Below are positions 1-64,000 of a DNA stretch of 64,000 nucleotides, piece after piece. Position 1 is the first letter of the stretch; every line of letters begins with the position of its first letter. The notes beneath the pieces were generated by a model. That model ran no database searches, was not told the DNA's origin, and was given only the letters and a program-made list of their open reading frames with translations. The position numbers and the translations under genes are program-made. This stretch comes from Pseudobutyrivibrio sp. YE44 (GTDB lineage: Bacteria > Bacillota > Clostridia > Lachnospirales > Lachnospiraceae), in assembly GCF_900104335.1 (NCBI RefSeq), contig NZ_FMXT01000001.1:310001-374000 (forward strand), written 5' to 3'.

Positions 1-60
1 TCGGTCGGTGCTAAACAGATGCCACTGGCATCTAGCACCCTCAAGGGGAAGCCTTGGGGA
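1..60. repeat. Probable partial copy of the small cloverleaf repeat upstream of ilvC
   Basis: The first 60 bases hold a strong hairpin (GGTGCT...AGATGCC-ACT-GGCATCT-AGCACC, about 8-40) followed by CTCAAGGGGAAGCC. That second piece matches the second-arm motif of the repeats at 4586, 16328 and 62449. The copy is cut by the window edge and looks degraded. It lies in the leader of ilvC, so a role in the ilvC mRNA is possible, but no leader peptide or T-box was recognised. Confidence 0.4.
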
Positions 61-86
61 TGTTTGTAAGTTATATTAAAAAGTAG

Positions 87-1127
<1,041 letters not shown>

Positions 1128-1136
1128 TAACTAATA

Positions 1137-1238
1137 AACCACCTGTTACGCTAACAAGCCTTAGATATTACTCCGTTCAGCTGAAGAAAGCTTCACTCGA
1201 GTAACACTAAGAGCTTGATTAGCTACAGGTGGTTTTTT
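1137..1238 (+). terminator. Long hairpin ending in a T-run downstream of ilvC; hairpin-family copy
   Basis: AACCACCTGT (1137-1146) pairs with ACAGGTGGTT (1225-1234), followed by six T. Between them further arms pair (GCTAA-CAAGC-CTTAG with CTAAG-GCTTG-TTAGC), with CAGCTGAAGAAAGCTT near the apex. That apex is the reverse complement of the apex in the copies at 7417 and 38311. It probably serves as the ilvC terminator, but it is far longer than a usual intrinsic terminator. Confidence 0.8.
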
Positions 1239-1288
1239 ATGCTTTTTAGCAGATTAGGTAAGAGTTACTTCTGTTGAAATATTGTACG

Positions 1289-2098
1289 CTACGCTTCTCT
1301 GAAGTTCTTGTTCCTGAAGAACTTATATAGATGCGATGATATTTTTATTTCGGTATAAATGTCGGCGTATTCACGAGGGCTATATTCAGACACAAAGTTT
1401 GTTGGAAACTTCTTGGTCATGCCTCTGGATTTGCAAAGATCTACCGCCTTGTTGTAGGCGATGGCTGCCTTTGCCTCGCTGGAATATCTTCCAACAATAA
1501 AATCGCCGTTGAGATGAATCTTTGCCACATATTTTACCTTGCCACGCTTTTCTTCTTTAGAAACCCCGTGGTATTTGTTTACCAGGATAATATTTGAATA
1601 TCGGAAATCCGTATTATCCCCGTTGGCGAATTTGTAATCTCTATCTTTGACGCTGTAAGGCTTGATACCATAGCGTGCAAGAATGTTATATTGCATGCCG
1701 TAGTCGCTTACAAACATATGCCCACCACGGTTTTGAATCTTGTGGCTTGAGTAATAGAACAAATCATCATTATCGAACTTCAAAACAATGGAAGGGTCTA
1801 TGTAGTAAACAAAGTAGTTTTTTAAAAGATAAATCGGATTTTTGATGTAAATTCGATTATCTCTAAAGTTTATTAATGTAACCACCTTTTCAAATGGAAG
1901 GTGGGATATATTGTTTTGATAAGAGAGAAGAGTAATCTCCTTTGAACTAAGGATATCCCAGGCCTCTTTGTAGGCTAGGTTGCATTCTTCCTCAGAATCA
2001 AAGCTTCCAATGCTAATATGTTTACCGTTGTAAGTAATATTTCCACGATAATAGGTTGTACCATTTTTTCGTTTTGCCGGATATACACCAGGTTTCAT
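1289..2098 (-). CDS. Degenerate AP2/HNH-like protein
   Basis: A 269-residue protein with two AP2-like beta-sheet DNA-binding segments. One is N-terminal (residues 4-50: GVYPAKR...YYRGNITYNGKHISIGSF). One is C-terminal (177-232: HGVSKEEKRGKVKYVAKIHL...GRYSSEAKAAIAYNKA). The stretch at residues 152-172 (DYKFANGDNTDFRYSNI) looks like the end of an HNH homing-endonuclease domain: the D-R-N(I/L) residues remain, but the expected metal-binding His is absent. This suggests a DNA-binding protein derived from a homing endonuclease that has lost nuclease activity. GGAGGCG precedes the ATG. It is divergent from azlC and unlike the metabolic genes around it. The function is inferred from domain shape only. 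Confidence 0.6.
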   Translation of the reverse strand: MKPGVYPAKRKNGTTYYRGNITYNGKHISIGSFDSEEECNLAYKEAWDILSSKEITLLSYQNNISHLPFEKVVTLINFRDNRIYIKNPIYLLKNYFVYYIDPSIVLKFDNDDLFYYSSHKIQNRGGHMFVSDYGMQYNILARYGIKPYSVKDRDYKFANGDNTDFRYSNIILVNKYHGVSKEEKRGKVKYVAKIHLNGDFIVGRYSSEAKAAIAYNKAVDLCKSRGMTKKFPTNFVSEYSPREYADIYTEIKISSHLYKFFRNKNFREA

Positions 2099-2166
2099 AT
2101 TACGCCTCCATAAATTATGTTTAATATTATTTTACACTTATGCGAAGATGAAAGTATTAAAAAACT

Positions 2167-2898
2167 ATGAATAATTCATATAATAATTCTAAAAATAAAG
2201 ATTTGATTGAGGGATTACGGGATGGCTTTCCTATAGGATTAGGGTATTTTGCTGTGGCGTTTTCCCTTGGAATTCTTGCCCGCACAGCATTTTTTACTCC
2301 TATCCAAGGCTTTGTTAATTCTTTTTTTAATCATGCCAGTGCAGGAGAGTACGCGGTATACACTGTTGTAGCCGCTGGAGCCAGCTATGTGGAAATGGCA
2401 ATAATGACGTTGGTGGTAAATGCAAGATACTTGCTAATGTCCACAGCTCTTAGCCAGAAATTCAACGAGAAAACTCCAATGCTTCATCGAATCCTTGTGG
2501 GATTTACTGTAACTGACGAGCTTTTTGCTATCACTATTAAACGACCTGGATATATTGCACCTTTCTATAATTATGCAGCCTTTTTTGTTGCAGCTGGAAG
2601 CTGGTCTCTTGGAACTGCTTGCGGTATTATTGCCGGAGAGCTCATGCCTACCCGCGTGGTAAGTGCCTTATCCGTAGCCCTTTATGGAATGTTCTTGGCA
2701 TGCATCATGCCTGAAGCTAGAAAGCATAGAATTGTGGCAGTGCTTATTGGGGTTTCTTTTGTATTAAGCTATGTTGCCAGTCGAGTGAAGCTTTTTGCCG
2801 GAATATCCGGAGGTACAAAAACTATAATCCTTACGGTTGCAATTGCATCTATTGCAGCAATCCTGTTCCCACATCCGGAGGTGGAAGATGATGACTAA
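2167..2898 (+). CDS. azlC: AzlC family branched-chain amino acid exporter subunit
   Basis: Large membrane subunit of the AzlCD type exporter, known in Bacillus to export branched-chain amino acids and the analogue 4-azaleucine. The 243-residue protein opens with DLIEGLRDGFPIGLGYFAVA, the family signature, and contains NARYLLMSTALSQ and about six hydrophobic segments. The small partner azlD follows after 66 bases. No convincing ribosome site precedes the ATG at 2167, so the true start could be slightly inside. Proximity to ilvC fits a branched-chain amino acid substrate, but that is inference. Confidence 0.9.
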   Translation: MNNSYNNSKNKDLIEGLRDGFPIGLGYFAVAFSLGILARTAFFTPIQGFVNSFFNHASAGEYAVYTVVAAGASYVEMAIMTLVVNARYLLMSTALSQKFNEKTPMLHRILVGFTVTDELFAITIKRPGYIAPFYNYAAFFVAAGSWSLGTACGIIAGELMPTRVVSALSVALYGMFLACIMPEARKHRIVAVLIGVSFVLSYVASRVKLFAGISGGTKTIILTVAIASIAAILFPHPEVEDDD

Positions 2899-2964
2899 AA
2901 ATGCAGTTATAAATATATGATTATGGAGAATAGTTTAATTTCTGCATTTTGGAGGTAGAGACTT

Positions 2965-3270
2965 ATGAGTAATACTTATATTTATATATTAGTGGCAGCT
3001 GTAGTCAGCACATTAATTCGTGTTTTGCCTGTCACTGTTTTTAGAAAACCAATAAAGAGCCGTTTTGTAAGGTCCTTCCTTTATTATGTGCCTTACGTCA
3101 CCTTGGCAGTTATGACTTTTCCAGCCATTATTGACGCCACACAAAACAAAATCGCTGGAATCCTGGCTCTTATCTGCGGCACCATCGCCGCCTGGCTCAA
3201 CCAAAGCCTTTTTAGGGTTGCTATTATCTGCTGCGTAGTCGTTTTCGTCGTAGAGTTTGTATTAATATAA
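2965..3270 (+). CDS. azlD: AzlD family small transporter subunit
   Basis: A 101-residue protein with four hydrophobic segments, the usual size and topology for AzlD (start YIYILVAAVVSTLIRVLPVT, then VRSFLYYVPYVTLAVMTFPA). It is the partner of AzlC in export of branched-chain amino acids. GGAGG lies nine bases before the ATG. The gene is followed immediately by an intrinsic terminator, so azlC-azlD form a two-gene operon. Confidence 0.9.
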   Translation: MSNTYIYILVAAVVSTLIRVLPVTVFRKPIKSRFVRSFLYYVPYVTLAVMTFPAIIDATQNKIAGILALICGTIAAWLNQSLFRVAIICCVVVFVVEFVLI

Positions 3271-3297
3271 AACTTCCCCTTATGGGGAAGTTTTTTT
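3271..3297 (+). terminator. Intrinsic terminator of azlCD
   Basis: AACTTCCCC-TTAT-GGGGAAGTT stem-loop followed by seven T, starting directly after the azlD stop codon. Confidence 0.93.
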
Positions 3298-3356
3298 GTG
3301 TAGAAAATTTAAGATTGTGTGTAGATTTTTATATTTATGTCTAAACTGTGAACTGC

Positions 3357-3390
3357 TAATATTGACTTAGTCAAGCAGCCGGGGGGCTGC
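3357..3390 (+). promoter_or_regulatory. Probable chvE promoter/operator region
   Basis: A TAATAT -10-like box (3357-3362) has no good -35 at the right distance. It is followed by the dyad TTGAC-TTA-GTCAA (3362-3374) and a GC hairpin GCAGCC-GGGG-GGCTGC (3375-3390), just before the AGGAGGAG ribosome site. The missing -35 fits an activator-dependent promoter, and the YesN-type regulator encoded downstream is the obvious candidate. This is inference from position. Confidence 0.4.
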
Positions 3391-3420
3391 GAAATCAATT
3401 TACTAGGAGGAGAAGAAATA

Positions 3421-4566
3421 ATGAAAAAAAGAGTATTGGGATTATTGCTTACTGCAGTGATGTCACTTGGGTTGATGGTTGGATGTGGCCCTGCTGATAC
3501 AGGCGAAGCTCCAGATGCATCGGGGGATGCAACAACAGAGACAACAGATTCTAAGCCAGCTGATGGAAGCGGCAAGAGAGTAGCTGTTGCAATGCCTACA
3601 CAGTCATCAGAGAGATGGATCAATGATGGTAACAACATGAAGGAAAAGCTTGAGGCTCTTGGCTATGAAGTTGATCTTCAGTACGCAGAGGATGATGTTC
3701 AGGCTCAGGTTTCTCAGATTGAGAACATGATCGCAGCTGGTGCTGACTGCTTAGTTATCGCAGCTGTAGATTCATCAGCTCTTGTAAATGTTGAGCAGCA
3801 GGCTAAGGATGCTAAGATTCCTATCATCGCTTACGATCGACTTCTTATGGATACAGATGCTGTTTCATACTATGCAACCTTCGATAACAAGGGTGTTGGT
3901 ACAGCAATCGGTAAGTACATTGTAGAATCTAAAGATCTTCCAGCAGCTCAGAAGGAAGGTAAGTCATACACAATCGAGTTCTTCATGGGTTCTCCAGACG
4001 ATAACAACGCTGTAATGCTTTACAACGGTCTTATGGAAGAGCTTCAGCAGTACCTTGATGACGGTACATTAGTATGTAAGTCAGGAAGAACATCTTTCGA
4101 TGATACATGTATCTTAAGATGGTCTCAGGAAACAGCACAGCAGAACTGTGAGAACTACCTTACAGGTTTCTATGCTGACGAGAAGTTAGATATCTGTGCA
4201 ACAGCTTTTGATGGTTTTGCATATGGTTGTAAGGCAGCTCTTGAAGGTGCAGGCTACAAAGTTGGGGAGGATTGGCCACTTATTACCGGACAGGACGCTG
4301 AGCTTATGGCAACAAAGAATATCATCGCAGGTTCTCAGACAATGTCAATCTACAAGGATACACGTCTCCTTGCTGACAAGTGTGTAACAATGGTTCAGGC
4401 AGTTCTTGAAGGTGCAGAGCCAGAAATCAATGATACAGAGCAGTATGACAATGGAAAGCTTGTTGTTCCTTCATACCTTTGCACACCAGTTGCAGTTGAT
4501 AAGGATAACTACAAGGAAATCATTGTTGATGGTGGTTACTACACTGAGGAGCAACTTGCGGAATAA
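3421..4566 (+). CDS. chvE: Sugar ABC transporter substrate-binding lipoprotein (ChvE family)
   Basis: A 381-residue exported lipoprotein: positive start MKKRVLG, hydrophobic segment, lipobox LMVGC with Cys22 as the lipidated residue, then a Thr/Asp/Glu-rich linker. The mature part is a two-lobe type I periplasmic-binding fold (VAVAMPTQSSERWINDGNNM, IAAVDSSALV, PIIAYDRL). The ChvE/MmsE subfamily is indicated by the sequence and by the two genes that follow. It captures monosaccharides outside the membrane and hands them to MmsB. The exact sugar is unknown; known relatives bind glucose, galactose, arabinose or xylose. Confidence 0.9.
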   Translation: MKKRVLGLLLTAVMSLGLMVGCGPADTGEAPDASGDATTETTDSKPADGSGKRVAVAMPTQSSERWINDGNNMKEKLEALGYEVDLQYAEDDVQAQVSQIENMIAAGADCLVIAAVDSSALVNVEQQAKDAKIPIIAYDRLLMDTDAVSYYATFDNKGVGTAIGKYIVESKDLPAAQKEGKSYTIEFFMGSPDDNNAVMLYNGLMEELQQYLDDGTLVCKSGRTSFDDTCILRWSQETAQQNCENYLTGFYADEKLDICATAFDGFAYGCKAALEGAGYKVGEDWPLITGQDAELMATKNIIAGSQTMSIYKDTRLLADKCVTMVQAVLEGAEPEINDTEQYDNGKLVVPSYLCTPVAVDKDNYKEIIVDGGYYTEEQLAE

Positions 4567-4585
4567 TTTAGTATTGTAATGAATT

Positions 4586-4647
4586 ACACCTCATCAGTCA
4601 GCTGCGCTGACAGCTTCCCCTCAAGGGGAAGCCAGGTGAGGTGTTTT
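4586..4647 (+). repeat. Small cloverleaf REP-like repeat between chvE and mmsA
   Basis: ACACCTCA (4586) pairs with TGAGGTGT (4637-4644). Inside are two hairpins: GTCAGC-TGC-GCTGAC and CTTCCCC-TCAA-GGGGAAG. The outer stem runs into TTTT, so it may attenuate transcription after the binding-protein gene, which is normally needed in excess over the ATPase. The same family occurs at 16328 and, inverted, at 62449. Confidence 0.85.
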
Positions 4648-4663
4648 ATTAAAGGAGAAGATT

Positions 4664-6223
4664 ATGTCAGATTACATCTTGGAAATGAAACACATTATTA
4701 AAGAATTTTCCGGAGTAAGAGCACTTGATGATGTTAATCTGCAGGTAAAAAAGGGAGAAATCCATGCCCTTTGTGGGGAAAATGGAGCAGGTAAGTCCAC
4801 ACTGATGAATGTTCTTTCTGGTGTATATCCATTTGGAACATACGAGGGCGATGTTGTATATCACGGAGAGGTTTGTAAATTCCACAATCTAAGGGATTCG
4901 GAAGCCAAGGGCATCGTTATTATTCATCAGGAGTTAGCTTTAAGTCCCCTTCTTTCCATTGCAGAGAATGTGTTCTTGGGAAATGAACAACTTTCCATGA
5001 AGGGGGTTATTGATTGGACAAAGACAAGACAGCGTGCCCAGGAAATGCTGGCAAAGGTTGGTCTTGAAAATGAAAATGTAAACGCACCAGTTAATTCATT
5101 GGGGGTTGGAAAGCAGCAGCTTATTGAAATTGCAAAGGCCATGGCAAAGAAGGTAGAGCTTCTTATCCTTGATGAGCCTACAGCTGCACTTAATGATGAA
5201 GAATCAAAAAAGCTTCTTGATATTATGCTTGAGCTTAAGAGACAGGGGATTACCTGTATCATTATTTCTCATAAGCTTAATGAAATCAGTTATGTTGCAG
5301 ATGCAGTTACTGTCATTCGTGATGGTAAAACTATTGAAACTCTCATAAAGGGAGTTGATGATTTCTCAGAGGATAGAGTTATAAAAGCCATGGTTGGTCG
5401 TGAGCTTACAAACAGATATCCAGCTAGAGAAGGTGTCACAATAGGTGATACTATTTTTGAGGTTAAGAATTGGAATGTATTCCATCCAGACGATCCAGAT
5501 CGTCAGATTCTTAAAAACATTAACATTGAAGTTAAATCAGGAGAGGTAGTTGGTCTGGCAGGACTTATGGGCGCTGGTCGTACAGAATTTGCCATGAGTG
5601 TTTTCGGACACAGCTACGGACAAAAAATCTCTGGTACAGTAAAGATTAACGGCAAGGAAGTTAATCTTCATACTGTTAAAGATGCAATTAATAACAAGCT
5701 TGCATATGTTACAGAGGATAGAAAGACAAATGGTCTAAATCTTATTGGTGATATCAAAGAGAATATGACCATTGCAGCTCGTCCAAAGTTCTTCTCTAAG
5801 CATGGTGTTATTAATGGAAATGAAGAGATTTTAGCTGCTGAAGATTATAGAAAGAGAATTAACGTAAAAGCGAATTCCATCAATCAGGTGGTTGGTTCAC
5901 TTTCCGGTGGAAATCAACAGAAGGTCGTGCTTGCTAAATGGATGCTCACACAGCCAGATGTACTGATTTTGGATGAGCCAACTCGAGGCATCGATGTAGG
6001 TGCTAAATACGAAATTTATTGTGTCATTAATGAGCTTGCTAAGGCAGGTAAAGCTGTAATCGTTATTTCATCTGAAATGCCAGAAATCATTGGTACTTGT
6101 GACCGTATATACGTAATCAATGAAGGCGAAATAGCAGGTGAGCTTACAAGCCAAGAGGTTTCTCAGGAGAGAATTATGCAGTGTGTAATGGCACATAATA
6201 GAAAGGATGATGGAAATGAATAA
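4664..6223 (+). CDS. mmsA: Multiple monosaccharide ABC transporter ATPase (MmsA/GguA)
   Basis: A 519-residue tandem ATPase of the sugar-importer type. The N-terminal domain has Walker [10 protein letters not shown], signature [14 protein letters not shown] and Walker [12 protein letters not shown]. The second domain has a degenerate Walker A (GLMGAGRTE) with intact signature [14 protein letters not shown] and Walker [11 protein letters not shown]; this asymmetry is usual in the family. It energises uptake through MmsB of sugar delivered by the upstream binding protein. AAAGGAG lies nine bases before the ATG. Confidence 0.95.
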
Positions 6224-7379
6224 AAGAGCTAGTCTTAACATGAAACAATACGGCATGTTCATTGCCTTGATTGTTATTTATTTAATATTTGCTTTACTTA
6301 CAGGCGGTAAGAACCTTACCCCAATGAATATCAACAACCTGGTTATGCAGAATGGTTATGTTGTTATTCTTGCAATTGGTATGTTGCTTTGTGTACTTAC
6401 TGGTAACGTCGACCTTGGCGTTGGTTCTGTAGTTGCTCTTTGCGGCGCTATGGCCGGTATCATTATGATGGACTACAAGATGAATATGTGGGTGGCAATT
6501 ATTGCTGCTCTCGTTATTGGTCTTTTGGTTGGTATGTTTGCAGGTTTCTTCATTGCTTATTTAAGCATCCCTCCTTTCGTAGTAACCCTTGCAACCATGC
6601 TTATGGGACGTGGTCTGACATACACATTGTTACAGGCTCAGACAAAGGGACCACTCCCAACAAACTACAACTTTATTGGTGCTGGTTTCCTTCCAACTTA
6701 TAAGATTTTCTTTGGTGATGGAATTCTTGATTTGGTATCAATCGCAGTTGCAATTATTGCTTCAGTTGGACTTATTTGGTCTGAGTTAAAGGGAATTAAA
6801 ACAAAGAAGAAGTACAACTTCGTCCTGGCTCCTACATGGCAGACAGTATTAAAGCTTGGTATTGAGCTTTTTATTATTTGGTTCTTCTTCTACAAGCTTG
6901 CTCGTTACAATGGACTTCCATTTGTACTTCTTATCATGGTAGTTCTCATTGCAATCTATGCCTTCGTTACAACAAAGACAGTTGCTGGTCGTCAGATTTA
7001 TGCCCTTGGTGGTAACAGAAAGGCAGCTAACCTTTCAGGTATCGATACCAACAAAGTATTCTTCTGGGTATACACAAATATGGGTGTACTTGCTGCTATT
7101 GCAGGTATCGTGCTTTCAGCTCGTAACGGATCATCTACACCAAAGGCTGGTGATGGTTTCGAGATGGATGCTATCGCATCTTGCTACATTGGTGGTGCTG
7201 CCGTAGCCGGTGGTTCTGGTACAATCCTTGGAGCAGTTGTAGGTGCCTTTGTAATGGGTGTATTAAATAACGGAATGTCACTTTTCGGATGGTCAACTGA
7301 TATCCAGAAAATCGTGAAGGGCGCAGTTCTTCTTGGCGCCGTAACCGTAGACGTTCTCTCTAAGCGTAAAAAGAATTAA
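6216..7379 (+). CDS. mmsB: Multiple monosaccharide ABC transporter permease (MmsB/GguB)
   Basis: A 387-residue integral membrane permease with about ten hydrophobic segments. It carries the conserved family loop [19 protein letters not shown] and a C-terminal [20 protein letters not shown] segment. Three in-frame ATGs lie at 6207, 6210 and 6216; 6216 is chosen because AAAGGA (6202-6207) is then eight bases upstream. It overlaps the end of mmsA by eight bases, so the two are translationally coupled. It forms the sugar channel with MmsA as ATPase. Confidence 0.93.
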
Positions 7380-7416
7380 CATTATACATATACCTATACA
7401 TTCTAGAGACTTTTGG

Positions 7417-7563
7417 AAAAGCTGGTAGTCTTCAAGAATTGCCAGTCGGTAGACATCAAGCTCATAGGTATCTCAAGCGAAGCTTTCTTCAGCTGAGCGT
7501 AGATATCTATGGCTTGTAGGCGTAACCGACTGATTCAAGTCTTGTAGGCGTTACCAGCTTTTT
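7417..7563 (+). repeat. Nested hairpin repeat, probable terminator of the sugar transporter operon
   Basis: The outer arms AAAAGCTGGTA (7417) and TACCAGCTTTTT (7552-7563) pair and end in T, so it can act as an intrinsic terminator. Inside, a complete second unit runs from CAGTCGGTA (7443) to GTAACCGACTG (7532), with the family apex AAGCTTTCTTCAGCTGAG. The right ends CTTGTAGGCGTAACC and CTTGTAGGCGTTACC are near-duplicates, suggesting one repeat lies within another. Confidence 0.8.
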
Positions 7564-7599
7564 GCTATAATATCCAGGAGGGGTATGGGAGAAGAATGT

Positions 7600-8364
7600 A
7601 TGTATAATGTTATGCTTGTAGACGACGAGGAGGAAGTCCGCGTCGCAATCGAAAAGAAGATTAATTGGGAAGATATAGGCTTTAAGGTGGTTGGCTCCGC
7701 AGGCAACGGCTTCGATGCTTTAGATATGGCATTGGAGTGTCGCCCAGATGTGGTAATGACCGATATCAATATGCCTTTTATGAACGGACTTGAGTTTTCT
7801 AAACAGCTCAAGGCTGAGCTTCCTGCTACAAAATTTGTTATTCTATCAGGCTATGATGAGTTCGAATATGCGAAGGAGGCAATCGAGCTTTCAGTGGAGG
7901 AGTATATCCTTAAGCCTGTCAATTCTGATGAGCTGTATCAGCTATTTTCACGTTTGAAAGAGCGCCTTGATAATGAGGTAGATATTAGGCACAAGCTTGA
8001 GCAATTGGAAAAGTATTTCATGGAAAATACCTCAAATGCCGGAGATATTGTAGACAAAGCAAAAGCTTATATTCTAGAGCATTACAAGGAATCAGATTTA
8101 TCCGTAGATAAAATCTGCTCTTATTTAAATGTAACTCCAAACTATTTTTCAACCTTGTTTAGAAAGAAGACAGGGCTCACTTTTGTGACCTATCTTACAA
8201 ATCTTCGTATGGAAAAGGCAAAGTGGCTTCTTGATAATACAGACGAAAAGGCATATATCATAGCGGGAATGATTGGTATCGAAGAGCCAAATTATTTCAG
8301 CTATGTTTTCAAAAAGGCCTATGGTATTTCACCATCAAAGTACAGACAGCAGAGAGGTAATTAA
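7600..8364 (+). CDS. yesN: YesN-type response regulator, AraC output domain
   Basis: A 254-residue regulator. The N-terminal receiver has acidic pocket VDDEEEV, phospho-acceptor Asp in MTDINMPFMNG and the conserved Lys in ILKPV. The C-terminal half is a two-helix-turn-helix AraC domain (DLSVDKICSYLNVTPNYFS and a second motif ending GISPSKYRQQ). An upstream in-frame ATG at 7585 sits directly on the AGGAGGGG; ATG 7600 has GGGAG eight bases upstream and gives the standard start MYNVMLVDDE. It is coupled to the kinase by a TAATG overlap. Likely targets are the chvE-mmsAB genes just upstream (inference). Confidence 0.92.
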   Translation: MYNVMLVDDEEEVRVAIEKKINWEDIGFKVVGSAGNGFDALDMALECRPDVVMTDINMPFMNGLEFSKQLKAELPATKFVILSGYDEFEYAKEAIELSVEEYILKPVNSDELYQLFSRLKERLDNEVDIRHKLEQLEKYFMENTSNAGDIVDKAKAYILEHYKESDLSVDKICSYLNVTPNYFSTLFRKKTGLTFVTYLTNLRMEKAKWLLDNTDEKAYIIAGMIGIEEPNYFSYVFKKAYGISPSKYRQQRGN

Positions 8365-10181
8365 TGAAATCCATTGATTTTTATAATCAATATAAAAGGG
8401 TTCGTCGTGCTTCAAAAAGAAGAAGTATCCAACTTATTATTTCTCTGTCCTTTACCATTGTGTCTATTCTTTCTATGGCTTTTATTACCATGGCGTTTTA
8501 TACCACTTATATAAATACCGCCAGGGAAACTGCCATCGAAAATAATAAACAGGTTATAGACCAAATGAGCTGGACACTCAATTCGTATTTACGAAATATG
8601 ATGGGAGTGTCCAACAGTATGTATTATGGTGTTATTAAAAACATGGATCTTACCAGTGACACCATGAACAAAGAGATGGATATTCTCTATGAGGCAAATA
8701 AAGACGATTTGATTAGTATAGCCTGCATCTCTCAGGATGGAGCGCTTATTTCTGCTGCTCCAATTTCTACAAGAAAATCTGGGGTGGATTTCACTGAGCA
8801 GGAGTGGTTCACCAGTACAGAAGAAAAAATCGAAAACTTTCATTTCTCAAAACCCCATGTTCAAAATATGTTTGAAGGCAGCAATTACAGATATTATTGG
8901 GTGGTTTCCCTTAGTCGAAGCGTGGACCTGAATTATATGGGATACGCACGAAGGGGAATTCTTCTTGTTGATATGAATTATTCTGCCATTGAGCAGATGT
9001 TTTCTAGGGTAAATGAAAAGGGCTCAGGCTATGTTTATCTTATTGATGGCGACGGCGAGATTATTTATCACCCAAAGCAAAAGGCTATTTCTGGTGGTCT
9101 TATGCAGGAAAATAATATTGCTGCAGCTGAATATGATGACGGCGGCCATATGGAAAACTTTGAAGGCAGTGAAAGAGCGGTTGTGGTGAAAACCATTGGC
9201 TATACAGGCTGGAAGATTGTTTCTGTGGTTCCGGCTTCAGAACTTTCAGCACCATACAATCAGCTGAGAGCCTTTATGATGATTATTGTTACTGTCACAA
9301 TCTTCCTTATTGTCTTTGGTAACATCATCATTTCTAAAATTGTTACTGACCCAATTCGTCAGCTGGAAGCATCTCTTAAGAGTATTGAGGAAGGAAGCCT
9401 TGAGGCTCAGAAGGTTTACATTGGTGGATCACATGAAATCAGGCATCTTGGCAGAACAATTAGATCACTTGTGGTACAGATGCGAGATCTTATGGATGAG
9501 CGAGTAAAGGAGCAAAAGGAAAAACGTAAATCCGAATTAAATGCTCTCCAGGCTCAGATTAATCCTCACTTCCTGTACAACACCTTGGATTCTGTTATTT
9601 GGATGATTGAATCTGAAAAGTATCCAGAGGCTATTTCTATGATTACGAGCCTTGCCACCCTTTTTAGAATTTCTCTTAGCAAGGGAAATAACATCATCAC
9701 CATTAAGGATGAAATCACTCATGCAAGAAACTACCTAGCTATTCAAAAGGTGAGATATAAAAACAAGTTTGATGCAAACATAGATATTGACCCTGCTATT
9801 GAGGATTGCGTCACTATAAAGCTTATTATTCAGCCTCTTATAGAAAATGCTATTTATCATGCTGTAGGAGACTTGGATGACGAAGGCATAATTGATATTA
9901 AGGGCTATGAGAAAGATGGAGATATCTTTATAGAGGTTAGGGACAACGGTATGGGAATTCCGCCAGATGTCCTTGAAAATCTTCTGAAAGAAAAATCTCA
10001 GTCCAAGGGAAAGGGTTCTGGTATAGGACTTTGGAATATAAATCAGCGTATTAATTTGTATTTCAAAAATGATTACGGCCTTAAGCTTGAAAGTGAGCTG
10101 GATGAGGGTACTGTGGCTATTATTCATCTTCCAAAGATGACAATGGAGGAATATTTGGGAGGTGAAGGCAATGCAAAATAA
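8364..10181 (+). CDS. yesM: YesM-family sensor histidine kinase
   Basis: A 605-residue membrane kinase. TM1 is at about residues 24-46, then an extracellular Cache-like sensor region to about 305, TM2 at about 306-328, HAMP linker, His-kinase domain with the LytS/YesM motif ALQAQINPHFLYNTLD near residue 395, and a HATPase with VRDNGMGIPP and GSGIGLWN boxes. The start codon overlaps the stop of the response regulator. Two membrane-anchored sugar-binding proteins follow, so the sensor region probably reads sugar through a protein partner, as described for XylFII-LytS in Clostridium. That mechanism is inference here. Confidence 0.93.
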   Translation: MKSIDFYNQYKRVRRASKRRSIQLIISLSFTIVSILSMAFITMAFYTTYINTARETAIENNKQVIDQMSWTLNSYLRNMMGVSNSMYYGVIKNMDLTSDTMNKEMDILYEANKDDLISIACISQDGALISAAPISTRKSGVDFTEQEWFTSTEEKIENFHFSKPHVQNMFEGSNYRYYWVVSLSRSVDLNYMGYARRGILLVDMNYSAIEQMFSRVNEKGSGYVYLIDGDGEIIYHPKQKAISGGLMQENNIAAAEYDDGGHMENFEGSERAVVVKTIGYTGWKIVSVVPASELSAPYNQLRAFMMIIVTVTIFLIVFGNIIISKIVTDPIRQLEASLKSIEEGSLEAQKVYIGGSHEIRHLGRTIRSLVVQMRDLMDERVKEQKEKRKSELNALQAQINPHFLYNTLDSVIWMIESEKYPEAISMITSLATLFRISLSKGNNIITIKDEITHARNYLAIQKVRYKNKFDANIDIDPAIEDCVTIKLIIQPLIENAIYHAVGDLDDEGIIDIKGYEKDGDIFIEVRDNGMGIPPDVLENLLKEKSQSKGKGSGIGLWNINQRINLYFKNDYGLKLESELDEGTVAIIHLPKMTMEEYLGGEGNAK

Positions 10182-11019
10182 AGAAAATAGAAAATGGATT
10201 ATCCTGTTCTTTCTTGCGGTAGGTGTCTTGCTTTTGATTGAAGCCTCAATTTATATGCGCTATGGCAATAAGGGGAAGGAACCCTTTAGGATAGCCTTTG
10301 TGGTGGATTCTGAAGCTTCTGATGCCTATGAAAATATGAAATCAGGAGCTGCAAACGCTGCCATGGACAGTAACTGCATCATAGATTTCGTGGATTCATC
10401 AAAAGAAAAACAGGTTGAAGCAGATGAAAAGATTATTGTAGAAAATGATAAGGTAACCTATTCAAAGGGGGAACTGAAGGTTGATAATGAAAGCATGGTT
10501 TCGGAGTTAGGCGACAGAATTCTGAAGGAAACAGGTTGTCCAAAAATCCTTCTGGTGTCATCTGGTAACCAGGAAAAGTATGCAGAGATAATAGACATCT
10601 TTAGCTCTTTCTTTGAAGAGGCTGGCTGTGAATCTGAGTATAGACCACTTTCCACCGATGAAAAGAAGTTAAGACAAAGTATGTACAACCTGGAGCAGTC
10701 AGGCCTTTTCGATTGCTTCATAGCTCTTGATGGGCCATCTATCGAAGCTGCTTGTGAGGCCAAAGATAGAATTAACAGACGTATTTACGTATATGGAGTT
10801 GATAACAGTAGTGAGTCTGTATATCACCTTGATTCTGGCGGTTTAGAGGCCTTGGCCTACAGGGATGAATATTCCATGGGCTATATTGCTGTGCGTCAGT
10901 TGTTGAAGGATAAAGACATTAATAAAGAGGCTGAGGAAAGAAACTTTTATTACATTGCTGATAGAAAGACAATGTATTCTGCGGATTTAGAAAAAGTTTT
11001 ATTTCCCTTTGTAAAATAG
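10171..11019 (+). CDS. Membrane-anchored sugar-binding-like sensor protein 1
   Basis: A 282-residue protein with one N-terminal transmembrane segment (IILFFLAVGVLLLIEASIY) and no lipobox Cys, so it should stay tethered by the helix. The extracellular part resembles a type I periplasmic-binding fold (FRIAFVVDSEASDAYENM near the start, YVYGVDNSSESVYHLDSG near the end). GGGAGG eight bases upstream supports ATG 10171; a GTG at 10162 is also open. It overlaps the 3' end of the kinase gene. Position and architecture suggest a ligand-sensing partner for the YesM kinase rather than a transporter component. Confidence 0.7.
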   Translation: MQNKENRKWIILFFLAVGVLLLIEASIYMRYGNKGKEPFRIAFVVDSEASDAYENMKSGAANAAMDSNCIIDFVDSSKEKQVEADEKIIVENDKVTYSKGELKVDNESMVSELGDRILKETGCPKILLVSSGNQEKYAEIIDIFSSFFEEAGCESEYRPLSTDEKKLRQSMYNLEQSGLFDCFIALDGPSIEAACEAKDRINRRIYVYGVDNSSESVYHLDSGGLEALAYRDEYSMGYIAVRQLLKDKDINKEAEERNFYYIADRKTMYSADLEKVLFPFVK

Positions 11020-11027
11020 TGGAGAAA

Positions 11028-12098
11028 ATGAGTAGGGTAAAAAGGCTTTCCATCCTTGGGGTGGCGGTTATACTCCTTTTGATAATTGCAAACATTATTG
11101 TAGGAAGCACCAAAAAGGAGAAAACTGATAACAAGACTATAAAAATCGGGGTTACCATGTACAGTGAGTTTGATCCCTTCACAGAAGAAATAAAGCAAAA
11201 CATTCAAAATTATCTTCAGGTGTACAGCAGCAATCGCCAGATTGAAATGGATTGTACTGTTGTCTATGCTGAGGAGAATCAGTTGGTTCAGAATGATCAG
11301 GTGGAGGATTTTATCGACAAGGGTTACGATGTAGTCTGCGTAAATCTTGTAGATAGAACCGATGCATCAGTGATTATTGAAAAGGCAAAGCTGGCTGATG
11401 TACCTATCATCTTTTTTAATCGAGAGTTAGTTGAGGATGACTTGAATCGTTTTGATAAGCTTTATTATGTGGGGGCAAGACCGGAAGAAAGCGGGAAGCT
11501 TCAAGGTCTTTTGGTAAGGGAAGCGCTAAAAAGTCGTTTTGACGAAATAGATATTAGTGGAGATGGAGTTATACAATATGTTATGCTAGAGGGCGAGGCC
11601 GGTCACCAGGACTCAATTATCCGCAGTCATGTTTCTGTTGAAACCATTCTGGCTGGAGGCATTCGTCTAGAACGCCTGGGGGATGAGATTGCCAACTGGG
11701 ACCGACAGCAGGCACAAACAAAAATTACATCTTTGCTGCAGGGATATCCTCGTCAAATCGAGCTTATTATTGCTAACGATGACAATATGGCTTTAGGTGC
11801 AGTAGATGCACTAAGGGCTTTTGGCGTACAATCTATGCCTTTGATTGTAGGTGTCAATGGTCAGGAGGAAGCAATCCAGCTAGTAGGTGATGGAACAATC
11901 CTTGGAACGGTACTTAATGATTCCTGCGAAAAAGGTCGCGCTATTGCAAGGATGGCTTTAGGTCTTGCCACTGAGGGCAGTGTGCCTGAGGATATCAAGC
12001 TTGTAAATGACAAGTATTATTATGTCCCTTACAAGATGATTGATAGAAATAATTACTCAGACTACATTGATACAACGGAAGGAAATACTTATCCATGA
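11028..12098 (+). CDS. Membrane-anchored sugar-binding-like sensor protein 2
   Basis: A 356-residue protein with an N-terminal transmembrane helix (LSILGVAVILLLIIANIIVG) and no lipobox. The rest is a clear galactose/ribose-binding-protein fold: IKIGVTMYSEFDPF, DVVCVNLVDRTDASVII, VPIIFFNREL, IIANDDNMALGAVDAL, VGVNGQEEAI. That is closest to MglB-type proteins. It follows the first sensor protein directly. ATG 11028 has a close GGAG; GTG 11019, overlapping the previous stop, is the alternative. It probably senses sugar for the adjacent kinase. Confidence 0.78.
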   Translation: MSRVKRLSILGVAVILLLIIANIIVGSTKKEKTDNKTIKIGVTMYSEFDPFTEEIKQNIQNYLQVYSSNRQIEMDCTVVYAEENQLVQNDQVEDFIDKGYDVVCVNLVDRTDASVIIEKAKLADVPIIFFNRELVEDDLNRFDKLYYVGARPEESGKLQGLLVREALKSRFDEIDISGDGVIQYVMLEGEAGHQDSIIRSHVSVETILAGGIRLERLGDEIANWDRQQAQTKITSLLQGYPRQIELIIANDDNMALGAVDALRAFGVQSMPLIVGVNGQEEAIQLVGDGTILGTVLNDSCEKGRAIARMALGLATEGSVPEDIKLVNDKYYYVPYKMIDRNNYSDYIDTTEGNTYP

Positions 12099-14452
12099 GA
12101 TTTAAAAAGACACTGTTAACTATATTGGTTCTCTGCATGACTTTTGCACTGACAGGTTGTGCTTTCACACCTACCAGCAGGCGTGATATAAAAAAGCATG
12201 TTAGAGAAATGCTTGGTCATAGAGATTTTAAAGTGTCAAAAAACTCCGAAAGGATAAATAATAATGACTATTCATGGGAGGTATATGACAAAAAGAACGA
12301 TATTCATTTTCATGTTTATGATGAATACTATTCAGAGGCAGATTTATTCATAACTTTTGGCCGCGAGGTCTGGGATGATTATGATCGATGCCTTATCGAA
12401 AAATATAAAGATGAAATTTCTGATACTGTTGAATATGTAATTTCAGGAGAAGATGAAGAAGAGTCTTCTTATAATGACTATGATGATTCTGAGGATTATT
12501 CTGATGAAGATGAGTATCAGGATGATAGTGATGATAAGCTTGATAAAAGAGAGCGATATTTCTTAGTAAGTTATGATGACATGGATTCTCTTGAAAAAGG
12601 CTGTGAGGATCTTTGGAATTTTTATGACAAGCTAAATGCACTCCATTATAATTTCCAAATTAAATATGTGTTGAAATTCGACTATTCAGACCTTGAAGAA
12701 AAATATGAGGACGTAGGTTTTGAATATGATTTATTGAGTCAGTCAGGTTATCTGGGAAAAGATAGAACCTACGACCGTTTTGGCGCTTTTAGTCCAGAAG
12801 AAATGAGTGCTGAAGCTAAAGCAGGTTATTATTGGTTTGGTATTACTTATCAGTTGCCAGAAATCATTGATGGGCTTTCTGAAGACGAAAAAGCTCAGGC
12901 CCTGGAGGAATCTATTTATTATCGTGTTGGAGTAATTAAAGACGGAGAATCAACAGATTACAGTAATGAGATATACTCTAACGACGATGATAAACTTTCC
13001 TTTGGAAATTTATACTGGCTTCTGAAGTATCAAGGTGGTAATATCAGTGGCTCACCTGTGGATTTTGAATATATAGATGATAATGGTGACAAGTACCAAT
13101 TCGCATATACGAATTGTGTTGATTATGAAGGTGCCTATTATCTTAAAAATGATGAAAACGTATACATTAATACGGAATATGACACCTACAGATGGGCTCC
13201 TATTGTAGAAAAATCCGTTATTTCTGAAGTCTTTGGTATTGATACATATTTCAAAGTTAAGGATAAGTTCCATCATGTAGATTTAGATAAAGATTACTTT
13301 AGTGTGTCTGATTCTGGAAAGCTTGACACTTCTGAATATTATCCTTTTGAGAGGGAAGTAAAGAGCTATCTAAAGGATAATTGCGGTGAAAAGGTTAAAT
13401 ATTTGGGCTGTCAATTTTTGTGTCATAGTCCTGAGGAAGTGAGATATTCCTTTAAAACTAAGGAACGTGGTTTAGTCTTTAATGTATATCGTCGACAGAT
13501 TACAGATGAGAATGATAAGAAAAAAATTGAATTTGAATCGGATTACGCCAACAAAGTTCGAGAACTTTATCGAGATGATATAGAAACGCTGTTTGATGAA
13601 TTTGATTATCCTTTCAATGAAGGTGTTTTACTTACAAATACAGAGCAGGCCCAAAAGGTAATTGCTGCTGTTGATAAAGCCAATGAAATTTATCGTAAGG
13701 AATTAAAGTATAATTCAAAGGAATTTTTGATGAATCATCCTATTGGCCAGGTGGATGTATGGGGCTGCGAGACAGATGACATTCACAATGATAGCTGTTA
13801 TAAATTAAGCGAGTATGTTATTTATGGCGCTAAAATTGATAAAGAAGCTAGACTAGAAGAGCTTGAAAATTCTATTGCTGCAGCTATTAAGGATGGAAAT
13901 CTCTCAAAAGAGATTTACACTGGTCTCTCTGATAAAATAGATTCTTTCCATAAGAGTCAGCTGAATCATATTTATTTAAATGATGAGGAGATGCTCTATG
14001 ACAATAATAAAAGCCAGTATTCATACTATGGCTTAGTTACCGATGATTATTGTTATTCTTATTATGATGAAGAGAATGAGCAATACATGATGAGCATTGA
14101 TTTTGGACTTATTGCTGATTATTGTGGCAGTGTTCCTTTGGTTATTGCAGAGTACATGGATAGACTTGGCGGAACCTTCACCATTCTTACTCCAGACCAG
14201 AAAGAAAGAACTCTGGATTTAAAGACCCAGTGGGAATACGGCGGTCATACTTGGAACATGAGCTCTCACTATGAAGACCAAGGCGTATCCAAGGTGAAAT
14301 TCACAAAAGATGGACAGAAGCTAGATATAGATGTCCAGGAAGGCAAGGCCTTTTATGTACTGGGAGTTTCTGTGGATGACTTCTGCAAATTATTCGATTT
14401 CACTTACAAAATAGACGAGGATGCAGACTCAATATATTTTTACACCAAGTAA
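12095..14452 (+). CDS. Large acidic lipoprotein of unknown function
   Basis: A 785-residue exported lipoprotein: MRFKKTLL, hydrophobic core, lipobox FALTGC, then an extracellular part very rich in Asp, Glu and Tyr with a low-complexity acidic stretch at about residues 115-150. A segment near residues 32-110 (IKKHVREMLG..FKVSK..YSWEVYD..IHFHVYDEY) resembles one near residues 425-500 (VKSYLKDNCGEKVKYLG..RYSFKT..LVFNVYRRQ), so the protein may hold two copies of one domain. It shares an ATGA overlap with the sensor gene upstream and is thus in the same operon. No family was recognised. Confidence 0.75.
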   Translation: MRFKKTLLTILVLCMTFALTGCAFTPTSRRDIKKHVREMLGHRDFKVSKNSERINNNDYSWEVYDKKNDIHFHVYDEYYSEADLFITFGREVWDDYDRCLIEKYKDEISDTVEYVISGEDEEESSYNDYDDSEDYSDEDEYQDDSDDKLDKRERYFLVSYDDMDSLEKGCEDLWNFYDKLNALHYNFQIKYVLKFDYSDLEEKYEDVGFEYDLLSQSGYLGKDRTYDRFGAFSPEEMSAEAKAGYYWFGITYQLPEIIDGLSEDEKAQALEESIYYRVGVIKDGESTDYSNEIYSNDDDKLSFGNLYWLLKYQGGNISGSPVDFEYIDDNGDKYQFAYTNCVDYEGAYYLKNDENVYINTEYDTYRWAPIVEKSVISEVFGIDTYFKVKDKFHHVDLDKDYFSVSDSGKLDTSEYYPFEREVKSYLKDNCGEKVKYLGCQFLCHSPEEVRYSFKTKERGLVFNVYRRQITDENDKKKIEFESDYANKVRELYRDDIETLFDEFDYPFNEGVLLTNTEQAQKVIAAVDKANEIYRKELKYNSKEFLMNHPIGQVDVWGCETDDIHNDSCYKLSEYVIYGAKIDKEARLEELENSIAAAIKDGNLSKEIYTGLSDKIDSFHKSQLNHIYLNDEEMLYDNNKSQYSYYGLVTDDYCYSYYDEENEQYMMSIDFGLIADYCGSVPLVIAEYMDRLGGTFTILTPDQKERTLDLKTQWEYGGHTWNMSSHYEDQGVSKVKFTKDGQKLDIDVQEGKAFYVLGVSVDDFCKLFDFTYKIDEDADSIYFYTK

Positions 14453-14495
14453 TATATTCCTCACCACAAAACAAAGTAGGAAGAAGTAGTTTTTT

Positions 14496-15350
14496 ATGAT
14501 AAGAATTGAACATGACTTTGGTCAGGAAGTAATAAATAACATCAAGGCAGATTATAAGGGAAGTAATCTGCCTGATGTTGATATGTATGGAAGAAATAAC
14601 GCTAATAGTACAATCACTATTGAGGATGGTGTTATTCGCGAAGTGATTAGAAATGAAGAGGGGATTTTTAAGGATTTATCAACACCTCTTCAAGATGTTA
14701 ACAGATTTGTAGTTAGAAACGCCTTCGCTTTTATTGAAACCACAGAGTATGTGTATTGCATTTCCTTAAATGGTTTTGTAGAGGGAAGCATAGAAGAAAT
14801 TAAAGACCTTGTAAAAGATAAGGCTAAAAAGAACAACCTTGTATCTTTTAAGGATTTTAAAAAGGAAAAGGATAAGAAAAATAAACAAGATATCAAAGCC
14901 GCTTGGAGAAATAATAGTAGGTCGGAAAGAGTACCATTAGGCCAGAGATTTAGAATTCCTATTATTTTTGCTGCCGTATTTGTAATGTTTACGTTAGTAG
15001 ATGCAGTTGATCCTCTTTATGGAATGATGTTTAATGGAATGCCTATAAATAGCATGTTGTTTTCAGTTCTTACTAGTGCGTTATCGGGATTTGCTTTTGG
15101 CTTTGTTTTTATTTTCTTTAGAATATGGTTTTCAAGTCTCTCTGAGAAAAAGAAAATTGTATCTATAGTTCTTTTCCCAATAACCTTGGCAGTGTTCTTT
15201 ATTATTTCAGTGTTTGGAACCATTCCTTACATCATTCATTTATTGGTATTAGGCCATGAAAGCTACAGACTGCCAAGTATAATTAATGTGGCGACAAAGA
15301 TAGCTTTTGTTATTGTTTGTATTCTTGTATTAGTGCTGTTTCTCTTATAA
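14496..15350 (+). CDS. Membrane protein of unknown function
   Basis: A 284-residue protein with a soluble N-terminal half (residues 1-145, ending in a Lys-rich segment DKAKKNNLVSFKDFKKEKDK). Four hydrophobic segments follow (about 153-170, 185-208, 218-243, 262-283). The N-terminal half contains YVYCISLNGFVEGSIEEIKD, reminiscent of the YcxB-like soluble domain, but this was not confirmed. GGAAGAAG lies about ten bases before the ATG. It sits 43 bases after the lipoprotein gene and is probably cotranscribed. Function unknown. Confidence 0.7.
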   Translation: MIRIEHDFGQEVINNIKADYKGSNLPDVDMYGRNNANSTITIEDGVIREVIRNEEGIFKDLSTPLQDVNRFVVRNAFAFIETTEYVYCISLNGFVEGSIEEIKDLVKDKAKKNNLVSFKDFKKEKDKKNKQDIKAAWRNNSRSERVPLGQRFRIPIIFAAVFVMFTLVDAVDPLYGMMFNGMPINSMLFSVLTSALSGFAFGFVFIFFRIWFSSLSEKKKIVSIVLFPITLAVFFIISVFGTIPYIIHLLVLGHESYRLPSIINVATKIAFVIVCILVLVLFLL

Positions 15351-15433
15351 ATAGTGGTTGCTATAATAGGCTTTAAAGGGTTATAATCTTTAAAGTCTAT
15401 AATTATGTTTACTATGCATTTGGGAGGACGATT

Positions 15434-16315
15434 TTGTTAAATAAATTAGAGAAGAAATTTGGCAAATATGCAATTAGAAACCTTACTGTTTATTTGCTTA
15501 TTGGATATGCTATTGGATATATGCTTCAGTTTGGTCAGAAATTTACAGGAGTTCCTTATATTTCTAACTTAACCTTGGAGCCATATCTTATCATTCATAA
15601 TTTCCAAATTTGGAGATTATTCACATGGGTTCTTATCCCTCCAAAAGTGTCCCTTATTTGGGCATTGTTTATGTTTTTACTTTATTATTCGTTGGGTAGT
15701 ACCTTAGAGAATACCTGGGGTGCATTCCGTTTTAATGTATACATCTTTGGTGGAATGCTGTTTACCATTATCGGTGCATTCTTAACATATTTCTTATGCA
15801 TCGCTATATATGGAGCTGACCCTGCGTTTTTGAGTCTTGGAGATACAGTTAGTACCTATTACATTAACTTGTCTATATTCCTTGCTTTTTCTATGTATTT
15901 TCCGGATATGCAGCTTATGCTGTATTTCATTATTCCGGTGAAGATGAAATGGCTTTCAATCTTTTATGTTGTAGTACTTGGATATTCCATTGTTATCAAC
16001 ATCCTTGGAGGAAATTGGGTTTCCACAGTACCAATCATAGCTTCATTGTTGAACTTTGTTATTTTTTATTTTTCAACAAGAAACTATCATAGATTTGACC
16101 CTAAAGAAATTCACAGAAGAAATGAATTCAGACGTCAGGCTACACCACCTCGTACCCAGTACAGAGATGGCACACCAATTGCTCGTCACAAATGTGCAGT
16201 TTGCGGACGTACAGAGGTTACAAATCCTGAGCTTGATTTTAGATTTTGTAGCAAGTGCAGTGGCAATTATGAGTATTGCAGTGAGCATTTGTTTACACAT
16301 ACACATATTAAATAA
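15434..16315 (+). CDS. Rhomboid-like membrane protein with C-terminal zinc ribbon
   Basis: A 293-residue protein with about six hydrophobic segments and rhomboid-like pieces (FQIWRLFTWVLIPP, LYYSLGSTLENTWGAFRFNVY). The catalytic GxSx serine loop and matching His were not found, so it is probably an inactive, derlin-like member. The cytoplasmic tail adds a Cys/His-rich module (CAVCGR...FCSKCSGNYEYCSEH). The start is TTG at 15434, with GGGAGG seven bases upstream; no ATG fits. No certain partner among the neighbours. Confidence 0.72.
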   Translation: MLNKLEKKFGKYAIRNLTVYLLIGYAIGYMLQFGQKFTGVPYISNLTLEPYLIIHNFQIWRLFTWVLIPPKVSLIWALFMFLLYYSLGSTLENTWGAFRFNVYIFGGMLFTIIGAFLTYFLCIAIYGADPAFLSLGDTVSTYYINLSIFLAFSMYFPDMQLMLYFIIPVKMKWLSIFYVVVLGYSIVINILGGNWVSTVPIIASLLNFVIFYFSTRNYHRFDPKEIHRRNEFRRQATPPRTQYRDGTPIARHKCAVCGRTEVTNPELDFRFCSKCSGNYEYCSEHLFTHTHIK

Positions 16316-16327
16316 AAAATTATGGTG

Positions 16328-16378
16328 ACACCTCATCCGCCCTTCGGGCACCTTCTCCTCAAGGAGAAGGCAGAGGAG
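16328..16378 (+). repeat. Small cloverleaf REP-like repeat upstream of glnS
   Basis: ACACCTCATC starts at 16328, followed by hairpins GCCC-TTC-GGGC and CTTCTCC-TCAA-GGAGAAG. The second hairpin differs from the other copies by a compensated pair change (CTTCTCC/GGAGAAG here, CTTCCCC/GGGGAAG at 4586 and 62449). Confidence 0.8.
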
Positions 16379-16409
16379 AAGCCTATTATATTTGAAGGGA
16401 ATAAATAAA

Positions 16410-18080
16410 ATGAGTGAAGAAGTAGTAAGCAAAAATTTTATCGAGCTTGAAATCGATAAGGACTTAAAGGAAGGGGTATACGATCACGTTTGTACACGTT
16501 TCCCTCCTGAGCCTAATGGATATTTACATATAGGTCATGCAAAGTCTATCATCTTAAACTATGGTCTTGCTAAGAAGTACAATGGCGAGTTCCACATGAG
16601 ATTCGACGACACAAATCCTACAAAGGAAAAGGTAGAGTTCGTTGATTCTATTAAGGCTGATATTCAGTGGCTTGGTGCTGATTGGGGTGATCACCTTTAT
16701 TTCGCATCAAACTATTTTGATAAAATGTACGAAGTAGCTGTAGACCTTATTAAGAAGGGTCTTGCTTACGTTTCAGACCTTACTGCAGAGGAAATGAGAG
16801 AGTACCGTGGTGACTTCGAGCATCCAGGTAAGGAAGATCCAAACAGAAATCGTTCTATCGAGGAAAACCTTCAGATGTTTGAGGATATGAAGAACGGTAA
16901 GTATGAGGATGGTGCACACACACTTCGTGCGAAGATTGATATGGCATCACCTAACATCAACATGCGTGATCCAATCCTTTACAGAGTTGCACACATGACA
17001 CATCACAACACTGGTGACAAGTGGTGCATCTACCCAATGTACGATTTTGCTCATCCACTTGAGGATGCATTCGAGGGTATCACACATTCTATCTGTACAC
17101 TTGAGTTTGAGGACCATAGACCTCTTTATGACTGGGTTGTTAAGTCAGCAGGCTTCCCAAATCCACCACGTCAGATTGAGTTCGCAAAGATGTACCTTAC
17201 AAACGTTGTTACAGGTAAGCGATATATCAAGAAGCTAGTTGAGGACGGAATTGTTGACGGATGGGATGATCCACGTCTTGTTTCTATCGCAGCTCTTCGT
17301 CGCCGTGGCTTCACACCAGAGTCATTGAGAAAGTTCGTTGAGCTTTCAGGTGTTTCAAAGGCAAACTCTTCATCAGACTATGCAATGCTTGAGTATTGCA
17401 TCCGTGAAGACTTAAAGACAAGCCGTCCACGTGCAATGGCTGTTCTTGATCCTGTAAAGCTTGTTATCGACAACTACGAAAGCGGTGATGTTGAATGGCT
17501 CGATGCTCCAAACAACCTTGAGAATCCAGAGCTTGGCAGCCGCCAGGTTCCATTTGGTAAGGAGCTTTACATCGATAGAGAGGATTTCATGATTGAGCCT
17601 CCTAAGAAATATTTCAGATTATATCCTGGCAACGAAGTTCGTCTTATGAACGCTTACTTCGTTACATGTACATCATATGAGACAGATGAAAATGGCAAGG
17701 TTACTTGCATTCACTGTACTTACGACCCAGCTACAAAGGGTGGAGATGCTCCAGATGGCCGCAAGGTTAAGGGAACAATCCATTGGGTTGCTGCAAAGAC
17801 AGCTGTCAATGCAGAGGTTCGTCTCTACGAAAATATTGTGGATGAGGAAAAAGGAGTGTATAATGAAGATGGTAGTTTGAATCTCAATCCAAACTCACTA
17901 ACAGTTCTTAAAAACTGTCTTGTGGAGCCATCTTTAAAGGACGCAAAGGCCTATGATAGCTTCCAGTTTGTTAGACAGGGATTTTTCTGTGTTGATGCTA
18001 AGGATTCTAGGGAGGATGCTTTAGTATTCAACAGAATTGTATCTTTGAAGAGTTCGTTTAAGTTACCTACTAACAATTAA
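16410..18080 (+). CDS. glnS: Glutaminyl-tRNA synthetase
   Basis: A 556-residue class I enzyme charging tRNA-Gln with glutamine. The ATP-binding HIGH motif is in [16 protein letters not shown] (His40-His43), and the tRNA-binding segment [20 protein letters not shown] is typical of GlnRS. In place of the usual MSKRKL form of the KMSKS loop the sequence reads [10 protein letters not shown]. An upstream TTG at 16392 is open, but ATG 16410 has GAAGGG at a suitable distance and the expected N terminus. GlnRS is absent from many Firmicutes, which use the GatCAB route. Confidence 0.95.
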
Positions 18081-18103
18081 CAGCTAACACAAGAGGACGA
18101 GTT

Positions 18104-18967
18104 ATGAATTTACTTTCAGGTATGGAAAAATTTGGTTTTTCCATGGATGAGCTAGATATTTTAGCTGATGAAAAACCAAAAGCAGGGGAGGCTGGTACTG
18201 CCAAGGCAGCGCCTGTTGTTAAACAGGAAAAGGATTTTGTTATAGATAAAAAGGTTCGTTGTCCCGTTTGTGACAAGGAATTTCCAATTAAAGCGGTTCT
18301 TGCCACAAAGCTTAAGAGACTTGAGCCTGATTTCGACTTAAAGCCTAACTATGAGCATGTGGACAAGATTAAATACGATTTTATGTCTTGCCCAAACTGT
18401 GGTTATTCAGCGCTTGATACCACTTTTGCTAAGATAGACACAGCTCGTGTAAAGCTCATTAGAGCAGAGTTCTGTCCAAGCTTTAAGCCACAACCAGACG
18501 AAAAGCTTCCAGACATATACGACTACGAGTATTCAGTTGAAAAGTTTAAGCTTGCATTGATATGCACCATGAAAAAGCGTGCAAAGATGTCTGAAAAGGC
18601 TTATGTTTGCTTAAAGATAGCATGGCTTCGCCGTGCGCAGCTTAAAGAGCTTGAGGGCAACAAAGAAGCTGATCCAAAGCTTGTGGAAATGATCACCAAG
18701 GAATACGAAGGCTTTTACAGTCAGGCATACGAAGGCTTTATGAAGGCAATCTCATCAGAGACCCCTCCATATTGTGGAATGGCATCTGAAGCAGTTGAGT
18801 TTATGCTTGCGAATATGTCAATGCATTACAAGAAATACGACGCAGCTATGAAGCTTATTGCTCGTCTTATTCAATCACCAAGCACATCTCGAAAGCTTAA
18901 GGATAAATGCGTAGACTTAAAGGATGAAATCACAGCAAAGGCTGCAGCTGAAAAAGCACAAGGCTAA
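18104..18967 (+). CDS. DUF2225 family protein
   Basis: A 287-residue soluble protein. After an Ala/Lys-rich linker, a four-Cys zinc site is visible as CPVCDKEF (around residue 50) and CPNCGYSAL (around 93). A helical, TPR-like C-terminal part follows (YVCLKIAWLRRAQLKELEGN). This is the pattern of the DUF2225 family, of unknown biochemical function. It is 23 bases after glnS, GAGGACG precedes the ATG, and an intrinsic terminator closes the unit. Confidence 0.85.
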   Translation: MNLLSGMEKFGFSMDELDILADEKPKAGEAGTAKAAPVVKQEKDFVIDKKVRCPVCDKEFPIKAVLATKLKRLEPDFDLKPNYEHVDKIKYDFMSCPNCGYSALDTTFAKIDTARVKLIRAEFCPSFKPQPDEKLPDIYDYEYSVEKFKLALICTMKKRAKMSEKAYVCLKIAWLRRAQLKELEGNKEADPKLVEMITKEYEGFYSQAYEGFMKAISSETPPYCGMASEAVEFMLANMSMHYKKYDAAMKLIARLIQSPSTSRKLKDKCVDLKDEITAKAAAEKAQG

Positions 18968-18983
18968 CTATTTTTGTATACTT

Positions 18984-19017
18984 CACATATCAAGGGAAAC
19001 CTTGATATGTGATTTTT
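18984..19017 (+). terminator. Intrinsic terminator after the DUF2225 gene
   Basis: CACATATCAAGG-GAAA-CCTTGATATGTG, a perfect 12-bp stem with a loop that begins GAAA, followed by A and five T. Confidence 0.93.
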
Positions 19018-19078
19018 CATGTAAAGCAAATCCTTCCATATTAAGTGGATGGTGCCCTAAAGGGCAAAGAGGAGTTAT

Positions 19079-20041
19079 ATGAATTGGATTAAATATTCTA
19101 TTAATACAACTACATTTGCAGAGGATTTTGTAAGTGCAGCTCTTATGGAGCTTGGCATAGTTTCTATTGAAATTGAAAACAATGTTCCTGTAGATGACGG
19201 AGACAGACAGGGCGGAGTATTTGAAGAGCTTCAGCCTGATCTCCCAGAGGATGAAGGCTTATCAAAGGTTTGCTTCTACCTTGGTGAAGATGATGACCAC
19301 GAGTCAGTGCTTCAGCAGGTTAAGGCTGCTCTTGAAGAGCTTAAAGAAACAACTGATATAGGTGCAGGCACAATCGATACTTCCCTTACAAAGCAGGAAG
19401 ATTGGATTAACAACTGGAAACAGTTTTTCAAATCCTTCTATATTGATGATATTCTTATCAAGCCTACTTGGGAGGAAATTGCACCAGCAGATCAGGGAAA
19501 GATTTTCGTGGAGATTGATCCAGGTGTTTCTTTCGGAACAGGAAAGCACGAGACTACTCAGCTTTGCATCAGACAGCTTAAGAAATATCTTAAGGCTGGT
19601 GATGAAATCCTTGACGTGGGATGCGGCAGCGGTATTCTTTCTATCATTGCCAACAAGCTTCTTGAGGGAAAGTGCCATCTTGTAGGCACCGATATAGATG
19701 AAGATTGTATCGCATCTACCTATGAAAATTTTGAAGTTAATCATATAGACAAGTCAGCAGGTGATTTCTATGTTGGAAATCTTATTGATGACAAACAGTT
19801 ACAGGATAAGGTGGGCTACGATAAATACGATGTTGTAGTTGCAAATATCTTAGCAGATATTATCATTGCTATGGCACCAGCCATTCCACCTACTATGAAG
19901 CAGGGGGCTTACTTTATCACTTCTGGAATCATCGATTTCAAGGAGAACGAAGTAAAGGCTGCTCTTGAGCAGGTTGGACTTGATATTGTAGAAATTAATC
20001 ATCAGGGTGAGTGGGTGAATATCACCGCTCAGAAAAATTAA
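19079..20041 (+). CDS. prmA: Ribosomal protein L11 methyltransferase (PrmA)
   Basis: A 320-residue SAM-dependent methyltransferase that trimethylates ribosomal protein L11. The SAM-binding motif ILDVGCGSGILSIIANKL and the catalytic motif VVVANILADIIIAMAP are both present. The substrate loop FVEIDPGVSFGTGKHETTQ is the PrmA hallmark. GAGGAG lies six bases before the ATG. The next gene, an rRNA methyltransferase, starts seven bases after the stop, the usual prmA-rsmE pairing. Confidence 0.96.
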   Translation: MNWIKYSINTTTFAEDFVSAALMELGIVSIEIENNVPVDDGDRQGGVFEELQPDLPEDEGLSKVCFYLGEDDDHESVLQQVKAALEELKETTDIGAGTIDTSLTKQEDWINNWKQFFKSFYIDDILIKPTWEEIAPADQGKIFVEIDPGVSFGTGKHETTQLCIRQLKKYLKAGDEILDVGCGSGILSIIANKLLEGKCHLVGTDIDEDCIASTYENFEVNHIDKSAGDFYVGNLIDDKQLQDKVGYDKYDVVVANILADIIIAMAPAIPPTMKQGAYFITSGIIDFKENEVKAALEQVGLDIVEINHQGEWVNITAQKN

Positions 20042-20048
20042 GAGAGTT

Positions 20049-20780
20049 ATGCAGCAAGTATTTGTTAATGAATTGCCATTAGAGGGTAAATTTAATATTA
20101 CAGGTCAGGATGCTCATCATCTTACAAAGGTGGTTCGCCTTCGTCCAGGAGAGCGAATCCGAGTGTCGGTGGCAGATGGTTCCAATTACATCTGTGAAGT
20201 GTCTGATTTTGTGGATAAGGATTTGGTGGCAACTGTGGTGGAAGAGGTTCCATCCACCGAGCTTCCAAACAAAATCTATTTGTTTCAGGCTATTCCTAAG
20301 GGAGATAGAATGGAAACCATCATTGAGAAATGTGTGGAGCTTGGAGCTTTTGAAATCATCCCAGTTGAAATGAAAAACTGTATTGTAAAACTGGATGACA
20401 AAAAGAAAAAGTCTAAGGTTGAGCGTTATCAGGCTATTGCTAAATCTGCGGCAGAGCAGTCAAAGCGTTCAATTATCCCACAGATTCATCCTGTGATGAC
20501 CTTTAAAGAAGCCTTTGAATATGCCAAATCTTTGGATGTGCTTTTGCTTCCATATGAAAGCAAAAATGGCATGCAGGATACCTTTGATGCATTAAAGGAA
20601 CTTGAAAAAGGACAGAGCATAGGGGTGTTTATAGGTCCAGAGGGTGGCTTTGCTCCTTCTGAAATTGAGATGGTTGATGGTCACATGAAGCTTATTTCTC
20701 TTGGCCACAGAATTCTTAGAACAGATACAGCAGCAATCTGTTCACTTGCAATGTTGATGCTTAAATGTGAGGAAATGTAA
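20049..20780 (+). CDS. rsmE: 16S rRNA m3U1498 methyltransferase (RsmE)
   Basis: A 243-residue SPOUT-class enzyme methylating U1498 of 16S rRNA. It has an N-terminal PUA-like part (HHLTKVVRLRPGERIRV) and the C-terminal knot with SAM-binding IGVFIGPEGGFAPSEIEM and LGHRILRTDTAAI. It is tightly coupled to prmA upstream and overlaps the start of the cysteine desulfurase gene downstream by one base. Confidence 0.96.
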   Translation: MQQVFVNELPLEGKFNITGQDAHHLTKVVRLRPGERIRVSVADGSNYICEVSDFVDKDLVATVVEEVPSTELPNKIYLFQAIPKGDRMETIIEKCVELGAFEIIPVEMKNCIVKLDDKKKKSKVERYQAIAKSAAEQSKRSIIPQIHPVMTFKEAFEYAKSLDVLLLPYESKNGMQDTFDALKELEKGQSIGVFIGPEGGFAPSEIEMVDGHMKLISLGHRILRTDTAAICSLAMLMLKCEEM

Positions 20781-21937
20781 TGATATATTTTGATAATTCG
20801 GCAACTACCAAATGTGCCGAAGAAGCAGTTGAAATTATGAATAAGTGCCTTTTGGAGGATTTTGGAAATCCATCCTCTCTACATGGAATGGGAGCAAAGG
20901 GCAAGGATTATTTAAAGGAATCTAGAGAGATTATTGCTGGCATTTTAAAAGCTCAGCCTAAGGAAATTTATTTTACTTCAGGTGGAACAGAAAGCAATAA
21001 TCTTGCAATAAAGGGTGGTGTTGCTGCAAAGAAACGTCGTGGCAATCACATCATCACTACAAAGATTGAACATGCTTCAGTGCTTAATCCTATCAAGTAT
21101 CTTGAAAAGAAGGAAGGCTTTGAGGTTACATATCTTGGAACTGATGAATATGGAGTTATTGACCTTGAAGAATTAAAGGCAGCTCTTCGCGAAGACACTA
21201 TTTTTGTTTCTATTATGATGGTAAATAACGAAATTGGTGCTCTTCAGCCAATTGAGGAGGCTTCAAAGATTATCAAAGGCTTCAACAAAGAAATCTTGTT
21301 TCATGTTGATGCTATCCAGGCCTTTGGTAAGCTGGCAATTCAGCCAAAGAAGATGGGAATCGATCTTCTTTCAGTTAGTGGACATAAGATTCATGGACCT
21401 AAGGGTTCTGGATTTATATATATTAATGAGGCTATCTTTAATATTATGGTACCTCAGATTCTCGGCGGTGGTCATGAGAGAGGAATGCGTTCAGGTACAG
21501 AGAATGTTCCTGCAATAGCTGCTCTTGGAGTGGCAGCAAAGATTGCGTATGAAAATCTTGACGAGAAGCAAAAACACTTGTATGCTATGAGACATCGTTT
21601 AATCGAAGGTGTTTCTGCAATTGAGGGTGTCAGCGTTAATGGTCATTTAGATGAAGCCAGCGCTCCTCAGATTGTAAGTGTTTCAATTAAAGGAAACCGT
21701 ACAAGAGCTCAGGTTATTTTAAATGCGCTCCAGGATAATTATGGTATATACGTTTCAGCAGGCTCTGCTTGTTCGTCAAATAAGCCAGCAATCAGCGAGA
21801 CTTTAAAATCAATCGGACTTGAAAAAGATTTATTAGAGCGCACAATTCGTTTCAGCTTTTGTCCAGAAAACACAATGGAAGAAGTGGAGACAGCAATCAA
21901 GGCTCTTACAGAGCTTGTGCCAATGATGCAACTATAG
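20780..21937 (+). CDS. nifS: Cysteine desulfurase (NifS/IscS family)
   Basis: A 385-residue PLP enzyme releasing sulfur from cysteine as a persulfide. The PLP Lys is Lys203 in SGHKIHGPKG, and the sulfur-carrying Cys is Cys331 in SAGSACSSN. It is directly followed by thiI, the pairing known in Bacillus as NifZ-ThiI, in which this desulfurase supplies sulfur for tRNA 4-thiouridine. That dedicated role is inferred from the neighbour; a general supply role for Fe-S clusters is not excluded. Confidence 0.94.
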   Translation: MIYFDNSATTKCAEEAVEIMNKCLLEDFGNPSSLHGMGAKGKDYLKESREIIAGILKAQPKEIYFTSGGTESNNLAIKGGVAAKKRRGNHIITTKIEHASVLNPIKYLEKKEGFEVTYLGTDEYGVIDLEELKAALREDTIFVSIMMVNNEIGALQPIEEASKIIKGFNKEILFHVDAIQAFGKLAIQPKKMGIDLLSVSGHKIHGPKGSGFIYINEAIFNIMVPQILGGGHERGMRSGTENVPAIAALGVAAKIAYENLDEKQKHLYAMRHRLIEGVSAIEGVSVNGHLDEASAPQIVSVSIKGNRTRAQVILNALQDNYGIYVSAGSACSSNKPAISETLKSIGLEKDLLERTIRFSFCPENTMEEVETAIKALTELVPMMQL

Positions 21938-21963
21938 TTTAGAGTTTTATAGGAAAGGTTATT

Positions 21964-23145
21964 ATGACATACCAGGCATTTTTAATTAAGTATTCAGAAA
22001 TTGGTGTTAAGGGAAAGAACCGTTACCTCTTTGAAGACGCCCTTGTTCGCCAGATTAAAAGATCCCTCTATCCAGTAGAGGGCAACTTTGTTGTTAAGAA
22101 GCAGAGCGGTCGTATCTTTATTTCAGTAGAGGGCGACTATGATTATGATGAGGCAGTTAAGGCTCTTCAGCATGTTTTTGGTATCAGTGCAATTTGTCCA
22201 ACAGTAGTTGTGCCTGATGAGGGCTTTGATGCTCTTGCAGATGCAGTTATTAAATATGTGGATGAGGAATTTGAAGATAAGAACTTTAGCTTTAAGGTTA
22301 TGGGCCGTCGTGCAAACAAGCAGTATCCTATGACTTCTATGGAGGTTGCTGCAGAGGTAGGCTCACGTCTTCTTGATGCCTTCCCAGAGATGCACGTAGA
22401 TGTTCATAATCCAGACAAGATTATTTATGTAGAGGTTCGTGAGAATATGGCTATCTACTCTACAGAAATTCCAGGTCCTTGCGGAATGCCAGTTGGTACA
22501 GCTGGAAAGGCAATGCTTCTTCTTTCAGGCGGTATTGATTCACCAGTTGCAGGTTATATGATTGCAAAGCGTGGTGTTACACTTTCAGCTACATATTTCC
22601 ATGCACCACCTTACACTTCAGAGCAGGCAAAGCAGAAGGTTGTAGATCTTGCAAAGCTTGTTGCTAAGTATTCTGGTCCTATCGATTTACATATTGTAAA
22701 CTTTACAGATATTCAGCTTTACATTTATCAGCAGTGTGCTCATGATGAGCTTACTATTATTATGCGTCGTTACATGATGAGAATAGCAGAGCACTTTGCA
22801 AAGGAGAACGATTGTCTCGGTCTTGTTACTGGCGAGTCTATCGGACAGGTAGCATCTCAGACAATGCAGTCTCTCAATTGTACAAACGCTGTATGTTCAC
22901 TTCCTGTTTACAGACCACTTATTGCTTTTGATAAGCAGGATATTGTAGATATCTCTGAAAAGATTGATACTTACGAGACATCAATCTTACCTTACGAGGA
23001 TTGCTGCACAATCTTTGTTGCTAAGCATCCTGTTACAAAGCCAAAGCTTGAAGCTATTGAAAAGCACGAGCATCTTCTTGATGAAAAGATAGATGAGCTT
23101 ATGAAGCAGGCTATTGAAACAGTTGAAATCGTTCACGTTAAATAA
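21964..23145 (+). CDS. thiI: tRNA 4-thiouridine synthetase (ThiI)
   Basis: A 393-residue enzyme making s4U8 in tRNA. It has an N-terminal ferredoxin-like/THUMP region (residues about 1-165) and an adenylating PP-loop, SGGIDS at 188-193. The protein ends without the C-terminal rhodanese domain of the E. coli enzyme, so sulfur should pass directly from the neighbouring cysteine desulfurase, as in Bacillus. GGAAAGG precedes the ATG. A shared hairpin terminates it against the convergent HPr-like gene. Confidence 0.95.
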   Translation: MTYQAFLIKYSEIGVKGKNRYLFEDALVRQIKRSLYPVEGNFVVKKQSGRIFISVEGDYDYDEAVKALQHVFGISAICPTVVVPDEGFDALADAVIKYVDEEFEDKNFSFKVMGRRANKQYPMTSMEVAAEVGSRLLDAFPEMHVDVHNPDKIIYVEVRENMAIYSTEIPGPCGMPVGTAGKAMLLLSGGIDSPVAGYMIAKRGVTLSATYFHAPPYTSEQAKQKVVDLAKLVAKYSGPIDLHIVNFTDIQLYIYQQCAHDELTIIMRRYMMRIAEHFAKENDCLGLVTGESIGQVASQTMQSLNCTNAVCSLPVYRPLIAFDKQDIVDISEKIDTYETSILPYEDCCTIFVAKHPVTKPKLEAIEKHEHLLDEKIDELMKQAIETVEIVHVK

Positions 23146-23156
23146 GAACAAAAAAA

Positions 23157-23183
23157 GAGCTTTGCTAGAATCTAGCAAAGCTC
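23157..23183. terminator. Bidirectional terminator between thiI and the HPr-like gene
   Basis: GAGCTTTGCTAGA (23157-23169) is the exact complement of TCTAGCAAAGCTC (23171-23183). A seven-A run on the left gives a U-tract for minus-strand transcripts, and the AT-rich right side can serve the plus strand. A second small dyad CTTTAC-TTA-GTAAAG follows at 23192-23206. Confidence 0.85.
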
Positions 23184-23214
23184 ATAAATTTCTTTACTTA
23201 GTAAAGGCTATGGA

Positions 23215-23445
23215 TTAAACGATATAATCCTTTAATGTAGACATAACATCGTCTGCATCGCCTTCAGCGTGAACAGTAAGATCGATTGGCTTAGAAAGGT
23301 CAAGTGAGAAGATTCCCATGATTGACTTAGCATCGATAACATAACGTCCGCTAACAAGATCAAAATCATAATCAAACTGGCTGATTGTGTTTACAAAAGA
23401 CTTAACCTTGTCAATTGAGTTAAGAGAAATTTGAACTGTTTTCAT
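23215..23445 (-). CDS. HPr-like protein lacking the phospho-histidine
   Basis: A 76-residue protein with the HPr fold signature around the regulatory serine: KSIMGIFSLDL (Ser41), matching KSIMGVMSL of Bacillus HPr. The active-site loop that should read G-(I/L)-H-A-R-P instead reads SIDKVKSF, with no His, so it cannot take phosphate from enzyme I. This resembles Crh of Bacillus, which acts only through Ser phosphorylation by HPr kinase and the carbon regulator CcpA. Its role here is inferred. GGGAGG precedes the start, and it is transcribed alone. Confidence 0.85.
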   Translation of the reverse strand: MKTVQISLNSIDKVKSFVNTISQFDYDFDLVSGRYVIDAKSIMGIFSLDLSKPIDLTVHAEGDADDVMSTLKDYIV

Positions 23446-23490
23446 CGTTTGTGCCTCCCTCGAGATTTTTAGTATAAATTATATGGATAT

Positions 23491-23519
23491 ATACTAAAGC
23501 AACACCCCCTAAAAGTCAA
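23491..23519 (-). promoter_or_regulatory. Probable sigma-A promoter of the HPr-like gene
   Basis: Read on the minus strand: TTGACT (23519-23514), 17 bases, then TAGTAT (23496-23491), located 46 bases before the start codon. Confidence 0.6.
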
Positions 23520-23541
23520 CAAAATAGAAAGGTTTATATAA

Positions 23542-24867
23542 ATGAAAAAAGCAGCATTACATAATCTTGGATGCAAAGTAAATGCCTATGAAACTGAGGC
23601 TATGGAAGAGCTTCTGAAGAAGGATGGATTCACTATAGTTCCTTTTGATGAGCAGGCTGATGTTTATGTCATTAATACTTGCTCTGTTACAAATATAGCT
23701 GATAGAAAATCGAGACAGATGATTCACAAATGCAAGAAGCTTAACGCTGATGCGTGTGTTGTTGCTGCTGGTTGTTATGTTCAGAACTTTGGCAAGGATA
23801 TTGCCGACGAGCTTGGTGCCGATATCATTCTTGGTAACAACAAAAAGAACGAGCTTGTAGAACGTATACACGAATATTTTCAGGGCCTGGACAAAAACGA
23901 TGGTCCAATCCTTGATTGCATAGATATTAATGAAGGCAATGTTGCTTATGAAAATATGCACATTGAAAAAGACTCAGAACATACCAGAGCTTTTGTTAAG
24001 GTTCAGGATGGCTGTAATCAGTTTTGTTCTTACTGCATCATTCCATTTGCAAGAGGTCGTATCAGAAGCCGCTCAATTGAAGATGTGGTTGAAGAGGTTA
24101 CTGGTCTTGCAAAGAACGGTTACAAAGAGGTGGTAATCACAGGTATTCATCTTAGCTCCTTCGGAAGTGGAACTGAGTTTACTCTTGCTGATTTGTTAGA
24201 GGCTGTACAAAGGATTGATGGAATTGAACGTATTCGTCTTGGTTCCCTTGAACCACAGATTGTTACTGAGGATTTTGCAAAGCGCGTGTCTTCACTTTCA
24301 AAGATGTGTCCGCATTTCCATTTATCTCTTCAGTCAGGTTGTGACACAGTTCTTAAGAGAATGAACAGAAAATACACAATTGAAGAGTATACTAAGGGAG
24401 TAGAGATTCTTAGAAAATATTTTTCTGATCCTGCAATTACCACAGATATCATTGTGGGCTTCCCTGGTGAAACCGCTTCAGAGTTTGATATCACTGCAGA
24501 TTATGTTAGACAGATTCAGTTTTACGAGCTTCATGTTTTTGCTTATTCAAAGAGAGCAGGAACAAAGGCAGCAACAATGCCTGGCCAAATTACAAACGCA
24601 GTGAAGAAGGAGAGAAGTGCAACCCTTATTGCACTTGGAAATGAGTCTACTGAAAGTTTCAGAAATTCCTTTATTGGCAAAGAGCTTGATATCTTGTTTG
24701 AAGAGAAAACTGTTATCGATGGCAAGGAATACTTCATCGGTTTCTCAAAGGAGTATATTAAGTGCGCTATTGAATGTAAGGATGACAAGGACTACACCAA
24801 TGAAATCGTAATGGCAAAAGGTGTTGTTTTATCTAGTGATAAACAGTACTTGCTTGTTGAAATATAA
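23542..24867 (+). CDS. mtaB: tRNA t6A37 methylthiotransferase (MtaB)
   Basis: A 441-residue radical-SAM methylthiotransferase converting t6A37 to ms2t6A37 in tRNA. The N-terminal UPF0004 domain has Cys residues for one Fe-S cluster (LGCKVNAYE, NTCSVTN, AAGCYVQ). The radical-SAM motif is CNQFCSYCIIPFARGR, and a TRAM-like C-terminal end follows. The N-terminal GCKVNAYETE form is the MtaB type rather than MiaB. AGAAAGG lies before the ATG. Confidence 0.95.
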   Translation: MKKAALHNLGCKVNAYETEAMEELLKKDGFTIVPFDEQADVYVINTCSVTNIADRKSRQMIHKCKKLNADACVVAAGCYVQNFGKDIADELGADIILGNNKKNELVERIHEYFQGLDKNDGPILDCIDINEGNVAYENMHIEKDSEHTRAFVKVQDGCNQFCSYCIIPFARGRIRSRSIEDVVEEVTGLAKNGYKEVVITGIHLSSFGSGTEFTLADLLEAVQRIDGIERIRLGSLEPQIVTEDFAKRVSSLSKMCPHFHLSLQSGCDTVLKRMNRKYTIEEYTKGVEILRKYFSDPAITTDIIVGFPGETASEFDITADYVRQIQFYELHVFAYSKRAGTKAATMPGQITNAVKKERSATLIALGNESTESFRNSFIGKELDILFEEKTVIDGKEYFIGFSKEYIKCAIECKDDKDYTNEIVMAKGVVLSSDKQYLLVEI

Positions 24868-24937
24868 AATTTTTTATATTACAATGAGGTTGAAATTTTA
24901 ATTATTATTGTGGGATTAGAACAGAGACGAGGTTATT

Positions 24938-25204
24938 ATGGCAGATTTAAGTAACACACAATATTTCAAGGTTCAAAAGGAGAATCCTGTTGGAGTAAAA
25001 GAAGTACTCGAACAGGTTTACAGTGCTCTTTCTGAAAAAGGGTACAATCCAGTGAATCAGATTGTGGGATATATTATGTCTGGTGATCCCACATACATTA
25101 CAAGTCACAATAATGCGCGTAGCCTTATTATGAAAGTTGAACGTGATGAGCTCGTAGAAGAGCTTCTTAAGGAATATATTTCTAACGAGAGTTGGAGTAA
25201 ATAA
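24938..25204 (+). CDS. ireB: IreB family regulatory phosphoprotein
   Basis: An 88-residue UPF0297 protein. The family member IreB in Enterococcus is a substrate of the Ser/Thr kinase IreK and affects cephalosporin resistance. Matching segments are [28 protein letters not shown] and [18 protein letters not shown]. It overlaps the start of ruvX by one base, in the conserved Firmicutes order ireB-ruvX-DUF1292. Confidence 0.94.
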
Positions 25205-25629
25205 TGAGTAGGATTCTTGGTCTTGATTATGGGACGAAAACAGTAGGGGTCGCGATTAGTGACCCCTTACTTTTGACTGCACAGGAGCTTGAAACTATTA
25301 CTCGTCAGCGCCCTAGCGCTTTACGTCACACTCTTGTGCGTATCAAAGAAATATGCGACGAATATCAGGTGGAAAAAATTATCCTTGGCTATCCTCGAAA
25401 CATGGATGATAGCGAAGGCTTTCGTTGCGAGGAAACACTTGAGTTTAAAAAATTATTAGAGAAGCGAGTTGATATCCCAATCGAACTATTGGATGAGCGA
25501 CTCACCACAATGTATGCAGATGAAATCTTGGAAGAATCTGGCGTAGCTCGCAAGGATCGAAAGAAGGTCATCGACCAAATCGCCGCCGCGATTATCCTCC
25601 AAGACTTCCTCGATAACTACAATAAATAA
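25204..25629 (+). CDS. ruvX: Putative Holliday junction resolvase (RuvX/YqgF)
   Basis: A 141-residue RNase H-like nuclease. Visible motifs are ILGLDYGTKTVGVAISDP with the first catalytic Asp, ILGYPRNMDDSEG, and LLDERLTTMYADEIL. Family members act in 16S rRNA 5' processing or Holliday junction resolution. The position between ireB and the DUF1292 gene is the usual one. Confidence 0.95.
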   Translation: MSRILGLDYGTKTVGVAISDPLLLTAQELETITRQRPSALRHTLVRIKEICDEYQVEKIILGYPRNMDDSEGFRCEETLEFKKLLEKRVDIPIELLDERLTTMYADEILEESGVARKDRKKVIDQIAAAIILQDFLDNYNK

Positions 25630-25668
25630 AGTTAACTAGGGTATTTGTTAACTATAGTATTTAAATGA

Positions 25669-25755
25669 GCTGGTAGTTAGCAATCTCTTAGGTTTCTCAA
25701 GCGAACCTTTCTATAGGTGAGCGGAGAAACACTAAGGATTGTTAACGTAACCAGC
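25669..25755 (+). repeat. Hairpin repeat in the leader of the DUF1292 gene
   Basis: GCTGGTA (25669) pairs with GTAACCAGC (to 25755). Inner arms TTAGCAATC-CTTAG-GTTTCTC pair with GAGAAAC-CTAAG-GATTGTTAA, and the apex is ACCT-TTCTAT-AGGT. Compared with AGCT-TTCTTC-AGCT at the copies at 7417 and 38311, both sides of the apical stem changed together. The unit ends seven bases before the GGAG ribosome site. The flanks TTTAAATGAGCTGGTA and TTGGAGAT are shared with the 38311 copy. Confidence 0.85.
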
Positions 25756-25776
25756 GGATTTGGAGATGAATTTAGT

Positions 25777-26040
25777 ATGGATAAGATTATTTTGACAGGT
25801 GACAATGGCGAAGACTTAGAGTTTTTTGTCTTAGAGGAAACAGTAGTTTCTGGTAATAAATATCTTCTTGTTTGTGACAGTGAAGATGAAAATGAAGATG
25901 CTGAAGCAGCAATAATGAAGGAAGTCTCAGTAGACGGCGACGAAGTTATCTACGAGTTTGTTGAAGATGACGTTGAATTTGATGCTGTAGCAAAACTTTT
26001 TGAAGAATTAGTTGGCGACGATGCTGACATTGATTTTTAA
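25777..26040 (+). CDS. DUF1292 family protein (UPF0473)
   Basis: An 87-residue very acidic protein (MDKIILTGDNGEDLEFFVLE...). It belongs to the DUF1292/UPF0473 family, found next to ireB and ruvX across Firmicutes, with no established function. The frame is open upstream to a GTG at 25717, but that part is encoded by the hairpin repeat. ATG 25777 has TTGGAG at a workable distance (about 11 bases) and matches the family's usual size. Confidence 0.9.
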   Translation: MDKIILTGDNGEDLEFFVLEETVVSGNKYLLVCDSEDENEDAEAAIMKEVSVDGDEVIYEFVEDDVEFDAVAKLFEELVGDDADIDF

Positions 26041-26070
26041 TATTTTTTATTTGATATAGGAGGTTTATTT

Positions 26071-27747
26071 TTGAAAAAGAAAACTGAACAGACAGCTGAA
26101 AGGCTGAAGATTATTCCATTGGGAGGTCTTGAGCAAATCGGCATGAATATTACTGCCTTTGAGTATAAGGACAGTATTATTGTGGTGGATTGCGGACTTT
26201 CCTTTCCTGAGGATGATATGTTGGGCGTGGATCTGGTAATACCAGATGTTTCTTATCTGAAGGATAATCAGGATAAGCTTAAAGGATTTTTTATCACCCA
26301 TGGTCACGAGGATCATATAGGTGCTATTCCTTATGTATTTAAGGAGTTAAATGTTTGCCCAATTTATTCAACAAAGCTTACTAACGGTCTTATTGAGCAC
26401 AAGCTTGAAGAGCACAAGATGCTTACAAAGGTTAAGCGTAAGGTGGTTAAGTACGGTACACATATTAATGCAGGTGACTTCAGAGTAGAGTTTATCCGCA
26501 CAAATCACAGCATTCAGGATGCGGCAGCTCTTGCTATTTATTCACCAGCAGGTATTGTTGTGCATACAGGCGATTTTAAGGTTGATTACACACCAGTTTA
26601 TGGTGATCCAATCGACTTACAGCGTCTTGGTGAAATCGGAAAGAAGGGTGTACTTGCCCTTATGTGTGACTCTACAAATGCAGAGCGCCCAGGTTTCACT
26701 GCTTCTGAAAAGACAGTAGGAAAGACAATCGATTCAATCTTTGCTGATAACACAACAAGCCGTATTATCATTGCTACCTTTGCATCTAACGTTGACCGTG
26801 TTCAGCAGATTATTAATTCAGCAGATAAATACGGACGTAAGGTTTGTGTGGAAGGACGTTCAATGGTCAACACCATTGATACAGCTCAGAAGCTTGGATA
26901 CTTACATATTCCAGAAAATACACTTATCGAGATAGAGTCACTTAAGTCTTATCCAGATGAAAAGGTTGTACTTGTTACAACAGGTTCTCAGGGTGAGTCT
27001 ATGGCAGCTCTTTCACGTATGGCCAATGGAACCCACAAAAAGGTTCAGATTAAGCCAGGTGATTTAATCGTATTTTCTTCTCATCCAATTCCAGGTAATG
27101 AGAAGGCCGTATCAAACGTTATTAACGATTTGACAATGCGTGGTGCCCAGATTGTTATGCAGGATGTTCATGTATCAGGACATGCTTGCGCAGAGGAGAT
27201 TAAGCTTATTTATTCTCTTGTGCGTCCACAGTTCTCAATTCCTGTTCATGGTGAGTTCAAGCATCTTACAGCTCAGGCACGTATAGCAGAGTCTCTTGGA
27301 TGGGATCACGACCATATCAAGATTATTCGTTCAGGTGATGTACTTGAGCTTGGTGACAACTACTCAAAGATTTCTGGTCACGTTCACACTGGGGCTATCA
27401 TGGTTGACGGTATCGGTGTAGGTGATGTTGGAAATATCGTTCTTCGTGACAGACAGAAGTTGGCCGAAGACGGTATCATTATCGTTGTCCTTACTCTTGA
27501 TAGTGCATCTGGCACAGTTCTTGCTGGTCCTGATATCGTATCTCGTGGTTTCGTATACGTTAGAGATTCTGAAGATCTTATGGATAGCGCTAGAGCAGTG
27601 CTTGCTGAAACTATGGAAGTTTTAGAGGAAAAGAATATTACTGATTGGAATAAGATTAAGTCAGATATCAGAGATAACCTTTCTGATTTCGTATGGCACG
27701 AGACACAGCGTCGTCCAATGATTATTCCAATTATTATGGAAGTATAA
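26071..27747 (+). CDS. rnj: Ribonuclease J
   Basis: A 558-residue metallo-beta-lactamase/beta-CASP nuclease with endonuclease and 5'-3' exonuclease activity in mRNA decay and rRNA processing. The metal site is ITHGHEDHIGAIPY (His77, His79, Asp81, His82), with further ligands in TNHSIQDA and HTGDFKVD. The beta-CASP part has SGHACAEE and IPVHGEFKHL. The start is TTG, with AGGAGG nine bases upstream. It is followed two bases later by the tRNA methyltransferase gene. Confidence 0.96.
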   Translation: MKKKTEQTAERLKIIPLGGLEQIGMNITAFEYKDSIIVVDCGLSFPEDDMLGVDLVIPDVSYLKDNQDKLKGFFITHGHEDHIGAIPYVFKELNVCPIYSTKLTNGLIEHKLEEHKMLTKVKRKVVKYGTHINAGDFRVEFIRTNHSIQDAAALAIYSPAGIVVHTGDFKVDYTPVYGDPIDLQRLGEIGKKGVLALMCDSTNAERPGFTASEKTVGKTIDSIFADNTTSRIIIATFASNVDRVQQIINSADKYGRKVCVEGRSMVNTIDTAQKLGYLHIPENTLIEIESLKSYPDEKVVLVTTGSQGESMAALSRMANGTHKKVQIKPGDLIVFSSHPIPGNEKAVSNVINDLTMRGAQIVMQDVHVSGHACAEEIKLIYSLVRPQFSIPVHGEFKHLTAQARIAESLGWDHDHIKIIRSGDVLELGDNYSKISGHVHTGAIMVDGIGVGDVGNIVLRDRQKLAEDGIIIVVLTLDSASGTVLAGPDIVSRGFVYVRDSEDLMDSARAVLAETMEVLEEKNITDWNKIKSDIRDNLSDFVWHETQRRPMIIPIIMEV

Positions 27748-27748
27748 A

Positions 27749-28396
27749 ATGATTGTTGATGAGAGATATACCACCTATTTGAATAGTCTTTACCCAGAGC
27801 TTTCGCCTGAGCTTAAGGCTATTCAGCAGGAGGCTTTAGACACCTTTGTTCCTATCATCAGGCTAGAAACTGTCAATTTGCTGAGGCTCCTCATTGCTAT
27901 GAACCAGCCAAAGAAGATTCTTGAGGTTGGAGCGGCAGTAGGATTCTCAGCAAATCTTATGGCTGAGGCAGCTGGTCCTGATGCTAGGATTACTACAATT
28001 GAAAATTATGAGCCTCGTATTCCTATCGCAAATGCGAATTTCAAAAGATGTGGTCATGAAAATCAAATCACACTTTTGGAGGGGGATGCAATGAAGATAT
28101 TGCCAACCTTGGAAGGTCCATATGATTTTGTATTTATGGATGCTGCAAAGGGCCAGTACATAAACTTCTGGCCAGAGGTCAAGAGGCTTACTCGTGCAGG
28201 TGGTGTTATAGTTACTGATAATGTATTACAGGACGGGGATATTATTGAGTCTAGATATGCTATTACAAGACGTAATCGTACCATTCACAAACGAATGAGA
28301 GATTATCTTTATGAACTGACTCATGATGAAGGTTTTTCTACTACGATTCTTCCACTTGGAGATGGCGTTAGTATTAGTGTGAAAGGAAAGAAATGA
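27749..28396 (+). CDS. trmR: SAM-dependent O-methyltransferase, probably TrmR
   Basis: A 215-residue class I methyltransferase of the caffeoyl-CoA/catechol O-methyltransferase family: KKILEVGAAVGFSANLM is the SAM motif, with DFVFMDAAKGQYINFWP and VTDNVLQDGDI later. In Bacillus the homologue YrrM (TrmR) methylates 5-hydroxyuridine-34 of tRNA to mo5U and is encoded beside the U32 proteins that make the hydroxyl. The same order here supports TrmR. It overlaps the next gene by ATGA. Confidence 0.85.
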   Translation: MIVDERYTTYLNSLYPELSPELKAIQQEALDTFVPIIRLETVNLLRLLIAMNQPKKILEVGAAVGFSANLMAEAAGPDARITTIENYEPRIPIANANFKRCGHENQITLLEGDAMKILPTLEGPYDFVFMDAAKGQYINFWPEVKRLTRAGGVIVTDNVLQDGDIIESRYAITRRNRTIHKRMRDYLYELTHDEGFSTTILPLGDGVSISVKGKK

Positions 28397-29619
28397 GAGA
28401 AACAGAGTTATTAGTTCCAGCAAGCAGTCTTGAAGTTCTTAAGGTTGCTGTTATTTATGGAGCAGATGCAGTTTTTATTGGCGGAGAAGTGTTCGGTCTT
28501 AGAGCTAAAGCTAAGAACTTCTCAAAGGAAGATATGATTGAGGGCGTAAAGTTTGCCCATGATCATGGCGTAAAGGTTCACGTTACTGTTAATATTTTGG
28601 CTCATAATAATGATCTTGAAGGCGTTAGAGAGTATTTAAAGGAACTTAAAGAAATTGGTCCTGATGCTCTTATTATTGCAGATCCTGCTATATTCATGAT
28701 GGCTAAAGAGATTTGTCCTGAAATCGAAAGACATGTGAGCACACAGGCTAATAACACAAATTATGGTACATACAAGTTTTGGTATGACTTAGGTGCATCA
28801 AGAGTTGTTTCTGCCAGAGAGCTTTCATTGGCAGAAATCAAAGAGATTAGAGCAAACATTCCTGATGATTTAGAGATTGAATCATTCATTCATGGTGCAA
28901 TGTGCATTTCTTATTCAGGCAGATGTCTTCTTTCAAATTACTTTACAGGTAGGGATGCAAATCAGGGCGCTTGCACACATCCTTGTAGATGGAAGTATGC
29001 TGTTGTTGAGGAACAGCGTCCAGGAGAGTATTTCCCTGTATACGAGAATGAGAGAGGAACATACATCTTCAATTCAAAGGATTTATGTATGATCGAGCAT
29101 ATTCCTGACTTGATTGATGCTGGTATTGACAGCTTTAAGATTGAAGGTCGTATGAAGACTGCTCTTTATGTTGCAACTGTAGCTCGTACATATCGCAAGG
29201 CTATTGATGACTACAAGGAATCACCTGCAAAATACGAGGCAAATCTTGATTGGTACAAGGAACAGATTGCTGCATGTACATATCGTCAGTTTACAACTGG
29301 CTTCTACTATGGAAAGCCATCTGAGGAATCTCAGATTTATGATAACAATACCTACAATATCGGATATACCTATTTAGGTATCTGTGGCACTGCTGATTCA
29401 GAAGGATATTTTGAAATTGAGCAGAGAAATAAATTTTCAGTAGGTGAAACTATTGAAATTATGAAGCCAAACGGTGATAATGTAGAGGTAGAAGTTTTAG
29501 GAATTAAAGATGAGGACGGAAACGCTATGGAAAGCTGTCCACATCCAAAGCAAAAGCTTTTCATAAAGCTTAGCGTTACTCCAGCGGAGTATGATTTATT
29601 ACGTAGAAAAGAAGCATAA
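28393..29619 (+). CDS. trhP: U32 family protein, probable tRNA hydroxylation protein TrhP
   Basis: A 408-residue U32 'peptidase' family protein. It has the TIM-barrel start ELLVPASSLEVLKVAVIYGADAVFIGG, the Cys cluster region HGAMCISYSGRCLLSNY...GACTHPCRWKY, and the signature DLCMIEHIPDLIDAGIDSFKIEGRMK. Bacillus and E. coli members (TrhP/YegQ, RlhA) hydroxylate tRNA or rRNA bases using prephenate rather than cleaving protein. The ATGA overlap with the methyltransferase gene supports a joint xo5U34 pathway; only one U32 gene is present here. Confidence 0.88.
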   Translation: MRETELLVPASSLEVLKVAVIYGADAVFIGGEVFGLRAKAKNFSKEDMIEGVKFAHDHGVKVHVTVNILAHNNDLEGVREYLKELKEIGPDALIIADPAIFMMAKEICPEIERHVSTQANNTNYGTYKFWYDLGASRVVSARELSLAEIKEIRANIPDDLEIESFIHGAMCISYSGRCLLSNYFTGRDANQGACTHPCRWKYAVVEEQRPGEYFPVYENERGTYIFNSKDLCMIEHIPDLIDAGIDSFKIEGRMKTALYVATVARTYRKAIDDYKESPAKYEANLDWYKEQIAACTYRQFTTGFYYGKPSEESQIYDNNTYNIGYTYLGICGTADSEGYFEIEQRNKFSVGETIEIMKPNGDNVEVEVLGIKDEDGNAMESCPHPKQKLFIKLSVTPAEYDLLRRKEA

Positions 29620-29639
29620 ATGTAAACGAGGAGAATACA

Positions 29640-30692
29640 ATGGCAGAAAAATATGTTGCTTACGTTGGTACTTATACTCACCAGACTAGTGTAGGTATCT
29701 ATGTTTATGATGTTAATCCTGAAACAGGAGTACTTACAGAGCAGAGCGTTGCTCCAATTAACAATCCTTCTGATATTATTAATTCTAAGGACAACAAGTT
29801 CCTTTATTCTATTGCTGATGAAGGTGTTGCATCCTTCAAGATTTTAGAGAACGGTGATCTTGAAAAGATGAATCAGGAATGGGTTGGAGGCATGCGTGGC
29901 TGCAATCTTTGTGTTGATTCTCAGAATAGATATTTATTTGTTGCTGGTTATCATGATGGTCGTGTTACTATGATGAGCCTCAACAAGGACGGAAGCATTG
30001 GCGGTATCGCTGATGGTATCTTCCATCAGGGAATTGGTAAGTCAGTTGCTGACAGACCACTTTACCCACACTGTACATGTGTAGAGCTTACACCAGATGA
30101 GCGTTTCCTTTGCGTTGTAGAAAATGGTCTTCACCAGATCAAAATCTACGAAGTTGATTACGAAAACGGAAAGCTTCGTCTTGTAGATATCGTTAGATGT
30201 ACAATGGGCTCAGCTCCACTAAAGATGAAATTCTCTAACGACGGAAAGTATGCTTACGTTATCACAGAGATGTCTAACGAGATTTTAGTTTATGATTATC
30301 ATATCATTGATGATCATCCTGATTTTGAGAACATCCAGACTGTTTCTCTTCTTGTTGGTGTTGATGAGGAAATCAGTACTGGTACAAATATCAAGTTTGG
30401 TGAGGATAACAAGTACTTATACGCCAGCGTTGATGGTCTTAATGCTGTCTGCATGTATGAAAGAGATGTTAGATCTGGAAAGATTACATATTTCTCACAC
30501 AACTTTATTAGTGGCGATTATCCTAAGAGTTTTGCAGTTTTACCTGGGGATAAATATTTTGTTTCACTTAATCACGATACAAACGAAATCCGCAGCTTCA
30601 CAATCGACAAGAAGACTGGTCATTCTTTAATGCAGAATGCGCCTATCAAGATTGCTAAGCCAAACAGTATAGTGGTTGTAAAGATTAAATAG
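29640..30692 (+). CDS. Lactonase-family beta-propeller protein
   Basis: A 350-residue cytoplasmic protein with repeated seven-bladed propeller pieces (YVAYVGTYTHQTSVGIYVYDVNPET, YPHCTCVELTPDERFLCVVENG, IKFGEDNKYLYASVDGLN). It belongs to the 6-phosphogluconolactonase-like Pgl/YkgB family. Known members hydrolyse 6-phosphogluconolactone, but the substrate here is not shown. CGAGGAG precedes the ATG, and a strong terminator follows. Confidence 0.85.
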   Translation: MAEKYVAYVGTYTHQTSVGIYVYDVNPETGVLTEQSVAPINNPSDIINSKDNKFLYSIADEGVASFKILENGDLEKMNQEWVGGMRGCNLCVDSQNRYLFVAGYHDGRVTMMSLNKDGSIGGIADGIFHQGIGKSVADRPLYPHCTCVELTPDERFLCVVENGLHQIKIYEVDYENGKLRLVDIVRCTMGSAPLKMKFSNDGKYAYVITEMSNEILVYDYHIIDDHPDFENIQTVSLLVGVDEEISTGTNIKFGEDNKYLYASVDGLNAVCMYERDVRSGKITYFSHNFISGDYPKSFAVLPGDKYFVSLNHDTNEIRSFTIDKKTGHSLMQNAPIKIAKPNSIVVVKIK

Positions 30693-30699
30693 TTTTTAT

Positions 30700-30725
30700 G
30701 GGGCTGTTTAAGACAGCCCCTTTTT
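30700..30725 (+). terminator. Intrinsic terminator after the lactonase gene
   Basis: GGGGCTGT-TTAAG-ACAGCCCC followed by five T. Confidence 0.95.
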
Positions 30726-30759
30726 CATAGGGTTGATTGCTTAAATTAGGAGGCTTCAT

Positions 30760-31857
30760 ATGTCTGGTTCATCGTTTGGTAATACTATTAAAATATCAAC
30801 ATGGGGAGAATCCCATGGTGCAGCATTAGGTGTAGTTATTGACGGATTTCCTGCTGGACTTCCTCTTTGCGAAGAGGATATTCAATCTTATCTTGATAGA
30901 AGAAAACCTGGTCAGTCTAAATTCACTACTGCACGTGCTGAAGGTGACAAGGTAGAGATTCTTTCAGGTGTGTTTGAAGGTCACACCACTGGTACACCTA
31001 TTTCACTTATGGTTAGAAATATGGACCAGCATTCCAAGGATTATGGCGATATAGCCCACAGCTTTAGACCGGGTCATGCAGATTATGGTTTCTACGAAAA
31101 ATTCGGCTTTAGAGATTATCGTGGAGGCGGTCGTTCTTCTGGTAGAGAGACCATCGGTCGAGTTGCTGCAGGTGCCATTTGTGCCAAGCTTTTAAAGACA
31201 CTTGGTGTGGAATTATTCGCATATACGAAGTCAATTGGAGATATTGCAATTACAAAAATCGAACTTGGTGAGAGAGATGCGAACCCTGTTGGAATGCCAG
31301 ATGCAGATGCAGCGGCAAAGGCTCAGGAATTCCTTGAAGCCTGCATTCACAACTGCGATAGCGCAGGTGGTGTAATCGAATGTGTTATCACCGGTGTTCC
31401 TGCTGGAATTGGTGATCCAGTTTTTGACAAGCTTGATGCGAAGCTTGCCCAGGCGCTTGTTTCTATCGGTGCTGTCAAGGGCGTAGAAATAGGCGATGGT
31501 TTTGAGGCTGCCAAAACAACAGGAAGCCTTAACAACGATTGCTTCACCTTAGATGATGAAGGTAAGGTTGTTAAGGAGACCAACCACAGTGGTGGAATTT
31601 TAGGTGGCATATCAGATGGAGACGACATTATTGTTCGTGCAGCTATTAAGCCTACTCCATCTATTTCTAAGAAACAGCATACTGTTAATGAACAGGGCCA
31701 GGAAACGGACATTGAGATTCATGGTCGTCATGATCCTGTTGTTGTTCCTAGAGCTGTTGTAGTGGTTGAGGCAATGTGTGCTATCACAATTTGTGACGCA
31801 ATGCTTAGTCACATGACAGACAGAGTGGATTATATAAAGGAGTTTTATAAGAATTGA
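30760..31857 (+). CDS. aroC: Chorismate synthase
   Basis: A 365-residue FMN-dependent enzyme for the last step to chorismate, converting 5-enolpyruvylshikimate-3-phosphate. Signatures are WGESHGAALGVVIDGFPAGL near the N terminus, RDYRGGGRSSGRETIGRVAA and HDPVVVPRAVVVVEAM. AGGAGG lies seven bases before the ATG. No other aromatic pathway genes are adjacent. It overlaps tgt by four bases. Confidence 0.97.
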   Translation: MSGSSFGNTIKISTWGESHGAALGVVIDGFPAGLPLCEEDIQSYLDRRKPGQSKFTTARAEGDKVEILSGVFEGHTTGTPISLMVRNMDQHSKDYGDIAHSFRPGHADYGFYEKFGFRDYRGGGRSSGRETIGRVAAGAICAKLLKTLGVELFAYTKSIGDIAITKIELGERDANPVGMPDADAAAKAQEFLEACIHNCDSAGGVIECVITGVPAGIGDPVFDKLDAKLAQALVSIGAVKGVEIGDGFEAAKTTGSLNNDCFTLDDEGKVVKETNHSGGILGGISDGDDIIVRAAIKPTPSISKKQHTVNEQGQETDIEIHGRHDPVVVPRAVVVVEAMCAITICDAMLSHMTDRVDYIKEFYKN

Positions 31858-32990
31858 AGTACGAATTATTAAAAACAGAAGGGAAGGCCAAAAGAGGTCG
31901 ATTTCATACTGTTCACGGTGTAATTGAAACACCTGTATTTATGAATGTTGGTACAGTTGCGGCTATCAAAGGTGCCGTATCTACTGACGATTTACGAGAG
32001 ATTAAGTGCCAGGTGGAGCTTTCAAACACTTATCACTTACATGTGCGTACAGGTGATAAGCTTATAAAGGAGCTTGGTGGCCTTCATAAATTTATGAATT
32101 GGGACCGTCCAATCCTTACAGATTCCGGCGGATTCCAGGTTTTCTCTCTTGCAGGCATTCGTAAAATCAAAGAAGAAGGTGTTACCTTCAATTCACACAT
32201 AGATGGACGCAAAATCTTCATGGGCCCAGAGGAATCTATGCAGATTCAGTCAAATCTTGGTTCTACCATCGCTATGGCCTTTGATGAGTGTCCACCAGCC
32301 CTTGCTGAACGTAAATACGTAGAGGATTCTGTTGCTCGTACTACAAGATGGCTTTATCGTTGTAAGGAGGAGATGGCTCGCCTAAATTCTCTTCCTGACA
32401 CTATCAATAAAGAGCAGCTTTTGTTTGGAATCAATCAAGGTGCTATTTTTAATGACATTCGTATTGAGCATGCAAAACGTATTGCAGAGCTTGATTTGCC
32501 TGGTTATGCTGTAGGTGGTCTTGCTGTTGGTGAAAGCCACGAGCAGATGTACGATGTTCTTGACAATGTTGTACCGTATCTTCCACAGAATAAGCCAACT
32601 TATCTTATGGGTGTTGGTACTCCAGCTAATATCCTTGAGGCAGTGGAGCGTGGCGTAGATTTCTTTGATTGCGTTTATCCTAGCCGTAACGGTCGTCATG
32701 GTCACGTATATACAAATCACGGCAAGCTCAATCTTTTCAACCAGAAGTTTGAAAAGGATATGAGACCTATCGAGGAAGGCTGTGGCTGTCCAACCTGTCG
32801 AAGCTATTCACGTGCCTACGTTCGTCATCTTTTAAAGGCAAAGGAAATGCTTGGTATGCGTCTTTGCGTACTTCACAATCTCTATTTCTACAACACAATG
32901 ATGGAAGAAATCAGAGATGCCTTAGATACTGGCGATTTTGCAGGATATAAGAAGAGAAAGCTTGAGAGTATGGAAGCAGGCGAGGATTAA
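31854..32990 (+). CDS. tgt: tRNA-guanine transglycosylase (Tgt)
   Basis: A 378-residue TIM-barrel enzyme exchanging G34 for preQ1 in tRNA with GUN anticodons. Catalytic segments are LTDSGGFQVFSL and FDCVYPSRNGRHGHVYT; the zinc site is GCGCPTCRSYSRAYVRHLL plus a later His. The start is TTG at 31854, overlapping the aroC stop, with AAAGGAG about ten bases upstream; the next ATG is too far inside. Confidence 0.96.
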   Translation: MKYELLKTEGKAKRGRFHTVHGVIETPVFMNVGTVAAIKGAVSTDDLREIKCQVELSNTYHLHVRTGDKLIKELGGLHKFMNWDRPILTDSGGFQVFSLAGIRKIKEEGVTFNSHIDGRKIFMGPEESMQIQSNLGSTIAMAFDECPPALAERKYVEDSVARTTRWLYRCKEEMARLNSLPDTINKEQLLFGINQGAIFNDIRIEHAKRIAELDLPGYAVGGLAVGESHEQMYDVLDNVVPYLPQNKPTYLMGVGTPANILEAVERGVDFFDCVYPSRNGRHGHVYTNHGKLNLFNQKFEKDMRPIEEGCGCPTCRSYSRAYVRHLLKAKEMLGMRLCVLHNLYFYNTMMEEIRDALDTGDFAGYKKRKLESMEAGED

Positions 32991-33022
32991 TCTTAATTAT
33001 TTATTAAATGAATCTTTTTGTC

Positions 33023-33052
33023 TTGCGCTTAACTATATTCTTTTGGTAAAAT
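33023..33052 (+). promoter_or_regulatory. Probable promoter of yajC
   Basis: TTGCGC (33023-33028), 18 bases, TAAAAT (33047-33052), in the 107-base gap between tgt and yajC. Confidence 0.5.
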
Positions 33053-33097
33053 TAATTTCAGTGATTTGGCGTAAGCCTAGTTTAGGAGGATAAGTTA

Positions 33098-33400
33098 ATG
33101 GATAGTTCAATCAGCTTGATTATTTGGGTCGTAGTACTTTTTGTATTTATGTACTTCTTTATGATTCGTCCACAGCAGAAGGAGCAGAAGCAGAAGACAG
33201 CTATGATGTCATCTCTTGCAGTTGGCGATACAGTACTTACAACAAGTGGTTTTTATGGTGTAATCATTTCTATCCCAGACGATACAACTGTTATCGTTGA
33301 GTTCGGAAGCGATAAGCACTGCCGCATCCCAATGACTAAGAATGCCATTGCACAGGTTGAAAAGCCTGAGGATGCCGTTAAAGCAACAGACGCAAAATAA
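33098..33400 (+). CDS. yajC: Preprotein translocase subunit YajC
   Basis: A 100-residue membrane protein: one N-terminal helix (LIIWVVVLFVFMYFFMIRP) followed by the family segment QQKEQKQKTAMMSSLAVGDTV and a small soluble domain. YajC associates with SecDF and the Sec channel. It lies after tgt, the classic tgt-yajC order. The 3' end and its terminator form one outer arm of the giant palindrome. Confidence 0.96.
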   Translation: MDSSISLIIWVVVLFVFMYFFMIRPQQKEQKQKTAMMSSLAVGDTVLTTSGFYGVIISIPDDTTVIVEFGSDKHCRIPMTKNAIAQVEKPEDAVKATDAK

Positions 33401-33413
33401 CATTCAAACACAT

Positions 33414-33446
33414 CGGCCCACGGAATATTCCGTGGGCCGCTTTTTT
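33414..33446 (+). terminator. Terminator of yajC, left end of the giant palindrome
   Basis: CGGCCCACGGAA-TA-TTCCGTGGGCCG followed by C and six T, continuing as CTCTTTTTC. The same CGGCC...GGCCGCTTTTTTCTC text occurs in the opposite orientation at 34065-34093. Confidence 0.93.
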
Positions 33447-33471
33447 CTCTTTTTCTATATTGTCCTCACAC

Positions 33472-34041
33472 CTGCCTGCCTCCCGGCCCGCCCCCTAACA
33501 CCACAGCTATATATTCAGTCTCAAAATAATGTTTCTCTAAATGCTGCATGTCGCTTTCTTTATTGTAGTTTTCTTTTCAATTCGTTGCACTTTTATCGCT
33601 ACTGTATGCATTGCGCAGACACACACTATTGTTAGTAATGCTCTCCATCAGAGGATATGCCTATCAGTTGTTGGAATTTGTAATGCGCTTAGTAAAATAA
33701 AAAGCAGGTTTTGTATGTATAGGCAGCAGTCGCTAGGACGGCGGCTGCAGTGGTCACTTGATACACGATGTTGAATGTGCCACGGTGCCTATACATTCAA
33801 AACCTGCTTTTTTAATTTTACTTAGCAAATGGAGTATGGAAACAACTGATAGGCATATCCTCTGATGGAGAGCATTATATAAGCTTTTATGTGTCTGTGC
33901 TATACATACAGTAGCTTCAAAGTGCAACACCAATGAAAAGACAACTACGTAAAGCTCCATTTGCAGCATTAAGAGAAACTATTATTTTGTTCCGATTCAT
34001 ATATAGCTGTGGTGTTAGGGGGCGGGCCGGGAGGCAGGCAG
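33472..34041. repeat. Giant imperfect palindrome, copy 1 (570 bp)
   Basis: The 43 bases at 33472-33514 are exactly complementary to 33999-34041 (GC-rich stem starting CTGCCTGCCTCCCGG). Further matched arm blocks follow inward, such as ATGCTCTCCATCAGAGGATA on the left and its complement on the right, separated by unmatched internal loops. The centre is a conserved branched core at 33699-33813. It fills the gap between convergent genes. No credible gene lies within; the short open frames are by-products of the symmetry. Homologous, inverted, to the element at 43757. It may be a large structured RNA, a DNA hairpin or a foldback mobile element. Confidence 0.9.
33699..33813. other. Conserved branched core of palindrome copy 1
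   Basis: AAAAAGCAGGTTTTG...TATAGG pairs with CCTATA...CAAAACCTGCTTTTT. Enclosed are two hairpins: GCAGTCGC/GGCGGCTGC (33726-33748) and GTGGTCAC...GTGCCAC. This is the best conserved part between the two copies. Because the stem carries an A-run before and a T-run after, it could also act as a two-way terminator. Confidence 0.75.
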
Positions 34042-34064
34042 AGTAGCTTACTGTAGAAAAAGAG

Positions 34065-34093
34065 AAAAAAGCGGCCACAGATAAATGTGGCCG
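34065..34093 (-). terminator. Terminator of the DUF1113-like gene, right end of palindrome copy 1
   Basis: On the minus strand: CGGCCACA-TTTATC-TGTGGCCG, then C and six T, continuing CTCTTTTTCTA, as on the opposite side of the palindrome. Confidence 0.9.
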
Positions 34094-34103
34094 ATGTGGA
34101 ATG

Positions 34104-34961
34104 TTATTTTGTTTTCTTGCGGAGGAACTCAGAGCCTTTGTCGAGGAGGGCTTTGGTGGAGGCTACGGGGTGGGTGAACTTCGCGATGTGACGGAACTGG
34201 CCACGTTGGGTTTCGGTGGCATTTAACACCCACTGTTTAACGGCCTCGGTTGAGAGCTGCTCCTTGAGTTCGGCTATTCGTTCAGCGTTCATTTCCTTCT
34301 TGAGGATAGCGGCTTCTTTTCGTTCGTTGGCTTTTTCAAGACGGGCTATTTTAGCGTCGGCGCGGCTGATTTGCCAAGCCTCGATGCGCTCGGCCATCTG
34401 GGTGTTGATTTGTTCGTTGATGCGCTCAAATTCCTTGGCGAAGCTTGTGATGGCAGAGACGGTAAGAGCCATATCCATTCCAAATAGAAACATAAATATA
34501 AGTGCAAATAACTCAACGATTACTGATGGAATAAGGGATATGCTGTACACGATTGGTGGAATGATTAGTTGAGTAACAATGATTCCTGCAAATCCGAAGC
34601 ATATAGTGAAGGGGATGCATACGCGTCCGTTGATGTTTAGTGGAAATTCTCCGTAATCCCACCATCTGGCGTTGAAGCGTTTTTCCAGTATGTAGGAAGT
34701 TCCATATTCTAGGAAGAAGGATCCGATGGAGCATCCTAAAAAGATTATTGCTAAATGTGGCTTTACGGATAAATGGTTTGGTATATCTACGAATATGATT
34801 TGTGCTAGAGTGGCGCCTGCACCGTATAGCGGGATGCATGGGCCGTAAAGAAAACCTCGATTTTCCCAGGCTTTTTCGTGGATTGTACAAAAGCAGGTCT
34901 CGTATATCCAGCCTAAGAAACTATATATAATAAAATAAACGAAATACTTCGAAACTATCAT
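34104..34961 (-). CDS. Putative ABC transporter permease-like membrane protein
   Basis: A 285-residue membrane protein. The N-terminal part (YFVYFIIYSFLGWIYETCFC, RGFLYGPCIPLYG, LEYGTSYILEKRF, WWDYGEFPLNINGRVCIPF) matches the putative ABC-transporter type IV (DUF1113, CmpB-like) family with about five helices. A long charged helical tail follows (residues about 185-285, AERIEAWQISRADAKIARLEK). The frame is open further upstream, but ATG 34961 has a GGAGG ribosome site and gives the family N terminus. Function unknown. Transcribed towards yajC. Confidence 0.8.
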   Translation of the reverse strand: MIVSKYFVYFIIYSFLGWIYETCFCTIHEKAWENRGFLYGPCIPLYGAGATLAQIIFVDIPNHLSVKPHLAIIFLGCSIGSFFLEYGTSYILEKRFNARWWDYGEFPLNINGRVCIPFTICFGFAGIIVTQLIIPPIVYSISLIPSVIVELFALIFMFLFGMDMALTVSAITSFAKEFERINEQINTQMAERIEAWQISRADAKIARLEKANERKEAAILKKEMNAERIAELKEQLSTEAVKQWVLNATETQRGQFRHIAKFTHPVASTKALLDKGSEFLRKKTK

Positions 34962-35099
34962 AACCTTGTCCTCCAACACATAAGTATAATAGATGTGGGG
35001 CATAAATAAAATGCATAGGGGAAAGTTCATAGAAATTTACGATTATTGTTGTATTATAAATATACCTATAGGTGTGTTTTTATATGGGTGGTGATATTT

Positions 35100-35627
35100 A
35101 TGCTAGGGATAAATTCTATTGGGAATTCAAATCCTTTTAATTCTAGCGGTGTTTCAAATTCCTTAACAACTCAGGGCTCATCTCAGGTAGCAAAAGAACT
35201 AAAAGCAGAGGGGAAAAGCGAAGCTTTAGCGAAAAGCTATGGTTCTGAACGTGCGGCCAAAAGAGCTGGTGTTATTGAATGTGAAACCTGTGCGTCCCGT
35301 AAATATCAGGATGGAAGTGATGAGCAGGTTTCCTTTAAATCAGCAGCGCATATTGCTCCAGAAGCTGCTGCAGCAAGAGTTAGGGGCCATGAGCAGGAGC
35401 ATGTGAACAATGCCTATGATAAGGCTAAGGAAAAGGGTGGTAAGGTTTTGAATGCCTCTGTGGCTATTCATACTGCTGTATGCCCAGAATGCGGCCGCAC
35501 CTATGTTTCAGGAGGAACAACCACAACCCATATTAAGTATCCTAATGAGGATAATCCATATCAGAAATCACGAAAAGAAGCAGATGGAAAATTGCTTTCT
35601 GGAATGAATTTTGATGTTGGGGTATAA
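35100..35627 (+). CDS. Small metalloprotease-like protein with HExxH-type motif
   Basis: A 175-residue protein. It has Cys pairs CETCASRKY and CPECGRTYVSGG and, between them, RGHEQEHVNNAYDKAKEKGG. The HEQEH is a candidate zinc-protease motif of the SprA/CJM1_0395-like family. The N-terminal 40 residues are Ser/Asn rich, and no signal peptide is clear. ATG 35100 has GGTGG upstream; an in-frame ATG at 35046 lacks a ribosome site. Catalytic activity is inferred from the motif only. Confidence 0.72.
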   Translation: MLGINSIGNSNPFNSSGVSNSLTTQGSSQVAKELKAEGKSEALAKSYGSERAAKRAGVIECETCASRKYQDGSDEQVSFKSAAHIAPEAAAARVRGHEQEHVNNAYDKAKEKGGKVLNASVAIHTAVCPECGRTYVSGGTTTTHIKYPNEDNPYQKSRKEADGKLLSGMNFDVGV

Positions 35628-35713
35628 AGTACTCCTAAAGTCTTGAAAATAGGTTTTTGCTGTGATATACTTCGTTTGTTGCGAATCACCGCACCCATTA
35701 TTAGGAGGAAATT

Positions 35714-35956
35714 ATGCAAACATTAAAGTTAGTTCTTATTATATTATTAATCATCATTTGTGTGGCACTTACAGTCATTATTCTTTTCCAGGAGGGCAAG
35801 CAGAACGGACTTGGTTCTTTATCAGGCCAGCAGTTCGATTCTTACTGGAGCCGAAACAAAGGTCGCTCACGTGAGGGCTTATTAGTTAAGCTTACAAGCG
35901 TATGTGTAATCCTTTTCTTCGTACTTTCAGCTGTTCTCAATATTGGAAGTTTCTAA
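35714..35956 (+). CDS. secG: Preprotein translocase subunit SecG
   Basis: An 80-residue protein with two hydrophobic helices flanking the conserved loop LFQEGKQNGLGSLSGQ, followed by ...FDSYWSRNKGRSREGLL. This is the standard SecG topology, assisting SecYEG translocation. TAGGAGG precedes the ATG. It is followed by a terminator and rnr, the usual secG-rnr-smpB order. Confidence 0.95.
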   Translation: MQTLKLVLIILLIIICVALTVIILFQEGKQNGLGSLSGQQFDSYWSRNKGRSREGLLVKLTSVCVILFFVLSAVLNIGSF

Positions 35957-35969
35957 GAATTGATTTTAT

Positions 35970-35991
35970 GCCACCCGAAAGGGTGGCTTTT
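35970..35991 (+). terminator. Intrinsic terminator between secG and rnr
   Basis: GCCACCC-GAAA-GGGTGGC with four T; a strong tetraloop hairpin that may give partial readthrough into rnr. Confidence 0.85.
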
Positions 35992-36020
35992 AATGTTTAA
36001 AGAGAAATTTTAGGAGAAAC

Positions 36021-38276
36021 ATGAAGGATTTAGACAAACAAAAACATTTTTTAATGGATGTGTTTAAGAGTCAGGCCTATATTCCTATGAAAAAGAAGGA
36101 TTTAGAGATTCTTCTTGATGTTGAAAAGGATAAGAGGGCTGAGTTTGCTGATGTTTTAGCTGAGCTTGTAGAAGAAGGCCAGGTAGAAATTACAAAACGA
36201 GGCAAATATCAGATTCCAGAAAACCGTCCAAAGTTCATAAAGACAAAAGATCACAAAACAAAAAAGCTTACAAAGGCAGAGACTGCCGGAAAAAAGCAGT
36301 CTTTAAATGCTGTTGCAAAGCGTGCTAATAAACCAAAGAACGAAGATATTGAGCCTGATATTATCGGTAGATTCATATCTCATAAGGATGGTTTTGGCTT
36401 CATAGAGGTGGAGGGCCAGGAGGAAGATTATTTCGTTGGTAGAGACAACACTGGCTTTGCAATGCAGGATGATATAGTTGCTGCAGTTCTTACCTTCGGT
36501 GCCCCAGGAAAGCGTCAGGAAGCAAAGGTGGTTCGAATTATCACCCATGGTTTTTCTGATGTGGTTGGTACCTTTGAGAGCAGCGGTACCTTTGGATTTG
36601 TTGTGGCTGACAGCCAAAAGATGGTTAGGGATGTTTTTATTCCTGCTGGAAAAGAAATGGGTGCTGTCACTGGTCATAAGGTAGTTTGTCATATTGATGA
36701 CTATGGCGATGACAGTCATAAGCCTGAGGGGCACATTACTGAAATCCTCGGTCATAAGAATGACCCAGGTGTTGATATTCTTTCAATTGTTAGAGCCTTT
36801 GGAATTTCTCCGGAATTTCCAGATAAGGTCCTTAAGCAAGCTACTAATGTGGCAAAGCCTGTGTCTGAGGCAGACATGGCTGGACGACAGGATTTGAGAG
36901 AATTATGCGTGGTTACAATCGATGGTGAAGACACAAAGGATATAGATGATGGCGTTTCTCTTGAGATGGATGGAGATAACTATGTTCTTGGTGTACATAT
37001 TGCTGATGTTACCAATTATGTTCAGGAATCTTCAGCCTTGGATGTTGAGGCGCTTAAGCGAGGCACTTCCGTATATCTTGCAGACAGAGTTATCCCAATG
37101 CTTCCACATACCTTATCAAATGGAATGTGTTCCTTGAACGAAGGTGAAGATAGACTTGCTCTTTCTTGCATTATGACCTTTAATAAAAAGGGTGAGCTTA
37201 TAGATCATGATATTTGTGAGTCTGTTATTCATAGCAACCATCGTATGACTTATACTTCTGTCTACGCCATTATGACTGGGGACGAAGCTGAGCGAGAAAC
37301 CTATTCAGATGTAGCGGAAATGATAGACAGAATGTCTGAGCTTTCTCAGATTCTTCGCGCAAAACGTAAGAAGAGAGGTTCTATTGATTTTGATTTCCCA
37401 GAAACACATATTATCATTGACGAAAATGGTAAAGTTGTGGGATTGGCTCCTTATGAGAGAAATGATGCTCATAAGCTTATAGAGGATTTTATGCTTGCTG
37501 CAAATGAGACTGTTGCTGAACATTTTTGTTTGATGGGGTCTCCATTTGTGTATCGTGTTCATGGTGCGCCTGATCCAGAAAAGATGCAGGGCCTTGCTCG
37601 TTTCCTTGGAGCATGTGGATATGCGTTTAAAGGCAAAACGGATTCCGTAAAGCCTAAGGAAATTCAAAAGATGCTTGAGACACTTAAGGGACATGAGGAT
37701 GAGGCTGTTATCACAAAGATGACTCTTAGAAGCATGCAACAGGCCAAGTATGATACAGATTGTAAGGGACACTTTGGTCTTGCGGCTCAGTATTATTGTC
37801 ATTTTACTTCGCCTATACGTAGATATCCTGATTTGCAGATTCACCGTATAATTAAGGATTATCTTAGAGGGCGAATGAATGAGAGAAAGATTTCTCACTA
37901 TGAATCCATTCTTCCACAGGTGGCTCTTGATACTAGCAAGCTTGAACGCCGAGCAGAGGATTGTGAGCGTGAGGTAGATAAGCTGAAGATGGTTCAGTTT
38001 ATGAAGGAGTTTATTGGTCAGCAGTTTGAGGGAAGTATTTCTTCAATCACTGGCTGGGGCATGTACGTAGAGCTAGAAAACACTGTAGAGGGCTTGGTAC
38101 ACGTATCCACTCTGTACGATGACCATTACGAATTCATAGAGGAGAATCTTACACTTGTAGGAGAGCGTACAGGCCGTATTTTTAAGCTCGGCCAGCCCGT
38201 CACTGTAATCCTCGATAGCGTCGACGAGCAAGCTCGTACAATCGATTTTATTCTTGAGGAATTTCAGCGATTCTAG
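36021..38276 (+). CDS. rnr: Ribonuclease R
   Basis: A 751-residue 3'-5' exoribonuclease of the RNB family. Order: N-terminal winged helix (FKSQAYIPMKKKDLEILLDV), two cold-shock OB domains (IGRFISHKDGFGFIEVEG, GTFESSGTFGFVVAD), RNB catalytic domain with TIDGEDTKDIDDGVSLE, LGVHIADVTNYV and PIRRYPDLQIHRII, then an S1 domain (FEGSISSITGWGMYVELENTVEGLVH). It degrades structured RNA and works with SmpB-tmRNA encoded downstream. Confidence 0.97.
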   Translation: MKDLDKQKHFLMDVFKSQAYIPMKKKDLEILLDVEKDKRAEFADVLAELVEEGQVEITKRGKYQIPENRPKFIKTKDHKTKKLTKAETAGKKQSLNAVAKRANKPKNEDIEPDIIGRFISHKDGFGFIEVEGQEEDYFVGRDNTGFAMQDDIVAAVLTFGAPGKRQEAKVVRIITHGFSDVVGTFESSGTFGFVVADSQKMVRDVFIPAGKEMGAVTGHKVVCHIDDYGDDSHKPEGHITEILGHKNDPGVDILSIVRAFGISPEFPDKVLKQATNVAKPVSEADMAGRQDLRELCVVTIDGEDTKDIDDGVSLEMDGDNYVLGVHIADVTNYVQESSALDVEALKRGTSVYLADRVIPMLPHTLSNGMCSLNEGEDRLALSCIMTFNKKGELIDHDICESVIHSNHRMTYTSVYAIMTGDEAERETYSDVAEMIDRMSELSQILRAKRKKRGSIDFDFPETHIIIDENGKVVGLAPYERNDAHKLIEDFMLAANETVAEHFCLMGSPFVYRVHGAPDPEKMQGLARFLGACGYAFKGKTDSVKPKEIQKMLETLKGHEDEAVITKMTLRSMQQAKYDTDCKGHFGLAAQYYCHFTSPIRRYPDLQIHRIIKDYLRGRMNERKISHYESILPQVALDTSKLERRAEDCEREVDKLKMVQFMKEFIGQQFEGSISSITGWGMYVELENTVEGLVHVSTLYDDHYEFIEENLTLVGERTGRIFKLGQPVTVILDSVDEQARTIDFILEEFQRF

Positions 38277-38310
38277 TTTTTAGATTTAAATTAATTAAAT
38301 TTTTAAATGA

Positions 38311-38397
38311 GCTGGTAAGTAACAATCTCTTAGGTTCCTTTTGAGAAGCTTTCTTCAGCTGAAAAAAGAAACACTAAGGATTGTTACTGTAACCAGC
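38311..38397 (+). repeat. Hairpin repeat in the leader of smpB
   Basis: GCTGGTAAGTAACAATC (38311) pairs with GATTGTTACTGTAACCAGC (to 38397). The inner CTTAG/CTAAG pair matches and the apex is AGCT-TTCTTC-AGCT. It ends a few bases before CTTGGAG, the smpB ribosome site, exactly as the copy before the DUF1292 gene does. It may regulate smpB translation or be the residue of a mobile repeat. Confidence 0.85.
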
Positions 38398-38415
38398 GTA
38401 CTTGGAGATTATGTA

Positions 38416-38883
38416 ATGAATAAAGAAGGTAGAAAGTTAATTGCGAATAATAAGAAGGCATACCATGAGTATTTCATGGAAGAAGAATACGAAGCAGGCA
38501 TCGAACTTCACGGCACAGAAGTAAAGTCTATGCGTATGGGGCAGTGCTCCATTAAGGAAGCCTTTGTTCGTATAGATAATGGAGAGATGTTCATTTACCA
38601 AATGCACGTTAATCCTTATGAGAAGGGCAATATCTTTAATAGAGACCCACTTAGACCAAGAAAGCTTCTTTTGCACAAATCTGAAATCAACAGATTACTT
38701 AGCAAAATCAAGGAGAGTGGTTATACTATTGTTCCATTAGAGGTATATTTAAATAATGGTCTCGTGAAAGTTAAGATTGCTCTTGCAAAAGGTAAGAAGC
38801 TTTATGATAAGCGTGCTGATATTCAGAAGAAGGATATGAAGCGAGAAGCTGAGAGAGATTTCAAAATTAGAAATCTTGGATAA
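38416..38883 (+). CDS. smpB: SsrA-binding protein SmpB
   Basis: A 155-residue beta-barrel protein that binds tmRNA and carries it to stalled ribosomes. Signatures are [49 protein letters not shown] and the basic C-terminal tail [25 protein letters not shown]. The open frame extends upstream through the hairpin repeat, but ATG 38416 gives the family length and has GGAG at a proper distance. tmRNA is encoded 0.7 kb downstream. Confidence 0.97.
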
Positions 38884-38938
38884 AGCTTCAGTTGAATTGA
38901 TTTACTAGAAAAAAGACATAAGAAATAAGGACAGAATT

Positions 38939-39487
38939 ATGAAGGTTATTTTAGCATCAGGCTCTCCTAGAAGACGAGAGCTACTTACACAGGCTGGCAT
39001 TGAATATATTGTTGATCCAGCTGATATTGAAGAGGTTACTTCCGAAACACTTCCTGCAAAGGTAGTAGAAGATTTAAGCAGACAGAAAGCTCTTGCTGTT
39101 GCAAAGAATCATCCAGGTGAGATTGTGGTAGCTGCTGATACAGTAGTGGCATTCGATGACAAAATTCTTGGAAAGCCATCGGATGAAGAGGACGCCTTTA
39201 ACATGCTTACAGCTCTTTCTGGAAGAACACATCAGGTGTACACTGGCGTTACTATTGTGACAGAAGATGGAAAGGTAAATACCTTCTCTGAATGCACAGA
39301 TGTTGAGATGTATGAGAATTCTGCTGAGTCTATAAAGGCTTATATTGAGTCAAAGGAGCCAATGGATAAGGCTGGTGCTTATGGTATCCAGGGGCTTGGG
39401 GCAATTCTTGTAAAGGGGATTAGAGGAGATTATAACAATGTTGTTGGATTGCCTCTTGCCAGGGTTTATAGAGAATTGTATAATTAG
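38939..39487 (+). CDS. maf: Maf-like nucleotide pyrophosphatase
   Basis: A 182-residue Maf protein (ILASGSPRRRELLTQAGIEY, VVAADTVVAFDDKILGKPSDEEDA, GAYGIQGLGAILVKGIRGDYNNVVGLPLARV, the last two being the family ends). Members hydrolyse dTTP, UTP or modified nucleotides and affect septation in Bacillus. The sequence does not by itself decide the substrate class. It lies between smpB and tmRNA. Confidence 0.95.
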   Translation: MKVILASGSPRRRELLTQAGIEYIVDPADIEEVTSETLPAKVVEDLSRQKALAVAKNHPGEIVVAADTVVAFDDKILGKPSDEEDAFNMLTALSGRTHQVYTGVTIVTEDGKVNTFSECTDVEMYENSAESIKAYIESKEPMDKAGAYGIQGLGAILVKGIRGDYNNVVGLPLARVYRELYN

Positions 39488-39524
39488 GAAGCTGACTTTT
39501 AGTAAGTGGAATTCTTCCCTCTCA

Positions 39525-39550
39525 CTAAGTAAACATAAATGTTTACTTAG
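39525..39550. terminator. Perfect dyad after maf, possible terminator
   Basis: CTAAGTAAACAT-AA-ATGTTTACTTAG, a perfect 12-bp stem, itself enclosed by TTCTTCC (39513-39519) and GGAAGAA (39557-39563). It lacks a clear T-run, so it could instead be an operator. Confidence 0.5.
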
Positions 39551-39615
39551 TTCTATGGAAGAAAGATCTACATTTTCCCTTCGGACATATTATGTCCTCG
39601 ATAAAATGCAGATAT

Positions 39616-39954
39616 GGGCTAGTCATGGTTTCGACAGGGGTCATGCAGCGGAAGAAGCGAGTCCCACGGCGATGGGTTAAATGGCCAAACTTAAAATTAA
39701 ACGCTAACGATAATTTAGCATACGCTGCCTAGTTGCGGCAGTCTGACCTAGGGCACCTACACCTTAGGACCCAGACTTCGACTTTGTAGGAAACGACGCT
39801 ATCTAAGCTTTGCGATAGTGGGCGTATCATGAAGCTACTAAAGCATGCAGCCTGTTTGTGGGCGTCATGTGGAGGGAATGTAAAAATGCAAACTACACTC
39901 GTAGAAGGGCCGGGAATTGGCTTTTGGACACGGGTTCGACTCCCGTCTAGTCCA
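39616..39954 (+). ncRNA. ssrA: Transfer-messenger RNA (tmRNA, ssrA)
   Basis: The 5' end GGGCTAG pairs with the 3' end CTAGTCC as the acceptor stem. The 5' motif GGTTTCGACAGGGGTC and the 3' T-arm GGGTTCGACTCCCG are diagnostic. The tag frame GCT AAC GAT AAT TTA GCA TAC GCT GCC TAG at 39703-39732 encodes ANDNLAYAA, giving AANDNLAYAA with the alanine carried by tmRNA. The 3' CCA is not encoded. It rescues stalled ribosomes with SmpB; tagged proteins go to ClpXP-type proteases. Confidence 0.98.
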
Positions 39955-39960
39955 CTTTAT

Positions 39961-39994
39961 AAGACATTCGTTTGACGACGGATGTCTTTTTTTG
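39961..39994 (+). terminator. Intrinsic terminator of tmRNA
   Basis: AAGACATTCG-TTTGACGA-CGGATGTC followed by seven T. Confidence 0.92.
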
Positions 39995-40190
39995 TAGCTT
40001 AAAGCAACACAATGCCACTAAATTAAAGAAATGTTAATGATTGTGTCATTTTATACAATACTTACGAAATGTTTGTTCTGAATTGTACTGCCCACTATCA
40101 AATGTTAAACTTTTTATATGATTTTCCTTATGCTTTTAGGGCATTTTGGAAAAGTTAGAAGTTTTTAAGGGGAGTGGGAGTATTTTTGTT

Positions 40191-41321
40191 ATGGCAAGAG
40201 ATATTAGAAACATGTCTTACGAAGAGCGTAAGGTTTACCGCAAGCGCAAAAAACTTATTCGTAAGATTAAAGTATATTCTGAACTGTCGCTAATGGCATT
40301 GGCGATTGTCCTCACTGGCGTCTTAATCGTATCCCATATTAAAGGCAAAGATGATAAGTCTACGAAGGTTGCTGCTTCTGAGGAGCAGGTGGTGGAAGCT
40401 GCCAGCGATTTGAAGGAAGAGAAGGGCCTTAAGGTTTCTGCAAAGGCTGATAAAGAGGAGCCTGCAGAAGAGGAAAAGATAGAAGAAGAAACACCTGCTC
40501 TTTCGGGTGGTTATAGTGCAAAAGAAAGTGATAGCTTAGTTGAAATAGGTGGAGATGTTGTTAGTCAGTCCGCAATCCTTATTAACAATGATACTAAGGA
40601 GATTGTGGCAACTAGAAATGCCCATGAAAAGATTGTTCCAGCATCTATGACAAAGGTTATGACAGTCCTTGTTGCTGCAAAAAACATTAAGCCTGAACAG
40701 CTGGATGAGAAGGTTGTTATGTGTCATGAGGCTATAGATTATTCTTATGCAGGCGGCGGCTCTACTTCTGGTTTTGTTGAGGATGAAGAGGTCACTGTTA
40801 AGGATTTGTTCTACGGAACCATTCTTCCATCTGGTGGTGATGCTGCTGCACAGCTTGCTATGTATGTAGCTGGTGATATTGATAGCTTTGTTAAGATGAT
40901 GAATGAAGAGGCTAAGAATCTCGGGATTTCAGATACAACTCATTTCACCAATCCAGTTGGTTTTCATAGCAAGGAACATTACAGCACACCTTATGATATT
41001 GCAATTATCATGATGGCTGCCTTGGATAATGATATCTGCAAGGAAGTGGTTACCACTAAGGTATATAATTCAACTGCTACTAATGTTAATCCTGAGGGAA
41101 TTACTATTTCCAACTGGTTCCTACGTAGAATCGAAGACAAGGACATTGGTGGTGAGATTGAAGGCGCAAAGACTGGATATGTAGATGAGTCAGGAAGCTG
41201 CGCTGTAAGCTCAATGGTTACTGAAGGTGGTATAGAATACATTTGCTGTACAGCACACTCAAGCTCGTCTTGGAGATGCATCTATGACCATGTGGATATA
41301 TATAAGAACTATGCAGAATAA
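40191..41321 (+). CDS. D-alanyl-D-alanine carboxypeptidase (DacF-like)
   Basis: A 376-residue membrane-anchored penicillin-binding protein trimming peptidoglycan pentapeptides. After a basic cytoplasmic tip, one helix (LSLMALAIVLTGVLIVSH) and a Lys/Glu-rich linker, the peptidase S11 domain shows PASMTKVMTVLVA (SxxK), PSGGDAAAQLA (in place of the SxN box, SGGD) and GAKTGYVDESG (KTG). ATG 40191 follows GGGAG; a TTG at 40146 is also open. The 3' end meets gph from the opposite strand. Confidence 0.9.
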   Translation: MARDIRNMSYEERKVYRKRKKLIRKIKVYSELSLMALAIVLTGVLIVSHIKGKDDKSTKVAASEEQVVEAASDLKEEKGLKVSAKADKEEPAEEEKIEEETPALSGGYSAKESDSLVEIGGDVVSQSAILINNDTKEIVATRNAHEKIVPASMTKVMTVLVAAKNIKPEQLDEKVVMCHEAIDYSYAGGGSTSGFVEDEEVTVKDLFYGTILPSGGDAAAQLAMYVAGDIDSFVKMMNEEAKNLGISDTTHFTNPVGFHSKEHYSTPYDIAIIMMAALDNDICKEVVTTKVYNSTATNVNPEGITISNWFLRRIEDKDIGGEIEGAKTGYVDESGSCAVSSMVTEGGIEYICCTAHSSSSWRCIYDHVDIYKNYAE

Positions 41322-41324
41322 TGT

Positions 41325-41386
41325 AGAGCGCTGTTTACGGTAACAAGCACTTAGAATAAATAAAGCTGGTTACCTACCAGTACTCT
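41325..41386. repeat. Hairpin between convergent carboxypeptidase and gph genes
   Basis: AGAGCGCTG...GGTAACAAGC pairs with GCTGGTTACC...CAGTACTCT across an AT-rich loop. The GCTGGTTAC/GTAAC pieces recall the ends of the 25669 family, so this may be an internally deleted relative that serves as a two-way terminator. It overlaps the gph stop codon. Confidence 0.45.
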
Positions 41387-42032
41387 AAATAATGCTGAGT
41401 ATTTCTGCAAATGAGTCCACGTACGCAACGGGGTGGAAGGTGGAGAGTTCTTTGGCTGTGCGGAATCCGAAGGTGCAAAGTACGTAGTCAAGGCCAGCGT
41501 TTTCGGCAGTGGCTGCATCGACTTCAGAATCTCCAATATAAAGAACCTTGGATTTATCTGTTACCCCAAGCTTTTGCAAAGCAATTTCAATTGGTTCTGG
41601 ATCAGGCTTTCTTTTGTGATTACCATCATCGCCAATTACAATAGTAATACTTGGAGCAAAAAACTCATCAATTAACGAATCACTGGCTGTCTGACCCTTG
41701 TTGGTCACGATGGCCATTTTTATATTTAAAGCTGCAAGCTTTTCGGTGGTTTCTAACACTCCTTCATAAGGGCGAGTTTTAATTCTGTTGTGACAGTTAT
41801 AGTACTCAATGAATTCCTTTAAAAATTCCTCAAAGTGTTCATAGTTTTCACCCTCTGGAAGAGCGCGTTCTACCAATTTTCTAAGACCATTTCCTACGAA
41901 TCTTCTAACATCATCAATTGAGTGTGTAGGCAAATTATATTTTGCCAACATATAATTAATGCTGTCTGCAAGATCTTCTAGGGTGTACAACAAGGTTCCA
42001 TCCAAATCGAAAAGAATTGTATTATACTTCAT
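41385..42032 (-). CDS. gph: HAD-family phosphoglycolate phosphatase-like hydrolase (Gph)
   Basis: A 215-residue HAD hydrolase with all four motifs: FDLDGTLLYT (nucleophile Asp), MAIVTNKG (motif II), the Lys in HKRKPDPEPI and YIGDSEVDAATAENAG (acidic motif IV), plus a helical cap. The similarity is to Gph/PGPase, which removes 2-phosphoglycolate made in DNA repair, but related sugar-phosphate substrates are possible. AGGAG precedes the start. Confidence 0.88.
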   Translation of the reverse strand: MKYNTILFDLDGTLLYTLEDLADSINYMLAKYNLPTHSIDDVRRFVGNGLRKLVERALPEGENYEHFEEFLKEFIEYYNCHNRIKTRPYEGVLETTEKLAALNIKMAIVTNKGQTASDSLIDEFFAPSITIVIGDDGNHKRKPDPEPIEIALQKLGVTDKSKVLYIGDSEVDAATAENAGLDYVLCTFGFRTAKELSTFHPVAYVDSFAEILSII

Positions 42033-42164
42033 GTTTTTTTCTCCTAACTTTTAACTATTATGTTATAGATGAAACCTAAACATTTGTAAAGTATCTGGGT
42101 TTGAATTGAATTATTGATAGGACTTTGTTACTATCTTATATAGCTATGTTTTGGAGATGATGTT

Positions 42165-42692
42165 ATGAGTTATTATATTAGAGAAGCACAAATCGCCGAC
42201 GCTCAGGCGATTCATGATATTTATGGTTACTATGCCGAGGAGACATATGTTACTTTTACAGAGGATAATCCTTCGGTAAAAGAATATGAGGATGCTATAA
42301 TTAATACAAAAAAGGCTTATCCTTATATAGTTCTTTGCAACGAGGCAGATCAGGTTATAGGAATGGCCTACGCAGGTAGAATTAGACATCATGATGCCTA
42401 TAGATACTCAGTAGAAAGCACCATATATCTTTCGAAGGATGCACCTAAACATGAGGGATTAGGTTCGATGCTTTATCTGGAGCTTGAAAAGCGTCTTTCA
42501 GACATGGGCTACAAATTCATGTATGGTGTTCTCACAGATGACAATGAGCCTAGCATTGCTCTTCATAAGTCATTAGGCTTTGAAGAGGTAGGGCACTTTG
42601 AAAACATTGGCTATAAATTTGGAACTTGGAAGGGGATAGTGTGGTATCGTAAGCAGATAGGTTCGCTTACAGATATGACATTGAAAATATAA
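42165..42692 (+). CDS. GNAT family N-acetyltransferase
   Basis: A 175-residue acetyl-CoA dependent acetyltransferase of the phosphinothricin-acetyltransferase type: YYIREAQIADAQAIHDIY, the P-loop region YLSKDAPKHEGLGSMLYLEL, then DDNEPSIALHKSLGFEEVGHFENIGYKFGTW. The substrate is unknown. GGAGATGATGTT precedes the ATG. The GH25 gene begins on the base after the stop. Confidence 0.9.
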   Translation: MSYYIREAQIADAQAIHDIYGYYAEETYVTFTEDNPSVKEYEDAIINTKKAYPYIVLCNEADQVIGMAYAGRIRHHDAYRYSVESTIYLSKDAPKHEGLGSMLYLELEKRLSDMGYKFMYGVLTDDNEPSIALHKSLGFEEVGHFENIGYKFGTWKGIVWYRKQIGSLTDMTLKI

Positions 42693-43694
42693 ATGAAAAA
42701 AGCTTTTAGATACTTTTTAATATCGATATTGTCAATTATGTTTACTTTAGTGGCAGTTGGCATTATCTATGTAGTTGTTGATACAAAGAGTCGTATAAAT
42801 ATTGATGATGGCGAGACTTATTCTAGCGAAGAAGTTGAGGCTATGGTAGATGAAGCCAAGGAAGAGGGTAGAAATTCTGTTTTGCAGTCCATCAAGGAAT
42901 CCTTGGAAAACGGAAATACGATAATTTCAGTTTTGAAATCTTTCTATCCTGAATACATAGTTGTTGCAGCAAATCAAAAATACAACTTTGTACCTATAAA
43001 CGAAGACTTGGCTAAGAATTCTTTTGATATTGACAACCTTCAGGTGGATGAAAAGACTGGTAGATATAACTATGTAAAAGACGGTTCTGTTGTTTCGAAA
43101 TTTGGAATCGATGTATCTTCGCATCAGGGAGATATAGATTGGCAGGCTGTTAAGGATGACGGCGTTGAATTTGCTTTTATTCGTGCTGTGTACAGAGGCT
43201 ATGGCACCGGCAAGCTTGTTGTTGATGAGAAATGCCTTGAAAACATTGAGGGTGCCCAGGCAGTAGGCATCGATGTAGGTGTTTACGTATTCTCACAAGC
43301 TATCTCCAATGCAGAAGTCTTAGAGGAGGCAGGAACAGTTATCGATCTTCTTCAGGGATATGAACTACAGCTTCCAATCGTATACGACGTTGAAAAGGTA
43401 AGCGACAGCGACGCTCGTACCAACGGACTTTCCGTAGAGGATAGAACCGCCCTTACCAAAACCTTCTTAAATGCAGTGAAGGATGCTGGCTATCAGCCAA
43501 TGTTTTACCACAACACAGAGATGGGCGCTATGCTCCTTGACCTCGCAAAACTTACCGATTATCCAAAGTGGTTCGCAGGCTACAACAAGGAATTCTACTG
43601 GCCATACGAATACCAAATCTGGCAATACTCCGAAAAAGGATCTGTAAACGGAATCCAAGGCAACGTAGACCTGGACCTCTGGCTTACCGAATAA
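42693..43694 (+). CDS. Membrane-anchored GH25 muramidase (lysozyme)
   Basis: A 333-residue protein: N-terminal helix (YFLISILSIMFTLVAVGIIYVV), a linker of about 110 residues, then a glycoside hydrolase family 25 domain from FGIDVSSHQGDIDWQAVK to the end. Catalytic acidic residues lie in GIDVSSHQG and LPIVYDVEKVSD; IWQYSEKGSVNGIQGNVDLDLW is the usual C-terminal end. It cleaves the glycan strand of peptidoglycan outside the membrane. It has no ribosome site and starts right after the acetyltransferase stop, so it depends on coupled translation. Its 3' end forms an arm of palindrome copy 2. Confidence 0.92.
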   Translation: MKKAFRYFLISILSIMFTLVAVGIIYVVVDTKSRINIDDGETYSSEEVEAMVDEAKEEGRNSVLQSIKESLENGNTIISVLKSFYPEYIVVAANQKYNFVPINEDLAKNSFDIDNLQVDEKTGRYNYVKDGSVVSKFGIDVSSHQGDIDWQAVKDDGVEFAFIRAVYRGYGTGKLVVDEKCLENIEGAQAVGIDVGVYVFSQAISNAEVLEEAGTVIDLLQGYELQLPIVYDVEKVSDSDARTNGLSVEDRTALTKTFLNAVKDAGYQPMFYHNTEMGAMLLDLAKLTDYPKWFAGYNKEFYWPYEYQIWQYSEKGSVNGIQGNVDLDLWLTE

Positions 43695-43702
43695 CTAAAC
43701 TC

Positions 43703-43736
43703 AAAGAGCCCTTTAAATTCTTAGGGGCTCTTTTTT
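43703..43736 (+). terminator. Terminator of the GH25 gene, left end of palindrome copy 2
   Basis: AAAGAGCCC and GGGCTCTTT stem with a 13-base loop, followed by further T. Mirrored by the terminator at 44346-44379. Confidence 0.9.
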
Positions 43737-43756
43737 GATGCCTTATTCCTTATATT

Positions 43757-44325
43757 CCCCTGGCCCTCCCCACCGGGCCGCCCTTAGTACTTCTGTGTCA
43801 TGATTGACAATGAATTTTGTATTTTCTTAATGCTACAAACTAGCTTTCAGTAGGTGTCTTTTAATTGGTGTTGCACTTTGAAGCTACTGTATGCATAGCT
43901 CAAACACCTTTTAGCTTAATTAATGCTCCCCTCAGTGTATATAACTATCAGTTGCTTCCATACTCCGTTTGCTAAGTAAAATTAAAAAAGCAGGTTTTGA
44001 ATGTATAGTCACCGTGGTACATTCAACATCGTGTCTCAAGTAACCACTGCAGCCGCCATCCTAGCGGCTGCTGCCTATACATACAAAACCTGCTTTTTAT
44101 TTTACTAAGCGCACTACAAATTCCAGCAACTGATAGTTATATACACTGAGGGGGAGCATTACAAAAAATAGCGTGTGTTTGAGCAATGCAAACTGTAGCG
44201 CTAAAAGTGCAATGAATTTAAAAGACAGCTACAATAAAGAAAGCGCAGTGTAGCATTTAGAAAATACAAATTCTTTGGCTTTGACACAGAAGTACTAAGG
44301 GCGGCCCGGTGGGGAGGGCCAGGGG
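43757..44325. repeat. Giant imperfect palindrome, copy 2 (569 bp, inverted relative to copy 1)
   Basis: Bases 43757-43800 are exactly complementary to 44282-44325, a 44-bp GC-rich stem beginning CCCCTGGCCCTCCCC. This sequence differs from the copy 1 stem although each is self-complementary. Matched inner blocks include CCTCAGTGTATATAACTATC on both arms. The arm-specific loops show the orientation: the left arm here (TCCATACTCC...TTGCTAAGTAAA) corresponds to the right arm of copy 1, and the reverse. It fills a convergent intergenic gap, and no gene was found inside. Confidence 0.9.
43984..44099. other. Conserved branched core of palindrome copy 2
   Basis: Reverse complement of the copy 1 core with a handful of differences, at least one of them compensated: the hairpin pair GGTCAC/GTGCC of copy 1 is GGTTAC/GTACC here, and CAGTCGC/GGCGGCTG becomes CAGCCGC/GGCGGCTG. 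Confidence 0.75.
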
Positions 44326-44345
44326 ATTGTTGAGTTTGAGGCATC

Positions 44346-44379
44346 AAAAAAGAGCCATCCAAGGCTTGGAGGGCTCTTT
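44346..44379 (-). terminator. Terminator of the aminotransferase gene, right end of palindrome copy 2
   Basis: On the minus strand: CAAAGAGCCCTCCAAGC-CTTGGATGGCTCTT with a T-run after it, followed by GATGCC as on the opposite side. Confidence 0.9.
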
Positions 44380-44389
44380 GAGATTGTGG

Positions 44390-45478
44390 TTATTGGAGTA
44401 AGAGGTCCGCGAGGCGTGTGTTGTCTTCGGGATTCATGAAGCAGAAACGGATGTAGTTTTCACCAAGGTATGGGAATGTGGAACAGTCGCGAATCATAAG
44501 GCCTTGCTTGATGCATCTGTCGAAGAGCATTTGACTGGTGAGGCCTTCCTCGAGGATCTTCAGTAGCATGAAGTTGCCTTGAGGTTTATATGGCTTGTAG
44601 CGGTCTGATTTGCTGAAAAGTTCATACATTCTGTCACGCTCGGTTTTTATAAGTTCTTTAGTTTGACGAATGTAGGCGTCGTCTTTGAACATAAGGTTTC
44701 CGGCTACAACGGCAATGGAGTTGATGGTCCATGGGTCTTTGCGCTGGTTAACCTGCTGCATAAGGTCTGTGTTTGAACAGATAGCATAGCCTAGACGAAG
44801 GCCTGGAGCTGCAAAAAACTTTGAAGTGCCTCGCAAGATTGCAATGTTGCCATAGGTTCTTGTGAGAGGAACAGATGATATTTCATCAATGTTTTCTGCG
44901 AATTCCACGTAGGTTTCGTCAACCATTACGAAGATACTGCATTCTTTGCAGGCATCAAGGATAAGACGCATGTCGTGGTTGTTTATAGCTGTGCCTGTAG
45001 GATTGTTTGGATTGCAGATTACAAGCATATCAATGTCTTCTGTGAGTTTGCTTATAAAGTGTGCGGGATCCAAGATGAATTCGTTGTCTTCACGGAGAGG
45101 ATAGTAGATGGTTTTACCACCCTCAAGGGAAATTTCGCGCTCATATTCAGAGTAGGTTGGCCCTAAAATCATAGCTTTTTTAGGCTTAATCATCTGGATG
45201 AAAAGTGAGATGAGCTCTGTGGAGCCGTTGCCTACAACTATATTTTCAAGCTCAGTTTTGCAATATGTTGCAATGCTGTTTCTGAGCTCTACATAATCAC
45301 GATCTGGATAGGTGGTTATGCAATCGATGTGTTTTGCGATTCCTTCTCTTAGAAGAGGAGAAATACCAAGTGGATTTACATTTGCAGAAAAGCTAATGAT
45401 GTTTTCCTTTTTTATTCCATAAATTTTCTCTATTTTTTCTAAATCACTACCGTGGAAATGATCCTTGTGTTTTATCAT
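44390..45478 (-). CDS. Class I/II aminotransferase, HisC/CobD type
   Basis: A 362-residue PLP enzyme. The start FSANVNPLGISPLLREGI, then NGSTELISLF, ICNPNNPTGT, VDETYVEF and the PLP Lys in LRGTSKFFAAPGLRLGYAI match the histidinol-phosphate aminotransferase / threonine-phosphate decarboxylase group. The opening SANVNPLG is typical of CobD-like decarboxylases, so a HisC assignment is not secure; hisH and hisF lie 17 kb away, and no cobalamin genes are near. The frame is open upstream, but ATG 45478 follows AAGGAGG at the right distance. Confidence 0.82.
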   Translation of the reverse strand: MIKHKDHFHGSDLEKIEKIYGIKKENIISFSANVNPLGISPLLREGIAKHIDCITTYPDRDYVELRNSIATYCKTELENIVVGNGSTELISLFIQMIKPKKAMILGPTYSEYEREISLEGGKTIYYPLREDNEFILDPAHFISKLTEDIDMLVICNPNNPTGTAINNHDMRLILDACKECSIFVMVDETYVEFAENIDEISSVPLTRTYGNIAILRGTSKFFAAPGLRLGYAICSNTDLMQQVNQRKDPWTINSIAVVAGNLMFKDDAYIRQTKELIKTERDRMYELFSKSDRYKPYKPQGNFMLLKILEEGLTSQMLFDRCIKQGLMIRDCSTFPYLGENYIRFCFMNPEDNTRLADLLLQ

Positions 45479-45679
45479 GATTTTCCTCCTTAAAGGATGT
45501 TTATTCTGTTGCAAAATATCATAACACTGATGTTCTAAATTTTCCATATTTTCGTCGCTTAATTCGTTTGAAAACACTATATGTTGTGCTATACTTATAA
45601 ATAATATGCTAACTATGCTGAGCTAATTGTTGCCTTCTTTAGGTTTTAAGTAGTTCAGGAGCTTTTGAGGAGAATTGTT

Positions 45680-48600
45680 TTGAGAAAAAGAATCTATCGT
45701 ATTTCCGAAGATAAATTCGATGACTTAAAACCTAATATAGAGTTTGAAAGACAGCAGATTGAAGAGACCTGCTTCGTTAATGAGCCTTTTTCTGGAAGTA
45801 TATATTTTAAGAGTCTCAACGATGTTCGAATTCGTGGTGTCATTTATTGTGATAATGCTTATGTAAAGATTAATGATCCATGGTTTGATGGTGTTAGTGT
45901 TCGCATTGATTATTCCATTGAGGATTGCAATTTTAAGTTTGGTGAATCAATAGAGGGTAATTTTATAGTTGTTGCCGTTGGTATTGAAAAAACTATTCCT
46001 TTTAAAATCTCTTATGTACATCCACCGCTTATTGCTTCAGTGGGAGAGATTCATTCCCTTGAGGAATACGCAGAGTTTGCACAAAATCGTTTTCCAGAGG
46101 CAGTTACACTGTTTTATTCTGACCGCTTTTCAGATTTTATAGCAGGCTTAGATAAGCGAACCAGACTTATGTATCGAGGCTTTAAGGCTGCACCTATTGC
46201 GCCTGTTAATGTGGATGAGTTTTTGGTTTCCTGTGGTCTTAAGGCAAAGATGACCTTCTCTGTTGATGAGCGTCAGGATAGATATTTTGAAGTTACAGAA
46301 AATGTCAAAGGTGAGATTGAAATCACTCGTTCAACTTGGGGCTTCATAGACATTACAGTTTCATCTGATGCTGATTTTGTTTCTGTAGAAAAGGAACATA
46401 TTACAGGGGATTTCTTCCTTGGCTCAATATTTAACATGAGTTATTACATCCATAGGGATAAGATGCATGCTGGTCTTAACTATGCAAAGATTTCCTTCGA
46501 CTATAGGGGAATCCACAAGGAGATTTCTATCCTTGCCACTGCAGATAAAGAGGGTGTTACTCTTGAATCAGAGGAACATATTCAGAATAAAAGGGTGCTT
46601 AAGGCATTTCGTTTATACGAAGATTTCCGTCTTAGAAGAGTTTCCACTGGTCAGTGGTGTGCTTCTTCTTTAGAGATTGTAGAGTCTTTTGAAACCGAGG
46701 GAGAGCCTGATAATTTCTTGCTTCTTCTAAAGGCATTTTTGTATGTTACAAACAATCAAAAGCAGGAAGCTCTTTGGATTATTCAAGATCTAAAGCGCAC
46801 AATCGAAGACAAGCGCAGTCGTGATTGGGCATTTTTACTTTATATTTGTACTCTTATTGATCGAGAAGAGGAATATGTGGATCGACTTACTGAAAATATC
46901 GAGCTTATTTTCAGAGAGCACAGTGACGACCCTCATATTTTCTGGTTCCTTTTATTCCTTCGTAAGGAATATATTAAGAATCCTACAGCAAAGCTTAGGG
47001 ATATCTCAAAATGGGTTGAAGAAGGTTGGGATTCTCCACTTCTTTACATAGAGGCCTACTATATCTTTGTACAAGATCCATACCTTATTACCACCTTTAA
47101 TGAGCTTACAATAAAGGTACTTAATTGGGCGAAAAAGAAGGATGCTATCACTAAGGAATTTGCTATTCAGATGATGCATGTTCTTGAAACAGAGCGTACC
47201 TTCAATGCAAAGGCGTTGCCTATTTTGGATGCTTGCTATCAGGTTTATCCAAATGAGCAGCTTTTGCTTGGAATTGTTACCTATCTTTTGAAGGCTCCTT
47301 ATGTGGATGAAAGCTTCCTGAAGTGGTACCAAATGGCGATAGAGTCTAATCTTCATGTGTCAGGTATTTTTGAGGCCTACATGGATGCGCTGCCTTCATA
47401 TTCAGTAGAAAAGCTTCCGCAGCTGGTTACTATGTTCTTTAAATACAATAGTAATTTACCATACGATAAAAAGGCTCTTTTATATGCAAACATTATTCTT
47501 CATAAGGATGAGGATTACGAGACCTATGAGAAGTATGAGAGCATTATCGAGGCCTTCTCTATAGAGCAGCTTAGACTTGGTAGACTTGATGATAACTTGG
47601 CGGTTTGCTACCAGCGACTTATGGAGCTTGGTATCTTTGATAACGAGGTTGCCAGAATGATTTCCGAGCTTTCCTTTAAGAGAAAGCTTGCAGTTATCAA
47701 TCCTGAAATCAGAAGAGTGTTCTTATATCAGGAGGAATTCAAGGCGCCTACTATAGCAAATATTTCTGACCATAAGGCATATATTAATTATATTGGCAGC
47801 GAAGGTGTTATCTTCCTTGAGGATAATAATGGCTTCCTTTTCGTGGATGACCAGGCATACTTCACAGAAGAAATCCTTAGCACAGAAGGATATACAGAAA
47901 AGCTTAAAGAGCTTACACCTTTAAACTTAACCTATGCTATGGAGCGTATTTCTTCGAGCAAGGCATCTTCAGAGTATGACGAGGAAGATGTTAAGGCGGC
48001 GGAGCTTATCCTTGATTCCAAGGTTATTTCACTAGACTATTTACATAGGCTATATCCAAAACTTATAGAGGTTTTGCGCTTTAAGGATAGAGAGGCTTTG
48101 CTTGAGCAGCACTTCATGAACAAGGCAGACCTAAAGGCTCTCAGTGCGGGGGTTATTGCTGCAGTGCTTGAGGTGTTTATTTCTAGAAGCAAATATGATG
48201 AAGCATACTACATGATGCAGCATACAAATGGGTCAATGCTAAAGCCTGCAGTTGCTACAAAGCTTTGTCAGTATTTGATTGATGAAAAGCCTGACACACC
48301 TGATGATTTCTTGATTATACTTACAGCTAGCCTTATTGAAAAAGGCTTCGTACATACGAATATGGTCCGCTATCTTATCAAGTTTTTTGTGGGCCCTACA
48401 GATACTATGCTTCGTATTTACGATAATGCCTTTGAAAAGGGAGAGGATGTAGTTGAGTTTGGTGAGAGAATTCTTACACAATCACTGTATAGAGATTTCC
48501 TTACACCAGATATCCTTAAGGTGTTCGACACCTATGTGTCACGCAAAAATAATAAGATGATTGTGGAAGCTTTCCTAACCTATGAAGCTCACGATTATCT

Positions 48601-49213
48601 TGCAAATGGAGCGGATATTCCAGAAACCATTTTTGCATATATTTACAATCGATTTAAGAGAGGTCAAAGCTTTAACGAAAGTATGAGAATAGCTCTGCTT
48701 AAATACTTATGTTGCTTGGATAAGCTTCAGGAGGATGATTACGACATGTTGGATATTCTTCTTGCAGATGCTATCCTTCGTAATCAATACTTTGGCTTCT
48801 TTGCAAAGTGTGATCGTCGACTAAAGGTTAAATATCATCTTTACGACAAGCATTTTGTGGAGTTTAACGCTGAAAAACGTAAGAATTTATCAATCACATA
48901 CTCAGTTAATGGTGCAGCTTTTAAGACTGAAGATATGATAGAGATGTATGATGGTTTATACGTTAAGCAGTTTATTCTTTTCTATGGAGACGAGCTCAGA
49001 TACCAGATTTCTTGCGAGGAGCTTTCAGAAGAGCCTCTTCAGTCAAAGACCTTTGTCTTAAGTGATGAGCTTGATGAAAAGAAGGGAAGATATGCTTTGA
49101 TGAACAGCATTTCACGTCATAGCCTTTATGGAGAGGTGTTTGAGTTGGCAGAGGATGTAAAGTCTTATCAGGGCTTAGATGCAGTTACCAGAGAGTTGTT
49201 TACAACCCTTTAA
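45680..49213 (+). CDS. DUF5717 family large repeat protein
   Basis: A 1177-residue soluble protein with no signal peptide. Residues about 1-310 are beta-rich with two similar halves (FSGSIYFKSLNDVRIRGVIY; MTFSVDERQDRYFEVTENVKG), like tandem Ig/Bacteroides-type domains. From about 310 to 1050 it is all-helical and TPR-like (FLLLLKAFLYVTNNQKQEAL). The end is again beta-rich (LSITYSVNGAAFKTEDMIEM). It matches the uncharacterised DUF5717 family of Lachnospiraceae. TTG 45680 has GAGGAG seven bases upstream. It is first in a four-gene operon with an Hsp70/actin-like protein; a large scaffold or client-binding role is inference. Confidence 0.8.
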   Translation: MRKRIYRISEDKFDDLKPNIEFERQQIEETCFVNEPFSGSIYFKSLNDVRIRGVIYCDNAYVKINDPWFDGVSVRIDYSIEDCNFKFGESIEGNFIVVAVGIEKTIPFKISYVHPPLIASVGEIHSLEEYAEFAQNRFPEAVTLFYSDRFSDFIAGLDKRTRLMYRGFKAAPIAPVNVDEFLVSCGLKAKMTFSVDERQDRYFEVTENVKGEIEITRSTWGFIDITVSSDADFVSVEKEHITGDFFLGSIFNMSYYIHRDKMHAGLNYAKISFDYRGIHKEISILATADKEGVTLESEEHIQNKRVLKAFRLYEDFRLRRVSTGQWCASSLEIVESFETEGEPDNFLLLLKAFLYVTNNQKQEALWIIQDLKRTIEDKRSRDWAFLLYICTLIDREEEYVDRLTENIELIFREHSDDPHIFWFLLFLRKEYIKNPTAKLRDISKWVEEGWDSPLLYIEAYYIFVQDPYLITTFNELTIKVLNWAKKKDAITKEFAIQMMHVLETERTFNAKALPILDACYQVYPNEQLLLGIVTYLLKAPYVDESFLKWYQMAIESNLHVSGIFEAYMDALPSYSVEKLPQLVTMFFKYNSNLPYDKKALLYANIILHKDEDYETYEKYESIIEAFSIEQLRLGRLDDNLAVCYQRLMELGIFDNEVARMISELSFKRKLAVINPEIRRVFLYQEEFKAPTIANISDHKAYINYIGSEGVIFLEDNNGFLFVDDQAYFTEEILSTEGYTEKLKELTPLNLTYAMERISSSKASSEYDEEDVKAAELILDSKVISLDYLHRLYPKLIEVLRFKDREALLEQHFMNKADLKALSAGVIAAVLEVFISRSKYDEAYYMMQHTNGSMLKPAVATKLCQYLIDEKPDTPDDFLIILTASLIEKGFVHTNMVRYLIKFFVGPTDTMLRIYDNAFEKGEDVVEFGERILTQSLYRDFLTPDILKVFDTYVSRKNNKMIVEAFLTYEAHDYLANGADIPETIFAYIYNRFKRGQSFNESMRIALLKYLCCLDKLQEDDYDMLDILLADAILRNQYFGFFAKCDRRLKVKYHLYDKHFVEFNAEKRKNLSITYSVNGAAFKTEDMIEMYDGLYVKQFILFYGDELRYQISCEELSEEPLQSKTFVLSDELDEKKGRYALMNSISRHSLYGEVFELAEDVKSYQGLDAVTRELFTTL

Positions 49214-49244
49214 ATCATATAAAAGTTTTTAATTTAGGAGTTTT

Positions 49245-50477
49245 ATGAACACAGAAGGTGCTTACGTAGGTATTGATATTAGCTCAAAGAGCACAGTACT
49301 TAGTATTTACAAATCGAATATGGACGAACCTGCTACAATAAGCACTATTGTGGGAGAAGAAAACTATTCCATTCCTACTGTGCTTGCCAAGAGAATGGGC
49401 ATGGGACAGTGGTTTTTTGGAGAGGATGCTTTGAAGATGAGTCGCCTAAAGGAGGCAGTGCTTGTGGAAGAGCTATACAATCTTGCCCTTAGAGATGGAC
49501 AGGTTGTAATCGAAGCAGAAAACTATAGTGCTAGAGATTTACTTGTGATTTTCTTTAAAAAGCTGTTTTCCATTCCTGGTCCCATGGCGGCCTTAGGTGA
49601 GATTGAAAAGCTAGTTATTTGTGTTACACAGGTGAATCTTGAGGTTATGGAGCTTATGAACTATGTTGCTTCTAAGCTTTCAATAGATTTAAGTCGTGTG
49701 ATGCTTATAGACAGAAATGAATGCTTTTATTATTACGCTTTATCACAAAAGCCAGAGCTTTTTATTTATAATGTGGCCCTGTTTGATTACAGTGGTTCTA
49801 ATATGATTTCCTGTACCTTAAACCGTAATCAAAATACCAGACCACAGCTGGTTACCTTAAACGTTGTTAGTCATGGTACGGTTATTGAAAATAAGGATGA
49901 GACGTTTGATGAAATTATCAGTGATACTTTTGGAAGCGCGTTATTTTCAGCAGTATACCTGGTCGGAGATGGCTTTGATGGCGAGTGGATGAAAACAAGT
50001 CTTTCTCATCTTTGTCGAGGCCGAAAGGTTTTCCTTGGAAAGAATCTTTATTCAAAAGGTGCTTGCTATGCAGGCTATACAAAAGATGGAAAAAGAGATT
50101 GGCCATTTATTTATATAGGTGATAACGATTTAAAGCTTAACCTTTCTATTAAGATATTAGAAAACAATGTAATGAAATTTTTTACCCTTATTGATGCAGG
50201 CCAGAGTTGGTATGACGTTAATGGGGAATGCGAGGTTATCTTGGATGGGGAACCGGAGATAGAGTTTTATATCCAACGACCAGAATCCAGAGAGGTTCAA
50301 ACAGAGGTTTTAGAGCTTACCGATTTGCCAAAACGTGAAAATCGAACCACAAGACTTCGCATCGAAGCCAGACCGGTCTCAGATGTGGCAGTGGCTATCG
50401 TAATTACGGATTTAGGTTTTGGTGAAATATCTCCAGCTTCAGGAAAAAGCTGGGAGCATACAATTACTATTAAATAG
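49245..50477 (+). CDS. DUF5716 family Hsp70/actin-like protein
   Basis: A 410-residue protein opening with AYVGIDISSKSTVLSIYKS, the phosphate-1 loop of the actin/Hsp70 ATPase fold. It continues with SIPTVLAKRMGMGQWFFGEDA, LVICVTQVNLEVMELM, and VYLVGDGFDGEWMKTSL (adenosine-like motif). A beta-rich tail resembling a substrate-binding domain follows (CEVILDGEPEIEFYIQ). Nucleotide binding looks likely but is unproven. GGAG precedes the ATG, 31 bases after the DUF5717 gene. Confidence 0.75.
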   Translation: MNTEGAYVGIDISSKSTVLSIYKSNMDEPATISTIVGEENYSIPTVLAKRMGMGQWFFGEDALKMSRLKEAVLVEELYNLALRDGQVVIEAENYSARDLLVIFFKKLFSIPGPMAALGEIEKLVICVTQVNLEVMELMNYVASKLSIDLSRVMLIDRNECFYYYALSQKPELFIYNVALFDYSGSNMISCTLNRNQNTRPQLVTLNVVSHGTVIENKDETFDEIISDTFGSALFSAVYLVGDGFDGEWMKTSLSHLCRGRKVFLGKNLYSKGACYAGYTKDGKRDWPFIYIGDNDLKLNLSIKILENNVMKFFTLIDAGQSWYDVNGECEVILDGEPEIEFYIQRPESREVQTEVLELTDLPKRENRTTRLRIEARPVSDVAVAIVITDLGFGEISPASGKSWEHTITIK

Positions 50478-50490
50478 TTAAAAGGACATT

Positions 50491-51324
50491 ATGAGTACAT
50501 TAATTTATTGTCAAAATTCATTATCAGCAACTCCATATTATCTTGAAGAGGCTTCTTTGAATGTATATTCTTTGGAGGAGCTTAGCTATTTTATGCTTAA
50601 TAATGTCTATCTTTTATCTACAAAGCTTATGAATTCTGAGCTTTGTAATTGGATTGGAAGAGAACTAAAGCGACCAAAGCTTGCACAGGAATTGTTGGGC
50701 CTTGTACAGAACAATGCGCCTTTACATATTTTCGTTGGACATATTCTTAGTGCCAATGGATATGCATCGGCAAAAGAGATTAAAGATACTCTTGCTGTTA
50801 TCGCTACCTTTGAAAACAAAACAGAGGCTGAACGAAAGAAGATGCGAGCTGACCGTCTAATGAATAAAGACAAGCTTGTAGACGCTATTTATGAATATGA
50901 AACCTTACTTGCCGATGAAGTTGCAAAGACTATGCCAAAGGTTACAGAGGGTGATGTTTATCACAATCTTGGTTGTGCGTTTTCAAGATTGTTCCTTTTT
51001 GACGAAGCTATGAAATGTTTCGATGAAGCTTATAAAAGAAATCAAAAGAAACAGAGTCTTCACTGTCTTTTATATGCTGCCAGATGCGCTAAAGATAAAG
51101 GGGCCTTTGACGAGTATGTAGCTAAATACTTAGTATCAAAGGATGAGATTGATGAGGTTTTAAAGGTGGTATCTTTAGTTACCGCCAGAGAAAATATAAT
51201 AGAATTTGACACAGCTATTAATGAGCTTGTTAATGATGAAGGTAAGAGAGAAAATGCTATTTCCTCTTTATCAGGGGTAATAAGAGATTGGAAAGAGGAA
51301 TACATTAATCTTTGTAAAATCTAA
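50491..51324 (+). CDS. TPR-like protein of the DUF5717 operon
   Basis: A 277-residue soluble, helical protein. A clear TPR-like pair runs from about residue 125 to 190 (KDKLVDAIYEYETLLADEVAK, then GDVYHNLGCAFSRLFLFDEAMKCFDEAYKRN). It starts 13 bases after the DUF5716 gene, with AAAAGGAC upstream. No family name was recognised. Its association with an Hsp70-like protein and a large TPR-like protein suggests a protein complex. Confidence 0.7.
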   Translation: MSTLIYCQNSLSATPYYLEEASLNVYSLEELSYFMLNNVYLLSTKLMNSELCNWIGRELKRPKLAQELLGLVQNNAPLHIFVGHILSANGYASAKEIKDTLAVIATFENKTEAERKKMRADRLMNKDKLVDAIYEYETLLADEVAKTMPKVTEGDVYHNLGCAFSRLFLFDEAMKCFDEAYKRNQKKQSLHCLLYAARCAKDKGAFDEYVAKYLVSKDEIDEVLKVVSLVTARENIIEFDTAINELVNDEGKRENAISSLSGVIRDWKEEYINLCKI

Positions 51325-51347
51325 AAAATGGTTGGGGAGAGTTTGCT

Positions 51348-52559
51348 ATGGGTATTTTTTCTAGTAGAAAAAAGAAAAGAGAACTTAAAGCCGCTAAGAT
51401 TGATGATGCCTTTAATAGGGTTTATTCCCAAATTGAAGGTATTGGCAGCATGGAAGATCCTAAGAAATTAGAGCACTATATTCTTGATTCCTGTGAACAA
51501 ATCATTGCTTCCACAAAGGCTATGGAACGCCAGAAGATGGAATATAGAATAGTCACCAGATATCTTAACGACATTAAGACTATTGAAAATCTTCCAAAGG
51601 AAACTGCTAAGGATCTTAAGAATACCGCTTCCAATATTTGTGAATTGGAAAAGAATATTCTTGAGGCTAGAGCTATTGAACGAAACATTACTGATGAACA
51701 GTTTCAGGTTATATCTGGGGATGAAAATGATATGCCTGAGATTATTAATCGATTTGCGGCAGATGAGATTTATCAGGGAAAGCTCAAACGCAATCTTTCC
51801 ACTTTGGAAGGTGATAAAAGTCGCTGGGAAATCGAACGAGAAGATTTGAAAAGCCAGGGAAAGCTTTTTAGACATATGGCAATTGCGGTTATGACATCTT
51901 TCTTGACACTAATTATTTTGCTTTATGTTATGTATACCGCTTCAAAGGTTGATATTTCTATATGGATTTTTGCAGTTTTATTCATTTGCGCTGTTTGTGG
52001 TTTTATAATTTTCTTGAGACAGAATAAGCTAGCTAGAGAAAGTAGAATTGCTTTGGTGCATTTGAACCAGGCTATTAGTATGCTAAATGTTGAGCGAATG
52101 AAATATGTTAATGTTACCAATAGTATTGAATATTCAAAGGATAAGTACAAGGTTAAGACCGCCGCTGAGCTTCAATATGTTTGGGAACAGTATCAGGACA
52201 AGGTTCGAGATCAACAAAGATTTCTGCAGAACAATGATGATTTGGAATTCTACAACGAAAAGCTAGGCAAGATACTTGGAAGTATAGGTTTGGCTGACGA
52301 CAAAATCTGGCTTAATCAGGTTAATGCTTTAATTAACAAGCAGGACATGATGGACTGTCGTCACAGACTGGTTCAGAGAAGAAAGAAGATACGTGATAGG
52401 TTAGAAGACCATAGAAAAATTGTTCAAGAGGAACGTGATGAGATAGATAGACTTATGACTAGACACGAGCACTATCTACCTGAAATCCAGGAAATCATCA
52501 AGTCTGTTGATAAACTATGTGGCACTAGTGCCAGCAACACCGTGAAAATAAAAGCATAG
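51348..52559 (+). CDS. Coiled-coil membrane protein of the DUF5717 operon
   Basis: A 403-residue protein: a Lys-rich N terminus (SSRKKKRELKAAKID), a long coiled coil to about residue 180, two hydrophobic segments at about 184-204 (MAIAVMTSFLTLIILLYVMYT) and 210-227 (ISIWIFAVLFICAVCGFIIF), then a second coiled coil to the end. It would place two helical arms on the same side of the membrane as a hairpin. GGGGAGAG precedes the ATG. Last gene of the operon. Function unknown; likely the membrane anchor of the complex. Confidence 0.72.
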   Translation: MGIFSSRKKKRELKAAKIDDAFNRVYSQIEGIGSMEDPKKLEHYILDSCEQIIASTKAMERQKMEYRIVTRYLNDIKTIENLPKETAKDLKNTASNICELEKNILEARAIERNITDEQFQVISGDENDMPEIINRFAADEIYQGKLKRNLSTLEGDKSRWEIEREDLKSQGKLFRHMAIAVMTSFLTLIILLYVMYTASKVDISIWIFAVLFICAVCGFIIFLRQNKLARESRIALVHLNQAISMLNVERMKYVNVTNSIEYSKDKYKVKTAAELQYVWEQYQDKVRDQQRFLQNNDDLEFYNEKLGKILGSIGLADDKIWLNQVNALINKQDMMDCRHRLVQRRKKIRDRLEDHRKIVQEERDEIDRLMTRHEHYLPEIQEIIKSVDKLCGTSASNTVKIKA

Positions 52560-52563
52560 AAAT

Positions 52564-52603
52564 AAAAAGGTCCTTGAAATGGTGTTAACCAAATCAAGAA
52601 CCT
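52564..52603 (-). terminator. Intrinsic terminator of the EEP-family gene
   Basis: Minus strand: AGGTTCTTGA...TCAAGGACCT with inner TGG-TTAACA-CCA, followed by five T. It may also slow transcripts arriving from the plus-strand operon. Confidence 0.85.
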
Positions 52604-52608
52604 ATGAA

Positions 52609-53697
52609 TTATTCTTTTAGCATAAAATCCATATAAATTGGATTGTGATCGGAATATTTAAATTCTGTATTTAAAACGTTTGAATATTCCACCTTCACGT
52701 TAGATGAAACGATAAATCCATCTACAGTTAAAACAAAGGTTGTAGCTTCATTGTAGGGTTCATTAGCATTTCTACAGCTTGGAACTGGGTTATCTTCATC
52801 TAAAGGTTGAATTAGCTGAAAACCTTCAGGTATGTATTCTGTTGGGAAAGCGGCCGCCCAGTTTTCATCGCTGGTTTTGTGGAAATATTTTGAGGAGTCA
52901 AGAAGTATATCTTTGTTTAAATCTCCACCAGCAATTACATAATTGCCTTTTTGTAATTCTTCATTCATATCGTCAAAGAGCATTATAAGCTGATTTGTCG
53001 CTGTGCTTGGGTCTGTGGTGTAAGCAGAAAGATGAGTGTTATACAGCACTAAATTATTTCCGTCAGATACAGATATTACATTTTTGACGTAGCATCTGTC
53101 TAAATCAATCAGCTTTGAAAATCCTTCTTCAATAGGAAGAGAGCGTCGTGTGGCTGATTTGATATTTACGGGAGAAACAGTAAGCAATCCAGCTTTTGAT
53201 TTGCCGTGTGGTTGGTAGATAGGTGCCATTAAAAATGGACTATCATAATTAACAGCAAAATTATAAGAAATGTTATCATTTCCCTTATCCTGTATATCCT
53301 TTATGATTAAATCCTTTTGATTTACATGATAGCTTCGAGTAGAGTCTAAATCTACTTCCTGGAAAAGCATTATATCAGGATTAAGGCTGTTAATACCTTC
53401 TATAGAGCCATTGATGTTTGTATAGACTGCATCTTTGGAGCGAGCCCAAGACTCTTTGCCACCATCCATAAAGAAGGAATAATCGTCGGAATAAGCACCG
53501 AAACCAAGATTAGCTGAAGTGATTCGATATTTTTGATTGGTTTTTAGAGTAAAATCTTTCGAAGTTCCTTCAATTATAAGGTCAAGGTTATCATCAATTC
53601 GGTGGTATGCAATTAACACATATGAAAAGTAGGCTATTGTAATAACAACTAAAGCTATTATTACATATAATATAGCCTTCAAGAATTTTTTAGTCAT
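52609..53697 (-). CDS. Membrane-anchored endonuclease/exonuclease/phosphatase family protein
   Basis: A 362-residue protein with one N-terminal helix (AILYVIIALVVITIAYFSYVL) and an extracytoplasmic EEP fold: RITSANLGFGAY, PDIMLFQEVDLD (catalytic Glu), LVLYNTHLSAYTTD, VIAGGDLNKDI and KYSDHNPIYMDF (catalytic Asp-His). Members cleave phosphodiesters in DNA, sphingomyelin or phosphoinositides. The substrate is not evident, and its location outside the membrane argues against DNA repair. Confidence 0.87.
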   Translation of the reverse strand: MTKKFLKAILYVIIALVVITIAYFSYVLIAYHRIDDNLDLIIEGTSKDFTLKTNQKYRITSANLGFGAYSDDYSFFMDGGKESWARSKDAVYTNINGSIEGINSLNPDIMLFQEVDLDSTRSYHVNQKDLIIKDIQDKGNDNISYNFAVNYDSPFLMAPIYQPHGKSKAGLLTVSPVNIKSATRRSLPIEEGFSKLIDLDRCYVKNVISVSDGNNLVLYNTHLSAYTTDPSTATNQLIMLFDDMNEELQKGNYVIAGGDLNKDILLDSSKYFHKTSDENWAAAFPTEYIPEGFQLIQPLDEDNPVPSCRNANEPYNEATTFVLTVDGFIVSSNVKVEYSNVLNTEFKYSDHNPIYMDFMLKE

Positions 53698-53827
53698 AAA
53701 TTATCCTTCCTAAAACAAGTAATACCTTTTATTATTCGGCAAAAAAATAATACCATATAATCAAATATATTACTAAGGATAACACAATAAAATACTATCA
53801 ACAGCAACTAGTAAAGGAGATTTATTT

Positions 53828-55069
53828 ATGGTAGATATTTTAGAACGCTTTAAAAGCTCTTTTGATTTTAAGATGAATGTTTTGTACACAATAACCCAAG
53901 GGCTTTATTGGATGCTAGTGTGCTGTACGGTTAGTATGGGTTCTGCGTATTTATCCAATAGAGGTTATTCTACCTTTGCTATTGGTTTGTTGTTTGCTAT
54001 AGCATATCTATTTGCTGCAATTGTTCAGCAGGTGGTATCTGTGGCTACAGATAGTTCAACTAGTTTTGATGTGGTAGATGTTCTTGCGGTTCTTGGTGGA
54101 ATTGTTTCCATAGATTTATTTATTGCATTGTTTACATCAGGAAAAGGCTTTGCTACAGGAATGACTTTTCTGTTGGCAGCTATGATTGCTACGGTAATTC
54201 AACCTTTCTTAAACGCTTTGAATTTCCATATTGAAAGCTATAAGGTGTCAATGAATTATGGTGTGGCAAGAGCTAGTGGTTCCTTTTTCTTTTTCCTCAT
54301 GAGCCTTATAGTTGGCTTTTTTATGAAAGTTGTATCTGAAAAAGCTACGGTGGTTTTAGGTTTTATTGTGGCTGTTCTGTTTACTTATCTAATTTTCGTG
54401 ATTTACAGAGAGCTGAAGGCTTCTGGAATTAAGGTTAGAAAGGAATTTGATCCACTTGAACATGATGTTTCTGAAGGTATTACCTTAGACTATGTTAAGT
54501 CCTTTATTGAACGATATAGAATGTTCTTTATGTTTTTAATTGGACTGGTATGCTTTTTCTTCGGACATATTATTGTAAACAACTTCTTATTCCAAATAGC
54601 TGTAAATGTTGGAGGAGATGAGGGAGCTAATGGCGGTTTGTTGGCACTTCAGGCTATTGTTGAATTGCCTGCCATGATATTCTTTAATTGGTTAAGGGAA
54701 CGTTTTGGTAATAGATTACTTTTAGGTACTGCCTCTGTATTTTATTTAATTAAGATATTCTTCACGGCCATTGCTACAAGCGTAGGAATGCTTTACTTTA
54801 GTATGATTTTCCAAGCATTATCTTTTGCATTGTTTATACCAGCATCAGTTCATTTAGTTGATGAGATAATGCCTAAATCTGATGCAGTTAAAGGGCAAGC
54901 GTTTATTACTATAGCAATGACTTTTAGTAGTTTGCTTGGTAGTGTCCTTGGAGGATTAATCATTAATTTATGTGGAGTTTCTGCCACATTATGGTTCGGC
55001 ACATTTGTTACTTTTATAGGGACAATTATCACAATTTGGTCACTTTTAAGAATAAATACACAAAAATAA
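53828..55069 (+). CDS. MFS family transporter
   Basis: A 413-residue integral membrane protein with about twelve hydrophobic segments and a central charged loop (KASGIKVRKEFDPLEHDVSEG). The overall look is of an oligosaccharide:H+ symporter/LacY-like or NarK-like MFS permease (NYGVARASGSFFFFLMSLIVG resembles the LacY-type GxxR...G segment). The substrate is unknown. AAGGAG precedes the ATG. It is divergent from the EEP gene. Confidence 0.8.
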   Translation: MVDILERFKSSFDFKMNVLYTITQGLYWMLVCCTVSMGSAYLSNRGYSTFAIGLLFAIAYLFAAIVQQVVSVATDSSTSFDVVDVLAVLGGIVSIDLFIALFTSGKGFATGMTFLLAAMIATVIQPFLNALNFHIESYKVSMNYGVARASGSFFFFLMSLIVGFFMKVVSEKATVVLGFIVAVLFTYLIFVIYRELKASGIKVRKEFDPLEHDVSEGITLDYVKSFIERYRMFFMFLIGLVCFFFGHIIVNNFLFQIAVNVGGDEGANGGLLALQAIVELPAMIFFNWLRERFGNRLLLGTASVFYLIKIFFTAIATSVGMLYFSMIFQALSFALFIPASVHLVDEIMPKSDAVKGQAFITIAMTFSSLLGSVLGGLIINLCGVSATLWFGTFVTFIGTIITIWSLLRINTQK

Positions 55070-55136
55070 TGATAAAAGATAGATTTTTTAATTGTAAATT
55101 GCTAAAATAATCTTATAAAATTGTGAAGGTAAAGAT

Positions 55137-55826
55137 ATGGCTAAGTATAATATTGGTGGATATATCTTTAACGATGAGAATAGTGCAAAGAAAGCTGCTA
55201 AGGAACTTAAGGCTGTTGAGTATATTTTAGGACAGGTTAAAGGTGCAGATGAGAACGGGGTCCTTCAGGTATACAAAAAGATTCTTAAGCAGAGACTTTT
55301 TTCTACAGAGATAGGAATGAGTTTTCTTAATCAGCTTCGGCAGAACCTAGTTGCTTCTGGCGCGTTTGATGAGTCAGATATTCCTCCGGTTTATACTATT
55401 GAAGAAGAAAGACCAGCCGAGACGGCGAAGCCTTCAGCACCAATAGCTGAAAGTGTCCAGGCTGTAGAAGAGAAACCTGAAACAAAAAATATAGAGACCT
55501 CTGAAAAGAAAGCCTCTAAAACTAAAGAAAAGAAACAAAAAACCGATAAATCAAATGTTGCTTCTGATGATGCTAATGGGGAGTTAAAGAAGCTACGACT
55601 GATTAACAGGTTTTTGATAGTATGTGTGATTACTTTATTGTTGTGTATAGGGGGGATGTTTTATATCAGCACAACAATAAATAGTCCAACCATACTAAAT
55701 TATAAAGAGAGTATTACTGACGAATACTCAACTTGGAAGGAAGAGCTTGATCAACGTGAGAAGGATCTCAACGAGAGAGAGGAAAAGCTTACCAAACAAG
55801 AACTGGGTGTCAGTGATATAGAGTAA
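55137..55826 (+). CDS. Small membrane protein with coiled coil
   Basis: A 229-residue protein. The N-terminal 85 residues form a small folded domain (YNIGGYIFNDENSAKKAAKE, LKQRLFSTEIGMSFLNQLR). A Glu/Lys linker follows, then one transmembrane helix (FLIVCVITLLLCIGGMFYIS, about residues 161-180) and an acidic coiled coil (LDQREKDLNEREEKLTKQE). The operon partner is the two-component pair 31 bases downstream. No family recognised. Confidence 0.65.
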   Translation: MAKYNIGGYIFNDENSAKKAAKELKAVEYILGQVKGADENGVLQVYKKILKQRLFSTEIGMSFLNQLRQNLVASGAFDESDIPPVYTIEEERPAETAKPSAPIAESVQAVEEKPETKNIETSEKKASKTKEKKQKTDKSNVASDDANGELKKLRLINRFLIVCVITLLLCIGGMFYISTTINSPTILNYKESITDEYSTWKEELDQREKDLNEREEKLTKQELGVSDIE

Positions 55827-55857
55827 CCATTAATTTTTCAAGGATGGGGTTGGTGTT

Positions 55858-56547
55858 ATGTCGAAAAACAAAATTCTTGTGGCTGATGATGAAAGCCGTA
55901 TGCGAAAACTTATCAGGGACTATTTGGTAAGAGAGGATTACGAAGTTGTAGAAGCAGAAAATGGTGAACAGGCTCTTGATATGTTCTATATGGATAGCGA
56001 AATTTCGCTTATCATCCTGGATGTCATGATGCCAAAGGTTGATGGGTTTGCTGTGCTTAAGGAAATCAGAGAAACTTCATCTATCCCAGTTCTGATGCTT
56101 ACCGCTAAGGGTGAGGAAAATGATGTACTTAATGGCTTTGAATTAGGTGCTGATGAGTATATCAACAAACCATTTTCTCCAAAAATTCTTATGGCAAGAG
56201 TAAATGCAGTTCTTCGTAGAAGCACTGATGATTCTCTTGGTAAGAAAGTTGTTGAAGCTGGTGGTATCCAATTAGACGTGGATGCGCATGTTGCCACAAA
56301 CGATGGCAATCCAGTGGAACTGTCAGTTAAGGAATTCGAACTTTTATATTACTTCATTAACAATGAAGGCATTGCTTTATCTCGTGAGAAGATTCTTAAT
56401 CATGTTTGGGATTACGATTACTTTGGAGATGCAAGAACAATCGATACTCATGTTAAGAAGCTTCGTAGTAAGTTAGACGACAAAGGAAATTACATCAAGA
56501 CTATTTGGGGCATGGGGTATAAATTTGAAGTCGACGCAAAAGTCTAA
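55858..56547 (+). CDS. OmpR/PhoB-type response regulator
   Basis: A 229-residue transcription regulator: receiver domain with KILVADDESRMRKLI (acidic pair), LIILDVMMPKVDGF (phospho-acceptor Asp) and INKPFSPKIL (conserved Lys), then a winged helix (LSVKEFELLYYFINNEGIALS, ARTIDTHVKKLRSKLDD). It overlaps the kinase gene by 23 bases. GGGG-rich sequence precedes the ATG. Probable partner of the downstream kinase; target genes unknown. Confidence 0.93.
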   Translation: MSKNKILVADDESRMRKLIRDYLVREDYEVVEAENGEQALDMFYMDSEISLIILDVMMPKVDGFAVLKEIRETSSIPVLMLTAKGEENDVLNGFELGADEYINKPFSPKILMARVNAVLRRSTDDSLGKKVVEAGGIQLDVDAHVATNDGNPVELSVKEFELLYYFINNEGIALSREKILNHVWDYDYFGDARTIDTHVKKLRSKLDDKGNYIKTIWGMGYKFEVDAKV

Positions 56548-58036
56548 TAAAATTAATCGCCAAATTGTAGGACTGTTTGGAGCTGTAGTATTATTATCAT
56601 TAATATTAGTAAGTATCCTAACAGCCTGCTTTTTAGGCGATTATTATATTTATGAGACAAAAAAACAATTAAAAAATTTATATCAGATTATGTCTGAGAA
56701 GTGTGAAGTGGATGAGCTATATGGAGATGAATATGATTTCCAAAATATAGCTCTTTTTGAGAAATATTCTGTTTCTGTAATTGTTACAGCGGCAGACGGG
56801 GAATCTCTTATAAAATCTAATGTTGATCCCAAAATTCTTTCTGAACAATTAAATTATACCTTGCTGGCAAATGACAATAATAGCGAGGCTATTGAAGCTA
56901 CTGGAGATTATAAAATATTTGAGCAGAAGCTTCCTGGTGTGGAGGATGCTTACATTATTTTGTTGGGCGTTTTACCTGATGGAAATATTGTTTTTATAAG
57001 ATCTAATAGTTCCGCTTTGATGCAAGTGGCAGCCTTTACAAATAGATTTTTGCTTTACATTGTAATTGTTGGTTCGCTAATTAGCATAATCATTGGTAAA
57101 TTTGTTATCGCTTATTTTACTAGGCCACTTTTCGAGCTTATTAACATCACAAAGCGTATTTCAAATTTTGATTTTGATGCCACTTATCATCCTCAGAAAT
57201 TCTACAATGAAATGGATGATTTAGGTGAACATGTTAATGAAATGTCCACCACTTTGAAACGTGCCATTGAACAGCTTCGTACAGCCAATGAAAGCTTAAA
57301 GCATGACCTTGAATTAAGAGAAGAAACTGAAAATATGCGTAAGGAATTTGTTTCTAACGTAAGTCACGAGCTGAAAACTCCTATTGCCTTAATCCAAGGA
57401 TATGCCGAAGGTCTTCAAGAAGGCATTATGGATGATGAAATAAGTAGGCAGATCTATTTGGATATCATCATTGATGAAGCCAATAAAATGAACCGTCTTG
57501 TTCGAGAAATGCTTATTCTTAATCAGCTTGAAGCAGGTCAGATGAGCATGGATATGGTTGATTTTGATTTGACGGAAATGATTGACAGTGTTGTAGAAAG
57601 CAACAAGATTAATTTTGAGGCGCAGGGAATCAGTTATAGCTTCATTAATAAAACAGAATGTTATGTTCATGCAGATGAATTTTTAGTAGAGCAGGTTGTT
57701 ACTAACTTTATTAGTAATGCCATTCATTACGTTTTAAACGAGAATATCCTTAATGTTCGCTATGATTTTTTGAAAAAAGGAAAAGTAAGGATAAGTGTAT
57801 TCAATTCTGGAAACAATATTGCAAAGAAGGATTTGAAGCATATTTGGGAGAAGTTCTACAAGGCTGACAAAGCTCGAAGTCGTGAGTATGGCGGCAGTGG
57901 TATAGGTCTTTCTGTGGTTAAAGCCACAATGGAATTGTTACACGAAAAGTTTGGTGTGGAAAATCTTCCAAATGGAGTTGAGTTCTGGTTTGAATTATCT
58001 TTGGCAAAAGACACAAAAATCAAAGAAAATTCATAG
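56525..58036 (+). CDS. HAMP-domain sensor histidine kinase
   Basis: A 503-residue kinase with TM1 at about residues 13-37, an extracellular sensor (about 38-165), TM2 at about 175-198, HAMP, HisKA with the H-box FVSNVSHELKTPIALIQGYAEGL, and HATPase (NFISNAIHYVL, EYGGSGIGLSVVKA). The start is TTG 56525 inside the response-regulator gene, with GGGG upstream. The ligand is unknown. Followed after a promoter-like region by a lipoprotein gene. Confidence 0.92.
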   Translation: MKSTQKSNKINRQIVGLFGAVVLLSLILVSILTACFLGDYYIYETKKQLKNLYQIMSEKCEVDELYGDEYDFQNIALFEKYSVSVIVTAADGESLIKSNVDPKILSEQLNYTLLANDNNSEAIEATGDYKIFEQKLPGVEDAYIILLGVLPDGNIVFIRSNSSALMQVAAFTNRFLLYIVIVGSLISIIIGKFVIAYFTRPLFELINITKRISNFDFDATYHPQKFYNEMDDLGEHVNEMSTTLKRAIEQLRTANESLKHDLELREETENMRKEFVSNVSHELKTPIALIQGYAEGLQEGIMDDEISRQIYLDIIIDEANKMNRLVREMLILNQLEAGQMSMDMVDFDLTEMIDSVVESNKINFEAQGISYSFINKTECYVHADEFLVEQVVTNFISNAIHYVLNENILNVRYDFLKKGKVRISVFNSGNNIAKKDLKHIWEKFYKADKARSREYGGSGIGLSVVKATMELLHEKFGVENLPNGVEFWFELSLAKDTKIKENS

Positions 58037-58055
58037 AATTTTCTGATTTTTCACA

Positions 58056-58105
58056 TTGAATGGGACACATTTTAATGCTAATATACCATTAATGATTAGT
58101 ATATT
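58056..58105 (+). promoter_or_regulatory. Strong promoter with overlapping dyad, upstream of the lipoprotein gene
   Basis: TTGAAT (58056-58061), exactly 17 bases, TAATAT (58079-58084). The -10 overlaps an inverted repeat AATATAC (58080-58086) and GTATATT (58099-58105) spaced by 12 bases, a plausible operator covering the transcription start. Confidence 0.65.
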
Positions 58106-58119
58106 TTTTAGGAGAAGGC

Positions 58120-58899
58120 ATGAAAACTAACAGAATTATATTCTTAACTTCTGTGTTGTGTTTTTCTCTATTAGCAACTGGTTGTGGCGAACCTATGACT
58201 GAGCTCACCAGCGAAGAAGAAGCTATCATTTCTCTTTATTCAGCTAAGGCAGTGGCAAAATTCAATAAAAATCAGATTATTGGAATTGCTAACGCTAGGG
58301 TGAAAAAGGGCGAATTAGATATGGAATATGAGCCTGAAGAGGAAGAAGAGATAGAGGGGGAAGAAAACTCAGAAGGAACGGAACCGGAAATTGACCCGGA
58401 AACAGGCGAACCAATAGTTAAGTCTGAGGATGAAAATCAAGAAGAATCTGGAGCTGAAACAGGGGAAGGAACCCAGACTACAGGTGATTCTGGTTATTCA
58501 TTTACAGAGGCTGTTGGAATAGATGGGGTATCCTTTGTATGCTCTGAATTTAATGTAACTTCCGAATACAAACCTACCTCAAGTTATATTCTTTCCAAGG
58601 TTAGTGGAAAGAAATATGTGGTTCTTAATATAACAGCTACCAATGAGTCAGAGACCACGGTAGATTTCTCAAGTTTACCAAAGAGAGAGTATTCACTTTC
58701 TTTAAACGGTGGAGAAAAATCAAAAAGCCAGTTTACGCCTCTTACTAATGATTTAGGAAGCTTTAAGGGAAGTTTGAAGGCGGGAGAATCAAAATCTTTT
58801 GTTTTAGTGTTTTTATTTAGTAATTCAGCGGTTGATAATATTTCTTCTTTGGAGTTGTTTGTTACAAGCGACGGCAGTTCTAGAGAAACAAGCATATAA
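58120..58899 (+). CDS. Lipoprotein with acidic linker and DUF4352/DUF5067-like domain
   Basis: A 259-residue exported lipoprotein (lipobox LLATGC, Cys22). A Glu-rich low-complexity linker spans about residues 70-125. The C-terminal beta-sandwich (GVSFVCSEFNVTSEYKPTSSY, KYVVLNITATNESETTVDFSSL, LKAGESKSFVLVFLF) looks like the DUF4352/DUF5067 telokin-like fold found in Gram-positive lipoproteins. It may be controlled by the two-component pair upstream, given its own promoter and operator-like dyad (inference). TAGGAG precedes the ATG. Confidence 0.78.
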   Translation: MKTNRIIFLTSVLCFSLLATGCGEPMTELTSEEEAIISLYSAKAVAKFNKNQIIGIANARVKKGELDMEYEPEEEEEIEGEENSEGTEPEIDPETGEPIVKSEDENQEESGAETGEGTQTTGDSGYSFTEAVGIDGVSFVCSEFNVTSEYKPTSSYILSKVSGKKYVVLNITATNESETTVDFSSLPKREYSLSLNGGEKSKSQFTPLTNDLGSFKGSLKAGESKSFVLVFLFSNSAVDNISSLELFVTSDGSSRETSI

Positions 58900-58932
58900 A
58901 TCTTTTTGGGATTTAAATGAGAGGAGATTTGC

Positions 58933-59856
58933 ATGGATACTAATATTTTATTGGAATCGGGCACTAACGAACTTGAGGTACTTGAATTCAAGGTTGGCAA
59001 GAATTTCTATGGAATCAATGTTGCCAAGATAAGGGAAATTTTGTTGTATCAACCGGTTACACCACTTCCTAATGCACATCCTTGTATCGAAGGTATTTTC
59101 ATGCCAAGAGATATTATGATTTCTGTCATTTCTCTTAGAAAATGCTTGAATATTACAGATGAAGCAAACAATGATGGATTGTTTATCATCACAAACTTCA
59201 ACAGCTTGAATACAGCTTTCCATGTAGACGAGGTACTTGGTATTCACCGTGTTTCTTGGGAAGATATTATTAAACCAGATGCTACTATTAGTTCCGACGA
59301 ATCTGGTGTATCTACAGGTGTTATCAAACTTGAAGACAGACTTGTAGTTATTCTCGACTTCGAGAAGATTGTTACAGATATTAATCCAGAAACTGGTCTT
59401 AAGGTTTCAGAAATGGATGATTATGAGACTCGTGATAGAAGTAAATCACCAATTCTTCTTTGCGAGGATTCACCACTTCTTTCAAAGCTTATTGTTGAGT
59501 GCTTGAAGAAGGCAGGTTATACAAATCTTCTTATCAATATGAATGGTCAAGAGGGTTGGGATAAGCTTGTTGAGCTTCATAAGAACGGAACAGTTCTTAA
59601 CGATGTTCACTTGATTATTACTGATATTGAGATGCCTCTCATGGATGGTCACCGACTTTGCAAGCTTGTAAAAGAAAATGACACCATGAAGAATATCCCA
59701 TTAATTATCTTCTCATCTCTGATTAATGATGAGATTAGAAGAAAAGGCGAGAGCTTAGGTGCAGATGCACAGCTTACAAAGCCTGAAATTGGTAAGCTTA
59801 TCAGCGTAGTTGATGAGTTGGTTGCCAAGTACGAGGATGCTCGTAAGGGAAATTAA
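58933..59856 (+). CDS. cheV: Chemotaxis coupling protein CheV
   Basis: A 307-residue fusion of a CheW domain (residues about 10-160: LEFKVGKNFYGINVAKIREIL, PCIEGIFMPRDIMISVISL) and a receiver domain (about 173-300: ILLCEDSPLLSKLI, LIITDIEMPLMDGH with the phospho-acceptor Asp, LIIFSSLINDEI). CheV couples receptors to the CheA kinase and helps adaptation, so the organism is probably motile. GAGGAG precedes the ATG, and an intrinsic terminator follows. No other che gene is near. Confidence 0.95.
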   Translation: MDTNILLESGTNELEVLEFKVGKNFYGINVAKIREILLYQPVTPLPNAHPCIEGIFMPRDIMISVISLRKCLNITDEANNDGLFIITNFNSLNTAFHVDEVLGIHRVSWEDIIKPDATISSDESGVSTGVIKLEDRLVVILDFEKIVTDINPETGLKVSEMDDYETRDRSKSPILLCEDSPLLSKLIVECLKKAGYTNLLINMNGQEGWDKLVELHKNGTVLNDVHLIITDIEMPLMDGHRLCKLVKENDTMKNIPLIIFSSLINDEIRRKGESLGADAQLTKPEIGKLISVVDELVAKYEDARKGN

Positions 59857-59871
59857 AAATTTAAAATCGTA

Positions 59872-59898
59872 GGGGTATGCCAAGCATGCCCCTTTTTT
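59872..59898 (+). terminator. Intrinsic terminator of cheV
   Basis: GGGGTATGC-CAA-GCATGCCCC followed by six T. Confidence 0.95.
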
Positions 59899-59917
59899 GA
59901 ATAGGGAGGATTTAGGA

Positions 59918-61843
59918 ATGTCTCAGTCGGAGGACTACTTGGATGGACTACTCAATTCAATAAGCAGGGCTAAGACTGATGCTGAAGCTGTTCTTGAGAA
60001 TGCAGAAAAGAAACAGCAGGAATTCGTGGAAAATAGAAGGGCTGTAAGCCCGGATGAGGATTTCTTTACTGCAACAGGCATTACTGGAACGGATCTTCAA
60101 CAAACAAAAGCAAAAAGCTCACATCCTTACCTCAGGAAAGTTCTTTCTGAGGAGGATTTTTTGCGCAAATTTGAGGAAGAACTTGATAACGATGATGTAG
60201 ATACTTTCCTTTCTGCTTTTGAGCAGGAGATAGATGATGAGGAGCATCTTTTTGAAACCACAGGTGAAACCATGGGCAGTGAGGATGTGGTGGATAAATT
60301 AATAAACGACATTGATAATGTTGTTTCAGATGCCACCAAGGAACTTGAAGAAGAGGAGGTACCTGAGGAAGCTCCTGTTGTACCTGAGGAAGAGGAACCA
60401 ATAGCGCTAGAATCGGAATCCCTAGATGACCTTGAACCTTTAGAGGGCATTGACATGGCAGTTGAAGAGCCTGTTGATGATTCTGCTGCCACATTAAATA
60501 ACGATGAAGATGATTTGGGAGAAGATTTAAAGCTTCCAGATGATGACGATATAGATTTATCTCAATTTGTTCAGGAAGATGATTCTGAAGATAGTGAGGC
60601 TGCTGAAGAGGACGAGGCTGATTTTGGATTCTCTCTTGATGATGCTACCGATGACTCTGTAGAAGAAGAGCCTCTGGATGAATCAATGAAGGAGTTTATG
60701 CCTGATGACATGGATGCTTTAGACGAGGCAGAGTACGGTGATGGTGATGAGCCAGATTTATCAGGTGAAGGTGATTTAGACTTAGAAAACATTTTAGAAG
60801 GTGACGAGGATTTATTAGATATTCAATCTCTTCTTAATGGTGATGAAGAGGGGGCTCCAGAAGCTGGGGACATAGATGAGTCTGCAGAGGCTCCATCCGA
60901 GGAAGAGGAACCTTCAGATAAAAAGGGAAAGAAAGAGAAAAAGAAGAAAGAAAAGAAAAAGAAGGAAAAGGGAGAAAAGAAGCCTAATCCATTCTTACAA
61001 AAGCTTGCCTTACTTATCTTTGGCGCTCCTGACGAAGATGAAATTGCTGAAATGGAGGCGGCTGAGGCAGCTAAAAATGCACCAGCTGTTGAGATTACTT
61101 ATGATGAGGAAGGTAATCCTATAATTCCTGAGGGCGGTATTCCTGAGGATCCAAAAGAAAAGAAAAAACGAGAAAAGGAAGAAAAGAAAGCTGCTAAGGA
61201 GGCTGCAAAAAAAGAGAAAGAAGCAGCTAAAAAGGAGAAGGAGAAGGCTAAGAAAGAAAAGCCAAAGAAGGAACCTAAGCCGAAAAAGGAAAAGAAACCT
61301 AAGGAACCTGACAATTCTCCTAAAATTCCTATTTCCATTATTGCAACATTTTTGGTATTATCTATATCAATAATTGGTGTGGTAATGGTTGGAATGCAGT
61401 TCACGGGCTTGCAACGCCATATGGAACAGGCAAGGACACTTTTCGATGAAGGCAACTATATAGCAGCTTACGAAAAGATTAATGGCTACGATTTTAGAAA
61501 CGACGAGAAATTAGAGTTACTTAGAAATCAAGCTAGAACCCTTGCTGACTTGCAGCAATGTCAAGATGAGTATGTGGCCTTTATTAATGCAAAAATGTAT
61601 AATTATGCATTAGATTCTCTGTTAAAGGGAATTGGCCGATACGAAAAATATAAAGACGATGCTGTAGAATATGGTATTTCTGATCAATATGATGCGTACG
61701 GCAATCAGATTATTAGTGAGCTACAGGAATCCTTTGGATTATCTGTTGACGAGGCTATGGCCATCTATAAGCAACCAAACAGACATTACTACACGATAGA
61801 ACTTAGAAAGGTGCTGAGAGGCTTAGGGTTACCGGACACATGA
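59918..61843 (+). CDS. Very charged single-pass membrane protein
   Basis: A 641-residue protein in three parts. Residues about 1-315 are highly acidic (many runs of E and D, for example EEEEPIALESESLDDLEPL) and probably unfolded. About 315-465 has Lys/Glu blocks (KKGKKEKKKKEKKKKEKGEK; KEKEKAKKEKPKKEPKPKKE) around a short folded stretch. Then comes one transmembrane helix (ISIIATFLVLSISIIGVVMVGM) and a helical C-terminal domain of about 150 residues outside (RTLFDEGNYIAAYEKINGYD, TPR-like). ATG 59918 follows AGGGAGG. The stop overlaps the hisH start (ATGA). No family recognised. Confidence 0.72.
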   Translation: MSQSEDYLDGLLNSISRAKTDAEAVLENAEKKQQEFVENRRAVSPDEDFFTATGITGTDLQQTKAKSSHPYLRKVLSEEDFLRKFEEELDNDDVDTFLSAFEQEIDDEEHLFETTGETMGSEDVVDKLINDIDNVVSDATKELEEEEVPEEAPVVPEEEEPIALESESLDDLEPLEGIDMAVEEPVDDSAATLNNDEDDLGEDLKLPDDDDIDLSQFVQEDDSEDSEAAEEDEADFGFSLDDATDDSVEEEPLDESMKEFMPDDMDALDEAEYGDGDEPDLSGEGDLDLENILEGDEDLLDIQSLLNGDEEGAPEAGDIDESAEAPSEEEEPSDKKGKKEKKKKEKKKKEKGEKKPNPFLQKLALLIFGAPDEDEIAEMEAAEAAKNAPAVEITYDEEGNPIIPEGGIPEDPKEKKKREKEEKKAAKEAAKKEKEAAKKEKEKAKKEKPKKEPKPKKEKKPKEPDNSPKIPISIIATFLVLSISIIGVVMVGMQFTGLQRHMEQARTLFDEGNYIAAYEKINGYDFRNDEKLELLRNQARTLADLQQCQDEYVAFINAKMYNYALDSLLKGIGRYEKYKDDAVEYGISDQYDAYGNQIISELQESFGLSVDEAMAIYKQPNRHYYTIELRKVLRGLGLPDT

Positions 61844-62448
61844 TAGCAATACTTGATTACGATGCAGGAAATATTAAAAGTGTAGAAAAAGCATTTGCAA
61901 TCCTTGGTGAGGAAACTGTCCTCACCAGGGATTTTAGTGTGATTGAAAGAGCTGACCGAGTGGTATTACCAGGGGTCGGCTCTTTTGCTGATGCAATGAA
62001 CCATCTTAAGAAATTTGAACTGGATAAGGCAATTAAGGATTATGTAAAGAGCGACAGACCATTTTTAGGTATTTGCCTAGGTCTCCAGCTTTTATTTGAT
62101 TCTAGTGAGGAGTCGCCAGGCGTTGAGGGGTTACATCTTTTAGAGGGAGATGTAGTTCGTATTCCTGATGCTCCAGGAATCAAGGTGCCACATATTGGTT
62201 GGAATTCTTTGGATTATCCTAATAAGGGACGTCTTTTTAAAGGAATTGATGAAGGCTCTTTTGTATATTTCGTTCATTCCTATTATTTGAAGGCTAAGGA
62301 GCAGGAAATTGTAAAGGCTACCACAGAATATGGTTGTCATATTCATGCTTCAGTAGAGAAGAACAACATCTTTGCATGTCAGTTCCACCCAGAAAAAAGC
62401 TCTACTGTTGGACTTAAGATACTTGAAAACTTTGCAAAATTAAAATAA
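61840..62448 (+). CDS. hisH: Imidazole glycerol phosphate synthase, glutaminase subunit HisH
   Basis: A 202-residue class I glutamine amidotransferase: MIAILDYDAGNIKSVEKAF, nucleophile Cys in PFLGICLGLQLLF, His and Glu of the triad in FACQFHPEKSS. It supplies ammonia to HisF for histidine synthesis and the purine by-product AICAR. The start overlaps the preceding membrane-protein gene, an unusual operon partner. The other his genes are not in the window. Confidence 0.97.
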   Translation: MIAILDYDAGNIKSVEKAFAILGEETVLTRDFSVIERADRVVLPGVGSFADAMNHLKKFELDKAIKDYVKSDRPFLGICLGLQLLFDSSEESPGVEGLHLLEGDVVRIPDAPGIKVPHIGWNSLDYPNKGRLFKGIDEGSFVYFVHSYYLKAKEQEIVKATTEYGCHIHASVEKNNIFACQFHPEKSSTVGLKILENFAKLK

Positions 62449-62496
62449 GCCTTCCCCTTGAGGGGAAGGTGCCCCGAAGGGGCGGATGAGGTGTTA
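62449..62496 (-). repeat. Cloverleaf REP-like repeat between hisH and hisF (inverted copy)
   Basis: GCCTTCCCC-TTGA-GGGGAAGG and GCCCC-GAA-GGGGC hairpins, then GGATGAGGTGTTAT. This is the reverse complement of the 16328-type copy without its far end. It begins on the base after the hisH stop and its TGAGGTG end lies just before the hisF ATG. Confidence 0.85.
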
Positions 62497-62497
62497 T

Positions 62498-63256
62498 ATG
62501 TTTACTAAAAGAATTATCCCATGCCTAGATGTAAAAGACGGCCGTGTAGTTAAAGGTGTTAATTTCGTTGATTTAAAGGATGCTGGTGATCCAGTTGAAA
62601 TAGCAGCTGCTTATGATAAAGCTGGCGCTGATGAGGTGGTATTTTTGGATATTACTGCATCTTCTGATCACAGAAACACTGTTGTAGATATGGTTAGAAG
62701 AGTTGCAGAGCAGGTTTTTATTCCCTTTACAGTTGGTGGAGGTATTCGTACTGTAGAGGATTTTAAGGCTTTGCTTAGAGAAGGAGCTGACAAGATTTCT
62801 GTTAATAGTGCTGCAATAGATAATCCTAATCTTGTGGCTGAAGCAGCTGATAAGTTTGGTAGTCAGTGTGTGGTTGTTGCCATTGATGCAAAGCGTCGCG
62901 AAGATGGCGGTTTTAATATTTACAAGCACGGCGGCAGGTTAGATTGTGGCATTGATGCTGTAGAATGGGCTATGAAGGTAGAAAAGCTTGGTGCTGGTGA
63001 AATCCTACTTACTTCTATGGATTGCGACGGCACAAAGGCTGGCTTCGATTTGGAGCTTACAAAGGCTGTTTCTTCAGCTGTTAATATTCCTGTCATTGCC
63101 TCTGGTGGTGCAGGAACTATGGAACACTTCAAGGAAGCTCTCACAGTAGGCGGCGCTGACGCAGCCCTTGCCGCGTCCTTATTCCACTACAAGGAACTGG
63201 AAATCCTCGACCTGAAGCGTTACCTCCGCGACGAAGGCGTACCCGTTAGAATATAA
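62498..63256 (+). CDS. hisF: Imidazole glycerol phosphate synthase, cyclase subunit HisF
   Basis: A 252-residue TIM barrel: [23 protein letters not shown] (catalytic Asp11), [41 protein letters not shown] (second catalytic Asp) and [18 protein letters not shown] 62498 gives the standard N terminus; an in-frame ATG at 62486 lies inside the repeat. The only purine-rich ribosome site is GAGGTG, belonging to the repeat. It works as a dimer with HisH. Confidence 0.97.
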
Positions 63257-63285
63257 TCAAATAAGTATATATAATTATTGAAATA

Positions 63286-63422
63286 AGAACAGCTTTGAAG
63301 ACTTGGCAAGCGCGAGCAGGAAGGCTCCATGCCAAGCTAGGAGGGAGCCGCGAAGCGGAAAGTTGCCTAGCTTGAGTATGGAAGGTGGCCTGCGGGAGCA
63401 TGTAAAACTTGGAAGCTGTTCT
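63286..63422 (+). ncRNA. Nested hairpin structure of 137 bases, possible RNA or repeat
   Basis: AGAACAGCTT (63286-63295) is exactly complementary to AAGCTGTTCT (63413-63422). Inside are GCAGG/CCTGC, CCAT-GCC-AAGCTAGG pairing with CCTAGCTT-GAGT-ATGG, and an apical CCGC-GAA-GCGG. ATTTTG follows, so a terminator role for hisF is possible. The GC content is higher than that of the surrounding gap. No second copy was seen in this window. The 281-base gap 63257-63538 holds nothing else certain apart from the GGAG ribosome site for the next gene. Confidence 0.5.
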
Positions 63423-63538
63423 ATTTTGTTATATTTAACAGATTTATCACAACTTTGGTGTATTATACTAATAGGTATAAGTATGAGACAGACTAGGAAC
63501 ACGGATGTTCAGGTACTATCTTCAAAGGAGTGATGTTT

Positions 63539-64000
63539 ATGTCTTTGACGCTTAATTCTTTTAATAATAATTCTATCTATTCATTGTTTTCTAATAACAC
63601 CAGCACAAATTCTGTGTTTGGTGGTTTGGAGAGCTCCCTTACAAGTCTTTCACAGATTAAAAGTGGAACCTACGCTAAGCTTGTAAAGTCTTATTATGCC
63701 AAGTACGATTCTGAGGGCAATTTAAAGACTGAGGGTACAAAGAGTAAGGTTAAAGATGACAAGGGTACTCTAGGTGAAATTAGAGGTGATTCATCTAGTC
63801 TTAGTCAGGCAGCAGATAAGCTTCTTAGCAAAGGCTCAAAGCTCTGGGACCAGGTAGAGACTGAAGATGAAGATGGAAAAGTTACAAAAGACTATGATAA
63901 GGATGCTATTTATAAGGCAGTAGATAATTTCGCTAAGGCATATAATAGTCTTGTTGATAGTGGTCAGAAAGCAGAGTCAACAGGCCTTCTTAGTCAGGTG
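63539..64000 (+). CDS. Partial flagellar-cap-like (FliD-like) protein
   Basis: Open to the window end, 154 codons visible. It starts MSLTLNSFNNNSIYSLFSNN, Ser/Asn/Thr-rich without signal peptide. It then has SSLTSLSQIKSGTYAKLVKSYY, LSQAADKLLSKGSKLW and DKDAIYKAVDNFAKAYNSLVDSG; the last resembles the FliD/filament-protein helix that ends in 'FVxAYN'. AAAGGAG lies eight bases before ATG 63539; an in-frame ATG at 63533 is too close to it. The assignment to a flagellar or filament-like secreted protein is tentative. Confidence 0.5.
   Translation, partial: MSLTLNSFNNNSIYSLFSNNTSTNSVFGGLESSLTSLSQIKSGTYAKLVKSYYAKYDSEGNLKTEGTKSKVKDDKGTLGEIRGDSSSLSQAADKLLSKGSKLWDQVETEDEDGKVTKDYDKDAIYKAVDNFAKAYNSLVDSGQKAESTGLLSQV

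Follow-up and report, generated by a model that had tools for sequence, protein, structure and literature searches.

The window, by which we mean the whole stretch of 64,000 nucleotides analysed here, contains two palindromes of almost equal length, each flanked by two transcription terminators, one per neighbouring convergent gene. The features of both loci are as follows.

33098..33400, + strand: ORF called yajC in the original prediction, left convergent neighbour of copy 1
33413..33447, + strand: terminator that follows yajC, the left one of two twins; limits judged by eye
33472..34041, + strand (that of the RNA core): element copy 1, whole palindrome, 570 bp
33472..33514, no strand: left arm of copy 1, perfect 43-bp outer stem, C-rich, 63% GC
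33515..33676, no strand: left inner arm of copy 1, matched blocks and loops, conserved between copies
33677..33837, + strand: TwoAYGGAY RNA core of copy 1, RF01731, 51.2 bits (cut-off 43)
33838..33998, no strand: right inner arm of copy 1
33999..34041, no strand: right arm of copy 1, perfect outer stem
34065..34095, − strand: terminator that follows the 308-aa ORF, the right one of the twins; limits judged by eye
34104..35030, − strand: 308-aa ORF, right convergent neighbour of copy 1, which served to find orthologous sites
43700..43737, + strand: left one of the twin terminators that flank copy 2; limits judged by eye
43757..44325, − strand (that of the RNA core): element copy 2, whole palindrome, 569 bp
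43757..43800, no strand: left arm of copy 2, perfect 44-bp outer stem, 68% GC
43960..44121, − strand: TwoAYGGAY RNA core of copy 2, RF01731, 55.3 bits
44282..44325, no strand: right arm of copy 2, perfect outer stem
44340..44382, − strand: right one of the twin terminators that flank copy 2; limits judged by eye

Counted inward from the termini, copy 1 (33472-34041, 570 nt) forms 43 perfect pairs and copy 2 (43757-44325, 569 nt) forms 44. By a rough estimate, the chance of a perfect 43-bp inverted repeat at such spacing in 64 kb is about 3e-17. Stretches slightly longer than the elements themselves were folded, giving −366 kcal/mol for the 634 nt around copy 1 against a shuffle mean of −160 (20 shuffles; z −42), and −387 kcal/mol for the 691 nt around copy 2 against −180 (20 shuffles; z −29). 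The limits and the perfectly self-complementary stems of the original prediction are borne out; it had also described the second copy as having the same plan, a nearly equal length and a different stem that remains self-complementary. This description holds, as the interiors of the two copies are 85% identical, whereas their left stems, compared with both cores set to +, are 55% identical. Since the latter value falls within the range of shuffled stems (mean 50%, maximum 64%), the outer stems of copies 1 and 2 are unrelated in sequence. Copy 2 is inverted relative to copy 1. The GC content is 63% and 68% in the stems of copies 1 and 2 and 38% and 37% in the remainder, the window as a whole having 39%. 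Beyond both palindromes the arms extend outward with mismatches, through one terminator on each side; the two terminators of a pair have a common outer stem and unlike loops (by eye). An ORF check found no transposase gene within either copy: copy 1 is overlapped by ORFs of 71, 77 and 97 aa, the last of which starts outside it, and copy 2 has no ORF of 60 aa or more inside.

The window also holds a tmRNA gene (39616-39957, tag ANDNLAYAA) and a smaller second repeat at 1171-1205, 7448-7496, 25660-25767 and 38302-38409, which resembles, by eye only, hairpins within terminators of relatives (L137, L277, L282). The comparison of locus L137 in genome G022 with the empty L131 in G012 suggests that this smaller repeat inserted into a terminator loop.

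The TwoAYGGAY core and its distribution

The cores of both palindromes match RF01731, the TwoAYGGAY family, over positions 1-168 of the model with 51.2 and 55.3 bits, the gathering cut-off being 43. The claim that the element belongs to no named RNA class hence fails for the core; it stands for ROOL, GOLLD, OLE and HEARO, which have no match in the window, where only the tmRNA and RF01731 reach the Rfam cut-off. RF01731 is typed as cis-regulatory in Rfam. The passages on the motif in its 2010 description (PMC2864571) regard it as probably an RNA and probably not cis-regulatory, and place it in the human gut, gammaproteobacteria and Clostridiales. In the portion of the open-licence literature that was searched, no tie between TwoAYGGAY and a mobile element was found.

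That the core is a CsrA sponge, and the element a mobile post-transcriptional regulator, seems to us unlikely. It would agree with the CsrA-binding role proposed for TwoAYGGAY on motif grounds in the relevant part of PMC4333381, with the strand-specific fold of the core described below, and with the core of L194 (G002), which has two ATGGAC motifs and to which the ortholog L206 of G003 reads alike (by eye). CsrA is present in 28 of 29 Pseudobutyrivibrio genomes; these, however, include both genomes that have no TwoAYGGAY match, and in copy 1 of the window AYGGAY is absent from both hairpin loops, with GGA kept in the first loop only.

The genome of the window has at least 12 copies, because the copy at 33677 is absent from the 11 among the matches listed; six of the 12 sit between convergent genes, judging by eye from the adjoining ORFs. 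The original prediction was staked on the existence of further homologues, and these occur in 27 of the 29 Pseudobutyrivibrio genomes (49 matches in G008 alone) and in 65 of 397 sampled Lachnospiraceae genomes, the latter count being made with strict filters on six scored candidates per genome. Where two genes converge, some copies are located at the transcription terminators. In G412:C1, G036:C47 and C33, G392:C152 and G065:C123, TwoAYGGAY cores were seen in pairs that face opposite ways at a distance of about 0.1-0.9 kb. An origin in phages or plasmids was dropped, as neither the phage collection nor the plasmid collection has a match to the element.

A transposable family with terminal repeats and target duplications

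In a subfamily of G008 copies the terminal inverted repeat GTTACCATTCACAG is found on both sides of the element. The copies scanned for such ends were 117, namely a set of 101 plus 16 more of G008, with L314, which has no centre, left out; the 101-copy set itself excludes 14 loci at places that were already represented, L036, for which the strand was not seen, L092 and L190, which are truncated by contig ends, and other genera. Both ends lie within 2 mismatches of the repeat in 17 copies and within 4 in 30. Six of the 17 have 7 or 8 of 8 bp duplicated exactly at the boundary (shuffled pairings: mean 0.35, maximum 3), five of these being the copies in which the motif was first noticed and the sixth, L015 of G025, being independent; the other 11 have no clear target duplication. 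Examples of the 8-bp duplications are TCTTACTC, AAAAATCC, AATAAATT and TAGGGATT. An independent test in other genera, where 44 of 50 loci were retained, gave direct repeats of 8-10 bp at or near the arm ends in 6 of the 44 (shuffles: mean 0.28, maximum 2). After rejoining the six duplication sites, three of the duplications fall in or beside a predicted hairpin (by eye).

Comparison of occupied and short sites points in the same direction. Among 25 loci that have both neighbour genes of window site 1, 22 have a gap of just 46-212 bp, mostly with one terminator (by eye), two carry a TwoAYGGAY palindrome (G000 and G028, the core of G028 being different) and one carries an unrelated 1.3-kb insert. 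At another place, the insertion L174 of G012 interrupts a terminator within its loop; in the relative G022 this terminator is intact. Five occupied sites were set against short sites in relatives, and this is the only clean terminator split among them; at the other four the terminators differ or the site is ambiguous. As an empty site, the L193 site in G003 is ambiguous, because G007 carries a different element at this place and a loss from G003 is possible. Two further loci have the appearance of remnants: at the L196 site in G003 (L212) the core and right arm are lost and the left arm persists nearly unchanged as a fossil, and L144, the G028 ortholog of window site 2, has a GC-rich hairpin without core inside a terminator, perhaps a remnant too.

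The search for a mobiliser covered 1.50 Mb of G008 (about half of the genome, with some stretches read as N), where no transposase with GTTACCATTCACAG ends was seen, be it that of an autonomous partner or the source transposase of a foldback transposon. The same 1.50 Mb contain 12 stray matches to the terminal repeat with at most 2 mismatches, against about 10 estimated by chance; the single one with 1 mismatch, C4:41094, which is the one inspected, has no transposase-like ORF adjoining it by eye.

On the grounds of the terminal repeats, the 8-bp duplications and the terminator split by L174, the family is a transposable element, young copies of which are bounded by short terminal inverted repeats and 8-bp target duplications. 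The earlier view that no known insertion element is involved is thus right in that no transposase turned up in the 1.50 Mb of G008, and wrong in that terminal repeats and target duplications elsewhere demonstrate transposition. Copies 1 and 2 of the window have no recognisable terminal repeat, being absent from the 30 with ends within 4 mismatches; a search of the whole window at 1 mismatch found none, and no target duplications were seen for them. From the homology of their cores and arms, they are probably older copies of the same element.

Change in the arms and inversion of the core

Of the 101 copies, 77 have an outer stem, the remainder having none that passed. Its length is mostly 30-55 bp, and it lies about 205-260 nt away from where the arm alignment ends on the inner side. 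The composition of the 5′ arm in these 77 stems is A 17, C 42, G 22 and T 19%. Most copies differ in their stem, even at 95% identity of the interior, and a comparison of the 77 stems found more than 15 nt shared by orthologous copies only. Such diversity, with interiors reaching 95% identity within one genome, could mean that a special mechanism makes a new stem at each insertion and that the inner part alone is inherited. This we regard as improbable. In G008, four more places carry the L089 stem on both arms (81-88%) and five further places carry it on one arm (76-88%), the stems of L084 and L079 each recur on both arms at one place, and the sequence common to the G008 subfamily extends as far as the terminal repeat. 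Some stems, at least, are therefore inherited. Moreover, the 20 G008 copies viewed first were the best-scoring 20 of 49. A new stem at each insertion was withdrawn as a rule once G008 subfamilies with a common stem appeared.

Two other sources of the stem were discarded. A derivation from the target does not agree with the L174/G022 pair, in which the terminator stem is split and yet the 49-bp stem is new. Copying from elsewhere in the genome is not indicated by 27 stems (10 of G000, 17 of G008), which mostly match themselves and other element arms. The G008 matches not tied to listed copies (C3:154683, C6:18718/19113, C1:234239) yielded little on inspection except one arm at C6. A scan for solo hairpins in 0.79 Mb of loci and window (exact stem of at least 17 bp, loop of at most 90) found 10, none with 50% GC or more. 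In G000:C23:350603-351143 two weak matches to the L007 stem (350603/351113) lie in opposite orientation about 500 bp apart, perhaps a further copy without a listed RF01731 match. In another genus, L415, L414 and L047 (G342) have purine-rich, near-perfect stems of about 70 to more than 100 bp.

Nine related subfamily copies that share a stem and have both arms allow the two arms to be compared column by column. Of 40 stem columns 24 vary, and the arms agree in 188 of 216 variable cells (shuffle mean 154, maximum 183; 0 of 5000 reach 188); 14 columns have two states, either of which occurs in both arms of some copy. Between species, changes in both arms against changes in one arm number 7:5 for L107/L184 and 10:8 for L206/L194; at one site, they are 2:4 for L102 against L030 and 2:6 for L102 against L178; in the three closest pairs, they are 0:2, 0:4 and 0:3. 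These counts omit gap columns; counted apart were 0-9 columns per comparison, mostly outside the stem, where the arms do not agree in either species. Given this mixture of two-arm and one-arm changes, concerted change of the arms is real but incomplete. The statement that both arms change together hence holds, though not in every case.

Paired change is commonly regarded as the strongest sign that an RNA is functional, and the whole 570-nt structure could be a giant RNA in which selection on pairing keeps the arms matched. The very stable fold, the arms that change together and the RNA-like strand preference of the core all speak in its favour. If RNA pairing were selected on the core strand, arm mismatches should be G-U more often on that strand than on the other. 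Across the 101 copies, the outer-arm mismatches are G-U in 70 cases on the RNA strand versus 88 on the opposite strand, and the inner-arm mismatches in 142 versus 118; the arms have no wobble bias toward the RNA strand. Folding of 81 of the 101 copies (those with an arm score of at least 80 and enough flank) and of 77 stems, all related copies and thus non-independent trials, gave the better fold on the core strand for 38 versus 43 inner arms (p 0.36) and 19 versus 36 outer stems (p 0.07) when both strands were closed by the same loop. A first version, in which the loop was unlike between strands, had leaned toward the RNA strand (inner 45 versus 36, outer 48 versus 29), and this lean vanished with the same loop. 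The 80-nt core, on the other hand, folds better on the TwoAYGGAY strand in 79 of 81 copies, and at 90 nt in 76 of 81. G-U outnumbers A-C in the core by 91 to 13, a count that leans, since 66 of the 91 come from just two columns and the core strand was the one used to predict the fold. A one-strand wobble preference throughout, the mark of a large structured RNA, was therefore not found, the strand bias being present in the core only. As the element is missing at window site 1 from 22 of the 25 orthologous loci, and as the core inverts relative to its flanks, we consider a giant RNA quite improbable, and as the entire explanation it is weakened by the wobble and strand-folding tests. Selection on RNA structure is supported for the small core only, which might conceivably be transcribed and act as an RNA.

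The orientation of the core relative to the flanks is unlike at 6 of 9 sites that are occupied in at least two species and have both flanks aligned. In three orthologous sets (L030/L178, L016/L017, L206/L194) the outer loops stay in place, the inner loops have changed sides and the stem is recognisably common, which places the inversion breakpoints in the stem. The remaining three sets (L010/L040, L078/L110, L195/L199) differ by loss or replacement of the stem or interior, and may reflect a second insertion instead of an inversion. Taken as a whole, outer-stem changes tend to hit both arms, and inversion of the core has taken place within the stem. A dedicated invertase or a REP-type Y1 transposase that flips or moves the element would account for the orientations at these six sites, but it is hardly credible, as Y1_Tnp (PF01797) was found in 10 of 29 genomes and is missing from the other 19, among them G008 with its 49 copies, the breakpoints lie in stem sequence that varies from site to site, and 8-bp duplications are at odds with Y1 transposition.

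Proposed mechanism and known systems

The original prediction had left two causes for the paired arms, selection on a large structure and correction of the arms within each copy. The wobble counts and the inverted cores go against a large RNA, and within-copy correction is the better supported: with no wobble bias in the arms and a core inverted inside a shared stem, DNA copying from arm to arm fits better than a giant RNA under selection. Paired changes would also arise by compensatory selection on DNA structure, which is neutral as to strand. We propose, with a probability of nearly four in five, that the palindromes of the window are a non-autonomous, MITE-like element of about 600 bp centred on TwoAYGGAY, the arms of which are copied onto each other. 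In the model, a transposase supplied in trans would move the element. Template switching of the DNA polymerase, or recombination, between the arms would copy one arm onto the other and would sometimes flip the sequence between them. The arms would in this way be corrected against each other and not against other copies and, because correction takes place within a copy, each copy would drift to a stem of its own and yet stay self-complementary. Arm homogenisation together with spacer inversion is described as a signature of template switching between inverted repeats in the pertinent part of PMC8604942, and the creation and upkeep of hairpins by this process in that of PMC8794818; on the pattern of the sequences, template switching between the arms would be the likeliest mechanism.

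Several observations weigh against this MITE-like, arm-copying reading: (i) the window copies have no recognisable terminal repeat, and 11 of the 17 copies with good ends have no clear duplication; (ii) the 1.50 Mb of G008 contain no transposase with these ends; (iii) one-arm changes of the stem also occur; (iv) unrelated stems around 95%-identical interiors exceed what drift at the rate observed among sister species would produce, and (v) an 8-bp duplication does not account for the twin terminators. The twin terminators, the GC-rich, C-biased stem and the unrelated stems at 5% interior divergence could possibly be due to arm copying into flanking DNA, repair bias and interior exchange. The interior of L199 is 94% identical to that of L193 at another place and 80% identical to that of its ortholog L195.

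More speculatively, RF01731 may be the heart of a Lachnospiraceae transposable element that spreads an RNA through intergenic sites, its arms forming a self-correcting and self-diversifying palindrome. Near-perfect pairing would be kept and yet the stems would be private, so that recombination between copies would be reduced; the RNA could be flipped, and other orphan Rfam motifs may be alike. The findings in any case recast an Rfam family of unknown function as part of a mobile element, which alters what to test for RF01731. The dozens of natural copies offer paired change over a 40-50-bp stem with no RNA strand bias, beside a core that has such bias, and this contrast is a built-in control on how much covariation is mutational.

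Among known systems, the closest at the centre of the element is TwoAYGGAY (RF01731) itself: the core spans all 168 positions of the model above the cut-off. It differs in that the Rfam family is typed cis-regulatory whereas the core described here sits inside a mobile palindrome, and in that the name-giving loops have decayed in window copy 1. The REP/BIME and ERIC-type palindromes are, like the element, intergenic, repeated and hairpin-forming, but they are much smaller, and the Y1 transposases on which REP depends are missing from G008. Template-switched quasipalindromes share the homogenised arms and inverted spacers (PMC8604942) and the creation and upkeep of hairpins (PMC8794818), as far as the sections on these points go; the yeast arms treated there have at most 16 bp and short spacers, whereas here stems of about 40-50 bp are separated by about 480 bp. 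The mitochondrial palindromes of Nematomorpha have long perfect arms (up to 284 bp), for which template switching is discussed in the corresponding part of PMC6649704; they lie inside coding genes, in contrast to a repeated, intergenic element. Like the element, MITEs, as characterised in the passages of PMC10969869 devoted to them, are small, have no transposase gene, and have terminal inverted repeats, target duplications and many copies; stable stem-loop transcripts are also described for them there. In contrast to MITEs, the element is an inverted repeat over almost its full length, most copies having a long GC-rich stem of their own; it bears a conserved Rfam RNA at its tip with the core in both orientations, and the 1.50 Mb of G008 yielded no partner transposon. 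What lies in the window is thus probably a MITE-like carrier of an Rfam RNA.
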